Program-made: the position numbers and the translations under genes | Notes under the pieces: model-generated | Database searches by the model: none | Told to the model about the DNA's origin: nothing | The model's input: only the letters and a program-made list of their open reading frames with translations | Origin: Ancylothrix sp. D3o | Lineage (GTDB): Bacteria; Cyanobacteriota; Cyanobacteriia; Cyanobacteriales; Oscillatoriaceae | DNA: 64,000 nucleotides | Reading direction: 5' to 3' | Assembly (NCBI RefSeq): GCF_025370775.1 | Contig: NZ_JAMXEX010000005.1 | Location: 62,001 to 126,000 of the forward strand | In this document: positions 1-64,000 of the stretch, one piece after another | How positions within the stretch are numbered: position 1 is the stretch's first letter | Layout of the letters: every line of letters begins with the position of its first letter

Positions 1-2
1 TA

Positions 3-104
3 TGTTTTATCACCGGCCTTTTTGCTTTTCCCTTTGCCCTTGTCTGGATAATTGTTGTCATGCTGTGGCGAATTATCCGCGCCAAAATCAACCGGCCACG
101 ATAA
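3..104 (+). CDS. C-terminal end of an unidentified membrane protein (partial)
   Basis: An open frame enters from the left edge of the window and stops at the TAA at 102-104. The 33 visible residues are a hydrophobic stretch rich in F, V, I and W, followed by a basic tail (RIIRAKINRPR). This is the pattern of a last transmembrane helix with a positively charged cytoplasmic end. The other two frames give cysteine-rich or interrupted peptides and are less likely. No family can be named from so short a piece. Confidence 0.45.
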   Translation, partial: CFITGLFAFPFALVWIIVVMLWRIIRAKINRPR

Positions 105-175
105 AATGAAAGCATTAAAACTTCAGCATCCAAACCACTTTATAACTGCAATAGATGGTAAAGTAAGACTTCATT

Positions 176-622
176 ATGTCAGCCACACAAACAAGCGAAA
201 AAATAAGTCACGTCACCACCACAATTACCATCACTAATCTAGTCGATGAAATCTTAGCCGAACGAAATTTTATCACTTCGGATCAAATTCGTTCCCTCAC
301 CTTAGAAAACGTCCTCGTAGACACCGGCAACCCTCGCCTCTGCTTGCCGGCAAATATCATCGCCCAATTAGGTTTAGCTTTTGATACAGAAATTGAAGCA
401 AAAACAGCAGCGGGAGTCAAAAAAATCCGTCTTTTCCACAGATTAAGCCTGACGATAGAAGGTAGAAAGGGAGTGTTTAATTGTTTAGAATTACCAGGCG
501 GACAAGATCCCTTAATCGGTGTTCTCCCTTTAAAAGATTTAGGCTTACAACCAGATTTAATGAATCAAAAATTGATAGTGTTACCTAATCGCGGGCCAAA
601 TACCTATCACTTAATGTACTAA
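176..622 (+). CDS. Retropepsin-like aspartic protease family protein
   Basis: This 148-residue protein carries a D-T-G motif in a hydrophobic strand (VLVDTGNPRLCLP, around residue 48), which is the catalytic signature of single-domain retroviral-type aspartic proteases that act as dimers. The expected second half of the fold follows, with a hydrophobic strand and a G-x-L-P-L stretch near residue 116. Small stand-alone proteins of this type occur widely in cyanobacteria, usually without an assigned substrate. No signal peptide or membrane segment is visible, so a cytoplasmic location is likely. The start is a plain ATG; the gene is followed by a strong terminator. Protease activity is inferred from the motif only; the family also contains members with no shown activity. 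Confidence 0.65.
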   Translation: MSATQTSEKISHVTTTITITNLVDEILAERNFITSDQIRSLTLENVLVDTGNPRLCLPANIIAQLGLAFDTEIEAKTAAGVKKIRLFHRLSLTIEGRKGVFNCLELPGGQDPLIGVLPLKDLGLQPDLMNQKLIVLPNRGPNTYHLMY

Positions 623-665
623 CATCAGCATTCGTCACCGATTAAAATCGGATGTAAACAAAAAT

Positions 666-688
666 AAAACCCCCCTAGGGGGTTTTTT
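666..688 (+). terminator. Rho-independent terminator after the retropepsin-like gene
   Basis: A nine-base-pair stem AAAACCCCC / GGGGGTTTT with a three-base loop (CTA) is followed by further T residues. It lies 44 bases after the stop codon of the gene ending at 622. Confidence 0.85.
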
Positions 689-756
689 GATTCGTGTAGA
701 CTCCGGTTTCAACCGGCGGCAAATATCGGCGTTAAATACCGGCTTTCTATCATTAA

Positions 757-1083
757 CTACCACCAAACGCGATTACCTTCTTCATCCATACGCGCCTGCC
801 TAATAACATCAGAAATCTCATCAGCATCTTTAACGTGATGCAAAGCCTTTTTCTCACCATCCGGGTATTCAACAATAAAATAGGTAGGTACCTTAATATG
901 GTCGCCGGTAATATCAGGAGCATCTACAGCAACCTGTTTCGCCTTTTCTTCAACACTCTTTCCTTCATCTATCCGGTCGCCCGGATTTGCCGTCAAATTT
1001 TGTTCTTTTGGACCCGGTTCACTTTTAGAATGCCAATCGACACTAACGGGTTGTAGCGGTTGTTGGTTGGGTTCGCGGCTCAT
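757..1083 (-). CDS. Hypothetical small acidic protein
   Basis: A 108-residue soluble protein that I do not recognise. The N-terminal half is low in hydrophobic residues and rich in P, Q, E and K, and is probably disordered. The C-terminal half (from about residue 60, KVPTYFIVEYPDGEKKAL) looks like a small folded domain and ends in a V-W-W tail. There is no signal peptide, membrane segment or metal-binding motif. It is convergent with the retropepsin-like gene, with the terminator at 666-688 between them. The ATG start at 1083 has a purine-rich stretch (AAAGGAATAAAAA) upstream that can act as ribosome binding site. Confidence 0.6.
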   Translation of the reverse strand: MSREPNQQPLQPVSVDWHSKSEPGPKEQNLTANPGDRIDEGKSVEEKAKQVAVDAPDITGDHIKVPTYFIVEYPDGEKKALHHVKDADEISDVIRQARMDEEGNRVWW

Positions 1084-1445
1084 AGTTTTTTATTCCTTTC
1101 TAAACTGTGTTTTTACTACTTTCACTATATAAATTAACCCCCCCTCTCTGTATCCTTCAAAGGAAATAATTTCTCCATATTACTAAAGACTATCTTTTCG
1201 CTAAACAAATGCCTCACCCCCCTATTTCGGCATTCCTTTAGGATTATTTATCAGATTTATTTCTCACCCTTGCGCCAGAACACATCTCAACAATTGCCCA
1301 TATAAAGCCAATATTTGGAAAATGATAAGCAGAGGCCGGCAGCACTTCAACATTCAACAAAACCCAGCTAAAAGAAGAGCAACAACACCAGAACGCTTAA
1401 ACAAAATAAAATAAATGCAACCCTTAAAAAACATTTACCTGCCTT
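1084..1445. other. Gene-free stretch between two divergent genes
   Basis: This 362-base AT-rich stretch lies between the divergent genes ending at 1083 (minus) and starting at 1446 (plus), so it should hold both promoters. I see no open frame of note, no strong inverted repeat and no known RNA signature in it. Confidence 0.4.
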
Positions 1446-1970
1446 ATGACTGATAAACAAAGCTTAAAACCCCTAAAAGGTGCAAACCGCAAAATCCGCC
1501 GCCGGCTCACCATTCAAGGTGAACTATTACTCGCCTTATTACCAACCATAACTATACTAGGAGTGCTGGGGATGGTTGAAGTATTAAGCCGGCAACGTTT
1601 ACTCTTCGCATCCCTCGCATCCAGCGCATTTTTAATATATCTCGATCCCCAACACGGCACCAACGGCATCCGCACCCTCATCACCTCTCAAATGCTTGCC
1701 GCCACCCTTGGATTTATCACTTATTTAGTATTTGGGCCCGGTTACATAGGCGCCGGCATAGCTATGATTATAACCATAATTTTGATGATAATTTTAGATG
1801 TCGTTCACCCCCCAGCCGTCTCCACATCTTTAAGTTTTGCTTTGCGGGCCGGTAATGAAACAAACATAATTTTATTCGCTCTCGCACTTGCCATCACATC
1901 AATTTTAGTTTTGCTACAACGCTGTAGTTTATGGTTACTAGCACGTTACAGCCAACGCCAAAATTCATAG
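1446..1970 (+). CDS. HPP-family integral membrane protein
   Basis: The 174-residue protein has a short basic N-terminus and then four to five hydrophobic segments (about residues 27-45, 52-66, 79-98, 101-122 and 139-158). The sequence V-V-H-P-P-A near residue 120 is the H-P-P signature that names the family, and S-S-A-F-L-I-Y near residue 58 is also typical. HPP proteins sit in the inner or plastid envelope membrane; plant and cyanobacterial members have been linked to nitrite transport, but that role cannot be read from this sequence. It stands alone, with a divergent small gene upstream and a convergent kinase gene downstream. Confidence 0.8.
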   Translation: MTDKQSLKPLKGANRKIRRRLTIQGELLLALLPTITILGVLGMVEVLSRQRLLFASLASSAFLIYLDPQHGTNGIRTLITSQMLAATLGFITYLVFGPGYIGAGIAMIITIILMIILDVVHPPAVSTSLSFALRAGNETNIILFALALAITSILVLLQRCSLWLLARYSQRQNS

Positions 1971-2165
1971 GTTAAAAACCCTTAGCAACTTCTCTGGCCG
2001 CCTTTATGTTCAGTGAGGAACTATCTCAAATTCGCCGACTTTTTGCAGAACCAACCTTATCAAATTCCCGTTGTGAGTTTGTGGCTAAAAAATCAAAAAC
2101 TAACTTGTTTTAAAGTTTTAGCCAAAGTTAATCAAAGCCTAGATGAACAAATTTATCCCTCACAA

Positions 2166-4901
2166 CTATTTAACCGGCCTCTCCTGCAAATTAATAGCTG
2201 CAAAATGCTCTAAAAGCAGCCGGTGAACAAAAATATAACCGCCGCCAACCTTTTGTAAAAAAATCTTCCGCACCGCATAATCAAGAAACCGCGAATAATT
2301 CCAAGGCATGACGCCACTGGCACACAAAATCACCCGCAAAATAAAATGTTTAATACAAGCCTCTTCCCCACCGGCAGCAAAACCAAAAAGCAACCCAACC
2401 ACCTGCCACACCACAGAATCCCACTGCAAAATCTTTACAGGTAGCCCCAACAAACAAAAACCAATCGTTGCAAAAAATAGCGAATTCTGGCCGGATTGAA
2501 TAATACCTTGGTTGGGAAAAGTTTTGCGTTGAATAGCCGCACCCTTAAACCCCTGAATTAAGCCATAAACCAACCCCAAACTCATACCAAAAATAATCCC
2601 TCGGCCCAACGATGCAGTTTCCGGAATCACAACAGTAATCATTTTATGGTCTAATAAAGCTAAAAAAGACTCATACAAAATCTTAAAAGGAAAAAGCAGT
2701 AAACCCCCCAAGAAAACACCTAAAACTAAATGTTTACCGGCCTTTTTCCAAGACCATTGTAGCGTCTCCACCGGCTCAATTTTATCTAAACCAAAAATCA
2801 GCCAAAAAATCCCTGCCCCAAACATCAAAGCCAACGGTAACTGAGTTTTAGGCAACAAAGCATAGCCAACCGCACCCCCCACCGTAAAAAACACCAAAAA
2901 CAAACTCAAAATATAAATCAACTTTTGGCGTTTTTTCGTTAACAAAATTGGCTGCATTTTCTCAATAAAAAACACAGTTTGAGATTGTTTAGACAAACTT
3001 TGTGCCAGCCAACTCAACCAGTAAATTGTTTGCTTTTTGGAATATTTAACATTTCGAGAGGGCTGGTGCAACATTCGCTCAATATAAGCATTAAACAAAT
3101 GTTGTCGTCTTTCTTCAATCCCGCCAACAGAAAGCAAATCTTGCGCCGGCATTCCCCTATACGCCAAAGTCATAATACTCAACATCAAAGGAGAGTGAGC
3201 CAATTCTTGTAAAGAATTATCGTGTTGCAAAGCTGCTTTTAAACTTGTCAATTCTGAAGCTTGTTGTAAATACTCATCAATTTGTTGCAAAGTCAAAGGT
3301 TGCAAACAAATAGCCTCTTGCAATTGTAAGCGATTTTGCAAACTTTGATAATCTTTAATTCGACTGCAAACAACTAATTCTGTCGTCCCATGTTCCTGAT
3401 AAAATCTATTAATCGCACTCACGCAAGCATCTTGCAACTTTGCACTAACCTCATCCAAACCATCCAACAACAAAAGCAACTCACCGCCAACAATCCACCG
3501 GCGAGCAATCTCCGAAGAAACTTGATATTGCGTTTTTAACTCAGCAATTAACCAATCTGCCAAAGATTGCTTTGGATTATTCCAAGAAGACAAATTAAAA
3601 ACCACTGGAATTGTACAACTTGTGTTAGCTTGTGCTTCCTCCAACAAATCCCGCGCTAGTTGCAACAAAGTTGTAGTTTTCCCTGCACCAGGTTCGCCTA
3701 AAATTAACAAGGATCTCCCCTCTCCCAAAGCGCGAAACTTATCACTCACCCGCACTCCAGAAGGCAATAACTCGCCTTTTACCCCCAGATTTCCCCAGAC
3801 AATCCCCCAAGGGCGCTCAATCAAATCTAAACGCGATTCTAACCCCAATTCTATCATCGCCCGACCGTGCAAAGAAGATTCCAAAACCCCCTTAATCCAA
3901 AAATTTGTTACCTTATTAATTAAAATCTGCCGGTGGCGTAAATCTGTACTATTAGCCACCAAAATCGGAGCCTTTTTTACCTGCGGTATCTGCGAAGGAA
4001 GCGTCAGCATTTCCTGCTTTATTCCAAATTTTAAACCCTGATTATTACTTGGTAAATTTGCTAAAGATTGGGTGTTAATTTTTAGCAAATCTGCTAAAGC
4101 CTCAGCCGCATTTTGATAGCGTTCTCGAAAATCATACCGCACCATTTTTTCAATAATTTCGAGAAGTTCAGATTCTACGACACCATTATCTAAACGATTA
4201 CGCCAGAGTTTTTCTTTTGTCAAAGAATCTTCTGCTAAAAAATGTGGTAAAGTGCCGGTGAGAGCCTGAATAGCCATCATCCCCAACGCATAAATATCAC
4301 TATTAAAATGAGGTTCCCCCCGCGCTTGTTCCGGCGAAACATACCCAGGAGTGCCGATAATCGTGCTTTGATTTTCATCACCGCCACAATTAACACTTTG
4401 TCCCAAAACTTCTTTAACCGCACCAAAATCAATCAACACCAACCGACCATCTTTTTTGCGACGAATTAAATTAGCCGGCTTCAAATCCCGATGAATTATA
4501 TTACGCTCATGCAGCCAATTTAAAACACCTAAAACCTCGACTAAAAAACCCCAAACCGCATCAACATCCCATCTTTTCCCTGGCGCAAATTCCCCGCGTA
4601 AATCGCCACCCTCAACGAACTCCTCAACCAAAAAAAACTCGCCTTCCTCCTCAAAATGAGCCAATAAACGCGGCACAAAATCACACCCACCTAACCCATA
4701 TAAAACCGTCGCCTCCCGCTCAAACAAACGCCGAGCAGTCTGCAAAAGCTCCCCCGAAAAACCCCCCACCCTCAAAACCTTAACAACACAAAAAGGCTCA
4801 CCAGGCAAATCCCGATCTCGCGCCAAAAAAACCTCACCAAAACCCCCCGAACCCAAACCACTCAAAACCTCATATCTACCCCGTAAAATCCTCCCCAACA
4901 T
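2166..4901 (-). CDS. Ser/Thr kinase - NACHT NTPase - membrane domain fusion protein
   Basis: The first 270 residues form a eukaryote-type protein kinase: glycine loop G-S-G-G-F-G (about 18-23), catalytic loop H-R-D-L-K-P-A-N (about 137-144), D-F-G (about 158) and an A-P-E-like S-P-E-Q motif. A linker leads to a NACHT-type NTPase with Walker A G-E-P-G-A-G-K-T-T (about 402-410) and Walker B L-L-L-L-L-D-G-L-D-E-V (about 476-486). From about residue 660 to 860 there are four to five hydrophobic segments with glycine-rich repeats, then a soluble tail. This suggests a membrane-anchored signalling protein in which the kinase and a STAND-like switch are coupled. An in-frame TTG lies two codons upstream at 4907, but the ATG at 4901 is preceded by a G-rich ribosome-binding stretch and is preferred. 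The ligand and target are unknown. Confidence 0.85.
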   Translation of the reverse strand: MLGRILRGRYEVLSGLGSGGFGEVFLARDRDLPGEPFCVVKVLRVGGFSGELLQTARRLFEREATVLYGLGGCDFVPRLLAHFEEEGEFFLVEEFVEGGDLRGEFAPGKRWDVDAVWGFLVEVLGVLNWLHERNIIHRDLKPANLIRRKKDGRLVLIDFGAVKEVLGQSVNCGGDENQSTIIGTPGYVSPEQARGEPHFNSDIYALGMMAIQALTGTLPHFLAEDSLTKEKLWRNRLDNGVVESELLEIIEKMVRYDFRERYQNAAEALADLLKINTQSLANLPSNNQGLKFGIKQEMLTLPSQIPQVKKAPILVANSTDLRHRQILINKVTNFWIKGVLESSLHGRAMIELGLESRLDLIERPWGIVWGNLGVKGELLPSGVRVSDKFRALGEGRSLLILGEPGAGKTTTLLQLARDLLEEAQANTSCTIPVVFNLSSWNNPKQSLADWLIAELKTQYQVSSEIARRWIVGGELLLLLDGLDEVSAKLQDACVSAINRFYQEHGTTELVVCSRIKDYQSLQNRLQLQEAICLQPLTLQQIDEYLQQASELTSLKAALQHDNSLQELAHSPLMLSIMTLAYRGMPAQDLLSVGGIEERRQHLFNAYIERMLHQPSRNVKYSKKQTIYWLSWLAQSLSKQSQTVFFIEKMQPILLTKKRQKLIYILSLFLVFFTVGGAVGYALLPKTQLPLALMFGAGIFWLIFGLDKIEPVETLQWSWKKAGKHLVLGVFLGGLLLFPFKILYESFLALLDHKMITVVIPETASLGRGIIFGMSLGLVYGLIQGFKGAAIQRKTFPNQGIIQSGQNSLFFATIGFCLLGLPVKILQWDSVVWQVVGLLFGFAAGGEEACIKHFILRVILCASGVMPWNYSRFLDYAVRKIFLQKVGGGYIFVHRLLLEHFAAINLQERPVK

Positions 4902-4975
4902 AACCAAAAACCCCCCATCCCTTCTTCTACCTAGCTGTGTTTACCTCCGTGTCCTCTGTGTTTAAAAAAAACACC

Positions 4976-5944
4976 TTAAACATAGAGTTTACCGACATAA
5001 TCTTCATAGCCATTATAAAGCAAAGTCGGGCGTTTTTCCCAAGCCAGAGCCGGCCCTTTGCCAACAATTCGCTCCTCCGCTTGCGACCACCGAGGATGAG
5101 GCTTATTCGGATTAACATTCGCCTCAAAATCATACTCACTCGCCACTAAAGTATTCCAAAAAGTAGGCGGTTGCTTATCCAAAAACTCAATTTTTACAAT
5201 TGATTTGGCGCCCTTAAAACCATACTTCCAAGGAATCACCATCCGAATTGGTGCGCCGTTTTGTTTTGGCAAAGAATGCCCATAAATTCCTGTTGCGAAA
5301 AACGCCAAATCATTCGCCATTTCATCAAGCCGCAAACTTTCATGGTAAGGCCAAGGATAATCGCCAAAACCCACCGGCCCAGGCGTAATTTTCTCATCAT
5401 AAAACGATGTAAACCGCACAAATTTTGCCTTTGCAGTTGGTTCCACATCCGCGATTAAATTTTTCATAGCAAAGCCAACCCAAGGCACCACCATCGACCA
5501 CGCCTCAACACAGCGAAAGCGATAAATTCTTTCCTCTATGGGAAACTTTTTCTGCAAATCATCCAAATCATAAATTTTAGGATTCTTCACCAAACCGGAA
5601 ACTTCCACCTTCCAATTTTCTGTCGGTAAAGCTTGAGCATTTCGCCAAATACTTTTAGTTCCGCCAAACTCATAAAAATTATTGTATCTTGAGGCGAAAC
5701 TCTCATCCGTGATGGTGCGGCCCACTTCCTGAAAATTAGGATTAGTCTTAACATCAAGCTTCACGGTTCCCGCAATTGGGTTTTCTTCTTTTTTGCTTTC
5801 ACAACCAACTAAAGGTAAAGTTGTTGCCGCCAAACCGGCCCCTATTAAACTTTTCATAAACCGGCGCCGGTTAAAAAACAAATCCTCTGGCGTCACTTCA
5901 CGCTCTGGAATTTCCCAACCCTTAAATTTCTTAATTAGAACCAC
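4976..5944 (-). CDS. msrP: Protein-methionine-sulfoxide reductase catalytic subunit MsrP (YedY)
   Basis: MsrP is a periplasmic molybdenum enzyme that reduces oxidised methionines in exported proteins. The 322-residue length fits the family (the E. coli protein has 334). A twin-arginine export signal is visible at the N-terminus (N-R-R-R-F-M-K at 25-31, then a hydrophobic stretch to G-C at 47-48). The sulfite-oxidase-fold core follows, with the molybdenum-binding cysteine in Y-R-F-R-C-V-E-A-W-S (about residue 142). The start is a GTG at 5944 with GGAG ten bases upstream. The haem-binding membrane partner MsrQ is not next to it, so electrons may come from another quinol-linked partner or from msrQ elsewhere. 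Confidence 0.9.
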   Translation of the reverse strand: MVLIKKFKGWEIPEREVTPEDLFFNRRRFMKSLIGAGLAATTLPLVGCESKKEENPIAGTVKLDVKTNPNFQEVGRTITDESFASRYNNFYEFGGTKSIWRNAQALPTENWKVEVSGLVKNPKIYDLDDLQKKFPIEERIYRFRCVEAWSMVVPWVGFAMKNLIADVEPTAKAKFVRFTSFYDEKITPGPVGFGDYPWPYHESLRLDEMANDLAFFATGIYGHSLPKQNGAPIRMVIPWKYGFKGAKSIVKIEFLDKQPPTFWNTLVASEYDFEANVNPNKPHPRWSQAEERIVGKGPALAWEKRPTLLYNGYEDYVGKLYV

Positions 5945-6032
5945 AATTCATCAACTCCAATTATTAACTATTCTAAACAATCATACCAAATTTTTAGCCA
6001 TTAGAGGAATTTCGCACTCACGCCGAGGCAAG

Positions 6033-6094
6033 AAACCGGGTTTTTTAGTCTCTATCTCGCTAATCATCTTCTATCTTTTATAGAAACCCGGTTT
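6033..6094. repeat. Inverted repeat AAACCGGGTTT / AAACCCGGTTT
   Basis: Two 11-base arms at 6033-6043 and 6084-6094 are exact reverse complements, separated by 40 bases. The right arm runs into a T tract (seven T residues in all), so it could terminate plus-strand transcription. A related half copy (AAACCCGGTTTTTC) is found near 20081, which suggests a dispersed element. Confidence 0.6.
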
Positions 6095-6146
6095 TTTTGC
6101 TTTAATAGATTAAAAAAGGTTGAGCCGAAAAACCAACCCCAAACTA

Positions 6147-6419
6147 TCAAGAAAAACCCTTATCTTTAAACATCCTTTCACAACAAACCGGCATAACTTC
6201 CCTAAAACCCAAACTTTCCAAATAACTCCGCCAGCTTTCCACAGACTCCTCAACCGGCAAAAGCCCCAACACAACCGCCACCTCAGCCACCCAAGGAACC
6301 GTAGAAATCTTATAACCTTGCCAGTCCGCCTCAACCGTCAGCCAATCAGGGACAGAGTGCCGATCAAAATCTGATTTTTCATAACTTGCTCTGAAACAGT
6401 AGATTATATTCTTAACCAT
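6147..6419 (-). CDS. Hypothetical protein, 90 residues
   Basis: I do not recognise this small protein. It is predicted soluble, with a mixed composition typical of a folded domain (several W residues, a V-A-E-V-A-V-V-L-G-L-L-P hydrophobic helix around residue 45 and two adjacent cysteines near residue 79). No signal peptide, no metal motif. It sits alone between msrP and the AAA+ ATPase gene on the opposite strand. The antisense frames are low-complexity, which favours the minus strand as coding. The assignment as a real gene is moderate. Confidence 0.45.
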   Translation of the reverse strand: MVKNIIYCFRASYEKSDFDRHSVPDWLTVEADWQGYKISTVPWVAEVAVVLGLLPVEESVESWRSYLESLGFREVMPVCCERMFKDKGFS

Positions 6420-6849
6420 CCTTACACCAAAAATTTCAATGCAACAAACAAATATTTAACCTAAATGCCGATAATTGATGTCACAACCTCTTGACTTAAA
6501 GACTAAATCTCATCTTTTGCCAAGCCAAAAACCCCTACAAACACAAAAAACTCGGCTTTTTAGCCGAGCACTTAGGAGCATAAAAAAAAGGACTTCAACT
6601 GCAAACAAAACCCAAATACTAAAATAAATTACCAAAAGCAAGCAGTTAGAGAGAGGAGAGTAACTAACTTAATGCTTACAATTAAATATTAAACATCCAC
6701 TTCAAACTAACATCAATGATCTAAATCGTAAAAACTTGTGATCCTCGTAAACATTATCAGCGATCTCTGTAGCCCCAACCCGTGACCGCTATCACATCCT
6801 TACCAAACTTGCTAAACTGAGAATCATCTCCTTATAAAAGCAAAAACCA
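6420..6849. other. Gene-free region upstream of the AAA+ ATPase gene, with an orphan hairpin
   Basis: This 430-base AT-rich region separates two divergent genes. Its only clear structure is the minus-strand terminator-like hairpin at 6545-6568, described separately. No protein frame of note is present; a small RNA on the minus strand ending at that hairpin is possible. Confidence 0.4.
6545..6568 (-). terminator. Terminator-like hairpin on the minus strand with no obvious upstream gene
   Basis: On the minus strand the stem CTCGGCT / AGCCGAG (seven base pairs, loop AAAA) is followed directly by six T residues. It has no T tract on the plus strand. No protein-coding gene on the minus strand lies in the 280 bases upstream of it, so it may end a small RNA or block antisense transcription from the divergent promoter region. 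Confidence 0.65.
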
Positions 6850-8664
6850 ATGAGCGATATATTTAAAGGCTTTGAAGAACTCCTAGAACTCGCCAAAACC
6901 CTAGAAGAAAAAATCCAACAAGGCGACATCAAAACCGATATCCGCATCAACACCGGCACCCTCCGCAGCATCCCCACCCAAGGGAATATTCCCCGCAACA
7001 CCCAACCGCGATCACCATCCCCAGAAGTCATCATCACCCCCCCACCGCAAACCACCAACAAAAACTCCCAAACTTCCCCCAGCAAACTAACAGAAAAAAT
7101 CGGAGGTTTAGGAGAAGTCATTAAAGAATTGCGAGAACTCATAGAAATTCCCTTAAAACGCCCAGAACTATTACAAAAATTAGGTTTAGAACCCACACGC
7201 GGCATCTTATTTGTTGGCCCCCCCGGCACCGGCAAAACCCTCACCGCCCGTACCCTTTCCGAACAATTAGGAGTTAATTATATTGCCATCACCGGCCCCG
7301 AAATTATCGGCAAATATTATGGGGAAGCGGAAACAAAATTAAGAGAAATTTTTGCCAAAGCAACCGCCTCCGCACCTTGTTTAATATTCATAGATGAAAT
7401 AGACACTCTTACCCCCAACCGGCAACAAGTAGAAGGCGAAGTTGAAAAACGAATTGTTGGGCAATTATTAGGCTTAATGGATGGTTTTTCACCCAGCACC
7501 GGCGTCATCGTTCTCGCTGCAACCAACCGGCCCGACAGCCTCGACCCAGCCCTGCGTCGGCCTGGCCGGTTTGACAGGGAAATAACGTTTCGCGTCCCCG
7601 ACAGACAAGGACGCCTAGAAATCTTGCAACTCCACACCCAAAGCATCCCCATCGATAACACCGTCAACTTATCCGAAATAGCAGACATCTGTGTAGGCTT
7701 TGTGGGTGCAGATATCAAAGCCTTGTGCCAAAAAGCCGCCTACAACGCCTTGCGCCGCAGCGTCCCCACGCCCGACAGCCCCACACCCGACAGCCTCAGC
7801 GTTACCCACAGCGACTTTCTAGCAGCCCTCAAAGACATCAAACCCTCGGTATTGCGTTCTTTGGAAGTTGAAACCCCCAGCGTCGCCTGGGAAGACATCG
7901 GCGGCTTGGAAGCAATCAAACAAACTCTACAAGAATCAATCGAAGGAGCGCTACTCTATCCCGAACTTTACCGCCAAACCCGCGCCAAAGCGCCGCGAGG
8001 CATCTTGTTGTGGGGGCCCCCTGGCACCGGCAAGACGCTCTTAGCCAAAGCCGTCGCCTCCCAAGCGCGGGCCAATTTTATCAGCATCACCGGCGCCGAA
8101 GTGTTGAGCCGGTGGGTAGGAGCAGCCGAGCAAGCCGTGCGCGAGTTGTTTACGAAAGCCGCCCAAGCCTCACCCTGCGTGATTTTCATCGATGAAATTG
8201 ATACCCTTGTCCCCGCCAGAGGCGTAAATTTAGGAGACTCAGGCGTAAGTGACAGAGTGGTGGGCCAGTTGCTCACCGAATTGGATGGGTTGCAAGCTTC
8301 CCCGGATATCCTTTTGATTGCTGCCACAAACCGGCCCGAAGCCATAGACCCTGCAATCTTACGGGCTGGACGTTTGGAGCTACAAATAGAAGTGGGTTTA
8401 CCAGATGTAAATAGCCGGATGTCAATTTTACAAGTCCACAACCAAGACCGGCCCCTGCAAGATGTCGATTTGGGCGAGTGGGCCGGTCGTACCGAGGGCT
8501 GGAATGGGGCAGATTTAGCCTATTTCAGCAATCAAGCCGCTTTGGAGGCAATTCGCAAATTTCGGGCCGGCGGCGGTTCAAATCCCCAAGAAATCCGCGT
8601 AAATCATGCCGATTTTGAGCACGCCTACGCCGTTGTCTGCGGGTCTAAAGGGGGGGATTGGTAA
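6850..8664 (+). CDS. CDC48-type protein with two AAA+ ATPase domains
   Basis: The 604-residue protein has a helical N-terminus, a low-complexity P/T/S/N-rich linker (about 45-80) and two consecutive AAA domains. Domain 1 has Walker A G-P-P-G-T-G-K-T at about 123-130 and Walker B L-I-F-I-D-E-I-D; domain 2 has the same Walker A at about 388-395 and V-I-F-I-D-E-I-D. The sensor and arginine-finger regions (A-A-T-N-R-P, R-R-P-G-R-F-D) are conserved in domain 1; in domain 2 the second is changed to R-A-G-R-L-E. This is the architecture of CDC48/p97 unfoldases, but the N-terminal domain of true CDC48 is missing and replaced by a short unique region. It probably remodels or unfolds protein complexes in the cytoplasm; adaptors are unknown. 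It is followed 209 bases later by hrcA, which would fit a stress role (inference). Confidence 0.85.
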   Translation: MSDIFKGFEELLELAKTLEEKIQQGDIKTDIRINTGTLRSIPTQGNIPRNTQPRSPSPEVIITPPPQTTNKNSQTSPSKLTEKIGGLGEVIKELRELIEIPLKRPELLQKLGLEPTRGILFVGPPGTGKTLTARTLSEQLGVNYIAITGPEIIGKYYGEAETKLREIFAKATASAPCLIFIDEIDTLTPNRQQVEGEVEKRIVGQLLGLMDGFSPSTGVIVLAATNRPDSLDPALRRPGRFDREITFRVPDRQGRLEILQLHTQSIPIDNTVNLSEIADICVGFVGADIKALCQKAAYNALRRSVPTPDSPTPDSLSVTHSDFLAALKDIKPSVLRSLEVETPSVAWEDIGGLEAIKQTLQESIEGALLYPELYRQTRAKAPRGILLWGPPGTGKTLLAKAVASQARANFISITGAEVLSRWVGAAEQAVRELFTKAAQASPCVIFIDEIDTLVPARGVNLGDSGVSDRVVGQLLTELDGLQASPDILLIAATNRPEAIDPAILRAGRLELQIEVGLPDVNSRMSILQVHNQDRPLQDVDLGEWAGRTEGWNGADLAYFSNQAALEAIRKFRAGGGSNPQEIRVNHADFEHAYAVVCGSKGGDW

Positions 8665-8873
8665 AAGTTGGAAAGGGGGATTCGGAAAATTTTTTCCTTA
8701 TTCCCAATTTTTAATCTTGTGTTATTTTTGTTACTACTTTTGCCACTACTTGAGTGCAAAACTGCGTTATATTGTATTTTTAATCAATAAAGCTTCTAAG
8801 GATAACAATGCCGGTCTCACTCAGACTAACGGCTCCTAAAAAGTTTTTTTTACCTTGATAGAATTGCGATAAT

Positions 8874-9956
8874 ATGTCTCAAGTACAAATCCATCTCAAT
8901 GACCGGCAACAATATATTCTCCGCTGCACTGTGCGGCATTATATCGCAACTGCGGAACCTGTAGGCTCAAAAGTTTTGGCAGAAGAATATAATTTAAACG
9001 TCAGTCCTGCTACGATTCGGTCTTGTTTGGGATATCTCGAAAAAGCCGGTTTGCTTTATCAACCTCATACCTCTGCCGGTCGTGTTCCTTCCGACTCTGG
9101 TTATCGCATTTATGTAGACCAACTTATCACACCTTCAGAAACGTTATCCCGCCGCATGGAAAATCTACTCCGTGACCGGCTAAATTTTGAAGATTGGAGT
9201 TTAGAAGCTTTATTGCGAGATGCAGCGCAACTTTTGGCAACCCTTAGCGGTTATATTACTCTGATTACTCTACCCCAAAGTAATACAAGCCGGTTGCGTC
9301 ATTTGCAATTAATTACCGTTGATTCTCAGCGGGTGATGTTGATTGTTGTCACCGATGCGTTGGAAACAAAATCAACTTTAATGGAACTGCCAAAAACCCC
9401 AGAAGGAGAAGATTTAGACACGGAATTATTAGAGCGAACTTTGCAAATTTTATCGAACTTTTTAAATAGCAAATTGCGGGATCGACCTCTCAGTGATTTG
9501 TCTAAATTAGATTGGGGAGAACTTGACCGCGAGTTTCAAATTTATGCAGAGTGGTTGCGTGCTATGATCACAGATTGGACGCGCCGGTTTAAGACTCCAG
9601 CCGCCACCCGACTTGTGGTTAGTGGTGTTTCGGAAGTGTTGCGACAACCGGAATTTTCAGAACTAAATCAAGTGCAAACTTTGATGCAGCTTTTGGAAGA
9701 AGAACAAGAACAACTTTGTCCCTTAATTTTTGAAAATCCCGAACCAGAAAACTCAGGAAAGCGCGTAAATGTTCGCATTGGTAGCGAAAATCCTATCGAT
9801 ACTATTAGGACTTGTACGCTGATTTCTTCGCCTTATCGACGGGGTGGGGTGCCGGTGGGAAGTGTGGGAGTTTTGGGCCCGACGCGGATGCGATACGAAA
9901 ACGCAATTGCTATGGTAGAAGCCGCCGCAGATTACATCTCGGAAGCCCTGAGTTAA
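8874..9956 (+). CDS. hrcA: Heat-inducible transcription repressor HrcA
   Basis: HrcA represses groESL and dnaK operons by binding the CIRCE inverted repeat and is released when GroEL is titrated by unfolded protein. The 360-residue length is normal. The N-terminal winged helix is clear (L-N-D-R-Q-Q-Y-I-L near residue 7; A-E-P-V-G-S-K near 27; S-P-A-T-I-R near 44; H-T-S-A-G-R-V-P-S near 65-73), followed by the dimerisation and inserted domains and the typical C-terminal G-P-T-R-M-R-Y motif. No CIRCE (TTAGCACTC-N9-GAGTGCTAA) is visible upstream, so it does not look autoregulated through that site. groESL or dnaK are not in the window. The ATG start directly follows a GATAGAATTGCGATA stretch. 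Confidence 0.93.
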
Positions 9957-9990
9957 ATTGCTGTCATTTCAAATACAAACTCATAAAAAT

Positions 9991-10641
9991 ATGAAAAGAA
10001 AAAATCTATTTTGGGTACTTTGGTTAGGCGTGATTATTTATGCGTTTTTTCTCGCCCCGCCAGATAATTATGAAGAAACGTTTGAACTAATTAAAAGACT
10101 ATCCACTGGCCAAATAGAAGGCATTAATCCTTTGATTGTTTCTTTGTTCAATATCATGGGAGTTTGGCCAATGATTTATGGCTGTGTGTTGTTTTTTGAT
10201 GGTAGGGGGCAAAAGGTGCCGGCGTGGCCGTTTGCTGCTCTATCTTTTGGCGTAGGCGCTTTTAGCTTATTGCCTTATTTAGCCTTACGAGAACCTAACC
10301 CAGAATTCACCGGCCAAAAAAACCTCTTTCTCAAAATCCTCGACTCAAAAATCACCGCAATTTTGCTACTTTTAGGAAGTGCCGGTTTGGTTGCTTGGGG
10401 TTTAATTAATGGCGACTGGGCAGACTTTTTTGTGCAATGGCAAAACAAAAGATTTATTCATGTAATGAGTTTAGATTTTTGCTTGCTCTGCCTGTTATTT
10501 CCTGCTGTACTTGGCGATGATATGGCAAGAAGAAATTTAAAAAACCCGACATTATTTTGGGTTGTTTCTTTGATTCCTTTATTGGGGCCGGCTGCTTATC
10601 TTTGTTTGCGCGGGCCGGTGGCTACCCACACCGATTTATAA
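9991..10641 (+). CDS. Integral membrane protein, paralogue of the 11.4 kb gene (DUF2834-like)
   Basis: From the ATG at 9991 the protein has 216 residues and starts directly with a hydrophobic segment (N-L-F-W-V-L-W-L-G-V-I-I-Y). About five to six membrane segments follow. Shared landmarks with the paralogue at 11389 are A-P-x-D near residue 20, M-G-V-W-P-x-I-Y near 55, P-Y-L-x-L-R-E near 91, D-F-C-L-L/M-C, D-D-M-A-R/K-R and G-P-x-x-Y-L-C-L-R-x-P at the end. It resembles the DUF2834 group of cyanobacterial and plastid membrane proteins; that name is from memory of the family pattern and no function is known. A longer frame starting at a TTG at 9958 is unlikely because the added residues are polar and lack a ribosome binding site. 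Confidence 0.7.
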   Translation: MKRKNLFWVLWLGVIIYAFFLAPPDNYEETFELIKRLSTGQIEGINPLIVSLFNIMGVWPMIYGCVLFFDGRGQKVPAWPFAALSFGVGAFSLLPYLALREPNPEFTGQKNLFLKILDSKITAILLLLGSAGLVAWGLINGDWADFFVQWQNKRFIHVMSLDFCLLCLLFPAVLGDDMARRNLKNPTLFWVVSLIPLLGPAAYLCLRGPVATHTDL

Positions 10642-10829
10642 TGCTGAGTAGAGTACCGGCCTAATACTTAAAAACTGATCAATAAGTGATAATTCTCTTG
10701 CCACCATGAGCTTGTCACTCCCTCTACAAGTCAGGTGGCAAAAATAGACAGTAATCTCCAACTTGAGTTAGATTTCAAGTAAAAATAACAGCCTTAAGAT
10801 ATGGGTTAAATAGCATTGAGGCAGAGCAG

Positions 10830-11150
10830 ATGTCGTACCCATTGAACCAAGATTCCGAAAAACTTAAGGCACAGGAAAGCACCTTGTTTGATCGAACTTT
10901 TCGAGATAGCTCAGGCAACATTGTCATTGCTCAAGCCCCTAATTTACCCCTTCTAGTGGGGTTGACAGCAACTTTACTTCAATTCGTCCTACCCAGCGGT
11001 AATCTCCTGGCAGGATTTGATTTAGTGGCGTTTGGGGCTTTGTTTACCTGGGCATGGCAGGAGTTATTTGAGGGCGTAAACTACTTCCGGCGGGCGCTCG
11101 GTTTGGTGGCGTTGGTGGGTATAATCGCCTTCAGACTCCACATTGTTTGA
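10830..11150 (+). CDS. Small hypothetical membrane protein
   Basis: The 106-residue protein has a polar N-terminal third (residues 1-35) and three hydrophobic segments (about 39-53, 60-75 and 88-104). It sits between the two paralogous membrane proteins on the same strand, with 188 bases before and 238 bases after it, so co-transcription is possible but not shown. I do not recognise a family. The ATG at 10830 is preceded by GAGGCAGAGCAG, a usable ribosome binding site. Confidence 0.6.
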   Translation: MSYPLNQDSEKLKAQESTLFDRTFRDSSGNIVIAQAPNLPLLVGLTATLLQFVLPSGNLLAGFDLVAFGALFTWAWQELFEGVNYFRRALGLVALVGIIAFRLHIV

Positions 11151-11388
11151 GCTTGAATTCCCTCCGCAACCCGTCGGGGAAACTCCAGCAATTTTAAAGA
11201 TGCGATTCAAGATTGGCTGGATGTTGCTAATAATTTATCAGCCAAGCCGGCCCTAAAATCTCAGCCTTAAAATCTCACAAACGACAGAGGAAATTTTCTC
11301 ATCAAACTTCACCCCAGAGAGAGGGAGATTTCCTAACGTTTTTTTAAACTTTACGCTAATTAGGAAAGTTTAAAAGAGCATCAAAAAA

Positions 11389-12090
11389 ATGAGAAAACTG
11401 GTTATCTTCTGCATTTGGATAACATTTGTTATCTACACCATAAAAGTAGCGCCCCTCGACCGGCCCGACACCGCAGAAATCGTCAGCAAATTATTAACAT
11501 TACGCTGGGGAGAACTCAACGCTTACATCCCGGCGCTTTTCAGCCTCATGGGAGTATGGCCGATAATTTATGCCTGTTTAATGTTTGTTGATGGTAAAAT
11601 GCAAAAAAAAGTCCGAGCATGGCCGTCTTTTATTGGTTCAAACGGGACAGGAATTATTTGCCTAACTCCCTATTTACTGTTGCGAGAACGGCAGCAAGAA
11701 TTTGTGGGGGTAAAAGACAAATGGTTAGAAATGCTAGACCGAAGAAAAACCGGCCTAGCTTTGTTATTATCGACCATTGGTTGTATAGCCTACGCGGTGA
11801 TTTTTGGAAGTTGGCAAGAGTATGTTCACCAATTCCAAAACGTTGCCTTTGTTCACCTGATCAGCATAGATTTTTGCTTGATGTGCGTGTTGTTTCCCCT
11901 CACAGAATTATTTGATGATGACATGGCAAAACGGGGAATAAAGGACCGGCGAATTTATTGGGCAGTTGCCTTAATTCCGCTGTTTGGGCCCTTAGTTTAT
12001 TTATGTTTGCGTCCGCCGTTAGCAGAAACAACAAAACTCAGTTTAGAAAGAACCGGTTATCCTAATATATCTTTGCCGTTAGTGGAATAA
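11389..12090 (+). CDS. Integral membrane protein, paralogue of the 10.0 kb gene (DUF2834-like)
   Basis: The 233-residue protein has about five to six membrane segments and is clearly related to the gene at 9991 along its whole length (M-G-V-W-P-I-I-Y, P-Y-L-L-L-R-E, D-F-C-L-M-C, D-D-D-M-A-K-R, L-F-G-P-L-V-Y-L-C-L-R). Identity is moderate, so the duplication is old. It has an extra C-terminal tail of about 20 residues. The conserved acidic D-D-M-A-R/K-R segment between two helices is the strongest candidate for a functional site. It starts with ATG and the first helix begins at residue 4. Function unknown. Confidence 0.7.
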   Translation: MRKLVIFCIWITFVIYTIKVAPLDRPDTAEIVSKLLTLRWGELNAYIPALFSLMGVWPIIYACLMFVDGKMQKKVRAWPSFIGSNGTGIICLTPYLLLRERQQEFVGVKDKWLEMLDRRKTGLALLLSTIGCIAYAVIFGSWQEYVHQFQNVAFVHLISIDFCLMCVLFPLTELFDDDMAKRGIKDRRIYWAVALIPLFGPLVYLCLRPPLAETTKLSLERTGYPNISLPLVE

Positions 12091-12197
12091 TAACCCTCGC
12101 AGTGCAGATCAATTATGCGCTACAGGCTGCTATAGGATGCGGTTTATAATCTCTTTGGTTTCAGGATCACAGGGCAATTTAAAAACAGTAAACCAGT

Positions 12198-12650
12198 TCA
12201 ATATCCACCCTCACACTCACGTTTCGTCACCTGATGCCGGTACTTAAACATATCCTCCAAACGAGAATAAACCCACCATCCAATCACACCCTCAGCAACC
12301 AAACCCCCTGGTAACTCAAAATCAATCGCATCGCGTAGCTTTGTTCCCCCATTCCTCTCCTCAAAAACGTGCCGGTGAACCCAAGAAACCACCGGCCCCT
12401 CAACTTGAACATCCGTAAAAAAGCGATATTTTTCACACTCCGAATGTTCAGCCAACCACCTAACAGGAACTGGCCCCAACCAAAGCCGAAACTCAGAAAT
12501 CGCCCCCACATCCAAACCCCCCTCCCGACGAATAACCTCAACCGGCTGCCAAGGAGGCGTCAAAACCTGCAAAATATCAGCACGTTCGTGAAAACCCCAA
12601 ACCACCTCAACAGGAGCATTAATCAGCGTAGAACGTTCAAAATGTAACAT
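12198..12650 (-). CDS. SRPBCC (START-like) family protein
   Basis: The 150-residue protein has the outline of an SRPBCC ligand-binding fold: an N-terminal strand (L-H-F-E-R-S-T-L-I-N-A-P-V-E-V-V-W), a helix, a run of strands, and a C-terminal amphipathic helix (Y-S-R-L-E-D-M-F-K-Y-R-H). Stand-alone cyclase/dehydrase-like proteins of this type bind hydrophobic ligands; in some genomes they are fused to a TIGR01777-type epimerase. No catalytic residue can be assigned. The start is an ATG. Its neighbours on the same strand are a CPXCG protein and a radical SAM enzyme, but they are transcribed from upstream with a 66-base gap and a functional link is not evident. Confidence 0.75.
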   Translation of the reverse strand: MLHFERSTLINAPVEVVWGFHERADILQVLTPPWQPVEVIRREGGLDVGAISEFRLWLGPVPVRWLAEHSECEKYRFFTDVQVEGPVVSWVHRHVFEERNGGTKLRDAIDFELPGGLVAEGVIGWWVYSRLEDMFKYRHQVTKRECEGGY

Positions 12651-12715
12651 AATTTGTGATTTCTCATTTGTGATTAGTTAATAGTCATTTCTTACAAAAG
12701 CCGCATTTATAATAA

Positions 12716-12904
12716 TCAGCTTTCCGGTTCCGAATCAATCTCAATCTCAAGCGTATCCTCATCAACCCGAACATATAAAACATTCGGCTGACAACAAACC
12801 TGACAATCCTCAACATAAGACTGAGAAAACCCCCCACCAAAATCAACAACAGTATAATTAACCTCCCCACAAAAAGCACAAAAAAACTCAGCCGAACTAT
12901 CCAT
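12716..12904 (-). CDS. CPXCG-motif cysteine-rich small protein
   Basis: This 62-residue protein has two cysteine pairs, C-A-F-C-G near residue 9 and C-Q-V-C-C near residue 34, spaced as in a zinc ribbon, followed by an acidic C-terminus. It matches the pattern of the bacterial CPXCG-motif cysteine-rich family (N-terminal C-x-x-C-G, V-E-D-C-x-V-C-C). The four cysteines probably bind one zinc ion. The family has no defined role. It lies 114 bases downstream of the radical SAM gene on the same strand, separated by a repeat insertion. Confidence 0.8.
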   Translation of the reverse strand: MDSSAEFFCAFCGEVNYTVVDFGGGFSQSYVEDCQVCCQPNVLYVRVDEDTLEIEIDSEPES

Positions 12905-12965
12905 AAAACCCCCTCAAAAAACCCCAAAAACCACCTTACCACACCCCAACCCCAAACGAAAAACC

Positions 12966-13023
12966 CATCCGCGTTAATCCGCGTAGCGCTACGCGCGGCT
13001 ACGCCTAACATCTGCGGTTAAAA
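12966..13023. repeat. Dispersed 'CCGCGTTAATCTGCG...ATCTGCGGTTAAAA' repeat with a nested palindrome
   Basis: The outer element (CCGCGTTAATCCGCG ... ATCTGCGGTTAAAA) has relatives near 20124, 52511, 52613 and 57858. Here it is interrupted at 12981 by a GC-rich insert that begins with the perfect 14-base palindrome GCGTAGCGCTACGC and continues GCGGCTACGCC. The stop codon of the radical SAM gene (13018-13020) lies inside the right part of the outer repeat. Confidence 0.6.
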
Positions 13024-14625
13024 ATACTCCATAGCCGACTCCAAATGTTTCTTCAAAACCCCAACCGGCAAAGGCCCATGCAAATGACCCCAAGGCAAAA
13101 ACCCCTCCACATCCCAATTTTCAAACACATAAAAATCCAACCCCGGAAGCTTCCCCTTCAACTCCTTAAAAGCACGCCGGTAACTTCCCAAAGAATCCCC
13201 ATAACCTCGCACCAACTCCAACAAAAAAGAAAGCCGTCGATCACCCCGTGAAATCAACCCCTGAATAACAGACCAATTATAACTTTCCGGGCGAAAATCA
13301 ACCCCAACTTTACCCAAATCCTTATCCAATTTTTTCAAACGTTTCTCAGCATCCTTATTCACACCAAACCACTGAAAAGGAGTATGAGACTTAGGAACAA
13401 ACGTACTGCAACCAAACGTCAAACGTAACCCCGGCGCCGCCTTTTTTAAATCCCGCATCATCCCCACAGTAGCCGCCAAATCATCCACACCCTCACCAGG
13501 CAAACCCACCATTCCGTAAAGCTTTAAGCCACTCAAACCCCCCGCCTTAGCATTCACCGCCGCCTGTATAATCTCCGAATTTTCCAACTTTTTATTAATA
13601 ATCTTCCTAACTTGTTCCGAACCGCTTTCAACAGCAATCGTTAAAGATTTTGTCCCCCGTTGAGAAAGCGTACTTGCCAACTGTTCAGTCACCGTATTTG
13701 TTCTAACCGAAGAAATACTCAACCGCACATCATCAAACTGCGGCTTACTCAAATATTCCAACAAACCATGAAACTCAGGATGTTGAGTAACAGAAGCCCC
13801 CAACAAACCCAAACGATTAGTAACTTTTAAACCCCTCTCAATAGCCGGCATTAAACTCGATTCTACACTCGCAGTCCGAAACGGCAAAGTCAAATAACTA
13901 GCCAAACAAAACCGACACATTTCCGGACAACTGCGAACCACCTCCACCATAAAAATATTTTCCCAAGCCGCCTTTTCCGTCACCACAGAAGAAGCCGACA
14001 AAACATTACCCCGATACGTTTGTTTTTCCACAAAAGCCGGCACATCCGCATCCACCGGCACCACCGACTCCACCGGCCCGGAGGCGCTATACTTCACCTC
14101 ATACAAACTCGGAACATAAACCCCAGGAACCTTAGCCAAACGCCGTAATTTTGTACCTCTATTGCTATTACGAACCTCCTTAAAAGCCTCAATAAAATTA
14201 CCTAATAAATCTTCCCCATCCCCCAACAAAACCACATCAAAAAAATCAGCAAAAGGCTCAGGATTTGCCGTCAAAACCGGCCCCCCCCCAAACACCAAAG
14301 GATCATCATCCGTTCTCTCAGAACTCCGCAGAGAAATATTTAACTTTTCCAGCAAATTAAAAACATTCACATAATCCAATTCCCAAGACAAAGAAAAGCC
14401 CAACAACTCAGGAGAACTCGGCAAACTTTCAGAAACATCAGTAAAAAGTCGGCGCACATCAACATCAGAACGCATCGCCAAACTAGCCCAAACCACCTGA
14501 TAACCAAGGCTAGTAATGCCAACCGTATATTCATTAGGAAAAGCAAAAATCACAGGAATCGCCCCAGCATCAGGCGTTACCGGGTCAAATAACAAACGTT
14601 CAGAAGCAAAAAAAGAAACACTCAC
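13018..14625 (-). CDS. Radical SAM protein with N-terminal B12-binding-like domain
   Basis: The 535-residue protein has an N-terminal region that resembles a cobalamin-binding Rossmann domain (about 20-150, including G-F-S-L-S-W-E, V-F-G-G-G-P and L-G-D-G-E-D). A radical SAM core follows, with the iron-sulfur motif C-P-E-M-C-R-F-C at 233-240 (C-x3-C-x2-C). A-V-E-S-G-S-E-Q and G-L-P-G-E typical of SAM binding come later. The C-terminal third is specific. Proteins of this layout are common in cyanobacteria and lack a firmly assigned substrate. It starts with GTG (14625), 19 bases after the SemiSWEET stop would be read on the same strand, so the two may be co-transcribed. The stop codon falls in a dispersed repeat. 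Confidence 0.85.
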   Translation of the reverse strand: MSVSFFASERLLFDPVTPDAGAIPVIFAFPNEYTVGITSLGYQVVWASLAMRSDVDVRRLFTDVSESLPSSPELLGFSLSWELDYVNVFNLLEKLNISLRSSERTDDDPLVFGGGPVLTANPEPFADFFDVVLLGDGEDLLGNFIEAFKEVRNSNRGTKLRRLAKVPGVYVPSLYEVKYSASGPVESVVPVDADVPAFVEKQTYRGNVLSASSVVTEKAAWENIFMVEVVRSCPEMCRFCLASYLTLPFRTASVESSLMPAIERGLKVTNRLGLLGASVTQHPEFHGLLEYLSKPQFDDVRLSISSVRTNTVTEQLASTLSQRGTKSLTIAVESGSEQVRKIINKKLENSEIIQAAVNAKAGGLSGLKLYGMVGLPGEGVDDLAATVGMMRDLKKAAPGLRLTFGCSTFVPKSHTPFQWFGVNKDAEKRLKKLDKDLGKVGVDFRPESYNWSVIQGLISRGDRRLSFLLELVRGYGDSLGSYRRAFKELKGKLPGLDFYVFENWDVEGFLPWGHLHGPLPVGVLKKHLESAMEYF

Positions 14626-14646
14626 AGGGTTTTTATTTTGATTAAA

Positions 14647-14901
14647 TCACTCATATTTAATTTTAAGCCATAAAATAATCAAATTAAAAAACAAAGTCAA
14701 AAAATTAGCAAAAATCACCGGCTTTGAAGAAATCAAAATCCCATAAACAAACCACAAAAAAATCCCCAGACAAAACGTAACCAGCATAACCAGAGAGACA
14801 TCCTTGGCAGATTTTGTTTGCCATACCTTATAAAGTTGAGGTAAAAAAGCAATCGTAGTCAGCGTTGCCGCAGCAAATCCCAAAATATTAATAAAATTCA
14901 T
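14647..14901 (-). CDS. SemiSWEET-type sugar transporter (PQ-loop, three helices)
   Basis: The 84-residue protein has exactly three membrane helices (about 5-24, 38-56 and 62-80) and the signature F-L-P-Q-L-Y-K-V-W at 19-27 with the following T-K-S-A-K-D-V-S. This is the half-transporter repeat that dimerises to form a sugar channel in bacterial SemiSWEETs. The residue pattern (P-Q in helix 1, W-x-x-Y-G in helix 2, N-x-x-x-L-x-x-N in helix 3) agrees with the family. It is upstream of, and on the same strand as, the radical SAM gene with a 21-base gap. Substrate is not known from sequence. Confidence 0.85.
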   Translation of the reverse strand: MNFINILGFAAATLTTIAFLPQLYKVWQTKSAKDVSLVMLVTFCLGIFLWFVYGILISSKPVIFANFLTLFFNLIILWLKIKYE

Positions 14902-15199
14902 CTTCTAACATAAGATTTTAGATAACCGCTCTAGCCGGTGTCTCCGCACGCCCGTTATGCCCAGATCGTGAGGGGCAAAATATAATCTTAATCTTGCTTG
15001 CACCCAGCATCCGCCCATCGCGGCATTGCAGCCCTTAAGCAATTGTGTCAGTCAAGACTAAACTGAGATAGGCTAGAGTCTCTAACAGGGTAGCACAGCA
15101 CCGGCTCCCCGTATTTTGGCCGGCCAGTGGCGCAGCAACCCTGTCAAGACAAGCCTATTCAACAATTGCCGACCTATTCACGAACAATTGAAAACAACT
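14902..15199. other. Leader region of the STAS gene with a hairpin
   Basis: No protein gene is evident in this 298-base stretch. At 15085-15144 the arms ACAGGGT and ACCCTGT can pair, with an internal CCGGC / GCCGG stem between them, forming an imperfect hairpin about 60 bases long that lies 55 bases before the STAS start codon. It may be a regulatory leader; I cannot match it to a known RNA family. Confidence 0.35.
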
Positions 15200-15523
15200 A
15201 TGACACCTGTTGTAAAAATCATTCAACCCTCTGGCCTTTTAGATGGAACAAAAGCCACACAAGTGCGAAAAGAAATTGATGAAATTATATCAAGCGGTGC
15301 CAGCCTCGTCTTAATAGATTTGCAAGAAGTAACATTTATAGATAGTTCAGGATTAGGAGCCTTAGTTTCAGCACTAAAAGCCGTGAGAGCCGCCGGTGGA
15401 AAGTTATTTATCTGCTCAATTAACGCCCAAGTCAGAATGCTATTTGAATTGACAAGCATGGATCGAGTCTTTCAAATCTTTGCAAACCGAGATGAATTTA
15501 ATAAGGCGGTTATTTCCAATTAA
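15200..15523 (+). CDS. STAS-domain anti-sigma factor antagonist
   Basis: From the ATG at 15200 the protein is 107 residues, the normal size of a SpoIIAA/RsbV-type antagonist. The motif I-D-S-S-G-L-G (about 50-56) contains the serine that a partner kinase phosphorylates and a PP2C phosphatase restores. In the unphosphorylated state such proteins bind the anti-sigma kinase and free its target. The phosphatase and kinase candidates are the next two genes (15583-16776, minus; 17070-17546, plus). A longer frame starting at a TTG at 15116 would add 28 unconserved residues and is not favoured. Targets in cyanobacteria are not always sigma factors, so the output is open. Confidence 0.85.
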   Translation: MTPVVKIIQPSGLLDGTKATQVRKEIDEIISSGASLVLIDLQEVTFIDSSGLGALVSALKAVRAAGGKLFICSINAQVRMLFELTSMDRVFQIFANRDEFNKAVISN

Positions 15524-15582
15524 AAACTTTAAATTTTGGATTTTGGATTTTCCAGACGGAAAATCTAAAATCTAAAATATCC

Positions 15583-16776
15583 TTATCCAAAACTCACTTT
15601 CACAACCGAAAGATCATCCTCAAAAGTCTCACAAGCGCCGGTGCGCCGAACCGCATCCAGCAGCCGATCCAAAGAAGCCTGCTCAGTTTGGCGATTTACC
15701 ACAAGCTGCTTAATAAAATCATCTAAAGTCCACACATTACCATCAGGCAGATTAAGCTCATAAATTCCATCACTAAACACATACAAAGAACTGCCTGGAG
15801 TCAAATCACAAGAATCAAAAACATATTCAGCTTCAGGGAACATCCCAATAGGAAAACCCTGAGTTTTCAGCTTTTTAACTTGAAAATTGGTTGCCGAATT
15901 CCCCGACATCAAAACTGCTGGAGGGTGGCCGGCACTAGAATAAACCAACTTTCGCCTCGAACGGTGATAAACCCCATACCAAATCGTAAAATATTTATCC
16001 ACATAATGATCCAATTGGTGATTCATTTGAAAAGCCTTATTCAGAGCCTTTAAAACCTCATGGGGTTGATAAAAATTAGTATTAGGAAGCGAACGAGAGC
16101 GCAAAATATTTAACATAGAAACCGAAAGCAAAGCAGCCCCCACACCATGTCCAGAAACATCCAACAAATAAATAGCCAAGCGCTCATCATCCAGCCAATA
16201 ATAATCAAAACAATCGCCGCCCAACTGTTGAGAAGGAACAAACCGCCAATCAATCGATGCAGCTTTTCCATTCATAGGAGGAGGTACAAGAGACTGAACA
16301 TAAAGAGCAGCATCCGCCAAATCCGCCTCTAAAATTTTATTTTGAGATTGTAACTTCTGAGTTAAACCCTCCAAAATTTGATTTTTCTTTTGCAAATCTT
16401 GATTCAATTCGTGAATACGAATTCCAGCCCGCACCCGCGCACTGAGTTCGTCAATTTCAATCGGTTTCGGCAAAAACTCATCAGCGCCGGTATCCAACCC
16501 CGTCACCCGATCCTCAACATCACCTCGCGCCGTCAGCAAAATAAAAAACGTCGTAGATAACTCCGCATTAGATTTGACCCACCGGCACACCTCCAGACCA
16601 TCCATCAAAGGCATCATCCAGTCACTAATAATCAAAGCCGGTCGCAAAAGTTCCGCCTGAGAGATACCTTCTTTTCCATCCTTGGCTACGGCCACTTCAT
16701 ACCCCTGCTTTTTTAGAGCCTTAGTCAGCACCAACCGAATTGCCGGATCATCATCAATCACTAAAATTTGAGTCAT
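15583..16776 (-). CDS. Response regulator with PP2C (SpoIIE/RsbU-type) phosphatase domain
   Basis: The 397-residue protein starts with a receiver domain (residues 1-120): acidic pocket D-D-D near 8-10, phosphoacceptor D in S-D-W-M-M-P near 51 and the conserved K in L-P-K-P near 103. A coiled-coil linker (about 120-155) leads to a PP2C-like SpoIIE domain (about 165-395) with metal-binding aspartates in G-G-D-C-F-D, D-V-S-G-H-G, S-D-G and E-D-D. It should dephosphorylate the STAS antagonist when the receiver is phosphorylated by a histidine kinase that is not in the window. It is encoded opposite to the STAS gene (60 bases apart, convergent) and divergently from the RsbW-like kinase gene. Confidence 0.92.
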   Translation of the reverse strand: MTQILVIDDDPAIRLVLTKALKKQGYEVAVAKDGKEGISQAELLRPALIISDWMMPLMDGLEVCRWVKSNAELSTTFFILLTARGDVEDRVTGLDTGADEFLPKPIEIDELSARVRAGIRIHELNQDLQKKNQILEGLTQKLQSQNKILEADLADAALYVQSLVPPPMNGKAASIDWRFVPSQQLGGDCFDYYWLDDERLAIYLLDVSGHGVGAALLSVSMLNILRSRSLPNTNFYQPHEVLKALNKAFQMNHQLDHYVDKYFTIWYGVYHRSRRKLVYSSAGHPPAVLMSGNSATNFQVKKLKTQGFPIGMFPEAEYVFDSCDLTPGSSLYVFSDGIYELNLPDGNVWTLDDFIKQLVVNRQTEQASLDRLLDAVRRTGACETFEDDLSVVKVSFG

Positions 16777-17069
16777 AAGCGTTCAGCACTGCGAGGAGCC
16801 GCTTAAAAAGCCACCAATTAAAACATTAACATTTCACAAAAACCTATCAATGGTCGGGTTAACGAAAACGCCATCCATCGAACCAACCCCACATCGCTGA
16901 ATGCACACTTATTTTCAAGCAAACTGCAACGCGACGCAGAACGCCAGAACTAAAGTCAAACGCATCGGGCGAGTGCACAAAATCATCGCTCATAATTTAC
17001 ATTTCGTGCAACAGCACATAACTCAGATAAAATTAAAACTATTCATAGCCAAATTTCAGCCACCATGTT
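16777..17069. other. Divergent promoter region of the phosphatase and kinase genes
   Basis: This 293-base region lies between the divergent REC-PP2C gene and the RsbW-like gene. I see no convincing open frame, palindrome or RNA signature in it. Confidence 0.35.
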
Positions 17070-17546
17070 ATGGAGTCCAATGATTTGAACGATAGCCAAC
17101 CCAGACGCGAAAGCAGCATTGCACAGTTAATTGAAAAAGCGAACCTTTGCGTGCCGACCCAATTGGGCGAGTTATCCAAAGTTTTATCATGGTTCGACCG
17201 ATTTAACCATCCCCCACTGCCAAAATCTATTTGGATGGAGTGTCAGCTTGCCCTTGCCGAAGCCTTTACCAACGTCGTGCGCCACGCCCACAAAAACTAC
17301 CCCCCAGAAGCCCCCATCGAAATTCAAGTAGCCCTCTACCCCCAAAAATTAGAAATTCGCATTTGGGATCGCGGACAACCCTTCAACCTAGACGAACGTC
17401 TCCAAACCTTACCCCCCCAAACCGATCACAATGCCGAAGGCGGGCGAGGTCTACCTCTGTTAAGCCGCATTGCGGACGATCTCAGCTACACCCAAACCTC
17501 CGATCAACGCAACTGTTTACTGATCGTCAAAAACTACACCCCATAA
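17070..17546 (+). CDS. RsbW-like anti-sigma factor / serine kinase (HATPase_c)
   Basis: The 158-residue protein has the GHKL ATPase motifs of the SpoIIAB/RsbW class: N box E-A-F-T-N-V-V-R-H-A (about 66-75), G1 box W-D-R-G-Q-P-F (about 105-111) and G2 box G-G-R-G-L-P-L-L (about 129-136). Proteins of this class bind their target when free and phosphorylate the STAS antagonist. With the neighbouring STAS and PP2C genes it completes a partner-switching module. The ATG at 17070 has no strong Shine-Dalgarno sequence. The N-terminal 25 residues are extra compared with the minimal family and are probably disordered. Confidence 0.88.
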   Translation: MESNDLNDSQPRRESSIAQLIEKANLCVPTQLGELSKVLSWFDRFNHPPLPKSIWMECQLALAEAFTNVVRHAHKNYPPEAPIEIQVALYPQKLEIRIWDRGQPFNLDERLQTLPPQTDHNAEGGRGLPLLSRIADDLSYTQTSDQRNCLLIVKNYTP

Positions 17547-17658
17547 ACCCCACCATAAAGCCTTCCCCCACAATAAACCTGTCAAAAAAGCCCCTCTTTT
17601 ACATTTACATCTACATCCGCCCAACAGCCCGCTTTACCCCAAAAAACTCCCCAAACTT

Positions 17659-17820
17659 TTACTCCCCAAAAAACCAACTAAACCCCAAAAAAACTAAAAC
17701 CAGCAACCCCCACAAAGGAAACTTAAGCCCCCCTAAAAAATAAACCACTGGAAACACAAAAAGCCCCATCAGCAACCAGCCAAGCCCCAGCAAAAATAGT
17801 AATAAAAAAACCGCATACAT
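17659..17820 (-). CDS. 53-residue two-helix membrane protein
   Basis: On the minus strand an ATG at 17820 opens a 53-codon frame ending with TAA at 17659. It starts M-Y-A-V-F-L-L-L-F-L-L-G and holds two hydrophobic segments (about 3-30 and 35-51) separated by a short loop with a lysine, ending S-W-F-F-G-E. A GGAGG motif lies ten bases upstream and a GGAG directly next to the start, which supports translation. It lies in what would otherwise be a 446-base gene-free gap. I do not recognise a family; the strongly T/G-rich composition of the minus strand here also makes hydrophobic frames arise by chance, so confidence is limited. Confidence 0.5.
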   Translation of the reverse strand: MYAVFLLLFLLGLGWLLMGLFVFPVVYFLGGLKFPLWGLLVLVFLGFSWFFGE

Positions 17821-17992
17821 ATCTCCATTCCCTCCACAAAAACATTAAAACTGACCTGTGGCAAAAATAAAATTGTCACCAGCCCCCAACTTCAAAAACC
17901 AATACCTTGTTAGAACTAAAATAACCTAGCCATCCATAATCCCCATCAGCAACAAAAAAAGAAAAACCCTCAAAAACAATCGGAGGATAGCC

Positions 17993-18481
17993 ATGCGCTC
18001 CCAGCCATTAAAACAACTAAAACAGGCAACCATACTCAGCCTAACCCTGAGCCTGACCCTCCTTTTACCCGCCGGCGCAGAAGACCCCATCTTCGGTAAA
18101 ATCAGCCTCCGCCCCGGCTTCACCCCACCGGCCGGCACCATCACCGGCTACACAAGTGGCTCAACCTCCCTACCCGCCGTCGTCGCCAACAGCGACTACA
18201 AAGGCAACAAATGCCTCGGCTTTGCAGACAAAGCCCCAGACTACAAAATGGTTTTAGAGCAAGACTTCCCCAAACTGCAATTCTCCCTCAACAGCGGCGG
18301 AAAAGACACAACCCTCGCAATTATGGGCCCCGACCGAAAAATCCGCTGCGGCGACGACACCGGCTCATCAAAAGACGCATCGATCACAGACACAAACTGG
18401 AAAGCCGGAGAATACAGCATTTGGGTAGGTTCCATCGACCCAGCCAGCCAGTGGAACTACAAACTCACCGTCCAGCAGTAG
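17993..18481 (+). CDS. Secreted hypothetical protein with signal peptide
   Basis: The 162-residue protein begins with a clear Sec signal peptide: basic R/K residues, a hydrophobic run S-L-T-L-S-L-T-L-L-L-P and an A-G-A cleavage site at about 27-29. The mature part has two cysteines (near residues 75 and 120) that could form a disulfide, and a C-terminal beta-rich region ending in Y-K-L-T-V, similar in outline to pre-peptidase C-terminal domains. It is probably periplasmic or outer-surface. A ribosome binding site CGGAGG lies seven bases before the ATG. The gene precedes cysE by 72 bases with a 9-bp inverted repeat in between. No function can be named. Confidence 0.7.
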   Translation: MRSQPLKQLKQATILSLTLSLTLLLPAGAEDPIFGKISLRPGFTPPAGTITGYTSGSTSLPAVVANSDYKGNKCLGFADKAPDYKMVLEQDFPKLQFSLNSGGKDTTLAIMGPDRKIRCGDDTGSSKDASITDTNWKAGEYSIWVGSIDPASQWNYKLTVQQ

Positions 18482-18509
18482 CCAAACCACACAGCAAAAA
18501 CCCCAACAA

Positions 18510-18538
18510 CGGTAATATAAAAAAAGGTCATATTACCG
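18510..18538. promoter_or_regulatory. Inverted repeat CGGTAATAT / ATATTACCG upstream of cysE
   Basis: Two exact nine-base arms at 18510-18518 and 18530-18538 flank an 11-base A-rich spacer. It ends 15 bases before the cysE start codon and has no T tract after it, so it is more likely an operator or leader hairpin than a terminator. Confidence 0.5.
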
Positions 18539-18553
18539 CTGGGTAATCTCTCG

Positions 18554-19306
18554 ATGTTTAAAACACTCGCCGCCGACTTCCGCATCATCTTCGAGCGTGA
18601 CCCCGCAGCACGCAACCCCCTAGAAGTCCTATTTTGCTACCCCGGATTGCAAGCCTTAGTCTTCTATCGCTTCGCCCACTGGTTAAAAAACCTCGGCCTC
18701 CCCTTCATTCCCCGCCTCATCTCTCACATCGCCCGCTTTTTAACCGGCATCGAAATTCACCCCGGCGCCACCATCGGCACCGGAGTTTTTATTGATCACG
18801 GCATGGGAGTCGTCATCGGCGAAACCGCCATCATCGGCGACTACGCCCTCATCTACCAAGGAGTCACCCTCGGCGGCACCGGCAAACAAAGCGGCAAACG
18901 CCACCCCACCGTCGGCGAAAATGTCGTCGTTGGTGCCGGTGCCAAAGTCCTCGGCAATATCCACATCGGCAACAATGTCCGCATCGGCGCCGGTTCAGTC
19001 GTCCTCCGCGACGTCCCCTCCGATTGCACCGTCGTCGGCATCCCTGGCAGAATCGTCTACCGCTCAGGAGTCCGCGTAAATCCCCTCGAACACGGTCAAC
19101 TGCCCGACTCCGAAGCCGCCGTCATCCGTGCCCTCCTTGATCGTATCGACAGCCTCGAAGAACAACTGCAAACTATGCAAACCCAAATTTATGCCTTAAG
19201 TCCCGCCCATGTTTCCGTCCGCCGCACCCACGATCTCCCAATCTCACCCAAATGTCTCCTCAAAGACCGCGAAATCCAAGAATTCCTCGGTGGCTCAGGA
19301 ATCTAA
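18554..19306 (+). CDS. cysE: Serine O-acetyltransferase CysE
   Basis: CysE transfers acetyl from acetyl-CoA to L-serine, making O-acetylserine for cysteine synthesis in the cytoplasm. The 250-residue protein has the short helical N-terminus of the SrpH/EpsC-type branch, then a left-handed beta helix of hexapeptide repeats (about 65-175). Catalytic landmarks are [13 protein letters not shown] (histidine near 84), G-V-T-L-G-G-T-G and K-R-H-P-T-V-G. The C-terminal tail after about 180 is long and charged; it may carry the feedback site or a partner-binding end. An inverted repeat lies directly upstream. Three perfect decamer repeats follow the stop codon. Confidence 0.95.
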
Positions 19307-19310
19307 AATC

Positions 19311-19340
19311 CCCTTCCTTCCCCTTCCTTCCCCTTCCTTC
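19311..19340. repeat. Perfect tandem repeat of a 10-base unit (three copies)
   Basis: The unit CCCTTCCTTC is repeated three times without error immediately after the cysE stop codon, with a partial fourth unit after it. The whole run is pyrimidine-only on the plus strand. Confidence 0.9.
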
Positions 19341-19421
19341 CCCCTCTTTTTCAAGCCGAGGCTCACAGAGGTTTTCTCGGCCTTTCTCTGTATCCTCGCT
19401 TTGAAAAAGAACCTCCTAATC

Positions 19422-20003
19422 TCAAGGATTAACCTCCTCCTCTCGCCACAGTTTCTCCCCATCTAATTCATAAATGCGCCGGTTCTGCGGTTCCCCCCTC
19501 AACTCCAAATGCTCGACTTTTGTAGGTTCGAGCAAAAGCAAACAAAAATGCCCCAAAGGCTCAACAGCATCGGGAAGTGCCGGTGAAAACGCCTCAAAAC
19601 TCGCCCTCGTCTTCCCCGGCTCAGGCCAAGCAAACTGAACTCTCGCCCCATCAGACAATTCTTGCCAAGCAATTTGACGCGCTTTCTGTAAATCTTCATC
19701 CCCATGATTTTCTCCCACTAAAATAAGCTCGCCAAACAGTCGAAACTGCTCTCGTGTTTTCGGGAAATACCAGCAAATTTCCCCCCAAGGATGGCTTTCA
19801 ATTTGACCGGCTTTTTCGCTGCGAGCATCGGTGACAATTTTTAAAGTATTCGTCTCCCCTAAAAACCCCCGAAAAACAACCGTCCGGTTTGCCGGCATTT
19901 TCTCCGCCCTCACCGTTGCCAACTGACAATATCGTGCATTGACTAAACTACGATTGCGATGCAAAGCGCGAGCCAAAAAAGTACGCCAAGGAGCCAAAGA
20001 CAT
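19422..20003 (-). CDS. FMN-dependent PPOX-type flavoprotein (Npun_F5749-like)
   Basis: The 193-residue protein looks like a pyridoxamine-5-phosphate-oxidase-type split-barrel flavoprotein: an N-terminal helix, then strands with C-Q-L-A-T-V-R, T-V-V-F-R-G-F-L-G, L-K-I-V-T-D-A-R-S-E-K and E-I-C-W-Y-F-P-K-T-R-E-Q-F-R, which are the FMN-phosphate and dimer-contact segments. The pattern agrees with the cyanobacterial Npun_F5749 family. The substrate is unknown; it is unlikely to be true PdxH because the C-terminal substrate-binding motif is absent. It is convergent with cysE and starts with ATG at 20003. Confidence 0.82.
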   Translation of the reverse strand: MSLAPWRTFLARALHRNRSLVNARYCQLATVRAEKMPANRTVVFRGFLGETNTLKIVTDARSEKAGQIESHPWGEICWYFPKTREQFRLFGELILVGENHGDEDLQKARQIAWQELSDGARVQFAWPEPGKTRASFEAFSPALPDAVEPLGHFCLLLLEPTKVEHLELRGEPQNRRIYELDGEKLWREEEVNP

Positions 20004-20123
20004 AAAATTTTAGATTTGAGAATTTCCCGATTTTCAATTTTACTGCTAAACGCTGTTCTAAAAACCCTGTCTCTCACACAAACCCGGTTTTTCAAATAAA
20101 GCCTAGACTACAAACAGATAGCC

Positions 20124-20180
20124 TATCTGCGTTAATCTGTGGGGGGGCATCCTGCCTGTTTTACATCGGCGGTTAAAAAG
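20124..20180. repeat. Dispersed CTGCGTTAATCTG ... CGGTTAAAA repeat, interrupted
   Basis: This is a relative of the repeat at 12966. The left part CTGCGTTAATCTGTG and right part ATCGGCGGTTAAAA are separated by about 23 bases containing GGGGGGGCATCCTGCCTG, a degenerate copy of the GC-rich GCAGGC/GCCTGC hairpin found elsewhere. Confidence 0.5.
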
Positions 20181-20207
20181 ACCTATTACTCAATCTAAAA
20201 TCTAAAA

Positions 20208-20831
20208 TCACCACTTACCAAAAACGGCATCTCGTAGCAGAATAATCAAAGCAATTCCTGTAATCGCCCCAACGAGTCCCCACGCTACTGTTAAACCTAT
20301 CACTTCGGCTACAAATAGGCCGGTTGCTGCTCTCAAAACTCCCCCAAAAGTCCAGCCAATTGCTAACCCAATTGCCCATGCCATAGACATTGCTAATATC
20401 CAGCGCCAAGCTTGGGGAATTTGATGTTTTAAAAGCAACCATTGCGCGACTCCAATTGCCCCACCCACGAAAGTCCCATTGACAATTCCGTAAACCATTC
20501 TTAGGGGTATAATTTGAGTTTTTGGTGCCATCCAGCCGATAGCGCCGATGCCGGTGAAAGCCACCAACCCCCAACTAGCTATATTTACTAATACCCACCA
20601 CTCACGACCTTTAAATTTCTTTCTGAGGGCAAAAGATTGAGCCAACCCTATGACTGCACCCCCCAACATCCCCTCAAGGGCATTAATTTCGCCTCGTTCG
20701 CCAATTTCAATCAGTAGTAAGCTGAATAAAAATCCCCCCATATTACACCCCACCCATTGCCACCAAAAGCCGGTTCCTAATTCTAATAATTTGACGTATT
20801 TATGATATAATGTTTGGCTTGATATTTCCAT
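20208..20831 (-). CDS. Multi-pass hypothetical membrane protein with internal repeat
   Basis: The 207-residue protein has about six to seven hydrophobic, glycine-rich segments. Two segments carry similar sequences, G-G-A-V-I-G-L-A-Q-S-F-A-L and G-G-A-I-G-V-A-Q-W-L-L-L (about 57-69 and 124-135), so it probably arose by internal duplication. This layout is seen in many cyanobacterial proteins without known function. There is no signal peptide. It is 40 bases downstream of the GHL10-type gene on the same strand and may be co-transcribed with it. Confidence 0.65.
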   Translation of the reverse strand: MEISSQTLYHKYVKLLELGTGFWWQWVGCNMGGFLFSLLLIEIGERGEINALEGMLGGAVIGLAQSFALRKKFKGREWWVLVNIASWGLVAFTGIGAIGWMAPKTQIIPLRMVYGIVNGTFVGGAIGVAQWLLLKHQIPQAWRWILAMSMAWAIGLAIGWTFGGVLRAATGLFVAEVIGLTVAWGLVGAITGIALIILLRDAVFGKW

Positions 20832-20871
20832 TTTCCAAAATCGCCGCGATTGGCATTAAAAATTTTTCTGG

Positions 20872-22185
20872 CTAATTTAAAACCTCCCTAAAAAATTCTA
20901 AAAAACCATCTACAAAAAGGCGCATTTGTTGGCTGAAATAGTGTTCTACTTCTGGCGGTGTGTCGGCAAAAGTTTTTTGGAAGCTGTTGCGGCGTTGCTG
21001 GGGAGACTCTGGGGTAAGATAACTCCATAAACTTTCCCAATAGAAAAATGAAACACCGGCAAATTTTTTATCTCTTACAATGTTGACTTGTTCTTGAATT
21101 TGCTTGACAGGGACGGGGTTTCGCCAAGTGCCGGTGGTGATTCCTATTATTACAGGGATTTTTTTACGGGCTTCTTGAATGGCGGGATCTTCTAATTCTC
21201 TGTTAAAACGTTTGATATCGTTGCGGTAAACTTGCAAGATTAATTCATCAACTAAACCTCGATTTACCCACGTTTGCCAATCTTGAAGATAGTTGTTATA
21301 AGAAAATCCCTGGGAGTTGGGGGAAAGGGAAATTTTTACATCTGGTTTTGTGGCTTTAATTTCTTTGTTTAGCTTGGCGATAAATTCAGTGATTTTATCA
21401 GCCCGCCAGCGCATCCATTCCTTATCTTTTGGGTTATTTGGTGGGTTTTTGCCTTCGTGTTCTTGTTGATAAAGTTTGACGGTAAGAGGATCATAGCCTA
21501 ATTCCACCGGCATCCCAAAATGGTCATCAATTTGAATTCCTTGGATTGCATAATTATTCACTACTTCTAAAATTAAATTTTGCATAAAAGTTTGAACTTG
21601 GGGATGCAGAGGATTTAGCCAAACTTGTCTGACGGCCAACATTTCCGAAGGTAAAGAAAATAAAGGTTTTTGTTTTGCTAATTCTGTGGCTGCTTGCTCA
21701 TCTAAAACTTCTTTGAAATCTTCTCTATTATCGCGGCGAGTTGTTAACCAGTCGGGATGACGTTTAGCTAACAAAGAATTGGCCGGTGTCATAAATCCAT
21801 ATTCAAACCAAGGAACGACTTTTAAGTTTTTTTCATTACCTTTCTCTACAATAAATTTTAAAATATCTTGAAAAGGTTTTGTCAAACTCAAAAAAGCGTT
21901 TTGTTGTCGCCCAGTAATTTGTCTGCCAACTTCGCTCGGATAAAATGTATGACCCCGGTTCCAAACTACGGGATAAATGGTGTTAAAATTCAAATTTGCT
22001 AACTGATTTAAAGCGCGATGGACTCCCCAAGGCACAAATAAGACTCCGCTGGCTACATTTGTTAGCCATACGCCGCGAATTTCAGGGCTGGAAGTGGGGG
22101 GGATTTGTGAATGGGTGATTGTGGTAAGGGTTAATAGGAAGGCTAGAAGACTGGAAAGGAAAAAAATTGTCCATTTTTTGGGCAT
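20872..22185 (-). CDS. Secreted family-10-like glycosyl hydrolase (GHL10 / YngK type)
   Basis: The 437-residue protein starts with a signal peptide or anchor (about 4-26) and then a TIM-barrel domain with E-I-R-G-V-W-L-T-N near residue 35, F-N-T-I-Y-P-V-V-W-N-R-G-H near 72-84, V-V-P-W-F-E-Y-G-F near 123 and G-I-Q-I-D-D-H-F near 216. These are the landmarks of the GHL10 family (PF02638-type), thought to act on cell-wall or exopolysaccharide glycans. The acidic pair D-D and later E residues are candidate catalytic groups. It probably works in the periplasm. Exact substrate unknown. Confidence 0.85.
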   Translation of the reverse strand: MPKKWTIFFLSSLLAFLLTLTTITHSQIPPTSSPEIRGVWLTNVASGVLFVPWGVHRALNQLANLNFNTIYPVVWNRGHTFYPSEVGRQITGRQQNAFLSLTKPFQDILKFIVEKGNEKNLKVVPWFEYGFMTPANSLLAKRHPDWLTTRRDNREDFKEVLDEQAATELAKQKPLFSLPSEMLAVRQVWLNPLHPQVQTFMQNLILEVVNNYAIQGIQIDDHFGMPVELGYDPLTVKLYQQEHEGKNPPNNPKDKEWMRWRADKITEFIAKLNKEIKATKPDVKISLSPNSQGFSYNNYLQDWQTWVNRGLVDELILQVYRNDIKRFNRELEDPAIQEARKKIPVIIGITTGTWRNPVPVKQIQEQVNIVRDKKFAGVSFFYWESLWSYLTPESPQQRRNSFQKTFADTPPEVEHYFSQQMRLFVDGFLEFFREVLN

Positions 22186-22493
22186 TTAAAACTATCTCAT
22201 TTCAGAAACAGCATTTTTATTTTAATCAATCTGCGGCTGCTCGATAATGGGGAGAAAACTAAACAGAAATAGTTAAACATCAACGCCGACGATTAGAGCA
22301 AATTTGCCCGCAATCATTCGCCTTTGGTAGCCCCTACAATTGGGCCGGATTTATATCTGTAGGCTTAAGCTAACAAAAAACCCATCCCTACCACTAGCGC
22401 AAAGTGTCCATTTTGACAAGCTTTAAACCCCATATCTAATGGTGTATATTCGTAGTCTACTCTCATGTCAGAACAGGACGAAGCCAAAAAGCA
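22186..22493. other. Gene-free region upstream of nrdJ
   Basis: This 308-base region lies between two divergent genes and should contain the nrdJ promoter. I looked for a cobalamin riboswitch core and for NrdR-box pairs, which regulate some B12-dependent or other reductases, and could not recognise either. No strong hairpin was found. Confidence 0.35.
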
Positions 22494-25400
22494 ATGGTTC
22501 AAGAACTTAGTCTCACAGCCAAGGGCCAATTTCCCGAAAGCGCACCGGCAGCAAATCCGGTATTCTTCAGGACGTACAGCCGGCGTACCCCCCAAGGACG
22601 CGAAACCTGGCAGGAAGTGTCACAGCGAACCGTCTCTGGGTTAGCAAAACTTGGCAACCTCACCCCCGATGAAACCGAACTCATTTACCGGATGCAGTGC
22701 GAATTAAAATCGCTCACGTCTGGCCGGTGGTTGTGGGTTGGAGGCACAGAATGGATCGAAAAACCAGAGAACTTTTCCGGCGCTTATAACTGTTCATCCA
22801 CCAATATTTGCGACTGGCGCGCCTTTGGATTATTGATGGATTTAGCCATGATGGGATGCGGCACCGGCGCCGTATTAGAACCCCGTTATATTAATCAATT
22901 ACCTGCAATTCGTAACCGCATTAACGTCAAAATTCAAGGCGAAATAGGCTCTACCATTGCCCAAAATCGCCGACAAGAAACTGATGTGAAAATAACCGGG
23001 AACGAGGTATTAATTAATGTTGGAGATTCGCGGCAAGGTTGGGTAAAGTCTTATCAAACTTTGCTGGAATTGTCAACTGATGAACGTTTTTTAAAAGAAG
23101 TAAATGTCATCATTGATGTTAGCGATGTGAGGCCGGTGGGAGAACCCTTAAAAGGATTTGGTGGCGTAGCGAATCCTGTTAAATTACCAGAATTATATAG
23201 CCGGTGTGCCGGAATTTTGAATAAGGCAATAGGCCGGCAGCTTAATTCTGTTGAATGTTGTTTATTGATTGATGAAGCTGCGGTAGTTGTGGTTGCCGGT
23301 AACGTCAGAAGATGTTTACCTGCGGGGGCACTTGTTCATGCAGAATCAGGCTTAATTCCCATAGAAAAAATCAGAATTGGGGATCGAGTTTTGACGAGCA
23401 AAGGCTTTTACCCCGTGACAAACTTTTTCGACCAAGGAGTTCAGCCTTTATGCCGTATCAAAACTCAGGATGGATACTTGGAGTGTACTGCTGACCATAA
23501 AGTAGCGGTTTTAACCGATGTTTATGGGAACTACAAAATGGTCAAAGCGAAAGACCTAAAAGAAGGAGATCGCTTAATTTTTGTACCGCAAGCAATACCA
23601 GGGACAGCCACCGAATTACCAAGCTTTAAACCCAAAGAGGGTAAGAAAGCTAAATGCCTAACGGTACCAGCTTTAACCACCGAAGTCGCCTATTTTTTAG
23701 GTTACTTACACGGGGATGGTTCTGTGGCGTCTGATACATGGCGAGTCAGATTCAGAATTGCTCAAGATTCACCTGAGATTATTGAGAAATTAATCGCAGT
23801 TGGTCAACAGTTTGGTTTAGAAACTTATACGCTGCGTTCCCCCGAACAGTGCCAAGCAAAAGCTTTTGAACTGCAATTCAATAGTAGTGCTTTAAATGAG
23901 TACCTATCTCAATTCAAAAAGCCGTTTACTTCGATTTCGATTCCTGACTGTATTTTGATGGGAACGGCAGACATTCGTAAGGCTTATTTGGCCGGTTTAG
24001 CTGATGCCGATGGCTGTCATTCTCAAGGGGTTTTGGTGGCTTCGGTTTATCCAGACTTCCTCCGACAAGTTCAAACAGTCTATGGGTCTTTGGGAATTAC
24101 GACACGCCTTTGTTCTTCAGTGCGGAAACGAACAGGTAAATGGGAAGGGGAACTGGTAACGGTAGGTGAGCGTGCTTTTGAAGCAGCAGAAACAATGCTG
24201 TTGAGTTATTCAGTATATTTTGCTCTGCGAAAACGCGAACGTCCTAAATCTTTCAAAGATCATGGTTTCCCGAAGGAAATGGTAAGACCTTTGGTGAATA
24301 GCTATCAATATGGATGGATCAATCAACAAACACAAATGATTGCTCCTACGTTGAAGAAATTTATCGCTGATGCAACAAATTTAATTCCTGTCAAAGTAGA
24401 CGGCGTTGAAATGGATGTAAGGACGGCACACACCTATGATATTGAGGTTGCCAGCATCCATGAATTTGTCTGTGAGGGAATTTTAGTGTCTAATTCTGCC
24501 GGCATGAGGCAAGGGGTAAGCGATGATAATTTGTTTGCCGGTGCTAAAGAAAATCTCTGGCAGTGCGATGAGGCTGGCAACTGGCGAATTGACCCCGAAA
24601 GGGATGCTTTACGAATGGCAAATCATACGCGCGTTTTCCACCGCAAACCAACCCTAGAAGAAACAATAGAGGCTGTACGAAAGCAATATTATTCTGGGGA
24701 AGGTGCGATTCAGTGGGCCGGTGAAGCAATTGCCAGAGCTAATATTGATTTGTTGCCGAATCAAGAAACTAAAAAGGCATTTTTGAAGGCTTACCAAGAA
24801 GGAACAATTAAAGAATGGTTCCAGACAAACTATCCCAATATGCCCGAACAAGAAATCGAGCATCGGTTAGCCCGTGTGGGGTTGAATCCTTGTGTGACGG
24901 CTGATACCTGGATTCATACAGAATTTGGCCCCCGTCAAGTTAAAGATTTGCTTGGCAAGCAGCACGGAACCTACGTCAATGGTGAACTGTTTAGTACGAC
25001 ATCTGAAGGCTTTTTCTATACAGGAAACCAACCGGTTTTAAAGGTAACGACTCACGAAGGCATTTCTCTGCGATTAACCCCCAACCATCAGCTTTTACGC
25101 ATCACCAGTCAAACCCAGAAACAGCAATACGTCGAATGGACAGCCACCGCAGATTTAAAACCGGGTGATAGGCTCTGTTTGCATAATCACCGGGATATTC
25201 AACCCTGGTCAGGAACGGGAACATTTGAAGAAGGCTGGCTTCTCGGCAGTTTGCTCGGCGATGGTTCACTTGCGGAAACTGCTTGGCATGACCAAGGCAT
25301 TCTCCGTTTTTGGGGTGAATCTCAGGATGAAATGATTGCATTGGCGGTGGCGACGCTTCAAGCAACAGTGACTTGCGGTAGTCATCTAGCTGGGCATTAC

Positions 25401-28037
25401 AACCCCCGCCATCATTTACAGCAAGTAACTTCCAGTGGCTTAGCCGTGCTGGCTGCTCAGTTTGGTCTTCGGAAGGGGCAAAAAGTTGTCACTCCTGAGA
25501 TTGAGCAATCGAGCTATGCCTTCCACTGTGGCTTTTTATGTGGTTTCTTTGATGCTGATGGCAGTGTTCAAGGCAGCCAACAAAAAGGCATAAGTATTCG
25601 CTTGGCCCAAAGCAACCTAGCAACGTTGACGGCGGTTCAACGAATGCTCCTGCGTATGGGCATTGTTTCAACGATTTATCAAAATCGTCGCTTAGGGGGC
25701 GTGCGTTTTTTGCCGGATAGCAATCGCAACCCCGCGCCCTATTTCTGCCAAGCGCAGCATGAATTGGTGATTGCCAACGATAACTTAAGCTGGTTCCGAG
25801 ATCGGATTGGCTTCCGTCAGCCCGACAAACAACATCAACTCAATGACTCACTGAGCAACTACAAACGCAATCTCAACCGTGATCGCTTCAGTGTCACTGT
25901 TGCCGCGATCGAACCCGATGGGGTGGAACCCGTTTATGACTGTACTGTTCCCGGCCCGGCACGTTTTGATGCCAACGGTCTTGTTGCTCACAATTGTGGT
26001 GAGATTATTGGAGCGAATTTTCACTGTGTTTCAGGAGAAACTCTACTCATTACTCGTGATGGCATCCACAAAATTAAAGATATTGTGGGACAAGAAATTG
26101 AAATTTGGAATGGGCTTCGGTGGAGTAAAGTTACCCCTTTTCAAACCGGCACCAATCAAAAGTTATATCGTGTCCGTTTTGGCGATGGTTCCTATCTGGA
26201 TGCGACAGAATATCATCGATTTTTTGTGAAAGATAGGTTTGGTAAGACTTATAAAGAAGTTCAAACCAAAGATTTGATGGATATCAGCCCCTACGCGATT
26301 CACACCGAACCTTTTACTATTGAGTATGAGGATGGTTTGGATATTGATGCAAACTATGCTTATACTTTGGGGGTTGCTGTTGGGGATGGTACTACCAATC
26401 GAAATCAAGCTAAAATTCGGCTGTATGATAAAAAGTCGGATTTATTAGTTGCGGGAAATATATCTCCCGTTCGTGAATATGGCTATGCACCGGCTTTTTG
26501 TGATGTCACTGATTTAGGGTTTTCTGGGGAGTTTCTCAAATCTCTAAAGACGAATCCTGAAGCGTTGAGTTTAATCGCAAGTTGGAATGTTAAAGCAATT
26601 TTACATTTTGTTGCCGGTGTCGCAGATACGGATGGTTCTAATACGGCTGGAAATGGTATTCGCATTTATATATCCGACTACGATCGTGCGTACCGTTTTC
26701 AATTGCTGTTGACCAAATGCGGTATCCGTTCATCTCTAAATCTTTGCGCTCATAAGGGTTCTGTAACAAATTATGGTGTCAGAGCGCAGGATTTGTATTA
26801 TCTACAAATCACAGATTGCCAGAAAATACCTTGTCAGCGTTTGGATACTACGAAGGGACGTAAATCAGTTGCTAAAGGTAAATGGCAAATTGTTCGTTCT
26901 GTTGAAGAATTGCCCGGATTGCATGAGACGTTTTGCTTTAATGAACCTGAGTTTCATAAAGGGGTTTTTGGGAATTCTCTAACAGGGAATTGCAATTTGG
27001 CGGAGGTTCACCTAAATCAAGTTAACCCGAAAAATGAAAAAGAAATTGAGGATGCTTTCAGCGCCGGCGCTCTTTCGGTAGCAGTTCTCCTCAATCACAA
27101 ATTTATGGAACCTCGTTACCAATACAGTCGGGAATTAGACCCAATTGTAGGGGTATCATTCACCGGCCTTTTTGATTTCTTTGTTACTGCTTTCGGCGTC
27201 GATTGGTTGCGCTGGTGGGAACAAGGCCGACCGGCTACCATGCAAGGATTAGAATTTAAACAACAGGAAGCCGAATATTTAAGCCGGTGGAAAAAAATAG
27301 TCCATCGTGTGATTTGGGATTATTGTGATCGACACAATTTAAAACGCCCCAATCGTTGTACGACGGTTCAACCGGCCGGCACAAAATCTTTGCTCACCAG
27401 CGCATCCCCCGGCTGGCACCCGCCAAAAGCACAGCGCTTTATTCGTCGCATTACCTTCCGTAAAAATGACCCCGTAGCTTTAGCCTGTATTGACTACGGT
27501 TATAATGTCATCCCCTCGCAATCAGATAAAGATGAAAATGGTAATTTACTTAATGATCCATTTTCCGAACGTTGTACAGAATGGTTGATTGAAATTCCTG
27601 TCTCCGTTCCTTGGGCCGATTTACCAGGAGCCGATGAAATTGAAATCAGCAAATTTAACGCTCTTGCACAAATGGATTTTTACATGAATGTGCAACAGAA
27701 CTGGACGGCGCATAATTCTTCAGCCACTATTGAGTTGCGTTCTGAAGAAGTCGAAGCCTTGGGAACGCGGATTTATGAGGCAATTCGGGATGATGAGGGG
27801 TATATTTCGGCGGCGCTTTTGGCTCGTTTTGATGACCTGCAATCTTTCCCCCGCTTGCCTTTTGAACCAATCAATAAGCAACAGTATGAGCAATTAGTCA
27901 AGGAAGTTAAAGAGCGCCGGCGTACAGAAGATTTCCACGCAGCGTTAGGGCGTTATGATCGCGGGGAAATGCCAGAAGCAGGGCCGGCCGGTTGCGACTC
28001 CGATAAATGTATGTTCCCAGAGCAAAAACCTGAATAA
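22494..28037 (+). CDS. nrdJ: Adenosylcobalamin-dependent ribonucleotide reductase (class II) with three inteins
   Basis: Class II reductase makes deoxyribonucleotides using a radical generated from coenzyme B12. The 1847-residue precursor contains three inteins (residues 274-667, 800-1167 and 1178-1499). Removing them leaves 763 residues, the size expected for the monomeric class II enzyme. The first redox cysteine is in N-C-S-S-T-N (C100); the thiyl-radical cysteine is in the spliced motif N-P-C-G-E-I (C1168); the second redox cysteine is in F-H-C-N-L-A-E-V (C1500); the C-terminal thiol pair is C-D-S-D-K-C (1834/1839). No frame breaks occur, so all three inteins must splice for the enzyme to form. 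It is followed by an inverted repeat at 28046-28090. B12 supply connects it to cbiA at 34.4 kb. It starts at the ATG at 22494; no ATG upstream in frame seems better. Confidence 0.93.
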   Translation: MVQELSLTAKGQFPESAPAANPVFFRTYSRRTPQGRETWQEVSQRTVSGLAKLGNLTPDETELIYRMQCELKSLTSGRWLWVGGTEWIEKPENFSGAYNCSSTNICDWRAFGLLMDLAMMGCGTGAVLEPRYINQLPAIRNRINVKIQGEIGSTIAQNRRQETDVKITGNEVLINVGDSRQGWVKSYQTLLELSTDERFLKEVNVIIDVSDVRPVGEPLKGFGGVANPVKLPELYSRCAGILNKAIGRQLNSVECCLLIDEAAVVVVAGNVRRCLPAGALVHAESGLIPIEKIRIGDRVLTSKGFYPVTNFFDQGVQPLCRIKTQDGYLECTADHKVAVLTDVYGNYKMVKAKDLKEGDRLIFVPQAIPGTATELPSFKPKEGKKAKCLTVPALTTEVAYFLGYLHGDGSVASDTWRVRFRIAQDSPEIIEKLIAVGQQFGLETYTLRSPEQCQAKAFELQFNSSALNEYLSQFKKPFTSISIPDCILMGTADIRKAYLAGLADADGCHSQGVLVASVYPDFLRQVQTVYGSLGITTRLCSSVRKRTGKWEGELVTVGERAFEAAETMLLSYSVYFALRKRERPKSFKDHGFPKEMVRPLVNSYQYGWINQQTQMIAPTLKKFIADATNLIPVKVDGVEMDVRTAHTYDIEVASIHEFVCEGILVSNSAGMRQGVSDDNLFAGAKENLWQCDEAGNWRIDPERDALRMANHTRVFHRKPTLEETIEAVRKQYYSGEGAIQWAGEAIARANIDLLPNQETKKAFLKAYQEGTIKEWFQTNYPNMPEQEIEHRLARVGLNPCVTADTWIHTEFGPRQVKDLLGKQHGTYVNGELFSTTSEGFFYTGNQPVLKVTTHEGISLRLTPNHQLLRITSQTQKQQYVEWTATADLKPGDRLCLHNHRDIQPWSGTGTFEEGWLLGSLLGDGSLAETAWHDQGILRFWGESQDEMIALAVATLQATVTCGSHLAGHYNPRHHLQQVTSSGLAVLAAQFGLRKGQKVVTPEIEQSSYAFHCGFLCGFFDADGSVQGSQQKGISIRLAQSNLATLTAVQRMLLRMGIVSTIYQNRRLGGVRFLPDSNRNPAPYFCQAQHELVIANDNLSWFRDRIGFRQPDKQHQLNDSLSNYKRNLNRDRFSVTVAAIEPDGVEPVYDCTVPGPARFDANGLVAHNCGEIIGANFHCVSGETLLITRDGIHKIKDIVGQEIEIWNGLRWSKVTPFQTGTNQKLYRVRFGDGSYLDATEYHRFFVKDRFGKTYKEVQTKDLMDISPYAIHTEPFTIEYEDGLDIDANYAYTLGVAVGDGTTNRNQAKIRLYDKKSDLLVAGNISPVREYGYAPAFCDVTDLGFSGEFLKSLKTNPEALSLIASWNVKAILHFVAGVADTDGSNTAGNGIRIYISDYDRAYRFQLLLTKCGIRSSLNLCAHKGSVTNYGVRAQDLYYLQITDCQKIPCQRLDTTKGRKSVAKGKWQIVRSVEELPGLHETFCFNEPEFHKGVFGNSLTGNCNLAEVHLNQVNPKNEKEIEDAFSAGALSVAVLLNHKFMEPRYQYSRELDPIVGVSFTGLFDFFVTAFGVDWLRWWEQGRPATMQGLEFKQQEAEYLSRWKKIVHRVIWDYCDRHNLKRPNRCTTVQPAGTKSLLTSASPGWHPPKAQRFIRRITFRKNDPVALACIDYGYNVIPSQSDKDENGNLLNDPFSERCTEWLIEIPVSVPWADLPGADEIEISKFNALAQMDFYMNVQQNWTAHNSSATIELRSEEVEALGTRIYEAIRDDEGYISAALLARFDDLQSFPRLPFEPINKQQYEQLVKEVKERRRTEDFHAALGRYDRGEMPEAGPAGCDSDKCMFPEQKPE
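23313..24494 (+). mobile_element. Intein 1 of nrdJ (394 residues, LAGLIDADG endonuclease)
   Basis: It starts with C274 (C-L-P-A-G-A-L-V-H) and ends V-S-N at 667, directly before Ser668. The extein junction becomes N-V-R-R / S-A-G-M-R-Q-G. Splicing block B has E-C-T-A-D-H-K. Two LAGLIDADG-type motifs are visible, L-G-Y-L-H-G-D-G and Y-L-A-G-L-A-D-A-D-G-C, so homing endonuclease activity is likely intact. The penultimate residue is Ser rather than the usual His, which can slow the last splicing step. Confidence 0.9.
24891..25994 (+). mobile_element. Intein 2 of nrdJ (368 residues, LAGLIDADG endonuclease)
   Basis: It starts at C800 (C-V-T-A-D-T-W-I-H) after L-N-P and ends with canonical V-A-H-N at 1167. 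The +1 residue is Cys1168, the predicted thiyl-radical cysteine of the reductase (N-P-C-G-E-I). Block B is L-T-P-N-H-Q. Endonuclease motifs L-L-G-S-L-L-G-D-G and L-C-G-F-F-D-A-D-G-S are present. Confidence 0.9.
26025..26990 (+). mobile_element. Intein 3 of nrdJ (322 residues, LAGLIDADG endonuclease)
   Basis: It starts at C1178 (C-V-S-G-E-T-L-L) only ten codons after intein 2 ends, and finishes ...N-S-L-T-G-N at 1499 before Cys1500, a redox cysteine of the reductase (C-N-L-A-E-V). The ending G-V-F-G-N-S-L-T-G-N with penultimate Gly is typical of inteins at this reductase site. Endonuclease motifs L-G-V-A-V-G-D-G and V-A-G-V-A-D-T-D-G-S are visible. Confidence 0.88.
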
Positions 28038-28045
28038 TGCCCTTT

Positions 28046-28090
28046 GTCATTGGTCATTTGTCCTTTGCCCTTTGTACAATGACCAATGAC
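28046..28090. repeat. 13-bp perfect inverted repeat of the CATTGGT/CATT type after nrdJ
   Basis: GTCATTGGTCATT (28046-28058) and AATGACCAATGAC (28078-28090) are exact reverse complements. They belong to the heptamer-like CATTRGT/CATTTGT repeats that fill many spacers in this window. The hairpin lies just after the nrdJ stop but has no T tract. Confidence 0.75.
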
Positions 28091-28170
28091 TAGACCGGCC
28101 CCTTGTCGGTCATCCACCAGCCTTGAGGCGTTAGGATACCAGCAGAACGCTTATTTTAGGAGTTTCAAAA

Positions 28171-28386
28171 ATGTTTCTTGACGAACTCAACCCGGTTTTT
28201 AAGGAATTTGTCCAGAATCCCGCTGCTTTTTTAGGGGGGTTCGTTTCTGGAGTTTTGCGCTTAAATCTGTCCGACGAGCCGGTGAAAAGCTGGTTAGAAC
28301 AACAAACCGGCACTTCATCTTCTAGCTATACTACCGGCCCCGAAACTAATGGTAACAGTGGCCCTCAGTCGATCTCAATTGATTGA
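28171..28386 (+). CDS. Small conserved hypothetical protein
   Basis: The 71-residue protein has an ATG at 28171 with TAGGAG eight bases upstream. The N-terminal 45 residues form a likely helical domain with a short hydrophobic stretch (A-A-F-L-G-G-F-V-S-G-V-L-R-L), and the C-terminus is a Ser/Thr/Gly/Pro-rich disordered tail. I do not recognise a named family, though small proteins of this layout are frequent in cyanobacteria. It is monocistronic, between the repeat after nrdJ and a strong terminator at 28427-28457. Confidence 0.65.
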   Translation: MFLDELNPVFKEFVQNPAAFLGGFVSGVLRLNLSDEPVKSWLEQQTGTSSSSYTTGPETNGNSGPQSISID

Positions 28387-28426
28387 GCCGATTCTTAAAC
28401 GGCCTTTTTGATCTTTCGCTATACAC

Positions 28427-28457
28427 ACCGGCAGACCCATCAAATGCCGGTTTTTTT
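28427..28457 (+). terminator. Rho-independent terminator
   Basis: The stem ACCGGCA / TGCCGGT (seven base pairs, 11-base loop) is followed by seven T residues. It lies 41 bases after the 71-residue protein gene. Confidence 0.8.
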
Positions 28458-28659
28458 ATATCCCTAAGTACAAATACTCCCTCTGAAGAGAGAAGTTTCT
28501 TTAGTTGATCTAAAGTTAGAAGCTTTCAGAAAAATGCCTCCCTAAGATAGTAAGAGAAGGACGGTCGGCATCGTAAGCCAGCAGGCGGCCTTGCCGGTAG
28601 TCCCACAAAATGGTAGAGACGTTGACAGCAACCTCTCTACATAGAGGGAGGATCAAAAA

Positions 28660-29730
28660 ATGGCAGACATCAAAGAGCCATCTTCTCAAGTACCAAGCTT
28701 AGATCGTGACTGTACAACCCTGTCGCGTCACGTTCTCCAACAACTCCAGAGTTTCGGCCCTGATGCTCAGGATCTCAGCGCTATTATGAACCGCATTGCC
28801 TTGGCGGCCAAGCTGATATCCCGCAGACTTTCGCGGGCCGGTTTGCTCGAAGGCGTTCTAGGCTTCACCGGCGAGGTGAATGTCCAGGGAGAATCTGTCA
28901 AAAAGATGGATGTTTATGCCAATGAGGTTTTCATTTCCGTTTTCAAGCAAAGCGGTTTAGTCTGTCGCTTAGCTTCCGAAGAAATGGATAAACCTTATTA
29001 CATTCCCGAAAACTGCCCCATTGGACGTTACACCCTGCTCTATGACCCCATTGATGGCTCCTCAAATTTGGATATAAATTTGAATTTGGGATCAATATTC
29101 GCCATTCGTCAGCAAGAGGGAAATGATGAAGATGGGGAAGCCCTAGATTTGTTGCAAAATGGACGCAAACAAATCGCGGCGGGTTATGTCTTGTATGGCC
29201 CTAGTACGATGTTGGTGTATTCAATTGGCAAAGGCGTACATTCGTTTACCCTTGACCCCAGTTTAGGAGAATTTATTCTTTCTTCTGAAAATATCACCAC
29301 ACCCACACACGGCTCGATTTATAGCGTCAACGAGGGAAACTTCTGGCAGTGGGATGAATCGATTCGAGACTATATTCGCTATGTCCACCGGCATGAGGGT
29401 TATACAGCCCGATATGGTGGAGCCTTAGTGGGTGATTTTCACAGGATTTTGTTTCAGGGAGGAGTTTTCTTGTATCCAGGGACACTGAAAAAACCAGAGG
29501 GTAAATTACGCTTGTTGTATGAGACAGCACCCTTGGCGTTTTTGATGGAACAAGCGGGAGGACGGGCCTCCACCGGCACGCAAGATATCTTAGATGTAGT
29601 CCCTGATAAAATCCATGCTCGATCCCCGCTGATTATTGGCAGTACAGAGGACGTAGCAATGGTTGAGTCTTTTATTCACGAGCGAGCGAGGGAAGAAGCA
29701 CTAAAAGCACAACCCTCCGCCGTCAGATAG
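28660..29730 (+). CDS. fbp: Class I fructose-1,6-bisphosphatase
   Basis: The enzyme removes the 1-phosphate from fructose-1,6-bisphosphate in gluconeogenesis and the Calvin cycle. The 356-residue protein has the class I fold, with the metal-binding motif D-P-I-D-G-S-S-N (about 128-135), A-S-E-E-M earlier and the substrate loop Y-S-V-N-E-G-N near 224. An [12 protein letters not shown] segment near 249 contains the conserved arginine contacting the substrate of the neighbouring subunit. It is the first gene of the fbp-tal-zwf-opcA cluster. A ribosome binding site GGGAGG is six to seven bases from the ATG. Its own upstream leader (28460-28659) has a hairpin-like CCTCTCTACATAGAGGGAGG overlapping the ribosome binding site, which could modulate translation (inference). 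Confidence 0.94.
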
Positions 29731-29839
29731 TTGGAATCGTTTAGGGCATTGAATTCATAGTTAATTGTTTTTCTCACAACAAACTTTAACTATTGAATCA
29801 TCAATACTACCCAGGAATTTTAGAAACAACAAAGAGAGT

Positions 29840-30985
29840 ATGACAATGGCAAACAATCCTTTATTACAGATTGAACAAGATTACAATCAAAGCATCTGGA
29901 TGGATAACCTGACTCGGAATTTAATTCAGTCAGGGGAACTTAAGGAAATGATCACGACTCGCGGCATCGTGGGGATCACTTCAAATCCGGCAATTTTTCA
30001 AAAGGCGATATCCGGTAATGTGGTTTACGATGCTGATATTGAGGCAGGGATTAAGGCCGGTAAATCAGTACAAGATATCTATGAATCTTTGGTGTTTGAT
30101 GATATTCGCAATGCCTGTGATATTTTTCGCGGCATTTATCAGCAAAGCGATGGTTTGGATGGCTATGTAAGTATTGAAGTGCCACCCGATTTAGCACACA
30201 ATGCCGAAAAAACAATTGCGGAAGCCAAACGTTATTACAGTGAGATTGGTCGGGATAACGTGATGATTAAGATTCCGGGGACACCGGAAGGCTTAAGGGC
30301 AGTAGAAGAGGTAATTGCGGCGGGGATCAATGTCAATGTGACTTTGTTGTTCTCGGTGCAAAGTTATGTGGAGACGGCCTGGGCGTTTATTCGCGGTTTG
30401 GAAGCACGGGCCGCTAAAGGCGAAGATATTTCTAATATTGCGTCAGTTGCCAGCTTTTTTATCAGCCGGATTGATATCAATGTTGATGCCCGGTTGGATA
30501 AGTTGATTGAGGCAGCCCAAGATGATGCCAAAAAAGAAGAACTGCGGGCGATGAAAGGTAAGTTTGCTATCGCTAACGCCAAAATTGCCTATCAGAAATA
30601 CAAGGAGATTATTCAGACAGACCGCTGGAAAGCTTTATCGGCAAAAGGCGCAAAAATGCAGCGATTGCTGTGGGCATCCACCGGCACCAAAGATCCAAAC
30701 TACAGCGATGTATTGTATGTCGATGAATTGATTGGGCCTAATACGGTGAATACATTGCCACCGGCCACTATCGAAGCTTGTGCGGATCATTGCGATGTGG
30801 CAAGTCGCATTGAAACCAATGTCGAAGAAGCTTATAAATTGGCTGAAGAATTACCGAAATTGGGCATTAACCTTGACGAAGTGATGGACGAACTGATTAT
30901 AGACGGCATTGATAAATTTATTCAGCCGTTTGAATCATTGATTAAATCCTTGCAAGAAAAGGTCGATAAATTAATGCCGGTGTAA
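29840..30985 (+). CDS. tal: Transaldolase
   Basis: Transaldolase moves a dihydroxyacetone unit between sugar phosphates in the non-oxidative pentose phosphate path. From ATG 29840 the protein has 381 residues, the long cyanobacterial/actinobacterial type. Landmarks are G-I-V-G-I-T-S-N-P-A-I-F near residue 40, the Schiff-base lysine in M-I-K-I-P-G-T near 140, V-N-V-T-L-L-F-S near 165 and the C-terminal region with A-S-T-G-T-K-D-P. AAAGAGAG precedes the start; an alternative ATG lies two codons later. The gene follows fbp by about 110 bases and precedes zwf, as in other cyanobacteria. Confidence 0.94.
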   Translation: MTMANNPLLQIEQDYNQSIWMDNLTRNLIQSGELKEMITTRGIVGITSNPAIFQKAISGNVVYDADIEAGIKAGKSVQDIYESLVFDDIRNACDIFRGIYQQSDGLDGYVSIEVPPDLAHNAEKTIAEAKRYYSEIGRDNVMIKIPGTPEGLRAVEEVIAAGINVNVTLLFSVQSYVETAWAFIRGLEARAAKGEDISNIASVASFFISRIDINVDARLDKLIEAAQDDAKKEELRAMKGKFAIANAKIAYQKYKEIIQTDRWKALSAKGAKMQRLLWASTGTKDPNYSDVLYVDELIGPNTVNTLPPATIEACADHCDVASRIETNVEEAYKLAEELPKLGINLDEVMDELIIDGIDKFIQPFESLIKSLQEKVDKLMPV

Positions 30986-30989
30986 GCAT

Positions 30990-31090
30990 AGTCATTAGTC
31001 ATTGGTCAAGAGTCATTAGTGGCGCAGGCGTCCCGCCTGCCAAGGACAAAGGACAAAAGACAAACGACAAAAGACCAATGACTAATGACT
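30990..31090. repeat. 18-bp perfect inverted repeat of CATTAGT-type repeats with internal GC hairpin
   Basis: AGTCATTAGTCATTGGTC (30990-31007) pairs with its exact reverse complement at 31073-31090. Between the arms sits GCAGGCG-TCC-CGCCTGC (31024-31040), a second hairpin, then a run of GGACAAA/GACAAAA units. The element fills the tal-zwf spacer. Confidence 0.85.
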
Positions 31091-31127
31091 CTTGACAAAA
31101 AAAGCAATAGAAGGAAAACAATAAAAA

Positions 31128-32657
31128 ATGGTAACACTGTTAGAAAACCCCCTCCGCCTTGGCCTAACCCAAGAACGCACCCCGGAACCGTTGATTTTAG
31201 TTATCTTTGGCGCATCGGGTGATTTAACTCAGCGTAAACTGGTACCGGCCCTCTATCACCTCAAACGCGAACGCCGACTGCCTGCCGAAATTACGATTGT
31301 CGGTGTAGCCCGCCGGCCCTGGAGTCACGATTATTTCCGCGAACAAATGCGCGAAGGCGTCGAACAATTTTCCGATGGTATTGGTTCCGAGGAACTTTGG
31401 AAAGACTTCGCAGAAGGCTTATTTTACTGCTCCGGCGACATCGACAACCCCGAAAGCTACCAAAAACTAAAAACCTTCCTGAATGAACTCGACGGAATGC
31501 GGGGAACTCGTGGCAACCGTGTTTTTTATCTCTCGGTTTCTCCTAACTTTTTCCCCGAAGCTATTCGTCAGTTAGGAGGGGCCGAGTTGTTAAGTGATCC
31601 CACCAAAACCCGCTTAGTTATTGAAAAACCCTTTGGACGCGATCTGGGTAGCGCCAAATTCTTAAACCGCGTTGTTCAACAAGTTTGTAAAGAAAACCAA
31701 ATTTATCGAATTGACCACTACCTAGGGAAAGAAACCGTCCAAAACCTCCTGGTCTTCCGCTTTGCAAACGCCATCTTTGAACCCCTGTGGAACCGGCAAT
31801 TTGTCGATCATGTTCAAATCACCGTTGCCGAAACCGTCGGAGTTGAAGACCGCGCCGGCTACTATGAAACCAGCGGGGCCTTGCGAGACATGGTACAAAA
31901 CCACCTCATGCAGCTTTTCTGCCTCACGGCAATGGAACCTCCCAACGCCCTCGACGCCGATAGCATCCGTACCGAAAAACTCAAAGTCCTCCAAGGTACT
32001 CACCTCGCCGATGTCCGCAACTTAGAACACTCCGCGATCCGAGGCCAATATAGTGCCGGTTGGATGAAAGGCAACCCCGTCCCCGGTTATCGTCAAGAAC
32101 CGGGAGTCGATCCCAATTCTACGACTCCTACCTACGTCGCTATGAAACTGCTTATCGATAACTGGCGGTGGAAAGGCGTACCCTTTTATATGCGTACCGG
32201 CAAACGTCTCCCCAAAAAAGTCTCGGAAATTGCAATTCAATTCCGTGAAGTGCCTTATCTGATTTTCCAATCAGCCGCCCAACAAGCCTCTCCCAACGTC
32301 CTCACCCTCCGCATTCAACCAAACGAAGGTATTTCTCTACGCTTTGAAGTCAAAACGCCCGGTATCACCCTCCGCACTCGTCCCGTTGATATGGACTTCA
32401 GCTATGGTTCCACCTTCGGCAAAACCTCTGGCGATGCCTACGACCGGCTTTTACTAGACTGTATGCTAGGCGACGCCACTCTGTTCACCCGTGCTGATGA
32501 AGTAGAAGAAGCATGGCGTGTTGTCTCACCGGCCCTCAATGCTTGGGACGCCCCGGCAGATCCGGCAACTATCCCCCAATATGAGGCCGGTACTTGGGAA
32601 CCCGCCGAAGCTGAACTACTCCTCGAACGCGACGGACGCCGGTGGCGCCGGTTGTAA
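31128..32657 (+). CDS. zwf: Glucose-6-phosphate 1-dehydrogenase
   Basis: G6PDH oxidises glucose-6-phosphate with NADP and starts the oxidative pentose phosphate pathway, the main source of NADPH at night. The 509-residue protein has the Rossmann motif [10 protein letters not shown] (about 28-37), the substrate-binding R-I-D-H-Y-L-G-K-E near 195-203 and R-T-G-K-R near 353. The cysteines involved in redox and OpcA control in cyanobacteria are present around C178/C434-like positions but I cannot confirm exact equivalence. The start is ATG with AGAAGGAAAA upstream. It is followed by opcA. Confidence 0.96.
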
Positions 32658-32670
32658 AAAGCGTTTTTTG

Positions 32671-32790
32671 TCAAACAGTCATTTGTCAAACAGTCATTTG
32701 TACGAGTGTGCAATGAGTAATGAGCAATCAGCTAACTGTTTTTTGTTATTTGTACGAGTGACTAATGACTAATGACTAATGACTAATGAC
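32671..32790. repeat. Short tandem repeats between zwf and opcA (15-mer twice, TGACTAA heptamer four times)
   Basis: TCAAACAGTCATTTG occurs twice back to back (32671-32700). The heptamer TGACTAA is repeated four times without error at 32759-32786, ending TGAC. TACGAGTG also occurs twice. This is the short tandemly repeated repetitive (STRR) type known from cyanobacteria. Confidence 0.9.
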
Positions 32791-32822
32791 TACACCAATA
32801 ACAAATGACAAAAGGATAAATT

Positions 32823-34184
32823 ATGACAGTACAAACAGCACCAATTTATTCTCTGCAAGCGCCCAAAGATGTATCCATTGCCGACATTGAAGCCGAACTT
32901 AGTAAAATTTGGCAAAGTTATAGCGGTATGGGTGATGTGAATAACATCCCCACCGCCACTCGCGCCGCAACTTTTAGTTTACTGGTGTACGAACCTGAAG
33001 AAACTCAACAACTTTTAGCTGCTTTGGGTTATTACACCGGCCCTATTGATGGTATTGGTGGCCCGCGTATGGAAGCCGCTTTAGCTGCTGCTCAAAAAAC
33101 CTTTGGTTTGCCGGTGACAACTAAACCCAATAACGAAACCCTCGTTAAACTTCGGGAAGCGTTTGCTCAAAGCTTCGATGGTGGTGATGGGAAAAATGGA
33201 AATGGCAAGAGCCGGTATTCGGCTGATGCCAAAAGTACCATCGCTGACGAAATTGCTTCCCGTAACCCCTGCCGTATTATTACTCTTTGCCCGGTTTCTG
33301 GGGAAGATGAAGGTGTCAGCGCTCAAGTTTCGGCCTATTGTCCTATCAATAAACAAAGCAGCAATACTCTGATCTGCTGTGAATACATCACTCTCAAAGG
33401 AACTGTAGAAGCTTTGGAACGAGTGGGGGGTATGATTGGAGCTTTATTAATTGGCGAGTTGCCTAAATTCCTGTGGTGGAAAGCAGCCCCGGATATTAAT
33501 ATGGGCTTATTCAAACGCCTTGCTGACGACAGCAACTCGGTTATTGTAGACTCCAGCGCTTTTAATGACCCAGAAGTTGGTGTGCGGCGCGTCCAAGCCC
33601 TCATTGATGCCGGTATTGCTGTGGCGGATCTCAATTGGCGCCGGCTGGCCCCCTGGCAAGAATTAACGGCTGAAGCTTTCGATCCCCCAGAACGTCGCTC
33701 TGCTATTTATGAAGTTGATCGCGTTACCATTGACTACGAAAAAGGCAATCCTAGCCAAGCTTTAATGTTTTTGGGTTGGCTGGCAAGTCGTCTGGGTTGG
33801 GTGCCGGTTTCTTGCCAACAAGAAGACGGCGATTATCAAATTAAACGCATTACATTCCAAGGTAAAGACAACAAAGAAATTGAGGCAGAACTTGCTGCTA
33901 TCCCCACTGCTGACTGGGGTGATATTCCTGGTGATTTAATTAGTTTGCGTCTGACTTCTACTAACGAACAAGCCGACTGCTGTACTGTTCTTTGCTCTCA
34001 AACCACCGGCTGTATGCGGATGGAAGCTAAAGGCGGTGCCCAAGCTTGTCGCATTCAGCAGGTAGCGCCTCGCAGTGACCAAAAAGCTGAAATTCTCCTC
34101 AGCCAACAGTTACAACGTTGGGGACGCGAAATGCTTTATGAGGAAAGTTTGGCTGTGACTTCTCAAATTCTTAAGTGTCAATAG
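32823..34184 (+). CDS. opcA: G6PDH assembly / activating protein OpcA
   Basis: OpcA binds and activates glucose-6-phosphate dehydrogenase and its effect is controlled by redox in cyanobacteria. The 453-residue length and its position directly after zwf fit. An N-terminal peptidoglycan-binding-like helical segment (T-G-P-I-D-G-I-G-G-P-R-M-E-A-A near 77-91) is followed by a linker rich in G/N/K and the main domain with L-I-C-C-E-Y-I, L-P-K-F-L-W-W-K near 213 and several cysteines near the C-terminus (D-C-C-T-V-L-C, T-G-C-M-R-M) that could be the redox switch. A ribosome binding site AAAGGA lies seven bases before the ATG. Confidence 0.94.
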   Translation: MTVQTAPIYSLQAPKDVSIADIEAELSKIWQSYSGMGDVNNIPTATRAATFSLLVYEPEETQQLLAALGYYTGPIDGIGGPRMEAALAAAQKTFGLPVTTKPNNETLVKLREAFAQSFDGGDGKNGNGKSRYSADAKSTIADEIASRNPCRIITLCPVSGEDEGVSAQVSAYCPINKQSSNTLICCEYITLKGTVEALERVGGMIGALLIGELPKFLWWKAAPDINMGLFKRLADDSNSVIVDSSAFNDPEVGVRRVQALIDAGIAVADLNWRRLAPWQELTAEAFDPPERRSAIYEVDRVTIDYEKGNPSQALMFLGWLASRLGWVPVSCQQEDGDYQIKRITFQGKDNKEIEAELAAIPTADWGDIPGDLISLRLTSTNEQADCCTVLCSQTTGCMRMEAKGGAQACRIQQVAPRSDQKAEILLSQQLQRWGREMLYEESLAVTSQILKCQ

Positions 34185-34217
34185 TCTTTTGTCCTTGGTC
34201 ATTTGTCATTTGTCATT

Positions 34218-34321
34218 TGTAATGTAGGTTGGGTGGAGGAACGAAACCCAACTCTCTCAAGGCTTTGATGGGTTTCGCTTACGCTCTACCCATCCTACAA
34301 ATAATTAAGTGCTTCTACTTA
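34218..34321. repeat. 104-bp MITE-like repeat, copy A
   Basis: The core (34223-34299) has near-palindromic ends TGTAGGTTGGGTGGAG and CTCTACCCATCCTACA. Together with a shared 3' flank (AATAATTAAGTGCTTCTACTTA) it is almost identical to copy B at 36388-36491. It separates opcA from cbiA. No open frame of its own. Confidence 0.88.
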
Positions 34322-34392
34322 CATCATGTTTACCCTTGACAAAAGACTCTTGAACAAAGGACAAATGACTATGGACTAATGATAAATGACAA

Positions 34393-35835
34393 ATGAGTTT
34401 AATTATTGCCGGTGAACGCAGTGGGGCGGGAAAGACTACTATTACTCTGGCGCTTTTAGCTGCTTTGAAATCTCGTGGGGTGCCGGTGCAGTCTTTTAAA
34501 GTTGGGCCGGATTATATAGACCCTATGTTTCATCACTATGTTACTGGCCGGCCTTGTCGTAATTTAGATCCTATTCTCACTTCTGAAGATTATGTGAGGA
34601 AATGTTTTGCCAAATATACACAAGATTGTCAGAAACCGCCCCAATATGCGCTTGTTGAAGGCGTAATGGGCTTATTTGATGGTGTTAAAACTGCTCACCA
34701 ACCAGACAAAAATGATTATGCCAGTACCGCACATATAGCTAGAATTTTAGATTTGCCTGTTATATTTGTGATAGATTGTTCGCGGTTGTCGGGTTCGGTT
34801 GCCGCCATCGCACACGGATATTGCACATTAGATAGTAGAATTAAAATGGCCGGTGTGGTATTAAATCGGGTGGGAAGTGACCGGCATTTAGAATTACTGA
34901 AGGATGCTTTGGAGGGGTTGAATTTGCCGGTTTTGGGGGTGTTAAGGCGTACTGATGAAATTAGCATTCCTGATAGGCATTTGGGTTTAGTTCCTTCTGA
35001 AGAGTTAGGGGATTTAGATGCGGTTATTGAGAGGCTTGCTGAGATAGGTAATGAGTGTTTTGATTGGGGAAGTTTGCTGCCGTTATTGGAGATTAAAACC
35101 GCAGATGTAGGGCAGGCAAGATGCCTACCCCACCAGTGGGGCGGGCAACATGAGCGCCATTCTACATTTAAGGGATTGGATTTAATAAAAATAGCTGTTG
35201 CGCGTGATAAGGCTTTTAATTTTTATTATCAGGATAATCTTGATATGTTGGAGGAGTTAGGGGCTGAGTTGGTGTTTTGGAGTCCGCTGGAAGAGAAAAT
35301 GCCGGTTGATGTTGAAGGTTTATATTTTGGGGGTGGTTTTCCTGAAGTTTTTGCGGAAAAGTTAAGTGAGAATAAGCGGGGGTTGGAAGCAGTACGGGAG
35401 GCAATTTTGGGGGGGATGCCGGTTTATGCTGAGTGTGGGGGTTTGATGTATTTGTGTGAGGAAATTATCGATTTTGAGGGGAAAAATTGGCGGGGGGTTG
35501 GGGTTATACCGGCTTCTGCGGTGATGGGTAAAAGGTTAACTTTGGGATACCGGCAATGTGTGGCTTTACAGGATAGTCCGCTTTTAGCAAAAGATCAGGT
35601 GGTTTGGGGGCATGAATTTCATCGATCTTCTCTGACACTTTGCTATGAAGGGGAAGAAAAAACTCCCGCACGTTTATTTGAAATCCGGGGTATTTCTGCA
35701 CAGAGTACAAGCGAGTTGGAAGGGTGGGGGATGCCTAATTTACACGCTTCTTATGTGCATTTACACTGGGGGGCTACGACTGAGTTACCGGCTCGTTTTT
35801 TAGAAAGTTGTGTGAAATTTAAGCAGCAAAAATGA
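34393..35835 (+). CDS. cbiA: Cobyrinic acid a,c-diamide synthase
   Basis: CbiA uses ATP and glutamine to amidate the a and c side chains of cobyrinic acid in cobalamin synthesis. The 480-residue protein has the N-terminal dethiobiotin-synthetase-like ATPase domain (E-R-S-G-A-G-K-T-T at 8-16; V-G-P-D-Y-I-D-P at 37-44; E-G-V-M-G-L-F-D-G near 90) and a C-terminal class I glutaminase domain with nucleophile cysteine in Y-A-E-C-G-G-L-M-Y near 345 and catalytic histidine in G-H-E-F-H near 402. Residues about 239-258 are coded by a palindromic repeat inserted in frame in the linker between the two domains. The start codon lies in the spacer repeat (GACAAATGAG). Adenosylcobalamin is needed by NrdJ. 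Confidence 0.93.
   Translation: MSLIIAGERSGAGKTTITLALLAALKSRGVPVQSFKVGPDYIDPMFHHYVTGRPCRNLDPILTSEDYVRKCFAKYTQDCQKPPQYALVEGVMGLFDGVKTAHQPDKNDYASTAHIARILDLPVIFVIDCSRLSGSVAAIAHGYCTLDSRIKMAGVVLNRVGSDRHLELLKDALEGLNLPVLGVLRRTDEISIPDRHLGLVPSEELGDLDAVIERLAEIGNECFDWGSLLPLLEIKTADVGQARCLPHQWGGQHERHSTFKGLDLIKIAVARDKAFNFYYQDNLDMLEELGAELVFWSPLEEKMPVDVEGLYFGGGFPEVFAEKLSENKRGLEAVREAILGGMPVYAECGGLMYLCEEIIDFEGKNWRGVGVIPASAVMGKRLTLGYRQCVALQDSPLLAKDQVVWGHEFHRSSLTLCYEGEEKTPARLFEIRGISAQSTSELEGWGMPNLHASYVHLHWGATTELPARFLESCVKFKQQK
35106..35166. repeat. Palindromic repeat insertion inside cbiA
   Basis: A 61-base segment bounded by TGTAG and CTACA holds GGGCAGGCAAGATGCCTACCCCAC and GTGGGGCGGGCAACATG. Its core GCAGGCAAGATGCCT.CCCCAC matches 52528-52549 at 21 of 22 bases. 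The cbiA reading frame is kept through it (residues V-G-Q-A-R-C-L-P-H-Q-W-G-G-Q-H-E-R-H-S-T). Confidence 0.8.
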
Positions 35836-35872
35836 TAGGCTGGAGATAGGAGTTTATTTTGGGGTGGTTTTT

Positions 35873-36226
35873 ATGCCGGTTGTTTCTGTGCAGTTTATTG
35901 ATGGTTTGGAAGAGGAAATTAGCGGGGTGAGTTTACGGAAAAATCGCTTTTCTGCTAAAAAAACTGTGGTTTTGACGTTTAAACAAGTTCAGGCTTTGGA
36001 AAAGGGGCGCAGTTTTACGAATAAAATTGAAAATCTCTGGCTGCGGGATGAGGAGGGGGCTATTCAGGTTTATCCAAATGGGATTAAGTTTGTTTTTGTG
36101 GATGATGATAATTTGTCTGCTGCTGAGTGTTCTTTTGATGTAGAGGGTGAGGAGGCTTTTGAGCGTGTGATGCGGTTTTTACACCGCTATGCTGAGGTTC
36201 ATGGATTTTCTTTTGAGCAGTCTTGA
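35873..36226 (+). CDS. psb28: Photosystem II assembly factor Psb28 (Psb28-2-like)
   Basis: Psb28 proteins bind assembly intermediates of photosystem II at the cytoplasmic side and protect them before water oxidation is installed. The 117-residue protein has the family's start V-Q-F-I-D-G-L-E-E-E, then L-W-L-R-D-E-E-G-A-I-Q, and the C-terminal M-R-F-L-H-R-Y-A-E-V-H-G-F, all typical. It diverges from standard Psb28-1 in the middle and fits the Psb28-2 branch better. A GTG nine bases upstream is in frame, but the ATG at 35873 is the preferred start. The gene is 37 bases downstream of cbiA and could be co-transcribed with it. Confidence 0.85.
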   Translation: MPVVSVQFIDGLEEEISGVSLRKNRFSAKKTVVLTFKQVQALEKGRSFTNKIENLWLRDEEGAIQVYPNGIKFVFVDDDNLSAAECSFDVEGEEAFERVMRFLHRYAEVHGFSFEQS

Positions 36227-36387
36227 AAATTGAGGTTTTTTTTGATAAGATGCCGGTTAATTCGTGGCCGGTTAAATAGCCTCTAATTGACCTTTAATAT
36301 TAATAAATCCGCCTTTACTCGTCAAAAAAACGGCTTTTGAATAATTAGCCAATTGAATTAAGTAAGTCAACTTAATTAAACTCTATA

Positions 36388-36491
36388 TGTAATGTAGGTT
36401 GGGTAGAGGAACGAAACCCAACACTCTCGACGCTTTGATGGGTATCGCTTACGCTCTACCCATCCTACAAATAATTAAGTGCTTCTACTTA
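36388..36491. repeat. 104-bp MITE-like repeat, copy B
   Basis: The core 36393-36469 has ends TGTAGGTTGGGTAGAG and CTCTACCCATCCTACA (15 of 16 bases complementary). It differs from copy A at only a few positions. It ends 24 bases before the DUF3288-like gene, so it may carry or disturb that gene's promoter. Confidence 0.88.
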
Positions 36492-36515
36492 AAAACCCTC
36501 CCACAAAACATCACT

Positions 36516-36812
36516 ATGGCACAATCCACCAATTTAGATCAAAAACACCCCCAAGAAAAAAAAGACAGCGACACCATCGCCACCATCCTAGCAGAAGAAC
36601 CAAGCGAATATTATCAAGCAGAACTAGCCCGGTTAATCATTCGCTATAAAGGATTTCCCGGCGCCAAAGAAATTAAAAAAAGCCTCCAAGAAATCCTTGA
36701 TAAATGGGGAATAACCGAAGAAAAACTATTTGAACTCACCCGCGAAATTCACGCCAACAAAAACATATTTAAAAGCTACACCCAACAAGGAGACGAGGAA
36801 GAATGGATCTAA
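36516..36812 (+). CDS. DUF3288-like small cyanobacterial protein
   Basis: The 98-residue soluble protein starts at the ATG at 36516; frames that begin further upstream run through the repeat element and are not credible. Landmarks are Q-K-H-P-Q-E near residue 8, a helical A-E-L-A-R-L-I-I-R-Y-K-G-F-P-G-A near 37-52 and L-F-E-L-T-R-E-I-H near 75. These match what I know of the DUF3288 family, which is limited to cyanobacteria and has no assigned function. The fold is probably all-helical. It is convergent with the MlaD-like gene. Confidence 0.7.
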   Translation: MAQSTNLDQKHPQEKKDSDTIATILAEEPSEYYQAELARLIIRYKGFPGAKEIKKSLQEILDKWGITEEKLFELTREIHANKNIFKSYTQQGDEEEWI

Positions 36813-36867
36813 CACCAAAACTGTAGAAAAAGCCAAATAATTTTTCACCTTTTTTTCTTAATTTCTG

Positions 36868-38313
36868 TTACTCCTCACCCTGCGGTGAAGGCGTATTCAC
36901 CGCCGCCCTCACCGGCAAAATCACCCTAACCGTCGGGAGTTGTTGCTTCTTCAAAACAGCCTCCCCGTTATCTTCCACAACATCTTGTGCTAACCTATCA
37001 ACCGTCAACTGTAAAGGCGCCACACTCTTCGCAACCTCCACCTGCTGCTGTAACTGTTGAGTTGAAGAAACCAAGCCACTCAACCCATTAACCAAGCGGC
37101 GAATATTCCCTCGAAACTGCGGATCACCAGTCAACTCATCCAGATCAGAAGTAATCTTTTCAGCATTTTGAAAAACCACCCGCGCCGACTCCAAAGTTTG
37201 CTGTAAAGTGATCAAATTAGAAGGATCAGAAAGCTGGCGCAAATTCGCAGAAGCCAAAGCCGCATTCGCCGTCGCCGTCTCAATATTGCGAATTGTTTGC
37301 CCCTCAGAAAAAGTGCGAAAATTGGCAGAAGCCAAAGCAGCATTCGCCGATAAACTCTCCAAATTTCTAATAAACTCCGCCCCCTTCACCTGATCCAAAA
37401 TTGGCGACAAACCACCCACAGCCGTCCGTAATTCCACACTTGTCGCACCCAAATTATCCAACGCCGCCACCAAATTTGAACTATTACTCATCACCAAATT
37501 ATTCACATTTGTAATCAAACGATCTGCTTGCGCCGCACTTACACGAACTTGATTAGCCGTCAAAGTAAACTCATTCATACTCGAACTAAACTGATTAGTT
37601 AATCCCCCCACCTGATTAACAACCTGATCCACCGAATCGCCAATTTGATTAGCCTTCTGCGTCAAATTATTAGCATTTTCAGAAAAACCCCTCAACTCCT
37701 GACGAACCGACTGACTTAAACTCGAAAGTTCCCTTGTCAAATCACTCACCCCCGCCGTCGCCGTTGCACTATTTTCTACCAACGTATTAATATTTTTAAA
37801 CAACTCAGGATTATTCACCACGTTAGTCAACTCAATCGTAGACTCAATCAGCCTCGTAAAACTCACCCCTGTTTCTCCTTGCACCTTAGAATTATTACAA
37901 ATAATCAAATCCGAGTTACAATTTTTATCCAAAGGCTTAGTCACATTTGACCCCAAAGAAACGGGAATAGTCGAAGTAATATCAATATAAGTATCGCCAA
38001 TCAAACCCGATTGATTGGAAGTAATTAAAACCCCCTCACGAGGAATCACCAAATCCGATGGAGTCACCTCCACCGTCACCGCTACCGTATTTGGACCCGG
38101 ATTAATCGCTGTAATTTTACCCACACTAACGCCACGATAGCGAACCTCCGTCCCCACTTCCAGCCCTTCCGCTTCCTGAAAATTCACCACAAACCGATAA
38201 TAATTTCTCCCCAAAGTCAGCCCGCCCAACCACAAAACCAAAGCCCCAAAACAACCCACCCCCAACAAGAGCAACAAACCCACAGATCCTTCTCGCACTG
38301 TTCGGGAACGCAT
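36868..38313 (-). CDS. MlaD / MCE-family lipid transport protein
   Basis: The 481-residue protein has an N-terminal membrane anchor (about 10-30), one MCE domain (about 38-115, with G-L-x-x-G-T-x-V-R-Y-R-G-V-x-V-G-K and G-L-I-G-D-T-Y-I-D-I) and a long C-terminal helical region rich in N, L, A and S with heptad-like repeats (about 150-440). Near 320-365 two copies of the segment F/I-x-N-L/I-E-x-x-x-A-N-A-A-L-A-S-A-N occur. MCE proteins form rings that carry lipids between membranes using an Mla-type ABC transporter. The ATPase gene lies upstream on the same strand (216-base gap). No permease (MlaE) gene is adjacent. Confidence 0.88.
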   Translation of the reverse strand: MRSRTVREGSVGLLLLLGVGCFGALVLWLGGLTLGRNYYRFVVNFQEAEGLEVGTEVRYRGVSVGKITAINPGPNTVAVTVEVTPSDLVIPREGVLITSNQSGLIGDTYIDITSTIPVSLGSNVTKPLDKNCNSDLIICNNSKVQGETGVSFTRLIESTIELTNVVNNPELFKNINTLVENSATATAGVSDLTRELSSLSQSVRQELRGFSENANNLTQKANQIGDSVDQVVNQVGGLTNQFSSSMNEFTLTANQVRVSAAQADRLITNVNNLVMSNSSNLVAALDNLGATSVELRTAVGGLSPILDQVKGAEFIRNLESLSANAALASANFRTFSEGQTIRNIETATANAALASANLRQLSDPSNLITLQQTLESARVVFQNAEKITSDLDELTGDPQFRGNIRRLVNGLSGLVSSTQQLQQQVEVAKSVAPLQLTVDRLAQDVVEDNGEAVLKKQQLPTVRVILPVRAAVNTPSPQGEE

Positions 38314-38529
38314 AACTTTTTCCTCTGCAATGTTTTAAAATTAAATTTGTCCTGTGTCTTCTGTCCGGTGTCAACCGTCTTGCATTAATGGTCACTAGCG
38401 ATAGACCCTGATCTTTTTGCAATCACTCTTGACCAATGACCAAAGACGATTATTTTTCGATGTTAGGTCTTCGCTTCTCCTTATTTTAAAACAAACCAAA
38501 ATACATCTATCTAAAGATAGAAAATTATG

Positions 38530-39312
38530 TTAACCGGCAACAACAATCGGGCCGGTGACACTGCCGCTAAAAAATTGTCGAATTAACGGATCAGTTGTCG
38601 TATCAATGTCATCAATTGTACCTACCCACTGCACCTTACCTTGATAAAGAAATACAATTCGGTCAGCCGTGCGGCGAATTGTACTATCCTGGTGAGTCAC
38701 CATCACATAGGTACTGCAACCCCCTTGATTTTGTTGCAAATCCCGAATTAAATCTTCTATCACCGTAGAAGCAATCGGATCTAAACCGGCAGTAGGCTCA
38801 TCATAAAGCACCACCTCTGGCGTATCACGAGGATTATCAGGGTTACTCAAAATCGCCCTCGCAAAACTGACTCGCTTACGCATCCCACCGGAAAGCTGAT
38901 CAGGATAGCGATCAGCCACCCCAGACAACCCTACTCTTTCCAAACTTTCCTCCACCAATTCCCGAATTTTATGGCGCGGAAGTTTGGATCGCTGGTAAAG
39001 TAAAAAACCCACATTTTCATCAACCGTCAAGGAGTCAAACAAAGCCGCTTGCTGAAACACCATACTAATGCGAATCGGGTCAAAAGCATCGCCAATCAAA
39101 CCCTGTCGAAGCTGACCCTCCACATAAACCTCGCCGCTATCGGGCGCAAGCAACCCCGCCATAATTCGCAAAGATGTAGATTTCCCCGTCCCCGACGGGC
39201 CGATAATGGCCAAAGCCTCACCCCGGTAAACGGTCAGATCGACTTGATCCAAAATCAGATTGTCACCAAACGACTTAGAAATGCCCTTAAGCTCAATTAC
39301 TCCCTCTTTCAT
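38530..39312 (-). CDS. Mla-type ABC transporter ATP-binding protein (MlaF-like)
   Basis: The 260-residue ATPase has Walker A G-P-S-G-T-G-K-S-T (about 38-46), the Q loop, ABC signature L-S-G-G-M-R-K-R (about 143-150) and Walker B V-V-L-Y-D-E-P-T (about 167-174), then H in V-M-V-T-H-Q-D. The R-K-R after the signature is typical of MlaF/Ttg2A rather than other ABC families. It should drive lipid transfer with the MCE protein encoded next to it and a permease coded elsewhere. The start is ATG at 39312. Confidence 0.88.
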   Translation of the reverse strand: MKEGVIELKGISKSFGDNLILDQVDLTVYRGEALAIIGPSGTGKSTSLRIMAGLLAPDSGEVYVEGQLRQGLIGDAFDPIRISMVFQQAALFDSLTVDENVGFLLYQRSKLPRHKIRELVEESLERVGLSGVADRYPDQLSGGMRKRVSFARAILSNPDNPRDTPEVVLYDEPTAGLDPIASTVIEDLIRDLQQNQGGCSTYVMVTHQDSTIRRTADRIVFLYQGKVQWVGTIDDIDTTTDPLIRQFFSGSVTGPIVVAG

Positions 39313-39556
39313 AGAAAAAAACTCAACTTGCTAGTAAGCACCGGCAAACCGGAGATTGATTTTCAAAAATTTAAACGTCACTTTCTGGCAGTATATCTTG
39401 AGACAAACTCAATGGCAGTCCTGCCAACTGCAACATTAGACACAGAAACTTTGTCAGATTAACCTTAGAAGCGTAATTATTTTACTTGCCGCTACAGCAT
39501 CAAAGCCGTGTAAATTGTCTGTTCATAGGTCTTAATCCCTTACACCCCTAAACCGT

Positions 39557-40927
39557 ATGTCAATAGGATTATTCAAACAAGCGCTTTTCGTCCTTACCCA
39601 CGAATCTCGAAACCATACACCGAACCGACTTAGCCAGTGGTTTAAATGGTTATCTCCGGGGTTATTTGTTAAACGCTGGTTACTAATGAGTGCCGGTGGC
39701 GTCCTCCTCACGAGTCTCGGCATTGCCATTTGGATCAAACTCACCCCCATTTTTTACCTGATCCAAATCATCGAAGAGATCCTCGAATACCTCACCACAG
39801 TCATTCCCAGCTACATCAGCGGCCCTTTTGTTCTCGCTTTTGGCCTGATCCTAATATTTTGGGGCCAAACCCGGACTGTCGGTTCGATCACCAAAGTTTT
39901 GATGCCAGAAGGCGAAGAAGAACTCATCGACTTGTTGATGTCTCACCGCAAACTACACCGAGGCCCAAAAATCGTAGCCATTGGCGGGGGCACCGGTTTA
40001 TCAACGCTTCTCAGAGGACTGAAAAAATATAGCGCCAACATCACCGCTATTGTGACTGTTGCTGATGATGGTGGTTCCTCTGGCAGACTGCGCCGCGAAA
40101 TTGGTGTGCTTCCCCCCGGCGATATCCGCAACTGTTTGGCAGCCTTAGCTGATGAAGAAAAACTGTTAACTGAATTATTCCAATATCGCTTTAAAGCCGG
40201 TAACGGTTTAATCGGGCACAGTTTCGGCAACCTTTTTCTCACCGCTATGAGTGACATTGAAGGCGATCTTGAACAAGCTATCGCGGCTAGTTCTAAAGTC
40301 CTGGCAGTACGCGGCCAAGTTTTACCGGCCACTCTCACTGATGTTAACCTCTGGGCTGTGCTGAGTGACGGAAGACGCATTGAAGGCGAGTCTAGCATTA
40401 CTGAGGCCGGTGGTAATATCGTCAAAATTGGCTGCACCCCCGCCAACCCGCCGGCTTTACCCAAAGCTTTGCAAGCTATCCGCGAAGCTGATTTGATTAT
40501 TATTGGCCCTGGCAGTCTCTACACCAGCGTCATCCCTAATTTACTGGTTCCCGAAATTGCCGAAGCTATTGAACAAACTAAAGTGCCCCGAATTTACATT
40601 TGCAATATTATGACCCAACCAGGGGAAACGCAAGATTACAGCGTGGGTGATCATATCAAAGCTATTGATAATGCTTGTGGTGGTAAACAATTGTTTAATT
40701 CTGTTATTGTCCAGCGAAAAGTACCCTCTGCTCAAGCTTTAATTCGTTATGCTCAAGAAAAATCTACACCTGTTTTTCTTGACCGAGAAGCGATTGCTAA
40801 ATTGGGCCGACGTATTGTTTTAGCAAATATTATGGAAGAAGACACCGAAACTGGCTATGTTCGCCACAACCCTTACCAGCTTGCTCGCGTTTTGCTGCGT
40901 TGGTATAGCCGTGTTCAAGCTTTGTAA
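39557..40927 (+). CDS. yvcK: YvcK/CofD-like gluconeogenesis factor with N-terminal membrane segments
   Basis: The 456-residue protein has about 110 N-terminal residues with two membrane segments (near 40-60 and 90-112) followed by the CofD-like domain with [14 protein letters not shown] (about 139-152), [12 protein letters not shown] (about 167-178) and [10 protein letters not shown]. YvcK-type proteins bind UDP-sugars and affect cell shape and carbon use in other bacteria. The membrane-anchored N-terminus is seen in cyanobacterial members. The ATG at 39557 is used. It is divergent from the MlaF gene with 244 bases between. Confidence 0.88.
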
Positions 40928-41166
40928 TTGCTTTTGTCTGTGGCGGCTGTTTTCCTGACAGCTAGATTGGCTCTTTTTGATTATTTTCTGGAAATTTTAT
41001 TAACTTCCAAGCTTTGATCTGTTTTCCCAATTAGCCTTTTTTTCTGTGAGGAATTTTTGGTAATTCTTTTCATGTTTACTGCTTTTGTGGTATGATAAAT
41101 ATCCTGTAATAAAGTTTATTCTTAGCTTAGTTTTAGAGTGCTTTTTTGTGTTTTGGTTAGTGTAAA

Positions 41167-41634
41167 ATGACCCGAAAATCAACTATTCTAAATCTTCCTA
41201 CTCCAGACTCAACTTACCGTCTGGGATTTTGTCTTGGCGAAACTTTAAAACCGGGGAGTTTGCTGTTATTAAAGGGCGATTTAGGGGCTGGGAAAACGAC
41301 TTTGGTTCAAGGGTTGGCTGAAGGTTTAGGTATTGCGGATTTGGTTGTTAGTCCTACTTTTACGCTGATTAGCGAATATACTGATGGTCGTATCCCTCTT
41401 TACCATTTTGATTTATACCGGCTTGCGGAGGGGGAAGCGGCGAGTTTATACCCGGAGATTTATTGGGAAGGGGTGGAAGTAACACCGGGGATTGTGGCGA
41501 TAGAATGGGCTGAGAGATTGTTATATAAGCCGGCTCAATATTTAGAAGTTTGCTTGACAGATTTAGGGGATTGTGGTAGACAGGCGGAGTTACTGCCGGT
41601 GGGGGGTTTTGATTTGAAAAATTTGGTTTTTTAA
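41167..41634 (+). CDS. tsaE: tRNA threonylcarbamoyladenosine biosynthesis ATPase TsaE
   Basis: TsaE works with TsaB and TsaD to make the t6A base at position 37 of ANN-decoding tRNAs. The 155-residue protein has Walker A G-D-L-G-A-G-K-T-T (about 37-45), the family's S-P-T-F-T-L-I-S-E-Y (about 63-72), H-F-D-L-Y-R-L (about 82-88) and the late V-A-I-E-W-A-E-R (about 112-119). Length is normal. The start is ATG; the preceding 240 bases are AT-rich and hold no gene. Confidence 0.94.
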   Translation: MTRKSTILNLPTPDSTYRLGFCLGETLKPGSLLLLKGDLGAGKTTLVQGLAEGLGIADLVVSPTFTLISEYTDGRIPLYHFDLYRLAEGEAASLYPEIYWEGVEVTPGIVAIEWAERLLYKPAQYLEVCLTDLGDCGRQAELLPVGGFDLKNLVF

Positions 41635-41702
41635 ATGTAGCAATACCGATAAATTTATTTAAGTGCTAAAGGTTAAATTACCCTAGAAAAGTTAATGTCT
41701 GA

Positions 41703-41891
41703 TTAAAATTCACGTCGGCGCCGGTAATACCCCAGATAAACTAAAGCAAACCCCGCTTGCAAAACCAAGATTAATCCATAGCATTTGAGCAAAACATTGG
41801 TTTCCAACTCGGCAAAAGTACCGAAGGCACCGGCACTCACAACTGTCAGCAAAAGTAGAAAAATGAGCTTTTTTGCAGTCAAATCCAGCAT
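41703..41891 (-). CDS. Small hypothetical two-helix membrane protein
   Basis: The 62-residue protein has two hydrophobic segments (about 7-25 and 35-54) and a strongly basic tail Y-R-R-R-R-E-F. I do not recognise a family. It lies 106 bases downstream of the TM2-domain gene on the same strand, and the two may be expressed together. The ATG at 41891 is preceded by AAGAAGAAAAAAT, a weak ribosome binding site. Confidence 0.55.
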   Translation of the reverse strand: MLDLTAKKLIFLLLLTVVSAGAFGTFAELETNVLLKCYGLILVLQAGFALVYLGYYRRRREF

Positions 41892-41997
41892 AATTTTTTC
41901 TTCTTATTTTTAGTGCTTGTTGAGTTGTGCCGGCTTTTTGAAGAGCGGTAAAAGAACGAGCCAAACAACACCCAGGATAAGGAACCAATGATTCTAA

Positions 41998-42210
41998 TTA
42001 AACCAAACTGCGGCCCTTACTATCAGGTAGATTATCCAAAACCAACAGTATAAAATCAATTATCCACCAAATACCGAAACCGCCGCCGGTGAGAAGCTGA
42101 ATCACTCCTATCGTCACATATCCCATGTAAAAACGATGGATGCCTAAAACACCCAGAAAGAAGCACAACAGTAGAGCCGCCGCTTTAGATTTCGGAGAAT
42201 TATGGCTCAT
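41998..42210 (-). CDS. TM2-domain membrane protein
   Basis: The 70-residue protein shows the TM2 pattern: K-S-K-A-A-A-L-L-L-C-F-F-L-G-V-L-G-I-H-R-F-Y-M-G in helix 1, then I-G-V-I-Q-L-L-T-G-G-G-F-G-I-W-W-I-I-D-F-I-L in helix 2. The G-x-H-R-F-Y-x-G turn between them is the family hallmark. Such small inner-membrane proteins are common and lack a defined role. A ribosome binding site AAGAGAGG is about six bases before the ATG. Confidence 0.88.
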   Translation of the reverse strand: MSHNSPKSKAAALLLCFFLGVLGIHRFYMGYVTIGVIQLLTGGGFGIWWIIDFILLVLDNLPDSKGRSLV

Positions 42211-42357
42211 TTTAACCTCTCTTGAAAATCTGCACAGGTTGATTTCCTGTACTATATCTTACGTCTCTAAAATATCCTGCAAAAGACATAAAAATTTAAT
42301 ATTTTCGGTTGTCTACGCAGGAATACTTAGCGTTTTTGAAATAAGTAGCGATTTTTT

Positions 42358-43917
42358 TTAATTCGCTGCACTCCCCAAAACATACAAGCTCAACAAGGTG
42401 CCGCTATTCCATAAACTATGGAGAAACATCGAAGCCAGCAAATTACGAGATCGGCTATAAACGAAGCCTAAAATTATTCCCAGTGTTGCTAAAGGTAGCA
42501 CTTCAGAAACATTCAAGTGTGCGACTGCAAAGATTAAACCGCTGAGAACAATTGCCCCCCAAACCGGCATATAACGAGTCAGGGATGGTAATAAAAAACC
42601 GCGAAACATGATTTCTTCAAAGATTGGTGCGCCGATGGAAGCGGTGAGAAAGAATATCGTCAAAGCCACAGCATCTTTGCTTTCTAAAGCTATGGGTAAA
42701 ATAGCATTACTGCCACCTTGTCCTTGCCAGATTTTTTGGTTGATTAGGGATACTAAAACTACGAGCGGAAGCGCGGCTAAATAGCCACCTAAGCCCCAGA
42801 AAAACCATTTTCCTTTTAAATCAATGCGAAACCAATCTTTCGGCAGGGGAGTAAAGGGTTTGACGGAAAAATAAATGGCTAATATTCCGCCAGCGGCAAG
42901 AACAATATAGGTGAATAAGATGTAAATTGCTTTGCCTCGCACATCGAAGGTTCCGGGGTTAATTTTTAATAGTGCGTTGATGGTTTGGAGGAGTAAGGGA
43001 GCGGCAATTTGTGAGATAAAGAAGAAGCCACCAACTAGCACTTGCCAGATTATTTCCCAATCCCAGGGAGTTTCCCAAGCGACATCGCCATTGGTGGCTA
43101 AAACTGCTTGTTTGCCTTTGATTAATTGTTGAATGAGTAAGCCAATTAGTAAGCCGGTGCCGCCGATAAATCCTATGGTGGGAACTATGCCAATTATGCC
43201 GAGTTTGATTACAGCTTGTTCGGCAATTTTTTGTTCGTTTGCTTCGAGGGTGGCGAGGCTGGTTGTGTCTTTTTTAATTTGGTAATATTCGCTTAAGGCT
43301 TGATAGCGAAACCAGCCATCTAAGTTTTGTTTAATTACACTTTCTGTTTCTGGAAAAATGCGGGAATTTGCTAAATTTTCTAAGACTTGAGCGGTTTGGA
43401 CAACCGGCCTTTCTATAGTTTCATTGGAGGCGTATTTGACAATGTTTTGCCAGCTTTGAATGGCTTTATCTTTTTGGTTATTTTTGAGTTGTAAAATGCC
43501 TAAGCGTAAATCAATTTCATCGAGGGAATTTTGCTGTTGGTTGAGTATGGATAGCAGTTTTTTTTGTTCTGTGGCGGTGGTTGGTTGCTCCGGCATTTCT
43601 GTGGAGGCCGGTTTTAGGGTTTGTAATTGCTGGCGTGTTTTTTGCAAGTTTTTTTCGCCTGACTCGCTGGCTTCTTGGTATTGCTTGAGTGCGCTTCCAA
43701 ATAGATCGTCACCGAGTAAGGTTTGCTTTGCAGTTGCAATGTCTGCGCCTTCTAAATTTTCGCCTTTCCACTCGGCGGCGTGGAGGATGAGGTTGGTTTG
43801 ATATAACTCTAAACGGCTTTGGATCTGGGGTTCATTCCAGCTTTCGATGAGGGAAAAGCTGACTAAACCAAGGGTTAAAACTGTGAGGATGGTTAAAATT
43901 ATTCGTTTTATGGTCAT
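42358..43917 (-). CDS. CPBP-family intramembrane glutamic endopeptidase (Abi)
   Basis: The 519-residue protein begins with a membrane anchor (about 8-26), continues with a soluble helical region of about 220 residues, and ends with a CPBP membrane protease domain of about eight helices. The catalytic motifs E-E-I-M-F-R-G (about 431-437), F-A-V-A-H-L (about 463-468) and H-S-L-W-N (about 501-505) are intact. CPBP proteases include the CAAX protease Rce1 and the bacteriocin-immunity Abi proteins. The long N-terminal soluble part is common in cyanobacterial members and may recruit substrates. Substrate unknown. Confidence 0.88.
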   Translation of the reverse strand: MTIKRIILTILTVLTLGLVSFSLIESWNEPQIQSRLELYQTNLILHAAEWKGENLEGADIATAKQTLLGDDLFGSALKQYQEASESGEKNLQKTRQQLQTLKPASTEMPEQPTTATEQKKLLSILNQQQNSLDEIDLRLGILQLKNNQKDKAIQSWQNIVKYASNETIERPVVQTAQVLENLANSRIFPETESVIKQNLDGWFRYQALSEYYQIKKDTTSLATLEANEQKIAEQAVIKLGIIGIVPTIGFIGGTGLLIGLLIQQLIKGKQAVLATNGDVAWETPWDWEIIWQVLVGGFFFISQIAAPLLLQTINALLKINPGTFDVRGKAIYILFTYIVLAAGGILAIYFSVKPFTPLPKDWFRIDLKGKWFFWGLGGYLAALPLVVLVSLINQKIWQGQGGSNAILPIALESKDAVALTIFFLTASIGAPIFEEIMFRGFLLPSLTRYMPVWGAIVLSGLIFAVAHLNVSEVLPLATLGIILGFVYSRSRNLLASMFLHSLWNSGTLLSLYVLGSAAN

Positions 43918-44000
43918 TCGTTGTCTCCGTGCCGGATTTACCCCTATTAATCATACATGGGAGAGACACATAAATTCCTTGTCACTGTACCCACCACCGG

Positions 44001-44365
44001 CTACTCTTCACCCCCATAAAACTCATCCAAAATCCCCCTAATTTCATCCAAACTAATATCTTGCCGATCCGACTTTGAATAAATCGTTAATAACAAAACA
44101 CTCGTGGGAGACTCAACAAGACAAAAATAAGCCGATAGCCGCCACTTTTGCCTTTTTGGATATCGCTGTTTTTCACTTGCACTTTCAAAACTTGATTTTC
44201 CGCACCCAAACCGGCAATCCGATCTCCGATAAAGTTACCAGCTTGCAGTCCTTGAATAATAGGCTCAATATCAGCGCGAATTCTGCGATATCTTTTGGAC
44301 AAGATATATAACTCGCGCTCAAATTGATCAGCAAATCTGATGATCACTTCTGATTCATTCTGCAT
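44001..44365 (-). pseudogene. RelE/ParE-type toxin gene broken by a one-base frameshift
   Basis: From ATG 44365 the frame reads a RelE/ParE-like toxin (helical N-terminus, then L-K-V-Q-V-K-N-S-D-I and G-K-S-G-G-Y-R-L-I-F) but stops at 44087. The neighbouring frame continues the family perfectly from this point: C-L-V-E-S-P-T-S-V-L-L-L-T-I-Y-S-K-S-D-R-Q-D-I-S, ending at a TAG at 44001. Restoring one base in the five-A run at 44123-44127 (plus strand) would join both parts into a 121-residue toxin. It is either a decayed toxin or a sequencing/phase-variable error in a homopolymer. It overlaps the antitoxin gene by 11 bases. Confidence 0.8.
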
Positions 44366-44597
44366 CGATTCTATCCCATAATTCAGAAATTGGCCGGGTT
44401 TTACCTTCCTTAGCTTCCTGCAAAGCACAGCGCAAACTTGCCTTTATTTCTTCGGTCGGCGTATCATCAGGATCATCTCCATTTTCCTCAAATAAAACAA
44501 TCACCCGTACCTCATCAACTCCCGTTACTTTCAAAGGTTCATTTAACAACAACTGACCTTTTTCATCAATCTTGCCGGTGATTTCAATCGCTCTCAT
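44355..44597 (-). CDS. Antitoxin of the RelE/ParE-type pair (RelN-like)
   Basis: From ATG 44597 the protein has 80 residues. The N-terminal half (M-R-A-I-E-I-T-G-K-I-D-E-K-G-Q-L-L-L, then V-R-V-I-V-L-F) is a small beta-rich DNA-binding or dimer domain; the C-terminal half is acidic and helical (E-E-I-K-A-S-L-R, P-I-S-E-L-W-D) and should wrap the toxin. This is the layout of RelN-like cyanobacterial antitoxins. Upstream in-frame codons exist but lack a ribosome binding site, whereas AGGAGATAT lies just before this ATG. The partner toxin gene is frameshifted. Confidence 0.78.
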   Translation of the reverse strand: MRAIEITGKIDEKGQLLLNEPLKVTGVDEVRVIVLFEENGDDPDDTPTEEIKASLRCALQEAKEGKTRPISELWDRIDAE

Positions 44598-44652
44598 GTT
44601 TATATCTCCTCTTTTAACTTCTCGTTTGATTATTCTGCCATTATATGTCATT

Positions 44653-45012
44653 TTAAGCTTGCTCATCCCGCGCTTCTGTTGCAGTCACCGCCTCCTCTTT
44701 ATCCTGCGAATTAACTGTTACTGTCAACTTCAAACCCAAAGCATTTAACCACAAACCCAACTGATAAATTTCTGCACTACCTTCTCCAGACAAAATTTTA
44801 TCTAATTTTTGCAAATGTAACAAAGCATCTTCAGGAGACATATTCAATTCTCCCAAAGCTTCCGCCACATCTTGCAACGCGTGTTTTAATAACTCTCGTT
44901 CTGGGTCTTTTTCTTCCATTATAGCCTCAAGATAGCCGGCGGCATATTCCGAATCTTTTAAACGCTCAATTAAAGATTTGTGGTAGCTTACACTTTTAGT
45001 TGTTGTTTCCAT
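44653..45012 (-). CDS. Addiction-module antidote-like protein (HigA-type, degenerate HTH)
   Basis: The 119-residue protein begins like the HigA-type antidote family (S-Y-H-K-S-L-I-E-R-L-K-D-S-E-Y-A-A-G-Y-L-E-A at about 8-29, then L-L-K-H-A-L-Q-D-V-A-E-A-L-G) and ends with the family's L-N-A-L-G-L-K-L-T-V. The helix-turn-helix that normally follows (with N-R-S-x-L-Y-R-M-L) is replaced by S-P-E-D-A-L-L-H-L-Q-K-L-D-K-I-L-S-G, so DNA binding may be lost or changed. A truncated cognate toxin lies directly upstream (45017-45139). Confidence 0.68.
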   Translation of the reverse strand: METTTKSVSYHKSLIERLKDSEYAAGYLEAIMEEKDPERELLKHALQDVAEALGELNMSPEDALLHLQKLDKILSGEGSAEIYQLGLWLNALGLKLTVTVNSQDKEEAVTATEARDEQA

Positions 45013-45016
45013 TCTC

Positions 45017-45139
45017 TTAAATCCTGTAATTTTTCCAGTATTCTATAGCTAGGCGGATATCTTCTTCTGGAGTGCTTTTATCTCCCCCACAAAGCAAAAG
45101 CACAACATTTACTTCCTTAATTTCTTCCCAACAAATCAT
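45017..45139 (-). pseudogene. C-terminal remnant of a HigB/RelE-type toxin
   Basis: Forty codons from 45139 to the TAA at 45017 read I-K-E-V-N-V-V-L-L-L-C-G-G-D-K-S-T, then E-E-D-I-R-L-A-I-E-Y-W-K. L-L-C-G-G-D-K-S is the hallmark end of phage-derived/HigB-like killer proteins. The N-terminal two thirds are missing and an in-frame stop lies just upstream, so only a fragment remains. Its stop is four bases before the antidote-like gene's ATG, the normal toxin-antitoxin gene order for HigBA. Confidence 0.75.
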
Positions 45140-45306
45140 CACCAAACCCTAAAACATCCCCCATTCCTAACCTCAATTGCCTCAAAAAAAAACCAACCCT
45201 CGCCAAAATCCCAACACCAATAAATAAAATGGCCCAAAACCAGGTAAAATCAATTTGACCCAAAATAACCGGCCCCCTCACACACCAGAGGGAGAGCAAC
45301 CGAAAA

Positions 45307-45324
45307 AAGGAGGACAAAACCCTG
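45307..45324 (+). promoter_or_regulatory. Strong Shine-Dalgarno sequence that fixes a CTG start codon
   Basis: AAGGAGG at 45307-45313 is followed by ACAAAACC and CTG (45322-45324). The spacing of eight bases is ideal and there is no other start codon in the open frame, so this site defines initiation of the histidine phosphatase gene. Confidence 0.75.
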
Positions 45325-46686
45325 GCTACTCGCGTAATCATCGTTAGACACGGCAAAAGCAGCTACAACCTAGAACGCCGCATTCAAGGCCGGCTGGACG
45401 CATCCATCCTAACCGAACAAGGACAAGCCACAGCCCGACAAGTCGCAGACGCCCTGCGCGGCATAACCCTAAACGCCATCTATTCCAGCCCCCTCCAACG
45501 CGCCAAAGAAACCGCAAACATCATTTTTTCAGACTTACAAACCGATTCTCAAAATCCCTCCCTCGAAACCTCAGAAAACCTCCTGGAAATTGACCTGCCA
45601 TTATGGGCAGGAATGCTGCGCGAAGACGTCAAAGAAAAATTCGCAGACGATTACAAAACCTGGCAACAAAGCCCCCACGAATTTTGCATGGCAGTGCCAG
45701 AAAAAACCGGCCCCCGTGAACACTTTCCCGTTTTGGCAATTTACCAACAAGCCAAAAAATTCTGGCAAGAAACCCTCCCCAAACACACCGGCAACACCAT
45801 CTTAATTGTTGCCCACAACGGCATCAACCGCGCCCTGATTAGCACCGCCATCGGCATTCCCCCCGCCTATTATCAATCAATCCAACAATCAAACTGCGGC
45901 ATCAGCGTCCTCAACTTCCCCGACAACTGGACACCCGACAACCCCAGCGAAGGTTTTGTTCAACTTGAATCAATGAACATCACCACCCACGTCGGTGAAA
46001 AATTTCCCAACACAAGAGAAGGCCATCAAGGCATCCGTTTATTATTGATCCGTCACGGCGAAACTGAATGGAACCGGCAAAGCAAATTTCAAGGCCAAAT
46101 CGACGTTCCCCTCAACGATAACGGCAGAAACCAAGCGAAAAAAGCCGGTGATTTTCTCCAAGATGTCCACCTCGATTTTGCCACCACCAGCCCCATGCTG
46201 CGGCCCAAAGAAACAGCCGAAAATATTATTAAATTTCACCCTAACCTTACCCTCGAACTCCATGATGGATTAAGAGAAATTAGTCACGGCCTTTGGGAAG
46301 GCAAATTTGAAAGCGAAATTGAGCAATCATTCCCCGGAATGCTGCAAGAATGGAAAACTGCCCCCGAAACCGTTCAAATGCCAGAAGGCGAAAACCTCCA
46401 ACAAGTTTGGGAACGAGTCGCCCCCACATGGCAAACTATCCTTGAAAACGCCACCCCCGGCACCACCGGCATTGTCGTCGCCCACGACGCCACCAACAAA
46501 GCCATCCTTTGCCAATTGTTTAATTTAACTCCTGAACACTTCTGGAAATTTAAACAAGGAAACGGCGCCGTGACTGTCATCGACTACCCCAAAGGGCCCC
46601 AAGGAAAACCAGTTTTGCAAGCCCTCAACATCACCAGTCACCTCACCGGCAGCATCCTAGACAAAACCGCCGCCGGTGCCCTTTAA
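45322..46686 (+). CDS. Two-domain histidine phosphatase (phosphoglycerate-mutase-like) with CTG start
   Basis: The frame holds two histidine phosphatase domains in tandem. The first begins A-T-R-V-I-I-V-R-H-G-K-S-S-Y-N (about 2-16) with the catalytic R-H-G; the second begins I-R-L-L-L-I-R-H-G-E-T-E-W-N near residue 240, and each has a late H (V-A-H-N-G, V-A-H-D-A). No ATG, GTG or TTG exists between the upstream in-frame TGA (45256-45258) and the first catalytic motif; a CTG at 45322 lies eight bases after a perfect AAGGAGG (45307-45313), so CTG is the likely start, giving 454 residues, the usual size in cyanobacteria. It may act on phosphoglycerate or another phosphorylated metabolite. An internal ATG at 45613 would remove the first catalytic site. 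Confidence 0.85.
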   Translation: MATRVIIVRHGKSSYNLERRIQGRLDASILTEQGQATARQVADALRGITLNAIYSSPLQRAKETANIIFSDLQTDSQNPSLETSENLLEIDLPLWAGMLREDVKEKFADDYKTWQQSPHEFCMAVPEKTGPREHFPVLAIYQQAKKFWQETLPKHTGNTILIVAHNGINRALISTAIGIPPAYYQSIQQSNCGISVLNFPDNWTPDNPSEGFVQLESMNITTHVGEKFPNTREGHQGIRLLLIRHGETEWNRQSKFQGQIDVPLNDNGRNQAKKAGDFLQDVHLDFATTSPMLRPKETAENIIKFHPNLTLELHDGLREISHGLWEGKFESEIEQSFPGMLQEWKTAPETVQMPEGENLQQVWERVAPTWQTILENATPGTTGIVVAHDATNKAILCQLFNLTPEHFWKFKQGNGAVTVIDYPKGPQGKPVLQALNITSHLTGSILDKTAAGAL

Positions 46687-46933
46687 AAGTTATTTGTCCT
46701 TTGTCATTTGTCCTTTGTCATTTGTCCTTTGTTAATGGTTATTTGCCATTGGCCCTGATCTTTTTCTAGTCACAAATGAGAAATGACAAATTTTGTCCTT
46801 AGTCCTTAATCATTTGTCTTTTGTTAATGGTTATTTGCCATTTGCCCTGATCTTTTTCTAATGACAAATGACTCTTGACAAATGACTCTTGACCAATGAC
46901 AAATGACTCTTGACAAATGACCATTGACAAATT
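46687..46933. repeat. Spacer built of CATTTGT/ACAAATG heptamer-like repeats and a 40-bp direct repeat
   Basis: The spacer consists of repeated TTTGTC(C/A)TTTG and (A)CAAATGAC units in both directions. A 40-base block (TTGTTAATGGTTATTTGCCA...TTTTTCTA) occurs at 46729-46768 and again at 46821-46860 with 39 of 40 bases identical. The dihydroorotase-like start codon follows directly. Confidence 0.9.
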
Positions 46934-48193
46934 ATGACCAGCGAACTACTCCAACAAGTCCGAATTTTAGACCCTCTCACCGGCACCGACACCACCGGCG
47001 ACGTCCTCATTGTTGATCACATCATCAAAGACATCGCCCCCCAAATATCCAACCCGCCCCCCAACACTCAGCACCACAACTGCGACGGGCTTATTCTTGG
47101 CCCCGGCCTCACCGACCTCTACAGCTTGGGCGGCGAACCTGGATACGAAGACCGCGAAACCCTCGATAGCTTCTGGAAATCTGCTTCGGCGGGGGGGTTT
47201 ACGCGGGTGGCTATGTTGCCGGCTACCCATCCACCCATCGATAACCCCGGAGCATTATCGCTGCTGCAAACGCGGGCAAAAATGCTACAACCGGCCTCGA
47301 ATCTCTATTTCTGGGGTGCTCTTACCATCGCTATTGCCGGTCAGCAAATGACGGAATTTGCCGAACTCGCCAGCGCCGGCATTGTCGGTTTTGCTGATGG
47401 GGTGCCGGTGCAAAATCTCGCCCTCTTGCGTCGCATTCTCGAATATCTTAAACCTCTCAATATCCCCATTGCCCTTTGGCCCTGTGACCGCAAACTCGAA
47501 GGGAGCGGTGTCATGCGTGAAGGGCCAGACTCCATCCGCCTCGGCCTCCCTGGAAACCCGGCCATCTCCGAAACCACCGCCCTTGCTGCTTTGCTGGAAG
47601 TCGTCGCCACCACCGGCACCCCCACCCACATCATGCGCGTTTCCACCGCCCGCAGCGTCCAACTGATCCAACAAGCCAAAAACCAAGGCATCCCCATCAC
47701 CGCCAGCACAACTTGGCTGCATTTAACCCTTGACACAAAAGCCATTGAATGCTATAATCCCAATCTTCGCATCGACCCGCCTTTACCGACTCCTCAAGAT
47801 CGCTACGCTTTAATTCAAGCAATCAAAGAAGGCATTATTGATGCAATTGCTGTGGATCACAGCCCTTATTCTTATGAAGAAAAAACTGTGGCTTTTGGGG
47901 AAGCGCCGGCCGGTGCGATAGGTTTAGAATTAGCGTTGCCTTTGTTGTGGCAAAATCTTGTCGATGCCGGTTTACTTACTCCCTTAGAACTTTGGCGCAG
48001 TTTAAGCATTGGTGCAGCGGCTTGCTTAAATTTAAAATTGCCGGGGGTGACAACTGGGAAAGCAGCAGAATTGACTTTATTTAACCCAAAACAAACTTGG
48101 AAAGTAGAAGAAAAAACTCTGCAAAGTTTGTCGAGTAATACTTTTTGGTTGGGTCAACAAATAGCCGGTCGTGTTATTAAAGTTTGGAGTTAA
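46934..48193 (+). CDS. Dihydroorotase-like protein lacking the metal-binding histidines
   Basis: The 419-residue protein aligns by eye along its whole length to dihydroorotases of the PyrC/PyrX group: G-P-G-L-T-D-L, V-M-R-E-G, S-T-A-R-S-V-Q-L-I, A-V-D-H-S-P-Y and a C-terminal A-E-L-T-L-F. The zinc ligands are missing: the H-x-H of the usual D-x-H-x-H-x-R-E-P-G is D-L-Y-S-L-G-G-E-P-G, the H-x-E-D is W-P-C-D, and the A-H-V-S-T is M-R-V-S-T. It is therefore probably inactive as a hydrolase. Inactive PyrC-like subunits can support aspartate transcarbamoylase in some bacteria; whether this one does is open. A second, intact dihydroorotase gene lies at 49340-50689. Confidence 0.82.
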   Translation: MTSELLQQVRILDPLTGTDTTGDVLIVDHIIKDIAPQISNPPPNTQHHNCDGLILGPGLTDLYSLGGEPGYEDRETLDSFWKSASAGGFTRVAMLPATHPPIDNPGALSLLQTRAKMLQPASNLYFWGALTIAIAGQQMTEFAELASAGIVGFADGVPVQNLALLRRILEYLKPLNIPIALWPCDRKLEGSGVMREGPDSIRLGLPGNPAISETTALAALLEVVATTGTPTHIMRVSTARSVQLIQQAKNQGIPITASTTWLHLTLDTKAIECYNPNLRIDPPLPTPQDRYALIQAIKEGIIDAIAVDHSPYSYEEKTVAFGEAPAGAIGLELALPLLWQNLVDAGLLTPLELWRSLSIGAAACLNLKLPGVTTGKAAELTLFNPKQTWKVEEKTLQSLSSNTFWLGQQIAGRVIKVWS

Positions 48194-48217
48194 GTAAAAT
48201 TTAAGACCGATATTGTA

Positions 48218-48242
48218 GGGGCAACCCCCCTGTGGTTGCCCC
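48218..48242. terminator. Hairpin between convergent dihydroorotase-like and lepB genes
   Basis: GGGGCAACC / GGTTGCCCC (nine base pairs, seven-base loop) lies in the 102-base gap between two convergent genes and may end both transcripts. No strong T tract follows. Its sequence (GTAGGGGCAACCCCCC) also resembles a dispersed cyanobacterial palindrome. Confidence 0.55.
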
Positions 48243-48295
48243 CAACCCCCCTTTTTCAGGGAGATTTAGGGGGATCGAAAATAGAGATATGCAAA

Positions 48296-48919
48296 TTAAT
48301 TTGTCGGTGCCGGTGCCGGTGAGGGAGTAGAATACACCGGCTGATCGCCAATTTCGCCAACGCGGTTGGGAGGCCAAAAACGCACCACAGCGCGGCCTAT
48401 AATTTTTTCGCGGGGGACAAAACCCCAGTAATGGCTGTCATAACTGTTATTGCGGTTATCTCCCAAAACCAAATATTGACCCTCTGGTACTGTCACCGGC
48501 CCATATTGGTAATTTGGCTCATCGGCAATATATTGTTCCCGCAGGCCTTTATCATTAATAAAAACCCGACCCCCTTTGACTTCCACCTTTTCACCAGGCA
48601 AACCGATCACCCGTTTAATAAACGCATCGTGGAAATTTTGCTTTTCCAGGGTTTCGGTTGGATCAAAGACCACAATATCACCGCGTTGGGGAATAGCAAA
48701 ACGATAACTGAGTTTATCTACGATCAGCCGGTCATTAATTTGTAACGTTGGTTCCATTGAACCTGAAGGGATATAGCGCGCTTCAGCAACAAAAGCACGA
48801 ATCCCAAAGGCCAAAATAACGCTCAGTCCGACAGTTTTAAATGCCTCTATCCAGGGGTTTTCTGTATTTTGTTGAGGATTGTTATTCGGTTCAGAGACGG
48901 GATCTTGCACAGGGGTCAT
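48296..48919 (-). CDS. lepB: Signal peptidase I
   Basis: Signal peptidase I removes signal peptides from proteins exported by Sec or Tat. The 207-residue protein has one N-terminal membrane helix (about 28-46), the catalytic serine in [10 protein letters not shown] (about 50-59), the catalytic lysine in K-R-V-I-G-L-P-G-E (about 102-110) and the conserved boxes [15 protein letters not shown] and [11 protein letters not shown] proline/alanine-rich tail ends the protein. The ATG at 48919 is used. Confidence 0.95.
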
Positions 48920-49339
48920 AGGCGTTTAAGCAGGAGTTATTAGCAAGTTTAACAGCACTGGCACGAACATACACCCTAAAAAGTTCCCCACCCCGGACAA
49001 CTCCAACTCTGTGAGGGTTTAAATTTACCCTTGTTTTTTGCATTCCCCGGATTGAGGAATGGGGGGTGGAGGCGAGGCGATTACTGGCTCTTTGGCTTTT
49101 GAGAGTATGAATGATGCCTTTATTGTTCCATCTTAGTCGATATATTTTCCCAGCACACCTCCAAGGCAGCGAAAAGCACGACCGCACCGGTCTGTAATCA
49201 ATTTATACAAAGATTTAACAATTTTCCTGGCCGGTGATCTTTAAACAAATCTGGCTTGTGGTAATTTATACCACATACCGATGAGGGATTGATGCGGAAT
49301 GATTGCTCATAGCTGTTCTGTAGAAATCTCTTTGCTCGG
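48920..49339. other. 420-base gap between lepB and pyrC with inverted repeats
   Basis: This divergent spacer has no credible protein frame. It contains an imperfect hairpin around 49041-49064 (GCATTCCCCGGATTGAGGAATGGGG) and a clean inverted repeat at 49257-49275, listed separately. Both promoters must lie here. Confidence 0.4.
49257..49275. promoter_or_regulatory. Palindromic site TGTGGTA-N5-TACCACA upstream of pyrC
   Basis: Two exact seven-base arms with a five-base spacer (ATTTA) lie 65 bases before the dihydroorotase start. The symmetry and spacing fit a dimeric repressor or activator operator. It is not an NtcA site, because the GTA...TAC spacing is five bases, not eight. Confidence 0.5.
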
Positions 49340-50689
49340 ATGGAAATTTTACCCTTCACTGCTATGTCTTTTGCATCTAATTCTTTACTGCTTCGTCACG
49401 CTCAGATTTTAATGCCAGCAGGAGATTATCTGTTAGGCGATGTTCTCATTCAAGATGGCAAAATTGTTCAAGTTGCACCGGAAATTACCGCTACTGAGGC
49501 TTTAGAAATTGATGCTACAAATTTAACTTTACTGCCAGGAGTAATTGATCCGCAAGTTCATTTTCGTGAGCCTGGGTTGGAATACAAAGAAGATTTATTT
49601 ACGGCGAGTTGTGCTTGTGCGAAAGGGGGGGTGACTTCGTTTTTGGAAATGCCGAATACAAAACCGTTGACGACTACGCAAGAAATGTTAAATGATAAGT
49701 TGCAACGGGCGGCGGCTAAAAGTTTGGTGAATTATGGGTTTTTTATTGGGGCGACGGCTGAAAATTTACCTGATTTGCGAACGGCTAATCCTACTTGTGG
49801 GATTAAAATTTTTATGGGTTCAATGCACGGGGCTTTGTTGGTTGATCAAGATAGTGCTTTGGAAGCAATTTTTGCTGAAGGAAGCCGGTTAATTGCTGTT
49901 CATGCGGAAGATCAAGCCCGAATTAATGAGCGCCGGAAATTATATGAAGGAGAAACTAATCCGGCGATTCATTCGGTGATTCAAGATGAAACGGCGGCTT
50001 TACTTGCTACGAAACAAGCGTTATCTCTTTCTAAGAAATATCAGCGACGGTTACATATTTTACATTTGTCTACCGGCATTGAAGCTGAACTTTTAAGAGA
50101 AGATAAACCAAGTTGGGTAACTGCGGAAGTTACGCCGCAACATTTGGTGCTTAATACCGAAAGTTATGAAAAAATTGGGACGCTTGCTCAAATGAATCCT
50201 CCTTTGCGTTCTCCAGAAAATAATGATGTTTTGTGGAAGGCTTTATTGGATGGGGTGATTGATTTTATTGCAACAGATCACGCGCCGCATACGTTAGAAG
50301 AAAAGGCAAAAGGTTATCCAAATACTCCCTCTGGTATGCCTGGGGTGGAAACGTCTTTGCCGGTGATGTTAACGCAGGCAAAAGAGGGAAAATGTACGGT
50401 TGCTCAAGTTGCAAACTGGATGTCTACGGCGGTGGCAAAAGCTTATAAAATTCCTAATAAAGGTTTAATTGCTCCTGGTTATGATGCCGATTTGGTGTTA
50501 GTTGATTTGGAGAATTATAAGCCGGTTTTGAAAGAAGAATTGCAAACAAAATGCCGGTGGAGTCCGTTTGAAGGGTGGAATTTAACCGGCTGGCCGGTGT
50601 TTACGATTGTTGGGGGTAAAATTGTTTATGAACGAGGCAAATTAAATACTGATGTGCGGGGAAAAGCTTTGAGGTTTGAGGAGAATTAA
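49340..50689 (+). CDS. pyrC: Dihydroorotase
   Basis: Dihydroorotase closes carbamoyl-aspartate to dihydroorotate in pyrimidine synthesis. The 449-residue protein has the active metal site: P-Q-V-H-F-R-E-P-G-L-E-Y-K-E-D near 70-84, K-I-F-M-G near 154, V-H-A-E-D near 190, H-I-L-H-L-S-T near 233-239 and A-T-D-H-A-P-H near 313-319. The C-terminal strand domain ends normally. The first ATG (49340) adds eight residues before a second ATG at 49364 (M-S-F-A-S-N); either could be the start. An operator-like palindrome lies upstream and a hairpin follows the stop. Confidence 0.93.
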   Translation: MEILPFTAMSFASNSLLLRHAQILMPAGDYLLGDVLIQDGKIVQVAPEITATEALEIDATNLTLLPGVIDPQVHFREPGLEYKEDLFTASCACAKGGVTSFLEMPNTKPLTTTQEMLNDKLQRAAAKSLVNYGFFIGATAENLPDLRTANPTCGIKIFMGSMHGALLVDQDSALEAIFAEGSRLIAVHAEDQARINERRKLYEGETNPAIHSVIQDETAALLATKQALSLSKKYQRRLHILHLSTGIEAELLREDKPSWVTAEVTPQHLVLNTESYEKIGTLAQMNPPLRSPENNDVLWKALLDGVIDFIATDHAPHTLEEKAKGYPNTPSGMPGVETSLPVMLTQAKEGKCTVAQVANWMSTAVAKAYKIPNKGLIAPGYDADLVLVDLENYKPVLKEELQTKCRWSPFEGWNLTGWPVFTIVGGKIVYERGKLNTDVRGKALRFEEN

Positions 50690-50695
50690 AAAAGG

Positions 50696-50715
50696 GGGTG
50701 GGTTGTTTCCCACCC
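50696..50715. terminator. Hairpin between convergent pyrC and flv1-like genes
   Basis: GGGTGGG / CCCACCC with a six-base loop (TTGTTT) lies seven bases after the pyrC stop. On the minus strand the stem is followed by CCCCCTTTTTT, so it can serve as a terminator for the flavodiiron gene as well. Confidence 0.65.
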
Positions 50716-50730
50716 TGCGGTTATTGATGC

Positions 50731-52491
50731 TTAATAATGGATGCCGGTTTTGCGATAATGGACGGCAGTTACACCTGTAGATTGCAACAAATGACCGTTA
50801 TCTACGACTGCATAAACAATCCAATGATCTCCGGCTTCCATACGGTTTTGCACAGTGCATTCTAGGTATGCAAGGGCGCTTAAAATAATCGGACAACCAT
50901 TTTCTGATTCCTTAGTTTCCAAACCGGCAAATCGGTCTTCGCCAGGGACAAAATTCTTCATAAAATGCTTACGAACTTGTTTACCCTCTGCCAAAACATT
51001 GAGGACAAATTTATCGCCGCTGTGGGATAAAGACTCCACTGCGCGGTCTTTTGCCACCGCAATTGTTAACCCTGGTGGGCTAAATGTTGCCTGCGATACC
51101 CATGATGCCAGCATCGCACTTGTGACATCGCCGCGCCGTGCCGACATAACACAAAGTGAGCCAACAATGCGACCTACCGCTTGAGCAGTACGGTCTCCCT
51201 GGCCGGCAGTTGCCCCCTGACGCGGGGCACGGAGACGCTGAGATTTTTTCAGGGCTTGGGCAAAATCAGTGCCGATTTCTTTACATTCTTGGATAATTGT
51301 ACCGCTGGGTTTAAATTTAACTCGCAAGGGTTCAAAACCTAACTTATACCCAGAATCTCGCAACTTATCGGCCACTAAATCTACCGCTTCCCCACTCCAA
51401 CCATAGGAACCAAATACCCCCGCTAACTTATTTTTAGAAGCGGTAGATAGCACAACGCCTAATGCGGTTTGTATCTGGGTTGGGGCATGACCGGCCAGGG
51501 TGGGAGTGCCAATAATAAAGCCATCGCACTTTTCCACCGCCGCCTGAATTTCGGAAGGTTCGGCAAACTCACAATTAATCGACTCCACCGCTACCCCAGA
51601 TTTTGTTATACCTTTGGCGATAGCTGAGGCCAGAGTGGCGGTGTTGCCGTAGGCACTAGCATAAATTAGGGCAACTGTCAAGTCTTTAGTATTTTGATCT
51701 TCTGACCATTTGCGGTAGAGGTGCGAGAGTTCAGTGAGGCCATACTGAACCATTGGGCCATGACCGGGGGCACAGAAATTAACTAACATCTTGCCTTCGT
51801 TATTTGGCGTCAGGAATTCCGCTAATTTATCGAGGGCTGCGAGGGCTTGTTTGGCTTGAGAAGCGTGTAAGGAATCGTAGTAGAAACGCCGGTCTTCGCT
51901 ATAAACTTCCCAGCCTTCATCAAATACCTGATCACCGCAAACGTGAGCCCCAAAAAACTTATCCGTAAATAAGATTTTTGTTTTTGGATCGTAGGAGCAA
52001 AGACTGTCTGGCCATTTAGGAGTGGCCGTAGTAATAAACTGCAATTCGTGGCCTTGTCCAAGATCGAGCCGGTCTTCCCCGCGCACAATTGCTATTTTTA
52101 ATTCGATGTTTTCAAAATACTGCCGTAAGCTAATAGCGGCGGGGTTTGAACACACAAAAGTTATCTGCGGTGCTAATTTTAAAAGCGCCTTGAGAGTTGC
52201 GCCTCGGTTGGGGTTAAAGTGTCCGAGAATTACATAATCGATTTTGTTTAAATCGATGCGTTTTTGTAAAGCTTCCAGATAAATTTCTGTAAACGATTCA
52301 CCTGGGGGATCAATGAGGGCAATTTTTTCGCGGATAATGGCAAAACTGTTTGCTGTAGTGCCTTTGGCAAGGGAGTATTCGACTTCAAATTTCAGTCTAT
52401 CCCAAGTGCGGGAACGCAAAATTAAGGTGTCGGTGCCGAGGTACATTGCTTGTACATCGCGGGGTTTTGTGGCGGTGAGAGTTTGTGGCAT
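50731..52491 (-). CDS. flv1: Flavodiiron protein, Flv1-like (non-canonical iron site)
   Basis: Cyanobacterial A-type flavodiiron proteins reduce oxygen to water after photosystem I. The 586-residue protein has the metallo-beta-lactamase-like domain (about 30-270), a flavodoxin domain (about 280-425, with Y-A-S-A-Y-G-N-T) and a C-terminal flavin-reductase domain (about 445-586), the three-part layout special to phototrophs. The iron-ligand motif is G-H-F-N-P-N-R-G-A instead of S-H-T-E-P-D-H-S-G, so three ligands are changed (E to N, D to N, H to R), as in Flv1 and Flv2. The canonical partner is encoded next to it, which favours Flv1 (Flv1/Flv3 heteromer) over Flv2. Confidence 0.85.
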   Translation of the reverse strand: MPQTLTATKPRDVQAMYLGTDTLILRSRTWDRLKFEVEYSLAKGTTANSFAIIREKIALIDPPGESFTEIYLEALQKRIDLNKIDYVILGHFNPNRGATLKALLKLAPQITFVCSNPAAISLRQYFENIELKIAIVRGEDRLDLGQGHELQFITTATPKWPDSLCSYDPKTKILFTDKFFGAHVCGDQVFDEGWEVYSEDRRFYYDSLHASQAKQALAALDKLAEFLTPNNEGKMLVNFCAPGHGPMVQYGLTELSHLYRKWSEDQNTKDLTVALIYASAYGNTATLASAIAKGITKSGVAVESINCEFAEPSEIQAAVEKCDGFIIGTPTLAGHAPTQIQTALGVVLSTASKNKLAGVFGSYGWSGEAVDLVADKLRDSGYKLGFEPLRVKFKPSGTIIQECKEIGTDFAQALKKSQRLRAPRQGATAGQGDRTAQAVGRIVGSLCVMSARRGDVTSAMLASWVSQATFSPPGLTIAVAKDRAVESLSHSGDKFVLNVLAEGKQVRKHFMKNFVPGEDRFAGLETKESENGCPIILSALAYLECTVQNRMEAGDHWIVYAVVDNGHLLQSTGVTAVHYRKTGIHY

Positions 52492-52510
52492 AGGTTTGGG
52501 TGGGGTGTAA

Positions 52511-52570
52511 TAAACCGCAGATGAATAGCAGGCAAGATGCCTGCCCCACAGATAAACGCAGATGAATAGG
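52511..52570. repeat. Dispersed repeat (inverse orientation) interrupted by a GCAGGCA-AGA-TGCCTGC hairpin
   Basis: ACCGCAGATGAATA and AGATAAACGCAGATGAATAGG belong to the repeat family seen at 12966 and 57858. The perfect hairpin GCAGGCA-AGA-TGCCTGC (52528-52544) plus CCCCAC is inserted in it. The same hairpin core is found inside cbiA at 35106. Confidence 0.8.
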
Positions 52571-52612
52571 ATAGATTTATGTCTTGATCTTGAAGTTTGT
52601 CTCCCACAGAAA

Positions 52613-52651
52613 ACCCATCAGCGTTTATCTGCGTTCATCTGCGGTTAAAAA
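52613..52651. repeat. Uninterrupted copy of the GTTTATCTGCGTTCATCTGCGGTTAAAA repeat
   Basis: GCGTTTATCTGCGTTCATCTGCGGTTAAAAA is an intact member of the family whose other copies at 12966, 20124 and 52511 carry nested insertions. It lies in inverse orientation to the interrupted copy 60 bases away, so the two could pair. Confidence 0.8.
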
Positions 52652-52678
52652 TCTTTCAGAAAAAGGCCATAAATCACC

Positions 52679-54400
52679 TTAATAGTGATTACCGACTTTG
52701 CGGTGGTGGACTGCCGGCAAGGCGTCGGGGTTGGAAACTCGCCCTGTATCAACAGTCGCATAAACGATATGATGATCGCTTAATTCCATCCGGCTTTGCA
52801 CTTCGCATTCGAGGTAAGCAACAGCATCGGTAAGAATAGGACAACCGTTATTTGCCGGCTGAGTTTTGATGCCGGCAAAGCGATCTGCACCAGGGGCAAA
52901 ACGCTTTAAAAAGTGCTTCATTAAAGCTTGATAATTGTCTTCAGCAAGCACGTTTAAAACGAATTTATCACCAACGTGCATTAAGGCTTCAATTGCCCGA
53001 TCTTTGGCAACAGCAATGCTTAATCCCATCGGTTGAAAACTGGCTTGTGCTACCCAAGACGCGAGCATGGCGCTATTAACTTCGCCTTTTTGAGCGGTAA
53101 TAATATATAACCCGCCACTAAGCCGGCCCAAGGCTTTATCTAAGTCGCTATCAAGCGATTTCATTTGCTTAACAGCTTTGTCACGAGTCAGCCATTGTCC
53201 TAAGTCAGTACCGGCTTCATCGCAAAGCTGATAAGTTGGGTTGTGGGGCGTTTCTTTGATTAAAATTGCCGGGAAGGCTTCTTTTAATCCTAGTTCTTTG
53301 AATTTGTTTCGCAAGGGATAAACCGAGAGGTCATCGCCACCGCCCGATTCTAATAAACCAAAGGTTTGTTTATTGTTTGCACTCGCTAAAATAGTGCCGA
53401 TTATTGCTTCAGCGTTAGTATCGGAAACGGGAGGGGCTGCAATTACAATCCCGGCAGCATTTTGGGCAAGTTCTCGTGCTTCTTGCGGTTCTGCTGCTTT
53501 TAAATCCATCATTTCTACTGCGACACCGGTTTTTGTAATACCGTGTGCAATTGCTTGAGAAAGCCGGTCACTGTAGCCGTAATCTGAATAGTAAAAAACG
53601 GCAACTGTTGTTTCTGCTTTTGTTTGTTCTTGGCTCCATTTTTTATAGCGTCCTGTTAGTTCAAGCAGGTTATGACGCAATAAGGGGCCGTGTCCGGTGG
53701 CAATGGTGGTGATTTCTCCCAAGTCTGCCATGCGTTTCATTGCACCGAGAACAGAGCGAGCATTTGGCCCCATTAAACACTCGTAATAAAAGTGATAATC
53801 GGCTTCGATATCGCTGAGGTTTTCGTCAAAGGTTTTATCTGAGCAGTAGTGCATTCCAAAGGCGTCGCAGGTGAATAATATCTGCGTTTTGGAATCGTAG
53901 GTAAAGATGGTATCTGGCCAATGTAAGTTAGGCGCTGAGACAAATTCGAGGATATGTCCGTTTCCTAAATCGAGTTTGTCTCCGTTTTTTACTTGGATGT
54001 TTTTAAACGGTTGATGTATGAGGTTTTCTAAGAATTGAATCGCAACTTTTGCCCCGACAATTGTTGCTTGAGGTGCGAGGTTTAAGACGTCTTTTACTAA
54101 GCCACTGTGATCGGGTTCGGTGTGGCTAATTACGATGTAATCAATGGTGGTGGGGTCAATTTCGCCGGTGAGAGTGTCTAGGTACAGTTGGCGAAATTTT
54201 TCGTGGGAGGTGTCTACAAGGGCGATTTTTTCACCGCGAATGATGAAAGAGTTGTAGGTTGTGCCGTTTTTTAGGCCAAATTCAATGTCGAAGCGATCCC
54301 GATCCCAGTCTAGGGAACGGATGGCGGTTGTCTCGCTGGCAATTTCGCTTTTTTCGATAGTGAGCCGGCGTTGTTGCACTCGGTCGGTGAGAGCTACCAT
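52679..54400 (-). CDS. flv3: Flavodiiron protein, Flv3-like (canonical iron site)
   Basis: The 573-residue protein has the same three domains as its neighbour. The di-iron motif is canonical, S-H-T-E-P-D-H-S-G (about 91-99), with C-D-A-F-G (about 174) and T-G-H-G-P (about 238) completing the ligands. The flavodoxin domain starts near residue 260 (Y-Y-S-D-Y-G-Y-S) and the flavin reductase domain near 430 (L-S-G-G-L-Y-I-I-T-A). It should form the catalytic partner of the Flv1-like protein in light-driven oxygen reduction. It is the upstream gene of the pair; the 187-base spacer holds two dispersed repeats, which may limit co-transcription. Confidence 0.87.
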   Translation of the reverse strand: MVALTDRVQQRRLTIEKSEIASETTAIRSLDWDRDRFDIEFGLKNGTTYNSFIIRGEKIALVDTSHEKFRQLYLDTLTGEIDPTTIDYIVISHTEPDHSGLVKDVLNLAPQATIVGAKVAIQFLENLIHQPFKNIQVKNGDKLDLGNGHILEFVSAPNLHWPDTIFTYDSKTQILFTCDAFGMHYCSDKTFDENLSDIEADYHFYYECLMGPNARSVLGAMKRMADLGEITTIATGHGPLLRHNLLELTGRYKKWSQEQTKAETTVAVFYYSDYGYSDRLSQAIAHGITKTGVAVEMMDLKAAEPQEARELAQNAAGIVIAAPPVSDTNAEAIIGTILASANNKQTFGLLESGGGDDLSVYPLRNKFKELGLKEAFPAILIKETPHNPTYQLCDEAGTDLGQWLTRDKAVKQMKSLDSDLDKALGRLSGGLYIITAQKGEVNSAMLASWVAQASFQPMGLSIAVAKDRAIEALMHVGDKFVLNVLAEDNYQALMKHFLKRFAPGADRFAGIKTQPANNGCPILTDAVAYLECEVQSRMELSDHHIVYATVDTGRVSNPDALPAVHHRKVGNHY

Positions 54401-54587
54401 ATTGGCCTCCTTTTGGGGTTTTCGATTAGAGGTCTTTTCACATATTGTTACATAGTTTATTTGCGAAGGCTGATTGTATTTCCTATGGAAATTCCTATGG
54501 ATTGGTTAAGTTGGACAAAACTCTGGTTATCGGTGGGCCTGGGGGGTACTATGTGAGGTTTTGAGGATATACCCGCGCTCATCGCAA

Positions 54588-57500
54588 CTACATCCGGTTT
54601 GGGGGGGTGAGGTTTTTTACTGCTTCTTCTCCTGAAGGGTTTTCAATTTTTTTGCCGTTCAAGGAACCGTCACTTGAGGAATTTTGCGGCGGTTTTTGTT
54701 TTTTCATTCTTTCTCGTAAGGAGACAATTACAACATACAAAACCGGCACCACAAATAAGCTTAAAAATGTCGAAACTACCATTCCTCCAGCAATTGCATT
54801 TCCTAATGAACGCCGGCTCGCTGCACCGGCCCCTTCAGGATTTATTAACGGTGCTATACCTAAAACAAAGGCAAGAGATGTCATCAAAATTGGTCTTAAG
54901 CGTTCCTGTGATGCTTCCACTGCTGCTTTTGTAATCGATAACCCTTCCTGTCTTAATTGATTGGCAAATTCTACAATTAAAATCGCATTTTTGCTAGATA
55001 AACCAATCAACATCACTAACCCAATTTGGCAATAAACATCATTTGATAAACCTCTTGCCATCTGTGCCAACAACGCCCCAAAAATTGCCAGAGGAACTGA
55101 TAACAAAATAATCAACGGATCAACATAATTTTCATACTGCGCCGCCAACACTAAAAACACAAACACTAACCCCATGCCAAAAATAATCGGCGCTTGTCCT
55201 CCTGATTCTATTTCTTCTAAAGATGTACCAGACCATTCATAGCCAAAACCCGGTGCTAATACTTGTTTAGCGACTTTTTCCATTGCTTGCAGTGCTTGTC
55301 CTGAACTGGTGCCAGGGGCCGGTGCTCCATTGATTTCTATGGAGCGAAACAAGTTATAGTGCGTAATAGTTTGGGCGCCAACTGTTGAGGTAACTTTTAC
55401 CAAACTACTCAGCGGTATCATTTGTTGATTTTGAGCGCGAACAAACAATTTTCCAATGTCTTCGGGATTTGAACGAAACTGCTGGTCTGCTTGTACATAG
55501 ACTCGATAATTTCGATCCTGCAAGGTAAAGTCATTTACATATTGACTCCCCAAGGATGTTTGCAAGGTGCTGAAAATATCATTAATTGACACTTGCAATG
55601 CTTTGGCTTTATTGCGGTCAACTTCTACTAATAACTGGGGAGTATTGGCGGCAAATGTGCTGAATACTGCTTGCAGTCCGGGGGTTTGATTGGCTTGTTT
55701 TAATATGCCTCCCATTGCTTGTAATAATGCTCCTAAATCGCTGCCGCCGCGCCGGTCTTGTAGTTGAAATTGAAAGCCTCCAAATTGTCCTAAGCCTTGA
55801 ATTGCTGGCGGGTTAACCGGCATCACTCTTGCCTCGGTAATAGCCCCAAATTTAGCGCGTAACTTCCCTAAAATTGCTTGAATTGATTGCTCTTCGTTTT
55901 GGCGTTCTTTCCAAGGTTTTAAGGTTGTAAAAATAATCCCACTATTTGCAGTGCTACCACTAAAACCAAATCCTCCTACCGTAAAGGTTCCCAACACTTC
56001 GGGGAGTTCGAGAATTTCTTTTTCGACTCTATCCATTACTTGTTGGGTGTATTGCAAGGAAACGCCTTGTGGGCCTTGAATAATGGTCAGAAAATAGCCT
56101 TGATCTTCTTCTGGAATAAACGCGGTTGGTACGGTGACATAAAGCCAGGCTGTTAATCCTAAAGAAACAATAAATAAGCCGACAACAAATAACTTAATTT
56201 TGGTGAGAAAAATCAGCACTTCGCGGTATTTCCGGCGTGTCCAATCTAACCCATTATTAAATTTCTCAAACAACCAACCAACCGGCCCTGAATAAGTTTT
56301 TCTGCGGCGTAACATCAGCGCCGAAAGGGATGGAGTGAGGGTAATTGCCATAAAGGTAGAAATGGCAACGGAAAAGGCAATTGTTAAGGCAAATTGTTTA
56401 TAAAGTGCGCCAGTGGTGCCGGGGAAAAATGCCACCGGCACAAACACTGCCATTAATACTAAAGATGTCGCAATAACAGCGCTGAAAAGTTCGCGCATTG
56501 CTTCGGATGCTGCTTCGCGCGGGTTCATTCCTTGATGAATTAGCCGGTCAATATTTTCGACGACAATAATTGCATCATCCACGACTAAGCCGGTGGCTAA
56601 GGTTAAGCCAAACAACGATAAGCTATTAATTGAAAAGTCAAAAGCCTTAATAAAAGCAAAAGTACCAATCAAAGAAATGGGAATTGCAATGGTGGGAATA
56701 AAGGTGGTGCGCCAATCTTGCAAAAATACAAAAATCACAATCACCACAAGCAAAATTGCTTCAAACAAAGTTTTCACAACTTCTGCTAAAGATGCTTCCA
56801 CAAAAGCAGTCGTATCTAATGCAAGTTGATATTTCAATCCAGGGGGAAATCTTGTCGCTAGATTTGCCATTTCGGCTTTGACTGCTTTGGCAACATCTAA
56901 GGCGTTACTTCCGGGTAATTGATAAATTCCTAACCCTACTGCATCATTGCCACGAAATCGTAAAAACGAGTTATAATTTTCTGCTCCAAGTTCGGCACGT
57001 CCGACATCTTTTAATTTAACTAAGGTGCCATCTTCGTCGGTTTTTAAAACTAATTCTTCAAATTGTTTGGCATCAGTTAACCGGCTCACTGCTCGCAAGT
57101 CAAGCTGATACATTTGCCCTTTTGGTGCCGGTTCTGTGCCAATTCTACCGGCCCCAACTTGGATATTTTGCTCACTTAATGCTCTGCTAATATCTTGGGG
57201 TGTTAAACCTCTTGCAGCGAGCCGGTTTGGATCTAACCAAACTCGCATTGCATACCGGCGTTCCCCAAAAATTCGCACATCGCCTACACCTTTAACTCGC
57301 TTTACTGCATCAGCTAAATAAAGGTCAGCGTAATTACTTAAAAAGATATTGTCATATTCGTTATTTTCGCTAAATATGCCAATTGCTAATAAAATACTCG
57401 TGGATTGTTTTGTAACTCGAACTCCTGTTCTTTGGACGGCTTCAGGTAATTGCGGTTGAGCAACAGAAACACGATTTTGAATATCAACAGCGGCAATATC

Positions 57501-57803
57501 TTTGTTTCTCGAAGCGTCAAAAGTGGCGGTAATTGTGCTTGTGCCATCATTACTGCTACTTGATGTTAAATATTTTAATCCTTCTATGCCGTTGATTTGC
57601 CTTTCTAATATGTTTGTGACGGCATTTTCGACAACTTCGGCGCTTGCTCCTGTGTAGTTGGCTGTTACGCTAATTTGGGTGGGGCTAATGTCAGGAAAAC
57701 GAGCTATCGGCAAGACTGTAATACTAATCGCACCGACGATTACTATTAGCAGGGCGCAAACAGTAGCAAAAACGGGTCTTTTGATAAAAAAATCTGCAAA
57801 CAT
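54588..57803 (-). CDS. RND-family efflux pump, inner-membrane transporter (HAE1/AcrB type)
   Basis: The 1071-residue protein matches the size and layout of AcrB-type proton-driven exporters: a helix at 10-28, a large periplasmic loop, six helices, a second loop and the final helices. Landmarks are P-T-Q-I-S-V-T-A near residue 42, G-L-V-V-D-D-A-I-I-V-V-E-N (the proton-relay aspartates, about 403-415), F-F-P-G-T-T-G near 460 and G-L-S-S-K-N-A-I-L-I-V-E-F near 945. The last 30 residues are polar. It lies downstream of the adaptor gene on the same strand (122 bases). Substrates of HAE1 pumps are hydrophobic drugs or similar compounds; no outer-membrane channel gene is adjacent. Confidence 0.94.
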   Translation of the reverse strand: MFADFFIKRPVFATVCALLIVIVGAISITVLPIARFPDISPTQISVTANYTGASAEVVENAVTNILERQINGIEGLKYLTSSSSNDGTSTITATFDASRNKDIAAVDIQNRVSVAQPQLPEAVQRTGVRVTKQSTSILLAIGIFSENNEYDNIFLSNYADLYLADAVKRVKGVGDVRIFGERRYAMRVWLDPNRLAARGLTPQDISRALSEQNIQVGAGRIGTEPAPKGQMYQLDLRAVSRLTDAKQFEELVLKTDEDGTLVKLKDVGRAELGAENYNSFLRFRGNDAVGLGIYQLPGSNALDVAKAVKAEMANLATRFPPGLKYQLALDTTAFVEASLAEVVKTLFEAILLVVIVIFVFLQDWRTTFIPTIAIPISLIGTFAFIKAFDFSINSLSLFGLTLATGLVVDDAIIVVENIDRLIHQGMNPREAASEAMRELFSAVIATSLVLMAVFVPVAFFPGTTGALYKQFALTIAFSVAISTFMAITLTPSLSALMLRRRKTYSGPVGWLFEKFNNGLDWTRRKYREVLIFLTKIKLFVVGLFIVSLGLTAWLYVTVPTAFIPEEDQGYFLTIIQGPQGVSLQYTQQVMDRVEKEILELPEVLGTFTVGGFGFSGSTANSGIIFTTLKPWKERQNEEQSIQAILGKLRAKFGAITEARVMPVNPPAIQGLGQFGGFQFQLQDRRGGSDLGALLQAMGGILKQANQTPGLQAVFSTFAANTPQLLVEVDRNKAKALQVSINDIFSTLQTSLGSQYVNDFTLQDRNYRVYVQADQQFRSNPEDIGKLFVRAQNQQMIPLSSLVKVTSTVGAQTITHYNLFRSIEINGAPAPGTSSGQALQAMEKVAKQVLAPGFGYEWSGTSLEEIESGGQAPIIFGMGLVFVFLVLAAQYENYVDPLIILLSVPLAIFGALLAQMARGLSNDVYCQIGLVMLIGLSSKNAILIVEFANQLRQEGLSITKAAVEASQERLRPILMTSLAFVLGIAPLINPEGAGAASRRSLGNAIAGGMVVSTFLSLFVVPVLYVVIVSLRERMKKQKPPQNSSSDGSLNGKKIENPSGEEAVKNLTPPNRM

Positions 57804-57857
57804 TAGTTTTTTTGGTGATTTTTATACTGTTATAAGGGTATTGCTCTGAGGTTTTTT

Positions 57858-57893
57858 TAACCGCAGATAAACGCGGATGAATGCAGATGGGAT
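57858..57893. repeat. Intact inverse-oriented copy of the AACCGCAGATAAACGCGGATGAAT repeat
   Basis: TTAACCGCAGATAAACGCGGATGAATGCAGATGG lies between the RND transporter and its adaptor gene. It is related to the copies at 12966, 20124, 52511 and 52613. Confidence 0.75.
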
Positions 57894-57925
57894 ATGGGTT
57901 TGTTGCTGGGTAATGGGTTTTTTGG

Positions 57926-59575
57926 TTAGGGGTTTTGTTGGGGGCTAGGTGTTGGGGTTTCGGGCATTATTGGGGCTTTGTCTGTTAGGTTTAAAAGGCC
58001 AGAGGTGATGATTTTTTCTCCGGGTTTTATGCCGTCTAACACTTGGTAGTTGTTGCCTTGAATGCTGCCGAGTTTAACCGGCTTTTGACGAGCAATAAGT
58101 TGGTTTTTATCATTTGTTTCTGCTACAAAAACAAAGGTTTCTCCCCCCAGTCTGGAAATGGCATTTACAGGTACTACAATTCCGGGCCGGTTTGCCCAAA
58201 TAATTCTGGTTTGAATAAATTGTTGATTCAGCAAATTACCGTTATAGTTGCCAAAGTTTGCCTTAACTAAAATTGATTGCGAATTGGCGTTTACTTCTGG
58301 AGAAATAAAGCTGATGATGCCGGTGGCGCTCGGTTGACCTTGGCTATCTAACATTTGCACCGGCAGCCCTTCGCGCAGTTGTTTACCTCGCTCAAGTGGG
58401 ACGGCAATTCGTAATTCTAAAGCGCTATTTTGAGTCAGGCTGGTGATTTTATCGCCTTTTCTCGCATAATCTCCGACTTTGACGGGAAGATCGCCGATTT
58501 TTCCTTCAAAGGGTGCAACAACGGCGGCTTTTGCCAGCGCGGCTTCTATATTTCTCACTTGGGCTACGGCTTGGGCAACTTGCGCTTCAGCTTGCTCGAT
58601 TTGTTCGGGACGGGTGCCGTTTTGAATTAAATTTAAGGCTTGTTGTTGTTGTTCAAGGGCTGCTTGGAGGCGCTCAATTTCCGAACCTCGGCTTTTGTTG
58701 AGTTCTTCTAGTCGTTTTTGGGCTTGGTTGAGTCTGGCTTCTGCGCTGCGATTTTCTTTGACGTATTGATCGAGGGTGTCTTGGGAAATCACCCCTTCTC
58801 CCGCCAATTCTTGATACCGGCTGACGCGCTGGCTCGCTAACTCGGCATCGGCTTTTGCTGATTCTAGTTGCGCTTCGGCTTGAGCGATCTCTGCGGGACG
58901 GGCTCCTGTGGTGGCGTCTTGCAGGCTGGCTTCGGCTTGGGCTACGGCGGCTTGGGCTCTGGCAATTTCTTCGGGCCGGCTGCCGGCTTGCAGTTCTCTG
59001 AGGCGCGCTTCGGCGGCAGCAACATTAGCTTTTGAGGATCGCAGTTGTGCTTCTAAGTCGTTGCTTTGGAGGCGAGCAATGACGGTGCCTTGTTCTACTC
59101 TATCGCCGGCTTTGACATAGATTTGCTGAATGTTGCCGTCGAGTTCGGCTCGCAGGTCTACGGCTTCTGTGGCTTCGAGGGTGCCGGGGTATTCGCTGCT
59201 GTCTTCGAGGTTGGTGGTTTGGGCTTCTTGCAGTTTGACGGGGATGGCTCGCGGCATACCGGCAGCGGCTGGCGGTTTGGCTGCGCTTTGGCTACGCTGC
59301 CACCAAAACCACCCTCCACCGCCACCGGCGGCTAACAGCAAGGCGGCGATCAGCGCTATCCACCAGTTTTTTTTCGGTGCCGGTTCTGGGTATTGTTCCT
59401 CATCATTGGCGGCAAGCTCACGATCCTGTAGGGCCAATTGCTCTGTAGTTTGCTCCAATGACACCGTAGGCACGGGGGTACTACCCCTACTATCCCTGAT
59501 TTCTGGGTTTGCATTTTCTGCCATTTCAGCGGTGGTTTTATCTTCAGGAGGTAGATACTTTTTTATTTGTGTCAT
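57926..59575 (-). CDS. RND efflux periplasmic adaptor (HlyD/AcrA family)
   Basis: The 549-residue protein has a cytoplasmic N-terminus of about 70 residues, one membrane helix (about 72-90, W-I-A-L-I-A-A-L-L-L-A-A), a split biotinyl-lipoyl domain (V-D-L-R-A-E-L-D-G near 140 and A-P-F-E-G-K-I-G near 355), a long alpha-helical hairpin rich in A, Q and E (about 175-345) with repeated G-x-R-P-E/A-E-I segments, and beta-barrel and membrane-proximal domains. It would link the RND pump to an outer-membrane channel. The unusually long cytoplasmic N-terminus and repeated G-S/A/T-R-P-E-E-I motifs in the hairpin are notable. Confidence 0.9.
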   Translation of the reverse strand: MTQIKKYLPPEDKTTAEMAENANPEIRDSRGSTPVPTVSLEQTTEQLALQDRELAANDEEQYPEPAPKKNWWIALIAALLLAAGGGGGWFWWQRSQSAAKPPAAAGMPRAIPVKLQEAQTTNLEDSSEYPGTLEATEAVDLRAELDGNIQQIYVKAGDRVEQGTVIARLQSNDLEAQLRSSKANVAAAEARLRELQAGSRPEEIARAQAAVAQAEASLQDATTGARPAEIAQAEAQLESAKADAELASQRVSRYQELAGEGVISQDTLDQYVKENRSAEARLNQAQKRLEELNKSRGSEIERLQAALEQQQQALNLIQNGTRPEQIEQAEAQVAQAVAQVRNIEAALAKAAVVAPFEGKIGDLPVKVGDYARKGDKITSLTQNSALELRIAVPLERGKQLREGLPVQMLDSQGQPSATGIISFISPEVNANSQSILVKANFGNYNGNLLNQQFIQTRIIWANRPGIVVPVNAISRLGGETFVFVAETNDKNQLIARQKPVKLGSIQGNNYQVLDGIKPGEKIITSGLLNLTDKAPIMPETPTPSPQQNP

Positions 59576-59767
59576 TTTGATGTTTCGGGTGTGTTTTTTA
59601 GTTGCGTGTTTAACTTTTATCGGTTTATTTTTCTCTTTTTTAGTTCTTAATTGATGGTTGTTTTATCTATCTGAGGGACTATCTATTAGGAAGATTTTTT
59701 GACTGTTGTGCGGAAGTCGGAGTTTTGGCCGGTTTTTCATCTTTGGATCTTAACTTTTAGCCAAAAT

Positions 59768-60337
59768 TTATCGGGCAACTGTTTGTAGTAAATTTTTCGC
59801 TACATCAGACGCCGGCACGAAAGAGCGCTCTTTTGCCAGTTGCTCTTTTACCCATTCAATTTCAATCTTCATCTCTTTATAACATCTATTCATGGCTTCT
59901 ATTTGATAGACTCCCACAGGAGGAAATTCTTCTTCTTGTTCCTGTAAATATTGTTCGCGCAACCGGCATTCTATGAGCCGGTGTTCTAATAAGTTGATGC
60001 GCTCTTCTGGTTCTAAGTCATTAAAAAAGAAAAATTTTATATAAAACCGTGAACGGCTATTTACCCAGCTTTCTTGGGGGTGAGTTTGCATGAGTTTACG
60101 CCACGCATTTCGTCCTTGTTCGGTTATTTGATACATTTTGCGGCTGGGGCCGGCTTGGGATGCTTCCTCGCCTCCTGCTTCAATTTCGCCGCGTTCTTCG
60201 AGGCGTTTCAGCAGGGGGTAGATCGCGCCGTAGTTGACGCTGATGCAGCTTCCCATAAAGACTTCTAGCTGTTTTTTTAGCCGGTAGCCGTGCAGCGGTT
60301 GACGTTGCAATAAACCCAAGGCGGATAGTTCAAGCAT
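59768..60337 (-). CDS. PadR-family transcriptional regulator
   Basis: The 189-residue protein has a PadR winged helix at its start (M-L-E-L-S-A-L-G-L-L, H-G-Y-R-L-K-K-Q-L, N-Y-G-A-I-Y-P-L-L-K-R-L-E-E-R-G near 35-51) and a C-terminal helical dimer domain with long charged helices. It is the first gene of the padR-adaptor-RND set and probably represses the pump until a drug-like ligand binds. The start ATG at 60337 is used; the 190 bases upstream have no gene. Confidence 0.92.
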   Translation of the reverse strand: MLELSALGLLQRQPLHGYRLKKQLEVFMGSCISVNYGAIYPLLKRLEERGEIEAGGEEASQAGPSRKMYQITEQGRNAWRKLMQTHPQESWVNSRSRFYIKFFFFNDLEPEERINLLEHRLIECRLREQYLQEQEEEFPPVGVYQIEAMNRCYKEMKIEIEWVKEQLAKERSFVPASDVAKNLLQTVAR

Positions 60338-60527
60338 CTATATCAATCTGTCATAGCTGGAGGTATAAAACCAATCCTACAGGTTTTGCAAAAAATTTCA
60401 AGCAATCTTAACAATTCATTAAAATTACTTTCCGGTTGAGTTCGTTTTTTCGATTAGCTCAGGCTGGATTAATTTTTAAACTTGATTTTTTCTCTAGCTT
60501 TTCTTTCATAAAAGCCACTTTTTTTTA

Positions 60528-60857
60528 TCAAACAATACAGTTAGGGAGAGATTTTTGACTTGTTTGTTTAAGAAAAGTTTGAATCCAGCACAGCCAATCT
60601 TGATAGGATATTCCATCAAAAGTAGGATCGTAGTTGCAGTGAAAGTCAAATAAGAGAATATTTTTCAATTCGTCTTCAGAGAATTTCATCTCAAGTAGTT
60701 GATTTATCTCTGTAATAGTTTGCTGTACAGAGATAAATGGTTCATCCTGTAGGTAGTTACGGATAACTCCCTCAGCATTTGGGGCTTCAAGATCCCAGTC
60801 TTGATGAAAATATGCGCCAAAAAAATGAGCCAGAGTGGGTAATTGTTCTCTAATCAT
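60528..60857 (-). CDS. CdiI-type immunity protein
   Basis: The 109-residue protein resembles the contact-dependent growth inhibition immunity family that begins L-x-x-F-F-G-A-Y-F-H-Q-D-W-D (about 9-22 here). It contains no signal or membrane segment and is acidic, as expected for a protein that neutralises a basic RNase toxin in the cytoplasm. It overlaps the toxin gene by four bases (ATGA type), which gives tight co-expression. The upstream partner is the RNase A-like toxin domain protein. Confidence 0.8.
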   Translation of the reverse strand: MIREQLPTLAHFFGAYFHQDWDLEAPNAEGVIRNYLQDEPFISVQQTITEINQLLEMKFSEDELKNILLFDFHCNYDPTFDGISYQDWLCWIQTFLKQTSQKSLPNCIV

Positions 60858-61258
60858 GGTTGGGGATATGCTGTTAGAATGTAGTATCCCAATGGTAACG
60901 TAGAATCTCGCCTAAGTATGACTTCCACTTGGTAGACAAAAATGAGACCACTTGAACCGCGAATTTGACTAACTCCTACCGGAAAAGTAGCAATATATGG
61001 TAGAAGTTGCAGCTTTGTTTTGCTGCTACTCAACCAAGATAAAATTAATGGCTGGTTGGCATTGATAGCCTCTGATATTGCTTGTTCTGCTGTGCTACGG
61101 TCTCTAAAAGATGAAGCAATCAAAAGGCGAGGGTTAGTTGCCAACCGGCTCGCTAGTTCAGCCTCGGTTTTTCCAACGTGCTTTGCTAAAGTATGGCCTC
61201 CCGCTGCTTCGTGTGCGGTTAGTCCTCCGCCTGGGACTAGGTTGCTAAAGTTATTCAC
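60854..61258 (-). CDS. Orphan CdiA-CT-type toxin with RNase A-like domain
   Basis: The 134-residue protein consists of only the toxin module that normally ends large CdiA or polymorphic toxin proteins. Landmarks are G-G-G-L-T-A-H-E-A-A-G-G-H-T-L-A-K-H-V-G (about 10-29, with catalytic-type histidines), A-S-S-F-R-D-R-S-T-A near 50 and the C-terminal V-E-V-I-L-R and Y-I-L-T-A-Y-P, typical of bacterial RNase A-like (CdiA-CT) domains. The GTG start is preceded in frame by a stop (TAA, two codons before), so no N-terminal delivery domain is coded here. It precedes its immunity gene in an overlapping pair. Confidence 0.8.
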   Translation of the reverse strand: MNNFSNLVPGGGLTAHEAAGGHTLAKHVGKTEAELASRLATNPRLLIASSFRDRSTAEQAISEAINANQPLILSWLSSSKTKLQLLPYIATFPVGVSQIRGSSGLIFVYQVEVILRRDSTLPLGYYILTAYPQP

Positions 61259-61310
61259 TGCTTATTTTTTGCATAATAGCTCCATCGCTTCCTATCATAT
61301 TAAACCTCTA

Positions 61311-62015
61311 TCAATTTTTAAATTTAATCTTACCCTGCGCTAAATCAGTTAACCGGCCCCGATTTAATAACTGAATTTTTGAGCCATTAATTTCAATTAT
61401 TCCCTCCTGAGCCAACTTAGCAAAAACCCGTGACAAAGTTTCAGGAATTGTGCCTAAAAAAGCAGCAAGCTGAGTTTTTGTAATATCTAACTCAACCAAA
61501 TCAGAATTATCCGCAGCCTCGCTTAAATAAAGCAAATAAGCCGCCAAACGCGCCGGCACTTCTTTTAAGGATAAATCTTCAATTAACATGGCAAAACGGC
61601 GCAAATGACGGGCAAATACTGCAATAATTTGAATAGCTAGGGTGGGTGTCTCTTCGAGCAATTTCAGGAAAGAAGATCGAGAAAAAAATAACACTTCGGC
61701 GGTGTCGAGTGCGGCGGCGGAAGCGGGGAAAGGTTGACCATCAAAGGCCGGTACTTCTGCAAAATGCTCGCCCATTCCAAAAATTTGTAAAATTTGCTCT
61801 TTGCCATCAGGCGAACTTTTAAAAACCTTCACTCTCCCAGAAACAACGATAAAAAAACCAACATTAGTATCACCTTCCCAAAAAAGCGTTTCCCCTTTGC
61901 GGTAACTTTGCACCTTAGCAATACTTGCCAGCGCTTCAAGTTGGTTGGTAGGTAAACCGCGAAACAGGGAATTTTGGGCCAAAATTAAAGTAATTTCAGG
62001 GGTTTTTGGATTCAT
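61311..62015 (-). CDS. Crp/Fnr-family transcriptional regulator
   Basis: The 234-residue protein has an N-terminal cyclic-nucleotide-binding-like beta barrel (about 14-130; G-E-T-L-F-W-E-G-D and G-E-H-F-A-E-V-P) and a C-terminal winged helix (about 160-230; L-D-I-T-K-T-Q-L-A-A-F-L-G-T-I-P-E-T-L-S-R near 185-206). No N-terminal cysteine cluster of Fnr type is seen, so it is closer to Dnr/NtcA-like sensors. It is divergent from hcp and an FNR-type box lies between them, which suggests it controls hcp, possibly in response to nitric oxide. A TTG start five codons upstream is possible but the ATG at 62015 is preferred. Confidence 0.88.
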   Translation of the reverse strand: MNPKTPEITLILAQNSLFRGLPTNQLEALASIAKVQSYRKGETLFWEGDTNVGFFIVVSGRVKVFKSSPDGKEQILQIFGMGEHFAEVPAFDGQPFPASAAALDTAEVLFFSRSSFLKLLEETPTLAIQIIAVFARHLRRFAMLIEDLSLKEVPARLAAYLLYLSEAADNSDLVELDITKTQLAAFLGTIPETLSRVFAKLAQEGIIEINGSKIQLLNRGRLTDLAQGKIKFKN

Positions 62016-62060
62016 TGTTAAAACACGCAAACAAACTTAACAAAAAAAATGAGTGAAAAT

Positions 62061-62074
62061 TTGATTTAAGTCAA
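62061..62074. promoter_or_regulatory. FNR/DNR-type box TTGATTTAAGTCAA
   Basis: The site matches the TTGAT-N4-ATCAA consensus of Crp/Fnr regulators at nine of ten defined positions and lies 46 bases before the crp/fnr-like gene start and 61 bases before the hcp start. It is the natural operator for the adjacent regulator. Confidence 0.7.
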
Positions 62075-62134
62075 GGCGACGACAGGGGGGCCGGTCATAC
62101 AGTGAGGGTAACAAGAAAAAAAGAGGAAATTGAC

Positions 62135-63778
62135 ATGATGTTTTGTAGCCAATGTGAGCAAACTGCCAAAGAAGACGCCTGCTTAGTATCAGGTGCCTGC
62201 GGAAAAAGCCCCGAAGTTGATGCACTCCAAGATTTACTCACATATACTTTACGCGGTTTAGGACAAGTGGCGCTGGCGGCTCGCCGGTATGGCATTATTA
62301 ACCCAGAAGCCGATGCCTTCACAGCAGAAGCGCTTTTTTCTACCCTAACAAACGTCAATTTTGATGCTCAAAGATTTGTTGAATATATTTATCGATCCCT
62401 CGAATTAAGGGAAACTTTAAAAACCCAACTTTTGACCATTGTACCAGCAATTACATTTCCAGAAAAAGCAGCAAATTTTATTCCGGCAACCACATTAGAA
62501 GCCCTAAGACAACAAGGCAGAGATGTCGAGTTAGAATTTATCTCAAGTTCTGGGCAAAATATCGATATTTTCTCTCTTAAACTTACTGTAATTTACGGCC
62601 TCAAAGGTATTTCTGCGTACGCTTACCACGCCAAAGTTTTAGGCCAAGAAAGCACGGAAGTATATACATTTTTCTATGAGGCTTTAACTCAGCTTGAGCG
62701 CAATGATTTAACATTGCAAGATTGGGTAGCTTTGGCGTTAAAAGTTGGCGAAGTTAATTATAAAGCCATGCAGCTTTTGGATGCCGGAAACACAGAAACC
62801 TACGGTCATCCTGTCCCCACACCAGTGCCATTAAATGCCAGAAAAGGCAAAGCCATTTTAGTTTCAGGTCACGATCTCAAAGACTTAGAAGAATTGCTGA
62901 AACAAACCACCGGCAAAGGCATTGATATCTACACACATGGTGAAATGTTGCCGGCACATGGCTATCCAAAATTAAAAGAAAAATATCCCCATCTGTACGG
63001 ACATTATGGCAACGCTTGGCAAAATCAGACAACAGAATTTGCTGCTTTTCCCGGTGCCATTGTAATGACAACTAACTGCTTAATGCCACCCCGTGAAACT
63101 TATAAAAACCGAGTCTTTACCTTGGGGCCGGTGGGGTGGCCAGACATGGCACATTTAGAAAATAACGACTTCACCCCAGCCATAAATAAAGCTTTAGAAA
63201 TGCCTGGGTTTACAGCAGATGAAACACCGCGTCAAGTATTAACCGGCTTTGCACGCAATGCTGTTTTAGGAGTCGCCCCAGAAGTCATCAAAGCAGTTAA
63301 AGAAGGAGACATTCGCCACTTCTTTTTAATCGGTGGTTGCGATGGTGCAAAACCAACCCGCAACTACTACACAGAATTAGCTGAAAAAGTGCCAGAAGAT
63401 TGCGTTATTTTAACTTTAGGTTGTGGTAAATTCCGCTTTTTTGATAAAGACTTGGGCGACATTCATGGTATCCCCCGCTTGTTGGATGTAGGACAATGTA
63501 ATGATGCCTATTCTGCGGTGCAAATTGCCCTTGCTTTGGCGAATGCTTTTGAAGTTGGCGTAAATGATTTACCATTGTCGATGATTCTTTCTTGGTATGA
63601 ACAAAAAGCTGTTTCTGTGTTGCTGACGCTGCTTTATTTAGGAATTCAAAATATCCGCTTAGGCCCAACTTTGCCGGCGTTTATTACTCCAAATGTCTTT
63701 AAGTTACTCTCAGAAAATTATGGCCTTAAAGCAATCACAACTCCTGATGCTGACTTAGCCGCTTGTTTAGCTCATTAA
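62135..63778 (+). CDS. hcp: Hybrid cluster protein (Hcp, NO/hydroxylamine reductase)
   Basis: Hcp reduces nitric oxide or hydroxylamine under low oxygen and carries an Fe-S-O hybrid cluster. The 547-residue protein starts M-M-F-C-S-Q-C-E-Q-T-A, with the N-terminal cluster cysteines at about 4, 7, 16 and 22. The hybrid cluster ligands appear later: H/E in G-H-D-L-K-D and H-G-E-M-L-P, C in T-T-N-C-L-M-P, C in G-G-C-D-G-A, C in L-G-C-G-K-F and D-V-G-Q-C-N-D near the end. Upstream in-frame codons (to 62102) lack conservation; the ATG at 62135 has AGAGGAAATT upstream. Controlled probably by the divergent Crp/Fnr protein. Confidence 0.95.
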   Translation: MMFCSQCEQTAKEDACLVSGACGKSPEVDALQDLLTYTLRGLGQVALAARRYGIINPEADAFTAEALFSTLTNVNFDAQRFVEYIYRSLELRETLKTQLLTIVPAITFPEKAANFIPATTLEALRQQGRDVELEFISSSGQNIDIFSLKLTVIYGLKGISAYAYHAKVLGQESTEVYTFFYEALTQLERNDLTLQDWVALALKVGEVNYKAMQLLDAGNTETYGHPVPTPVPLNARKGKAILVSGHDLKDLEELLKQTTGKGIDIYTHGEMLPAHGYPKLKEKYPHLYGHYGNAWQNQTTEFAAFPGAIVMTTNCLMPPRETYKNRVFTLGPVGWPDMAHLENNDFTPAINKALEMPGFTADETPRQVLTGFARNAVLGVAPEVIKAVKEGDIRHFFLIGGCDGAKPTRNYYTELAEKVPEDCVILTLGCGKFRFFDKDLGDIHGIPRLLDVGQCNDAYSAVQIALALANAFEVGVNDLPLSMILSWYEQKAVSVLLTLLYLGIQNIRLGPTLPAFITPNVFKLLSENYGLKAITTPDADLAACLAH

Positions 63779-63798
63779 TACGCAGTTATTTTTAAAAA

Positions 63799-63845
63799 AA
63801 CACAGAGGATATACAGAAACAAGTCCTCTGTGTTTCTCTTTTTTG
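63799..63845 (+). terminator. Rho-independent terminator after hcp
   Basis: AACACAGAGGA (63799-63809) pairs with TCCTCTGTGTT (63824-63834), an 11-base stem with a 14-base loop, followed by TCTCTTTTTT. It ends the hcp transcript before the Rrf2-family gene. Confidence 0.8.
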
Positions 63846-63887
63846 AAAATTAAGATATGCTAGAGGCGTTGTGTTTTTACACCGGCC

Positions 63888-64000
63888 ATGAAACTCACCA
63901 CTCGCGGACATTACAGCGTTAAAGCTTTGCTTGATCTGACGATGCAAAAAAATAAAGGCCCCGTCTCTGTTCGCGCCATTGCCAAAAGGCAAGAAATACC
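63888..64000 (+). CDS. Rrf2-family transcriptional regulator (N-terminal part)
   Basis: The first 37 codons of a gene cut by the right edge. The sequence M-K-L-T-T-R-G-H-Y-S-V-K-A-L-L-D-L and V-S-V-R-A-I-A-K-R-Q-E-I-P is the typical winged-helix start of Rrf2 proteins (IscR, NsrR, CymR). Whether it has iron-sulfur cysteines cannot be seen. Next to hcp, an NsrR-like role is possible but unproven. Confidence 0.85.
   Translation, partial: MKLTTRGHYSVKALLDLTMQKNKGPVSVRAIAKRQEI

Follow-up and report, generated by a model that had tools for sequence, protein, structure and literature searches.

Three putative homing inteins in a cyanobacterial class II ribonucleotide reductase gene, two at catalytic cysteines and one in exclusion with a neighboring intron

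Introduction

Class 1 inteins begin with Cys or Ser, carry a TxxH in block B, end in Asn, and are followed by Cys, Ser, or Thr at the +1 position of the host protein; a penultimate His is usual but not strict. Among cyanobacteria, Trichodesmium is said to have several inteins and introns in one ribonucleotide reductase (RNR). The requirement for Cys, Ser, or Thr at +1 is also stated in passages of PMC2814812. A group I intron in the RNR gene of Nostoc punctiforme (Meng 2007) and introns in other cyanobacterial nrd genes are cited in passages of PMC12702839 and PMC3984707, and nrdE of SP-beta has both an intron and an intein ('Lightning strikes twice', 1998, as related in excerpts of PMC3653736 and PMC6293099). 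Excerpts of PMC10643990 describe neighboring inteins in the MCM gene of Haloferax, where both occur together more often than expected.

Here we analyze a nrdJ gene within a window of 64,000 nucleotides, the whole stretch of DNA under study, from the cyanobacterium Ancylothrix sp. D3o. It resembles the reported Trichodesmium reductase in being loaded with several inteins but differs in that no intron was found in the gene. It belongs to the same gene family as the intron-bearing Nostoc gene; its relatives have an intron between extein residues 407 and 408, whereas this gene has an intein six nucleotides away. As in SP-beta, an RNA intron and inteins occur in an RNR gene, that of SP-beta being, from the same excerpts, a class Ib gene of a Bacillus phage. 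Like the Haloferax MCM gene, nrdJ is an essential replication gene with neighboring, patchy, and mobile inteins, but here the double intein occurs at chance level and the strong signal is exclusion between intein and intron. RNR inteins are a known kind of element, of which this gene is a further case, with a clear pattern of intein-intron exclusion.

Results

A class II reductase with inteins at catalytic cysteines

A first-pass annotation had read the open reading frame in Table 1 as a class II RNR with three inteins, and the enzyme assignment held. The precursor scored above the cut-off of 340.05 bits for TIGR02505, the class II ribonucleoside-triphosphate reductase family. Once joined after removal of the inteins, the 763-residue extein had a single PDB match at E<=0.001 by phmmer, 1l1l, the Lactobacillus leichmannii RTPR (E 3.1e-31), in which the NPCGEI and CNL motifs of the two proteins coincide and precursor residues C1168 (extein C406) and C1500 (extein C416) fall on chain positions 408 and 419. 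This alignment was the check that the annotation itself had proposed. We take C408 of RTPR to be the thiyl-radical cysteine and 119/419 to be its redox pair; on that reading, inteins 2 and 3 are each followed directly by a residue in a catalytic position, as had been claimed.

Three other cysteines, C100, C750, and C755, were invariant in 13 of 13 NrdJ sequences compared. By its YNC/NNC motif C100 is the probable counterpart of the redox cysteine C119 of RTPR, on which the HMMER alignment left it unplaced, and C750 and C755 would, also by motif, be the C-terminal cysteine pair. TIGR02505 and the alignment to 1l1l thus both identify a class II monomeric RNR (NrdJm/RTPR), "monomeric" being here the family name. 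The thiyl cysteine and one redox cysteine of that family are placed by alignment and C100, C750, and C755 by motif, with the roles that these cysteines have in the family.

NrdJ is the only RNR detected in the genome and seems to be the only one of the cell. The genome (6.57 Mb, 95.7% complete) contains one NrdJ locus and has no match to PF00268 or PF13597. PF02867 also found nothing in the genome, which we rejected as proof that there is no second RNR, since this model misses this very NrdJ as well; the absence of PF00268 and PF13597 is the better evidence. Downstream of nrdJ, at 28660-34184 of the window, is a cluster of FBPase, transaldolase, G6PD, and OpcA genes that looks ordinary for a cyanobacterium.

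Table 1. Features of the nrdJ gene, in positions of the window
Feature	Position	Strand	Detail
ORF of the NrdJ precursor (adenosylcobalamin-dependent class II RNR, three inteins)	22494..28037	+	1847 codons plus stop; TIGR02505 720.6 bits
Extein segment 1 (residues 1-273)	22494..23312	+	includes C100 (codon 22791-22793), putative assignment
Intein 1 (C274-N667, 394 aa)	23313..24494	+	LAGLIDADG; +1 S668; ends ..LVSN
Extein segment 2 (residues 668-799)	24495..24890	+	ends ..GLNP
Intein 2 (C800-N1167, 368 aa)	24891..25994	+	LAGLIDADG; +1 C1168; ends ..VAHN
Ten-codon extein segment C1168-H1177 (CGEIIGANFH)	25995..26024	+	C1168 aligns to RTPR C408
Empty insertion point (TGTGGT / GAG) of the nearest relatives' 407/408 intron	26000..26001	+	lies 6 nt downstream of where intein 2 inserts
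Intein 3 (C1178-N1499, 322 aa)	26025..26990	+	LAGLIDADG; +1 C1500; penultimate Gly; ends ..LTGN
Extein segment 4 (residues 1500-1847)	26991..28034	+	C1500 aligns to RTPR C419; CxxxxC pair C1834/C1839

Three probable class 1 inteins

The intein boundaries in the annotation proved right to the residue, and its description of the crowding, ten extein residues between inteins 2 and 3, was accurate. Each intein has the class 1 residues: C1, a block-B TxxH (TADH, TPNH, and TEYH), a C-terminal N, and a +1 residue of S, C, and C, respectively. The LAGLIDADG motifs noted earlier are present in all three inteins, which are full-length, as an acidic pair, GDG and D(A/T)DG, and PF14528 matches each. Against Pfam the whole precursor scored 90.8 bits for Intein_splicing (cut-off 35.8) and 134 bits for LAGLIDADG_3 (cut-off 22.5); taken singly, inteins 1 and 2 were matched by Intein_splicing and intein 3 was missed.

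AF2 models of intein 2 (pLDDT 89.8) and intein 3 (80.9, weaker over residues 126-159) matched intein-plus-endonuclease structures in Foldseek, such as TliVMA (PDB 7qsu) and PI-SceI (1dfa), with the same splicing domain and LAGLIDADG endonuclease fold at 12-19% identity. The HINT splicing fold is therefore indicated by modeling for inteins 2 and 3 and by Pfam Intein_splicing for inteins 1 and 2. The hosts of TliVMA and PI-SceI are VMA ATPases.

The penultimate residues, given correctly beforehand as Ser, His, and Gly (S666, H1166, and G1498), include the usual His in intein 2, and the Ser of intein 1 and Gly of intein 3 are each common within their own site family. The last two residues were HN in 43 of 43 extracted inteins at the site of intein 2, GN in 36/53 and GQ in 17/53 at that of intein 3, and HN in 39/58 and SN in 19/58 at that of intein 1. 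In 41 sequences, C1, the block-B T and H, and C304 of intein 3 were invariant. On this evidence the three are separate class 1 inteins that can probably splice, each with a putative homing endonuclease of the LAGLIDADG type; all three would splice and their endonucleases cut. A precursor that keeps its inteins cannot function as an RNR, and with no other RNR detected, splicing would be needed.

Occupancy of the insertion sites across cyanobacteria

Insertion sites were named by extein position: A (273/274), B (405/406), and C (415/416) for inteins 1 to 3, I (407/408) for the intron, and D (545/546) for a further intein site. The extein matched 258 loci, of which 206 remained once redundant ones were removed; leaving out 19 more, whose coverage was under 600 or did not include the loop, gave 187 genes. 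L151, L154, and L158 missed the motif, and their sites were set by hand from the sequence ends. At B, I, and C, 83 of the 187 genes had no insert, 36 had I, 21 had C, 21 had B, 15 had B and C, 11 had I and C, and 0 had B and I. Site B was thus filled in 36/187 genes, site C in 47/187, and both in 15/187, and the exact empty site is present in many relatives. A double intein at the two catalytic cysteines is a recurrent state. L238 (G152), which is outside the 187 owing to its coverage, has a cellular NrdJ in which all four sites, A, B, C, and D, hold an intein. At L152:4821-4898 we noted a group II intron signature (RF00029), in a locus where about 2.5 kb interrupts NrdJ near residue 84.

Because the full set was sampled with bias, the best-scoring matches (L032-L111) favoring uninterrupted genes and L226-L260 being mostly picked for having inteins, tests were made on an order draw of 93 genes (106 matching genomes, the rest lacking retrieved coordinates, redundant, or unusable). 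Here B was filled in 23 genes, I in 37, and C in 32. B and C occurred together in 8/93 genes against 7.4 expected in a tree-aware simulation, which is chance level; in all 187 genes the pair was somewhat above independence (Fisher p 0.018), a result set aside owing to the sampling bias. I and C also occurred together in 8/93, slightly below independence (Fisher p 0.045), but the simulation expects 9.4, so the deficit was not borne out. Parsimony on the tree of the 93 genes required at least 20 changes of B, at least 17 of I, and at least 20 of C.

Exclusion between intein 2 and the 407/408 intron

The combination of B and I behaved differently from the other two. It was found in 0/93 genes (Fisher 1e-6), whereas 7.9 +/- 3.5 genes are expected if the elements evolve independently on the extein tree, and none of the 995 simulations retained from 3000 runs, after a filter on marginal counts, gave 0. 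With B+C and I+C at expectation, these results indicate that elements 6 nt apart exclude each other, and the test gives no sign of interaction between elements at a distance of 24-30 nt. The likely mechanism is that either element, once in place, destroys the endonuclease target. We found no description of intein-intron exclusion of this kind, or of a four-intein phage NrdJ, among the open-licence papers searched.

The three nearest relatives of this gene, with exteins 84% identical, are without inteins 2 and 3 and have the intron, which lies 6 nt downstream of the point where intein 2 is inserted here. Among the ten nearest NrdJ genes the intron is present in 8, including the seven nearest, and intein 2 in one. 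As the intron occupies the seven nearest genes, intein 2 probably took the intron's place in this lineage. Replacement of the intron as a general route to intein 2 was considered but found no support: the nearest B-free relative has the intron for 12/36 B genes, against a background of 47/151.

The insert at 407/408 is taken as a putative divergent group I intron from its sequence characters. It is preceded by T and ends in G in 47/47 cases, as expected for a group I 5' exon U and terminal intron G, and classical group I core motifs were found in 5/47. The gathering score of RF00028 was reached by 3/18 loci. The main type, judged from intron starts, makes up 42/47, and neither of two copies tested matched the Rfam group I model even at E<=1. 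Among 20 non-redundant copies of this type, 39/60 predicted pairs change on both sides, the pairs being predicted from the same alignment. A 5-bp GCGUA/UACGC complement of the P7 kind, lying outside the nested alifold structure, was present in 28/38 main-type introns, shorter in 3, and not found in 7; it was located by pattern, is conserved rather than covarying, and is counted without a chance control, and the P3-P7 topology is read from the alifold structure. This compact covarying type, mostly about 250-350 nt (L097:7240-7491, L017:1181-1506, and 40 similar), may represent a divergent subgroup of group I introns that Rfam lacks. Two loci have 1153-bp introns at this site (L098:7240-8392 and L153:3302-4454), possibly with an inserted element or endonuclease gene.

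Relatives of the inteins in cells and phages

The closest relative of intein 2 lies in another order: in G229 the intein is 77% identical and the extein 70%, whereas the siblings with 84% identical exteins are without intein 2. For intein 1, an 80% identical intein occupies the same site in L129/G021, and intein 3 has relatives of 76-79% identity in 12 other genomes of 386 searched. At site B, distances between inteins are barely correlated with those between exteins (Mantel r 0.12, p 0.078, 36 genes), but intein and extein distances agree at site A (r 0.85, LVSN type, 14 genes) and site C (r 0.61, 47 genes), so part of the history at these two sites may be vertical. The exons flanking inteins 2 and 3, examined in windows of 30 and 12 codons, showed no tract co-converted from foreign DNA; codons 331-450 are most like those of siblings without these inteins.

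Five uncultivated contigs in IMG/VR carry a site-C intein 72-75% identical to intein 3. All five (5/5) have a terminase (PF03237), and in one the neighbors of NrdJ include a phage-type SSB and exonuclease. In two of them (L276 and L277) inteins fill all four sites, A to D. A third has those at B, C, and D; a fourth, whose contig starts inside the gene, has those at A, C, and D; and the fifth has frameshifts. The A copy of the four-intein genes in L276 and L277 is a 134-residue mini-intein. Splicing columns of the phage A inteins are 81-82% identical to those of intein 1, and the extein segments 57-71%. Among viral NrdJ rows, duplicates and partial genes included, 42/66 had no insert, so inserts are the exception there; a 2026 preprint (PMC12918982) reports inteins in eight of 18,717 marine viral RNRs. 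Isolate phages (50,697 records) had no match of at least 60% identity to inteins 1-3. The candidate role of a phage as direct donor of inteins 1-3 found no support, since the best phage copies reach about 75% (C) and 56% (B) over the intein and 82% (A, splicing columns only) against 79%, 77%, and 87% for cellular ones, in a comparison that excludes the site-B inserts of L269 and L315. Phages may be vectors of NrdJ inteins.

A separate viral locus, L324:6056-6958, has a 301-residue intein directly before the C100 counterpart (GAYN / CTSTNL), ending in LTGN. If C100 is the equivalent of C119, all three active-site cysteines serve as an intein +1 residue somewhere in the NrdJ family.

Discussion

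These data support with high confidence a model in which selfish homing elements compete for those codons of an essential gene that are most conserved, leaving three probably splicing-competent inteins in the only RNR detected. After translation, inteins 1-3 would cut themselves out by way of the +1 nucleophiles S274, C406, and C416 of the mature enzyme, and C406 and C416 would then act as the thiyl-radical cysteine and one of the redox cysteines. The homing endonucleases would target the most conserved codons of the gene. Since inteins need C, S, or T at +1 and the catalytic cysteines are highly conserved, these cysteines are natural targets, and homing can explain the crowding.

The first-pass annotation had gone further and proposed that the crowding makes splicing an on/off switch for dNTP synthesis, a claim that is unsupported by our results, though not disproved. 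Conditional splicing of inteins 2 and 3, for example in response to redox state, might gate dNTP synthesis through two +1 thiols that are both catalytic. The geometry permits this, with Cys at both C1 and +1 of two junctions, an invariant cysteine (C304) of intein 3 in the region taken as block F, and no other RNR detected; redox-controlled inteins are known elsewhere, as described for the P. abyssi PolII intein (PMC5874633). However, if the host depended on the switch, it should have been conserved, and its one distributional prediction fails: the pair is patchy and not conserved among relatives, B and C are independent rather than kept together, the three nearest relatives have neither intein, turnover on the 93-gene tree is frequent, and intein 2 hardly follows its host gene. 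A search of the window at Rfam gathering thresholds gave 0 matches to regulatory RNA. We regard such a switch as very unlikely; patchy occupancy, transfer between orders, intein-intron exclusion, and phage-borne copies fit mobile selfish elements better than a dedicated device. It is also very unlikely that the gene is decaying or partly dead, with one intein (most likely intein 3) splicing poorly and the strain relying on residual activity or another RNR. The penultimate Gly of intein 3, its failure on its own to match Pfam Intein_splicing, and a genome of 95.7% completeness, in which another RNR could be missed, would agree with decay. Yet close relatives of intein 3 persist in those 12 other genomes, its splicing residues and C304 are invariant, its predicted structure resembles inteins of the PI-SceI type, and the whole frame of 1847 codons is open.

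Homing could also have delivered inteins 2 and 3 jointly, as one block co-converted from a double-intein donor. That the pair recurs in 15 of the 187 genes, and that G229, the best match to intein 2, has both inteins, would suit such an arrival. But intein 3 of G229 is only 58% identical to ours, against 77% for its intein 2, which points to different closest sources, the flanks of both inteins are sibling-like, and neighboring inteins of haloarchaeal MCM rarely co-home, according to the excerpts of PMC10643990. We therefore consider arrival as a block unlikely and favor independent elements competing for conserved codons.

A more specific form of this homing model, for and against which we find the case evenly balanced, is that the NrdJ catalytic loop is a contested homing locus. 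An intein at the thiyl codon and a divergent, mostly Rfam-invisible intron of group I type 6 nt downstream would exclude one another, and one would have replaced the other in this lineage, while a second intein, ten codons further along, would coexist with either of them. Phages with up to four NrdJ inteins would act as carriers, and in viruses the third active-site cysteine would also be a +1 residue. If this is true, an RNA parasite and a protein parasite compete directly for one catalytic codon.

The gene illustrates the extent to which inteins can target the active site of an essential enzyme that is still encoded by a single open frame: in what is seemingly the only RNR, two catalytic thiols would first serve as splicing nucleophiles. 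Phage-borne reductase genes are possible carriers of such inteins, and the NrdJ catalytic loop lends itself to a clean natural test of how protein and RNA parasites compete over a single site.
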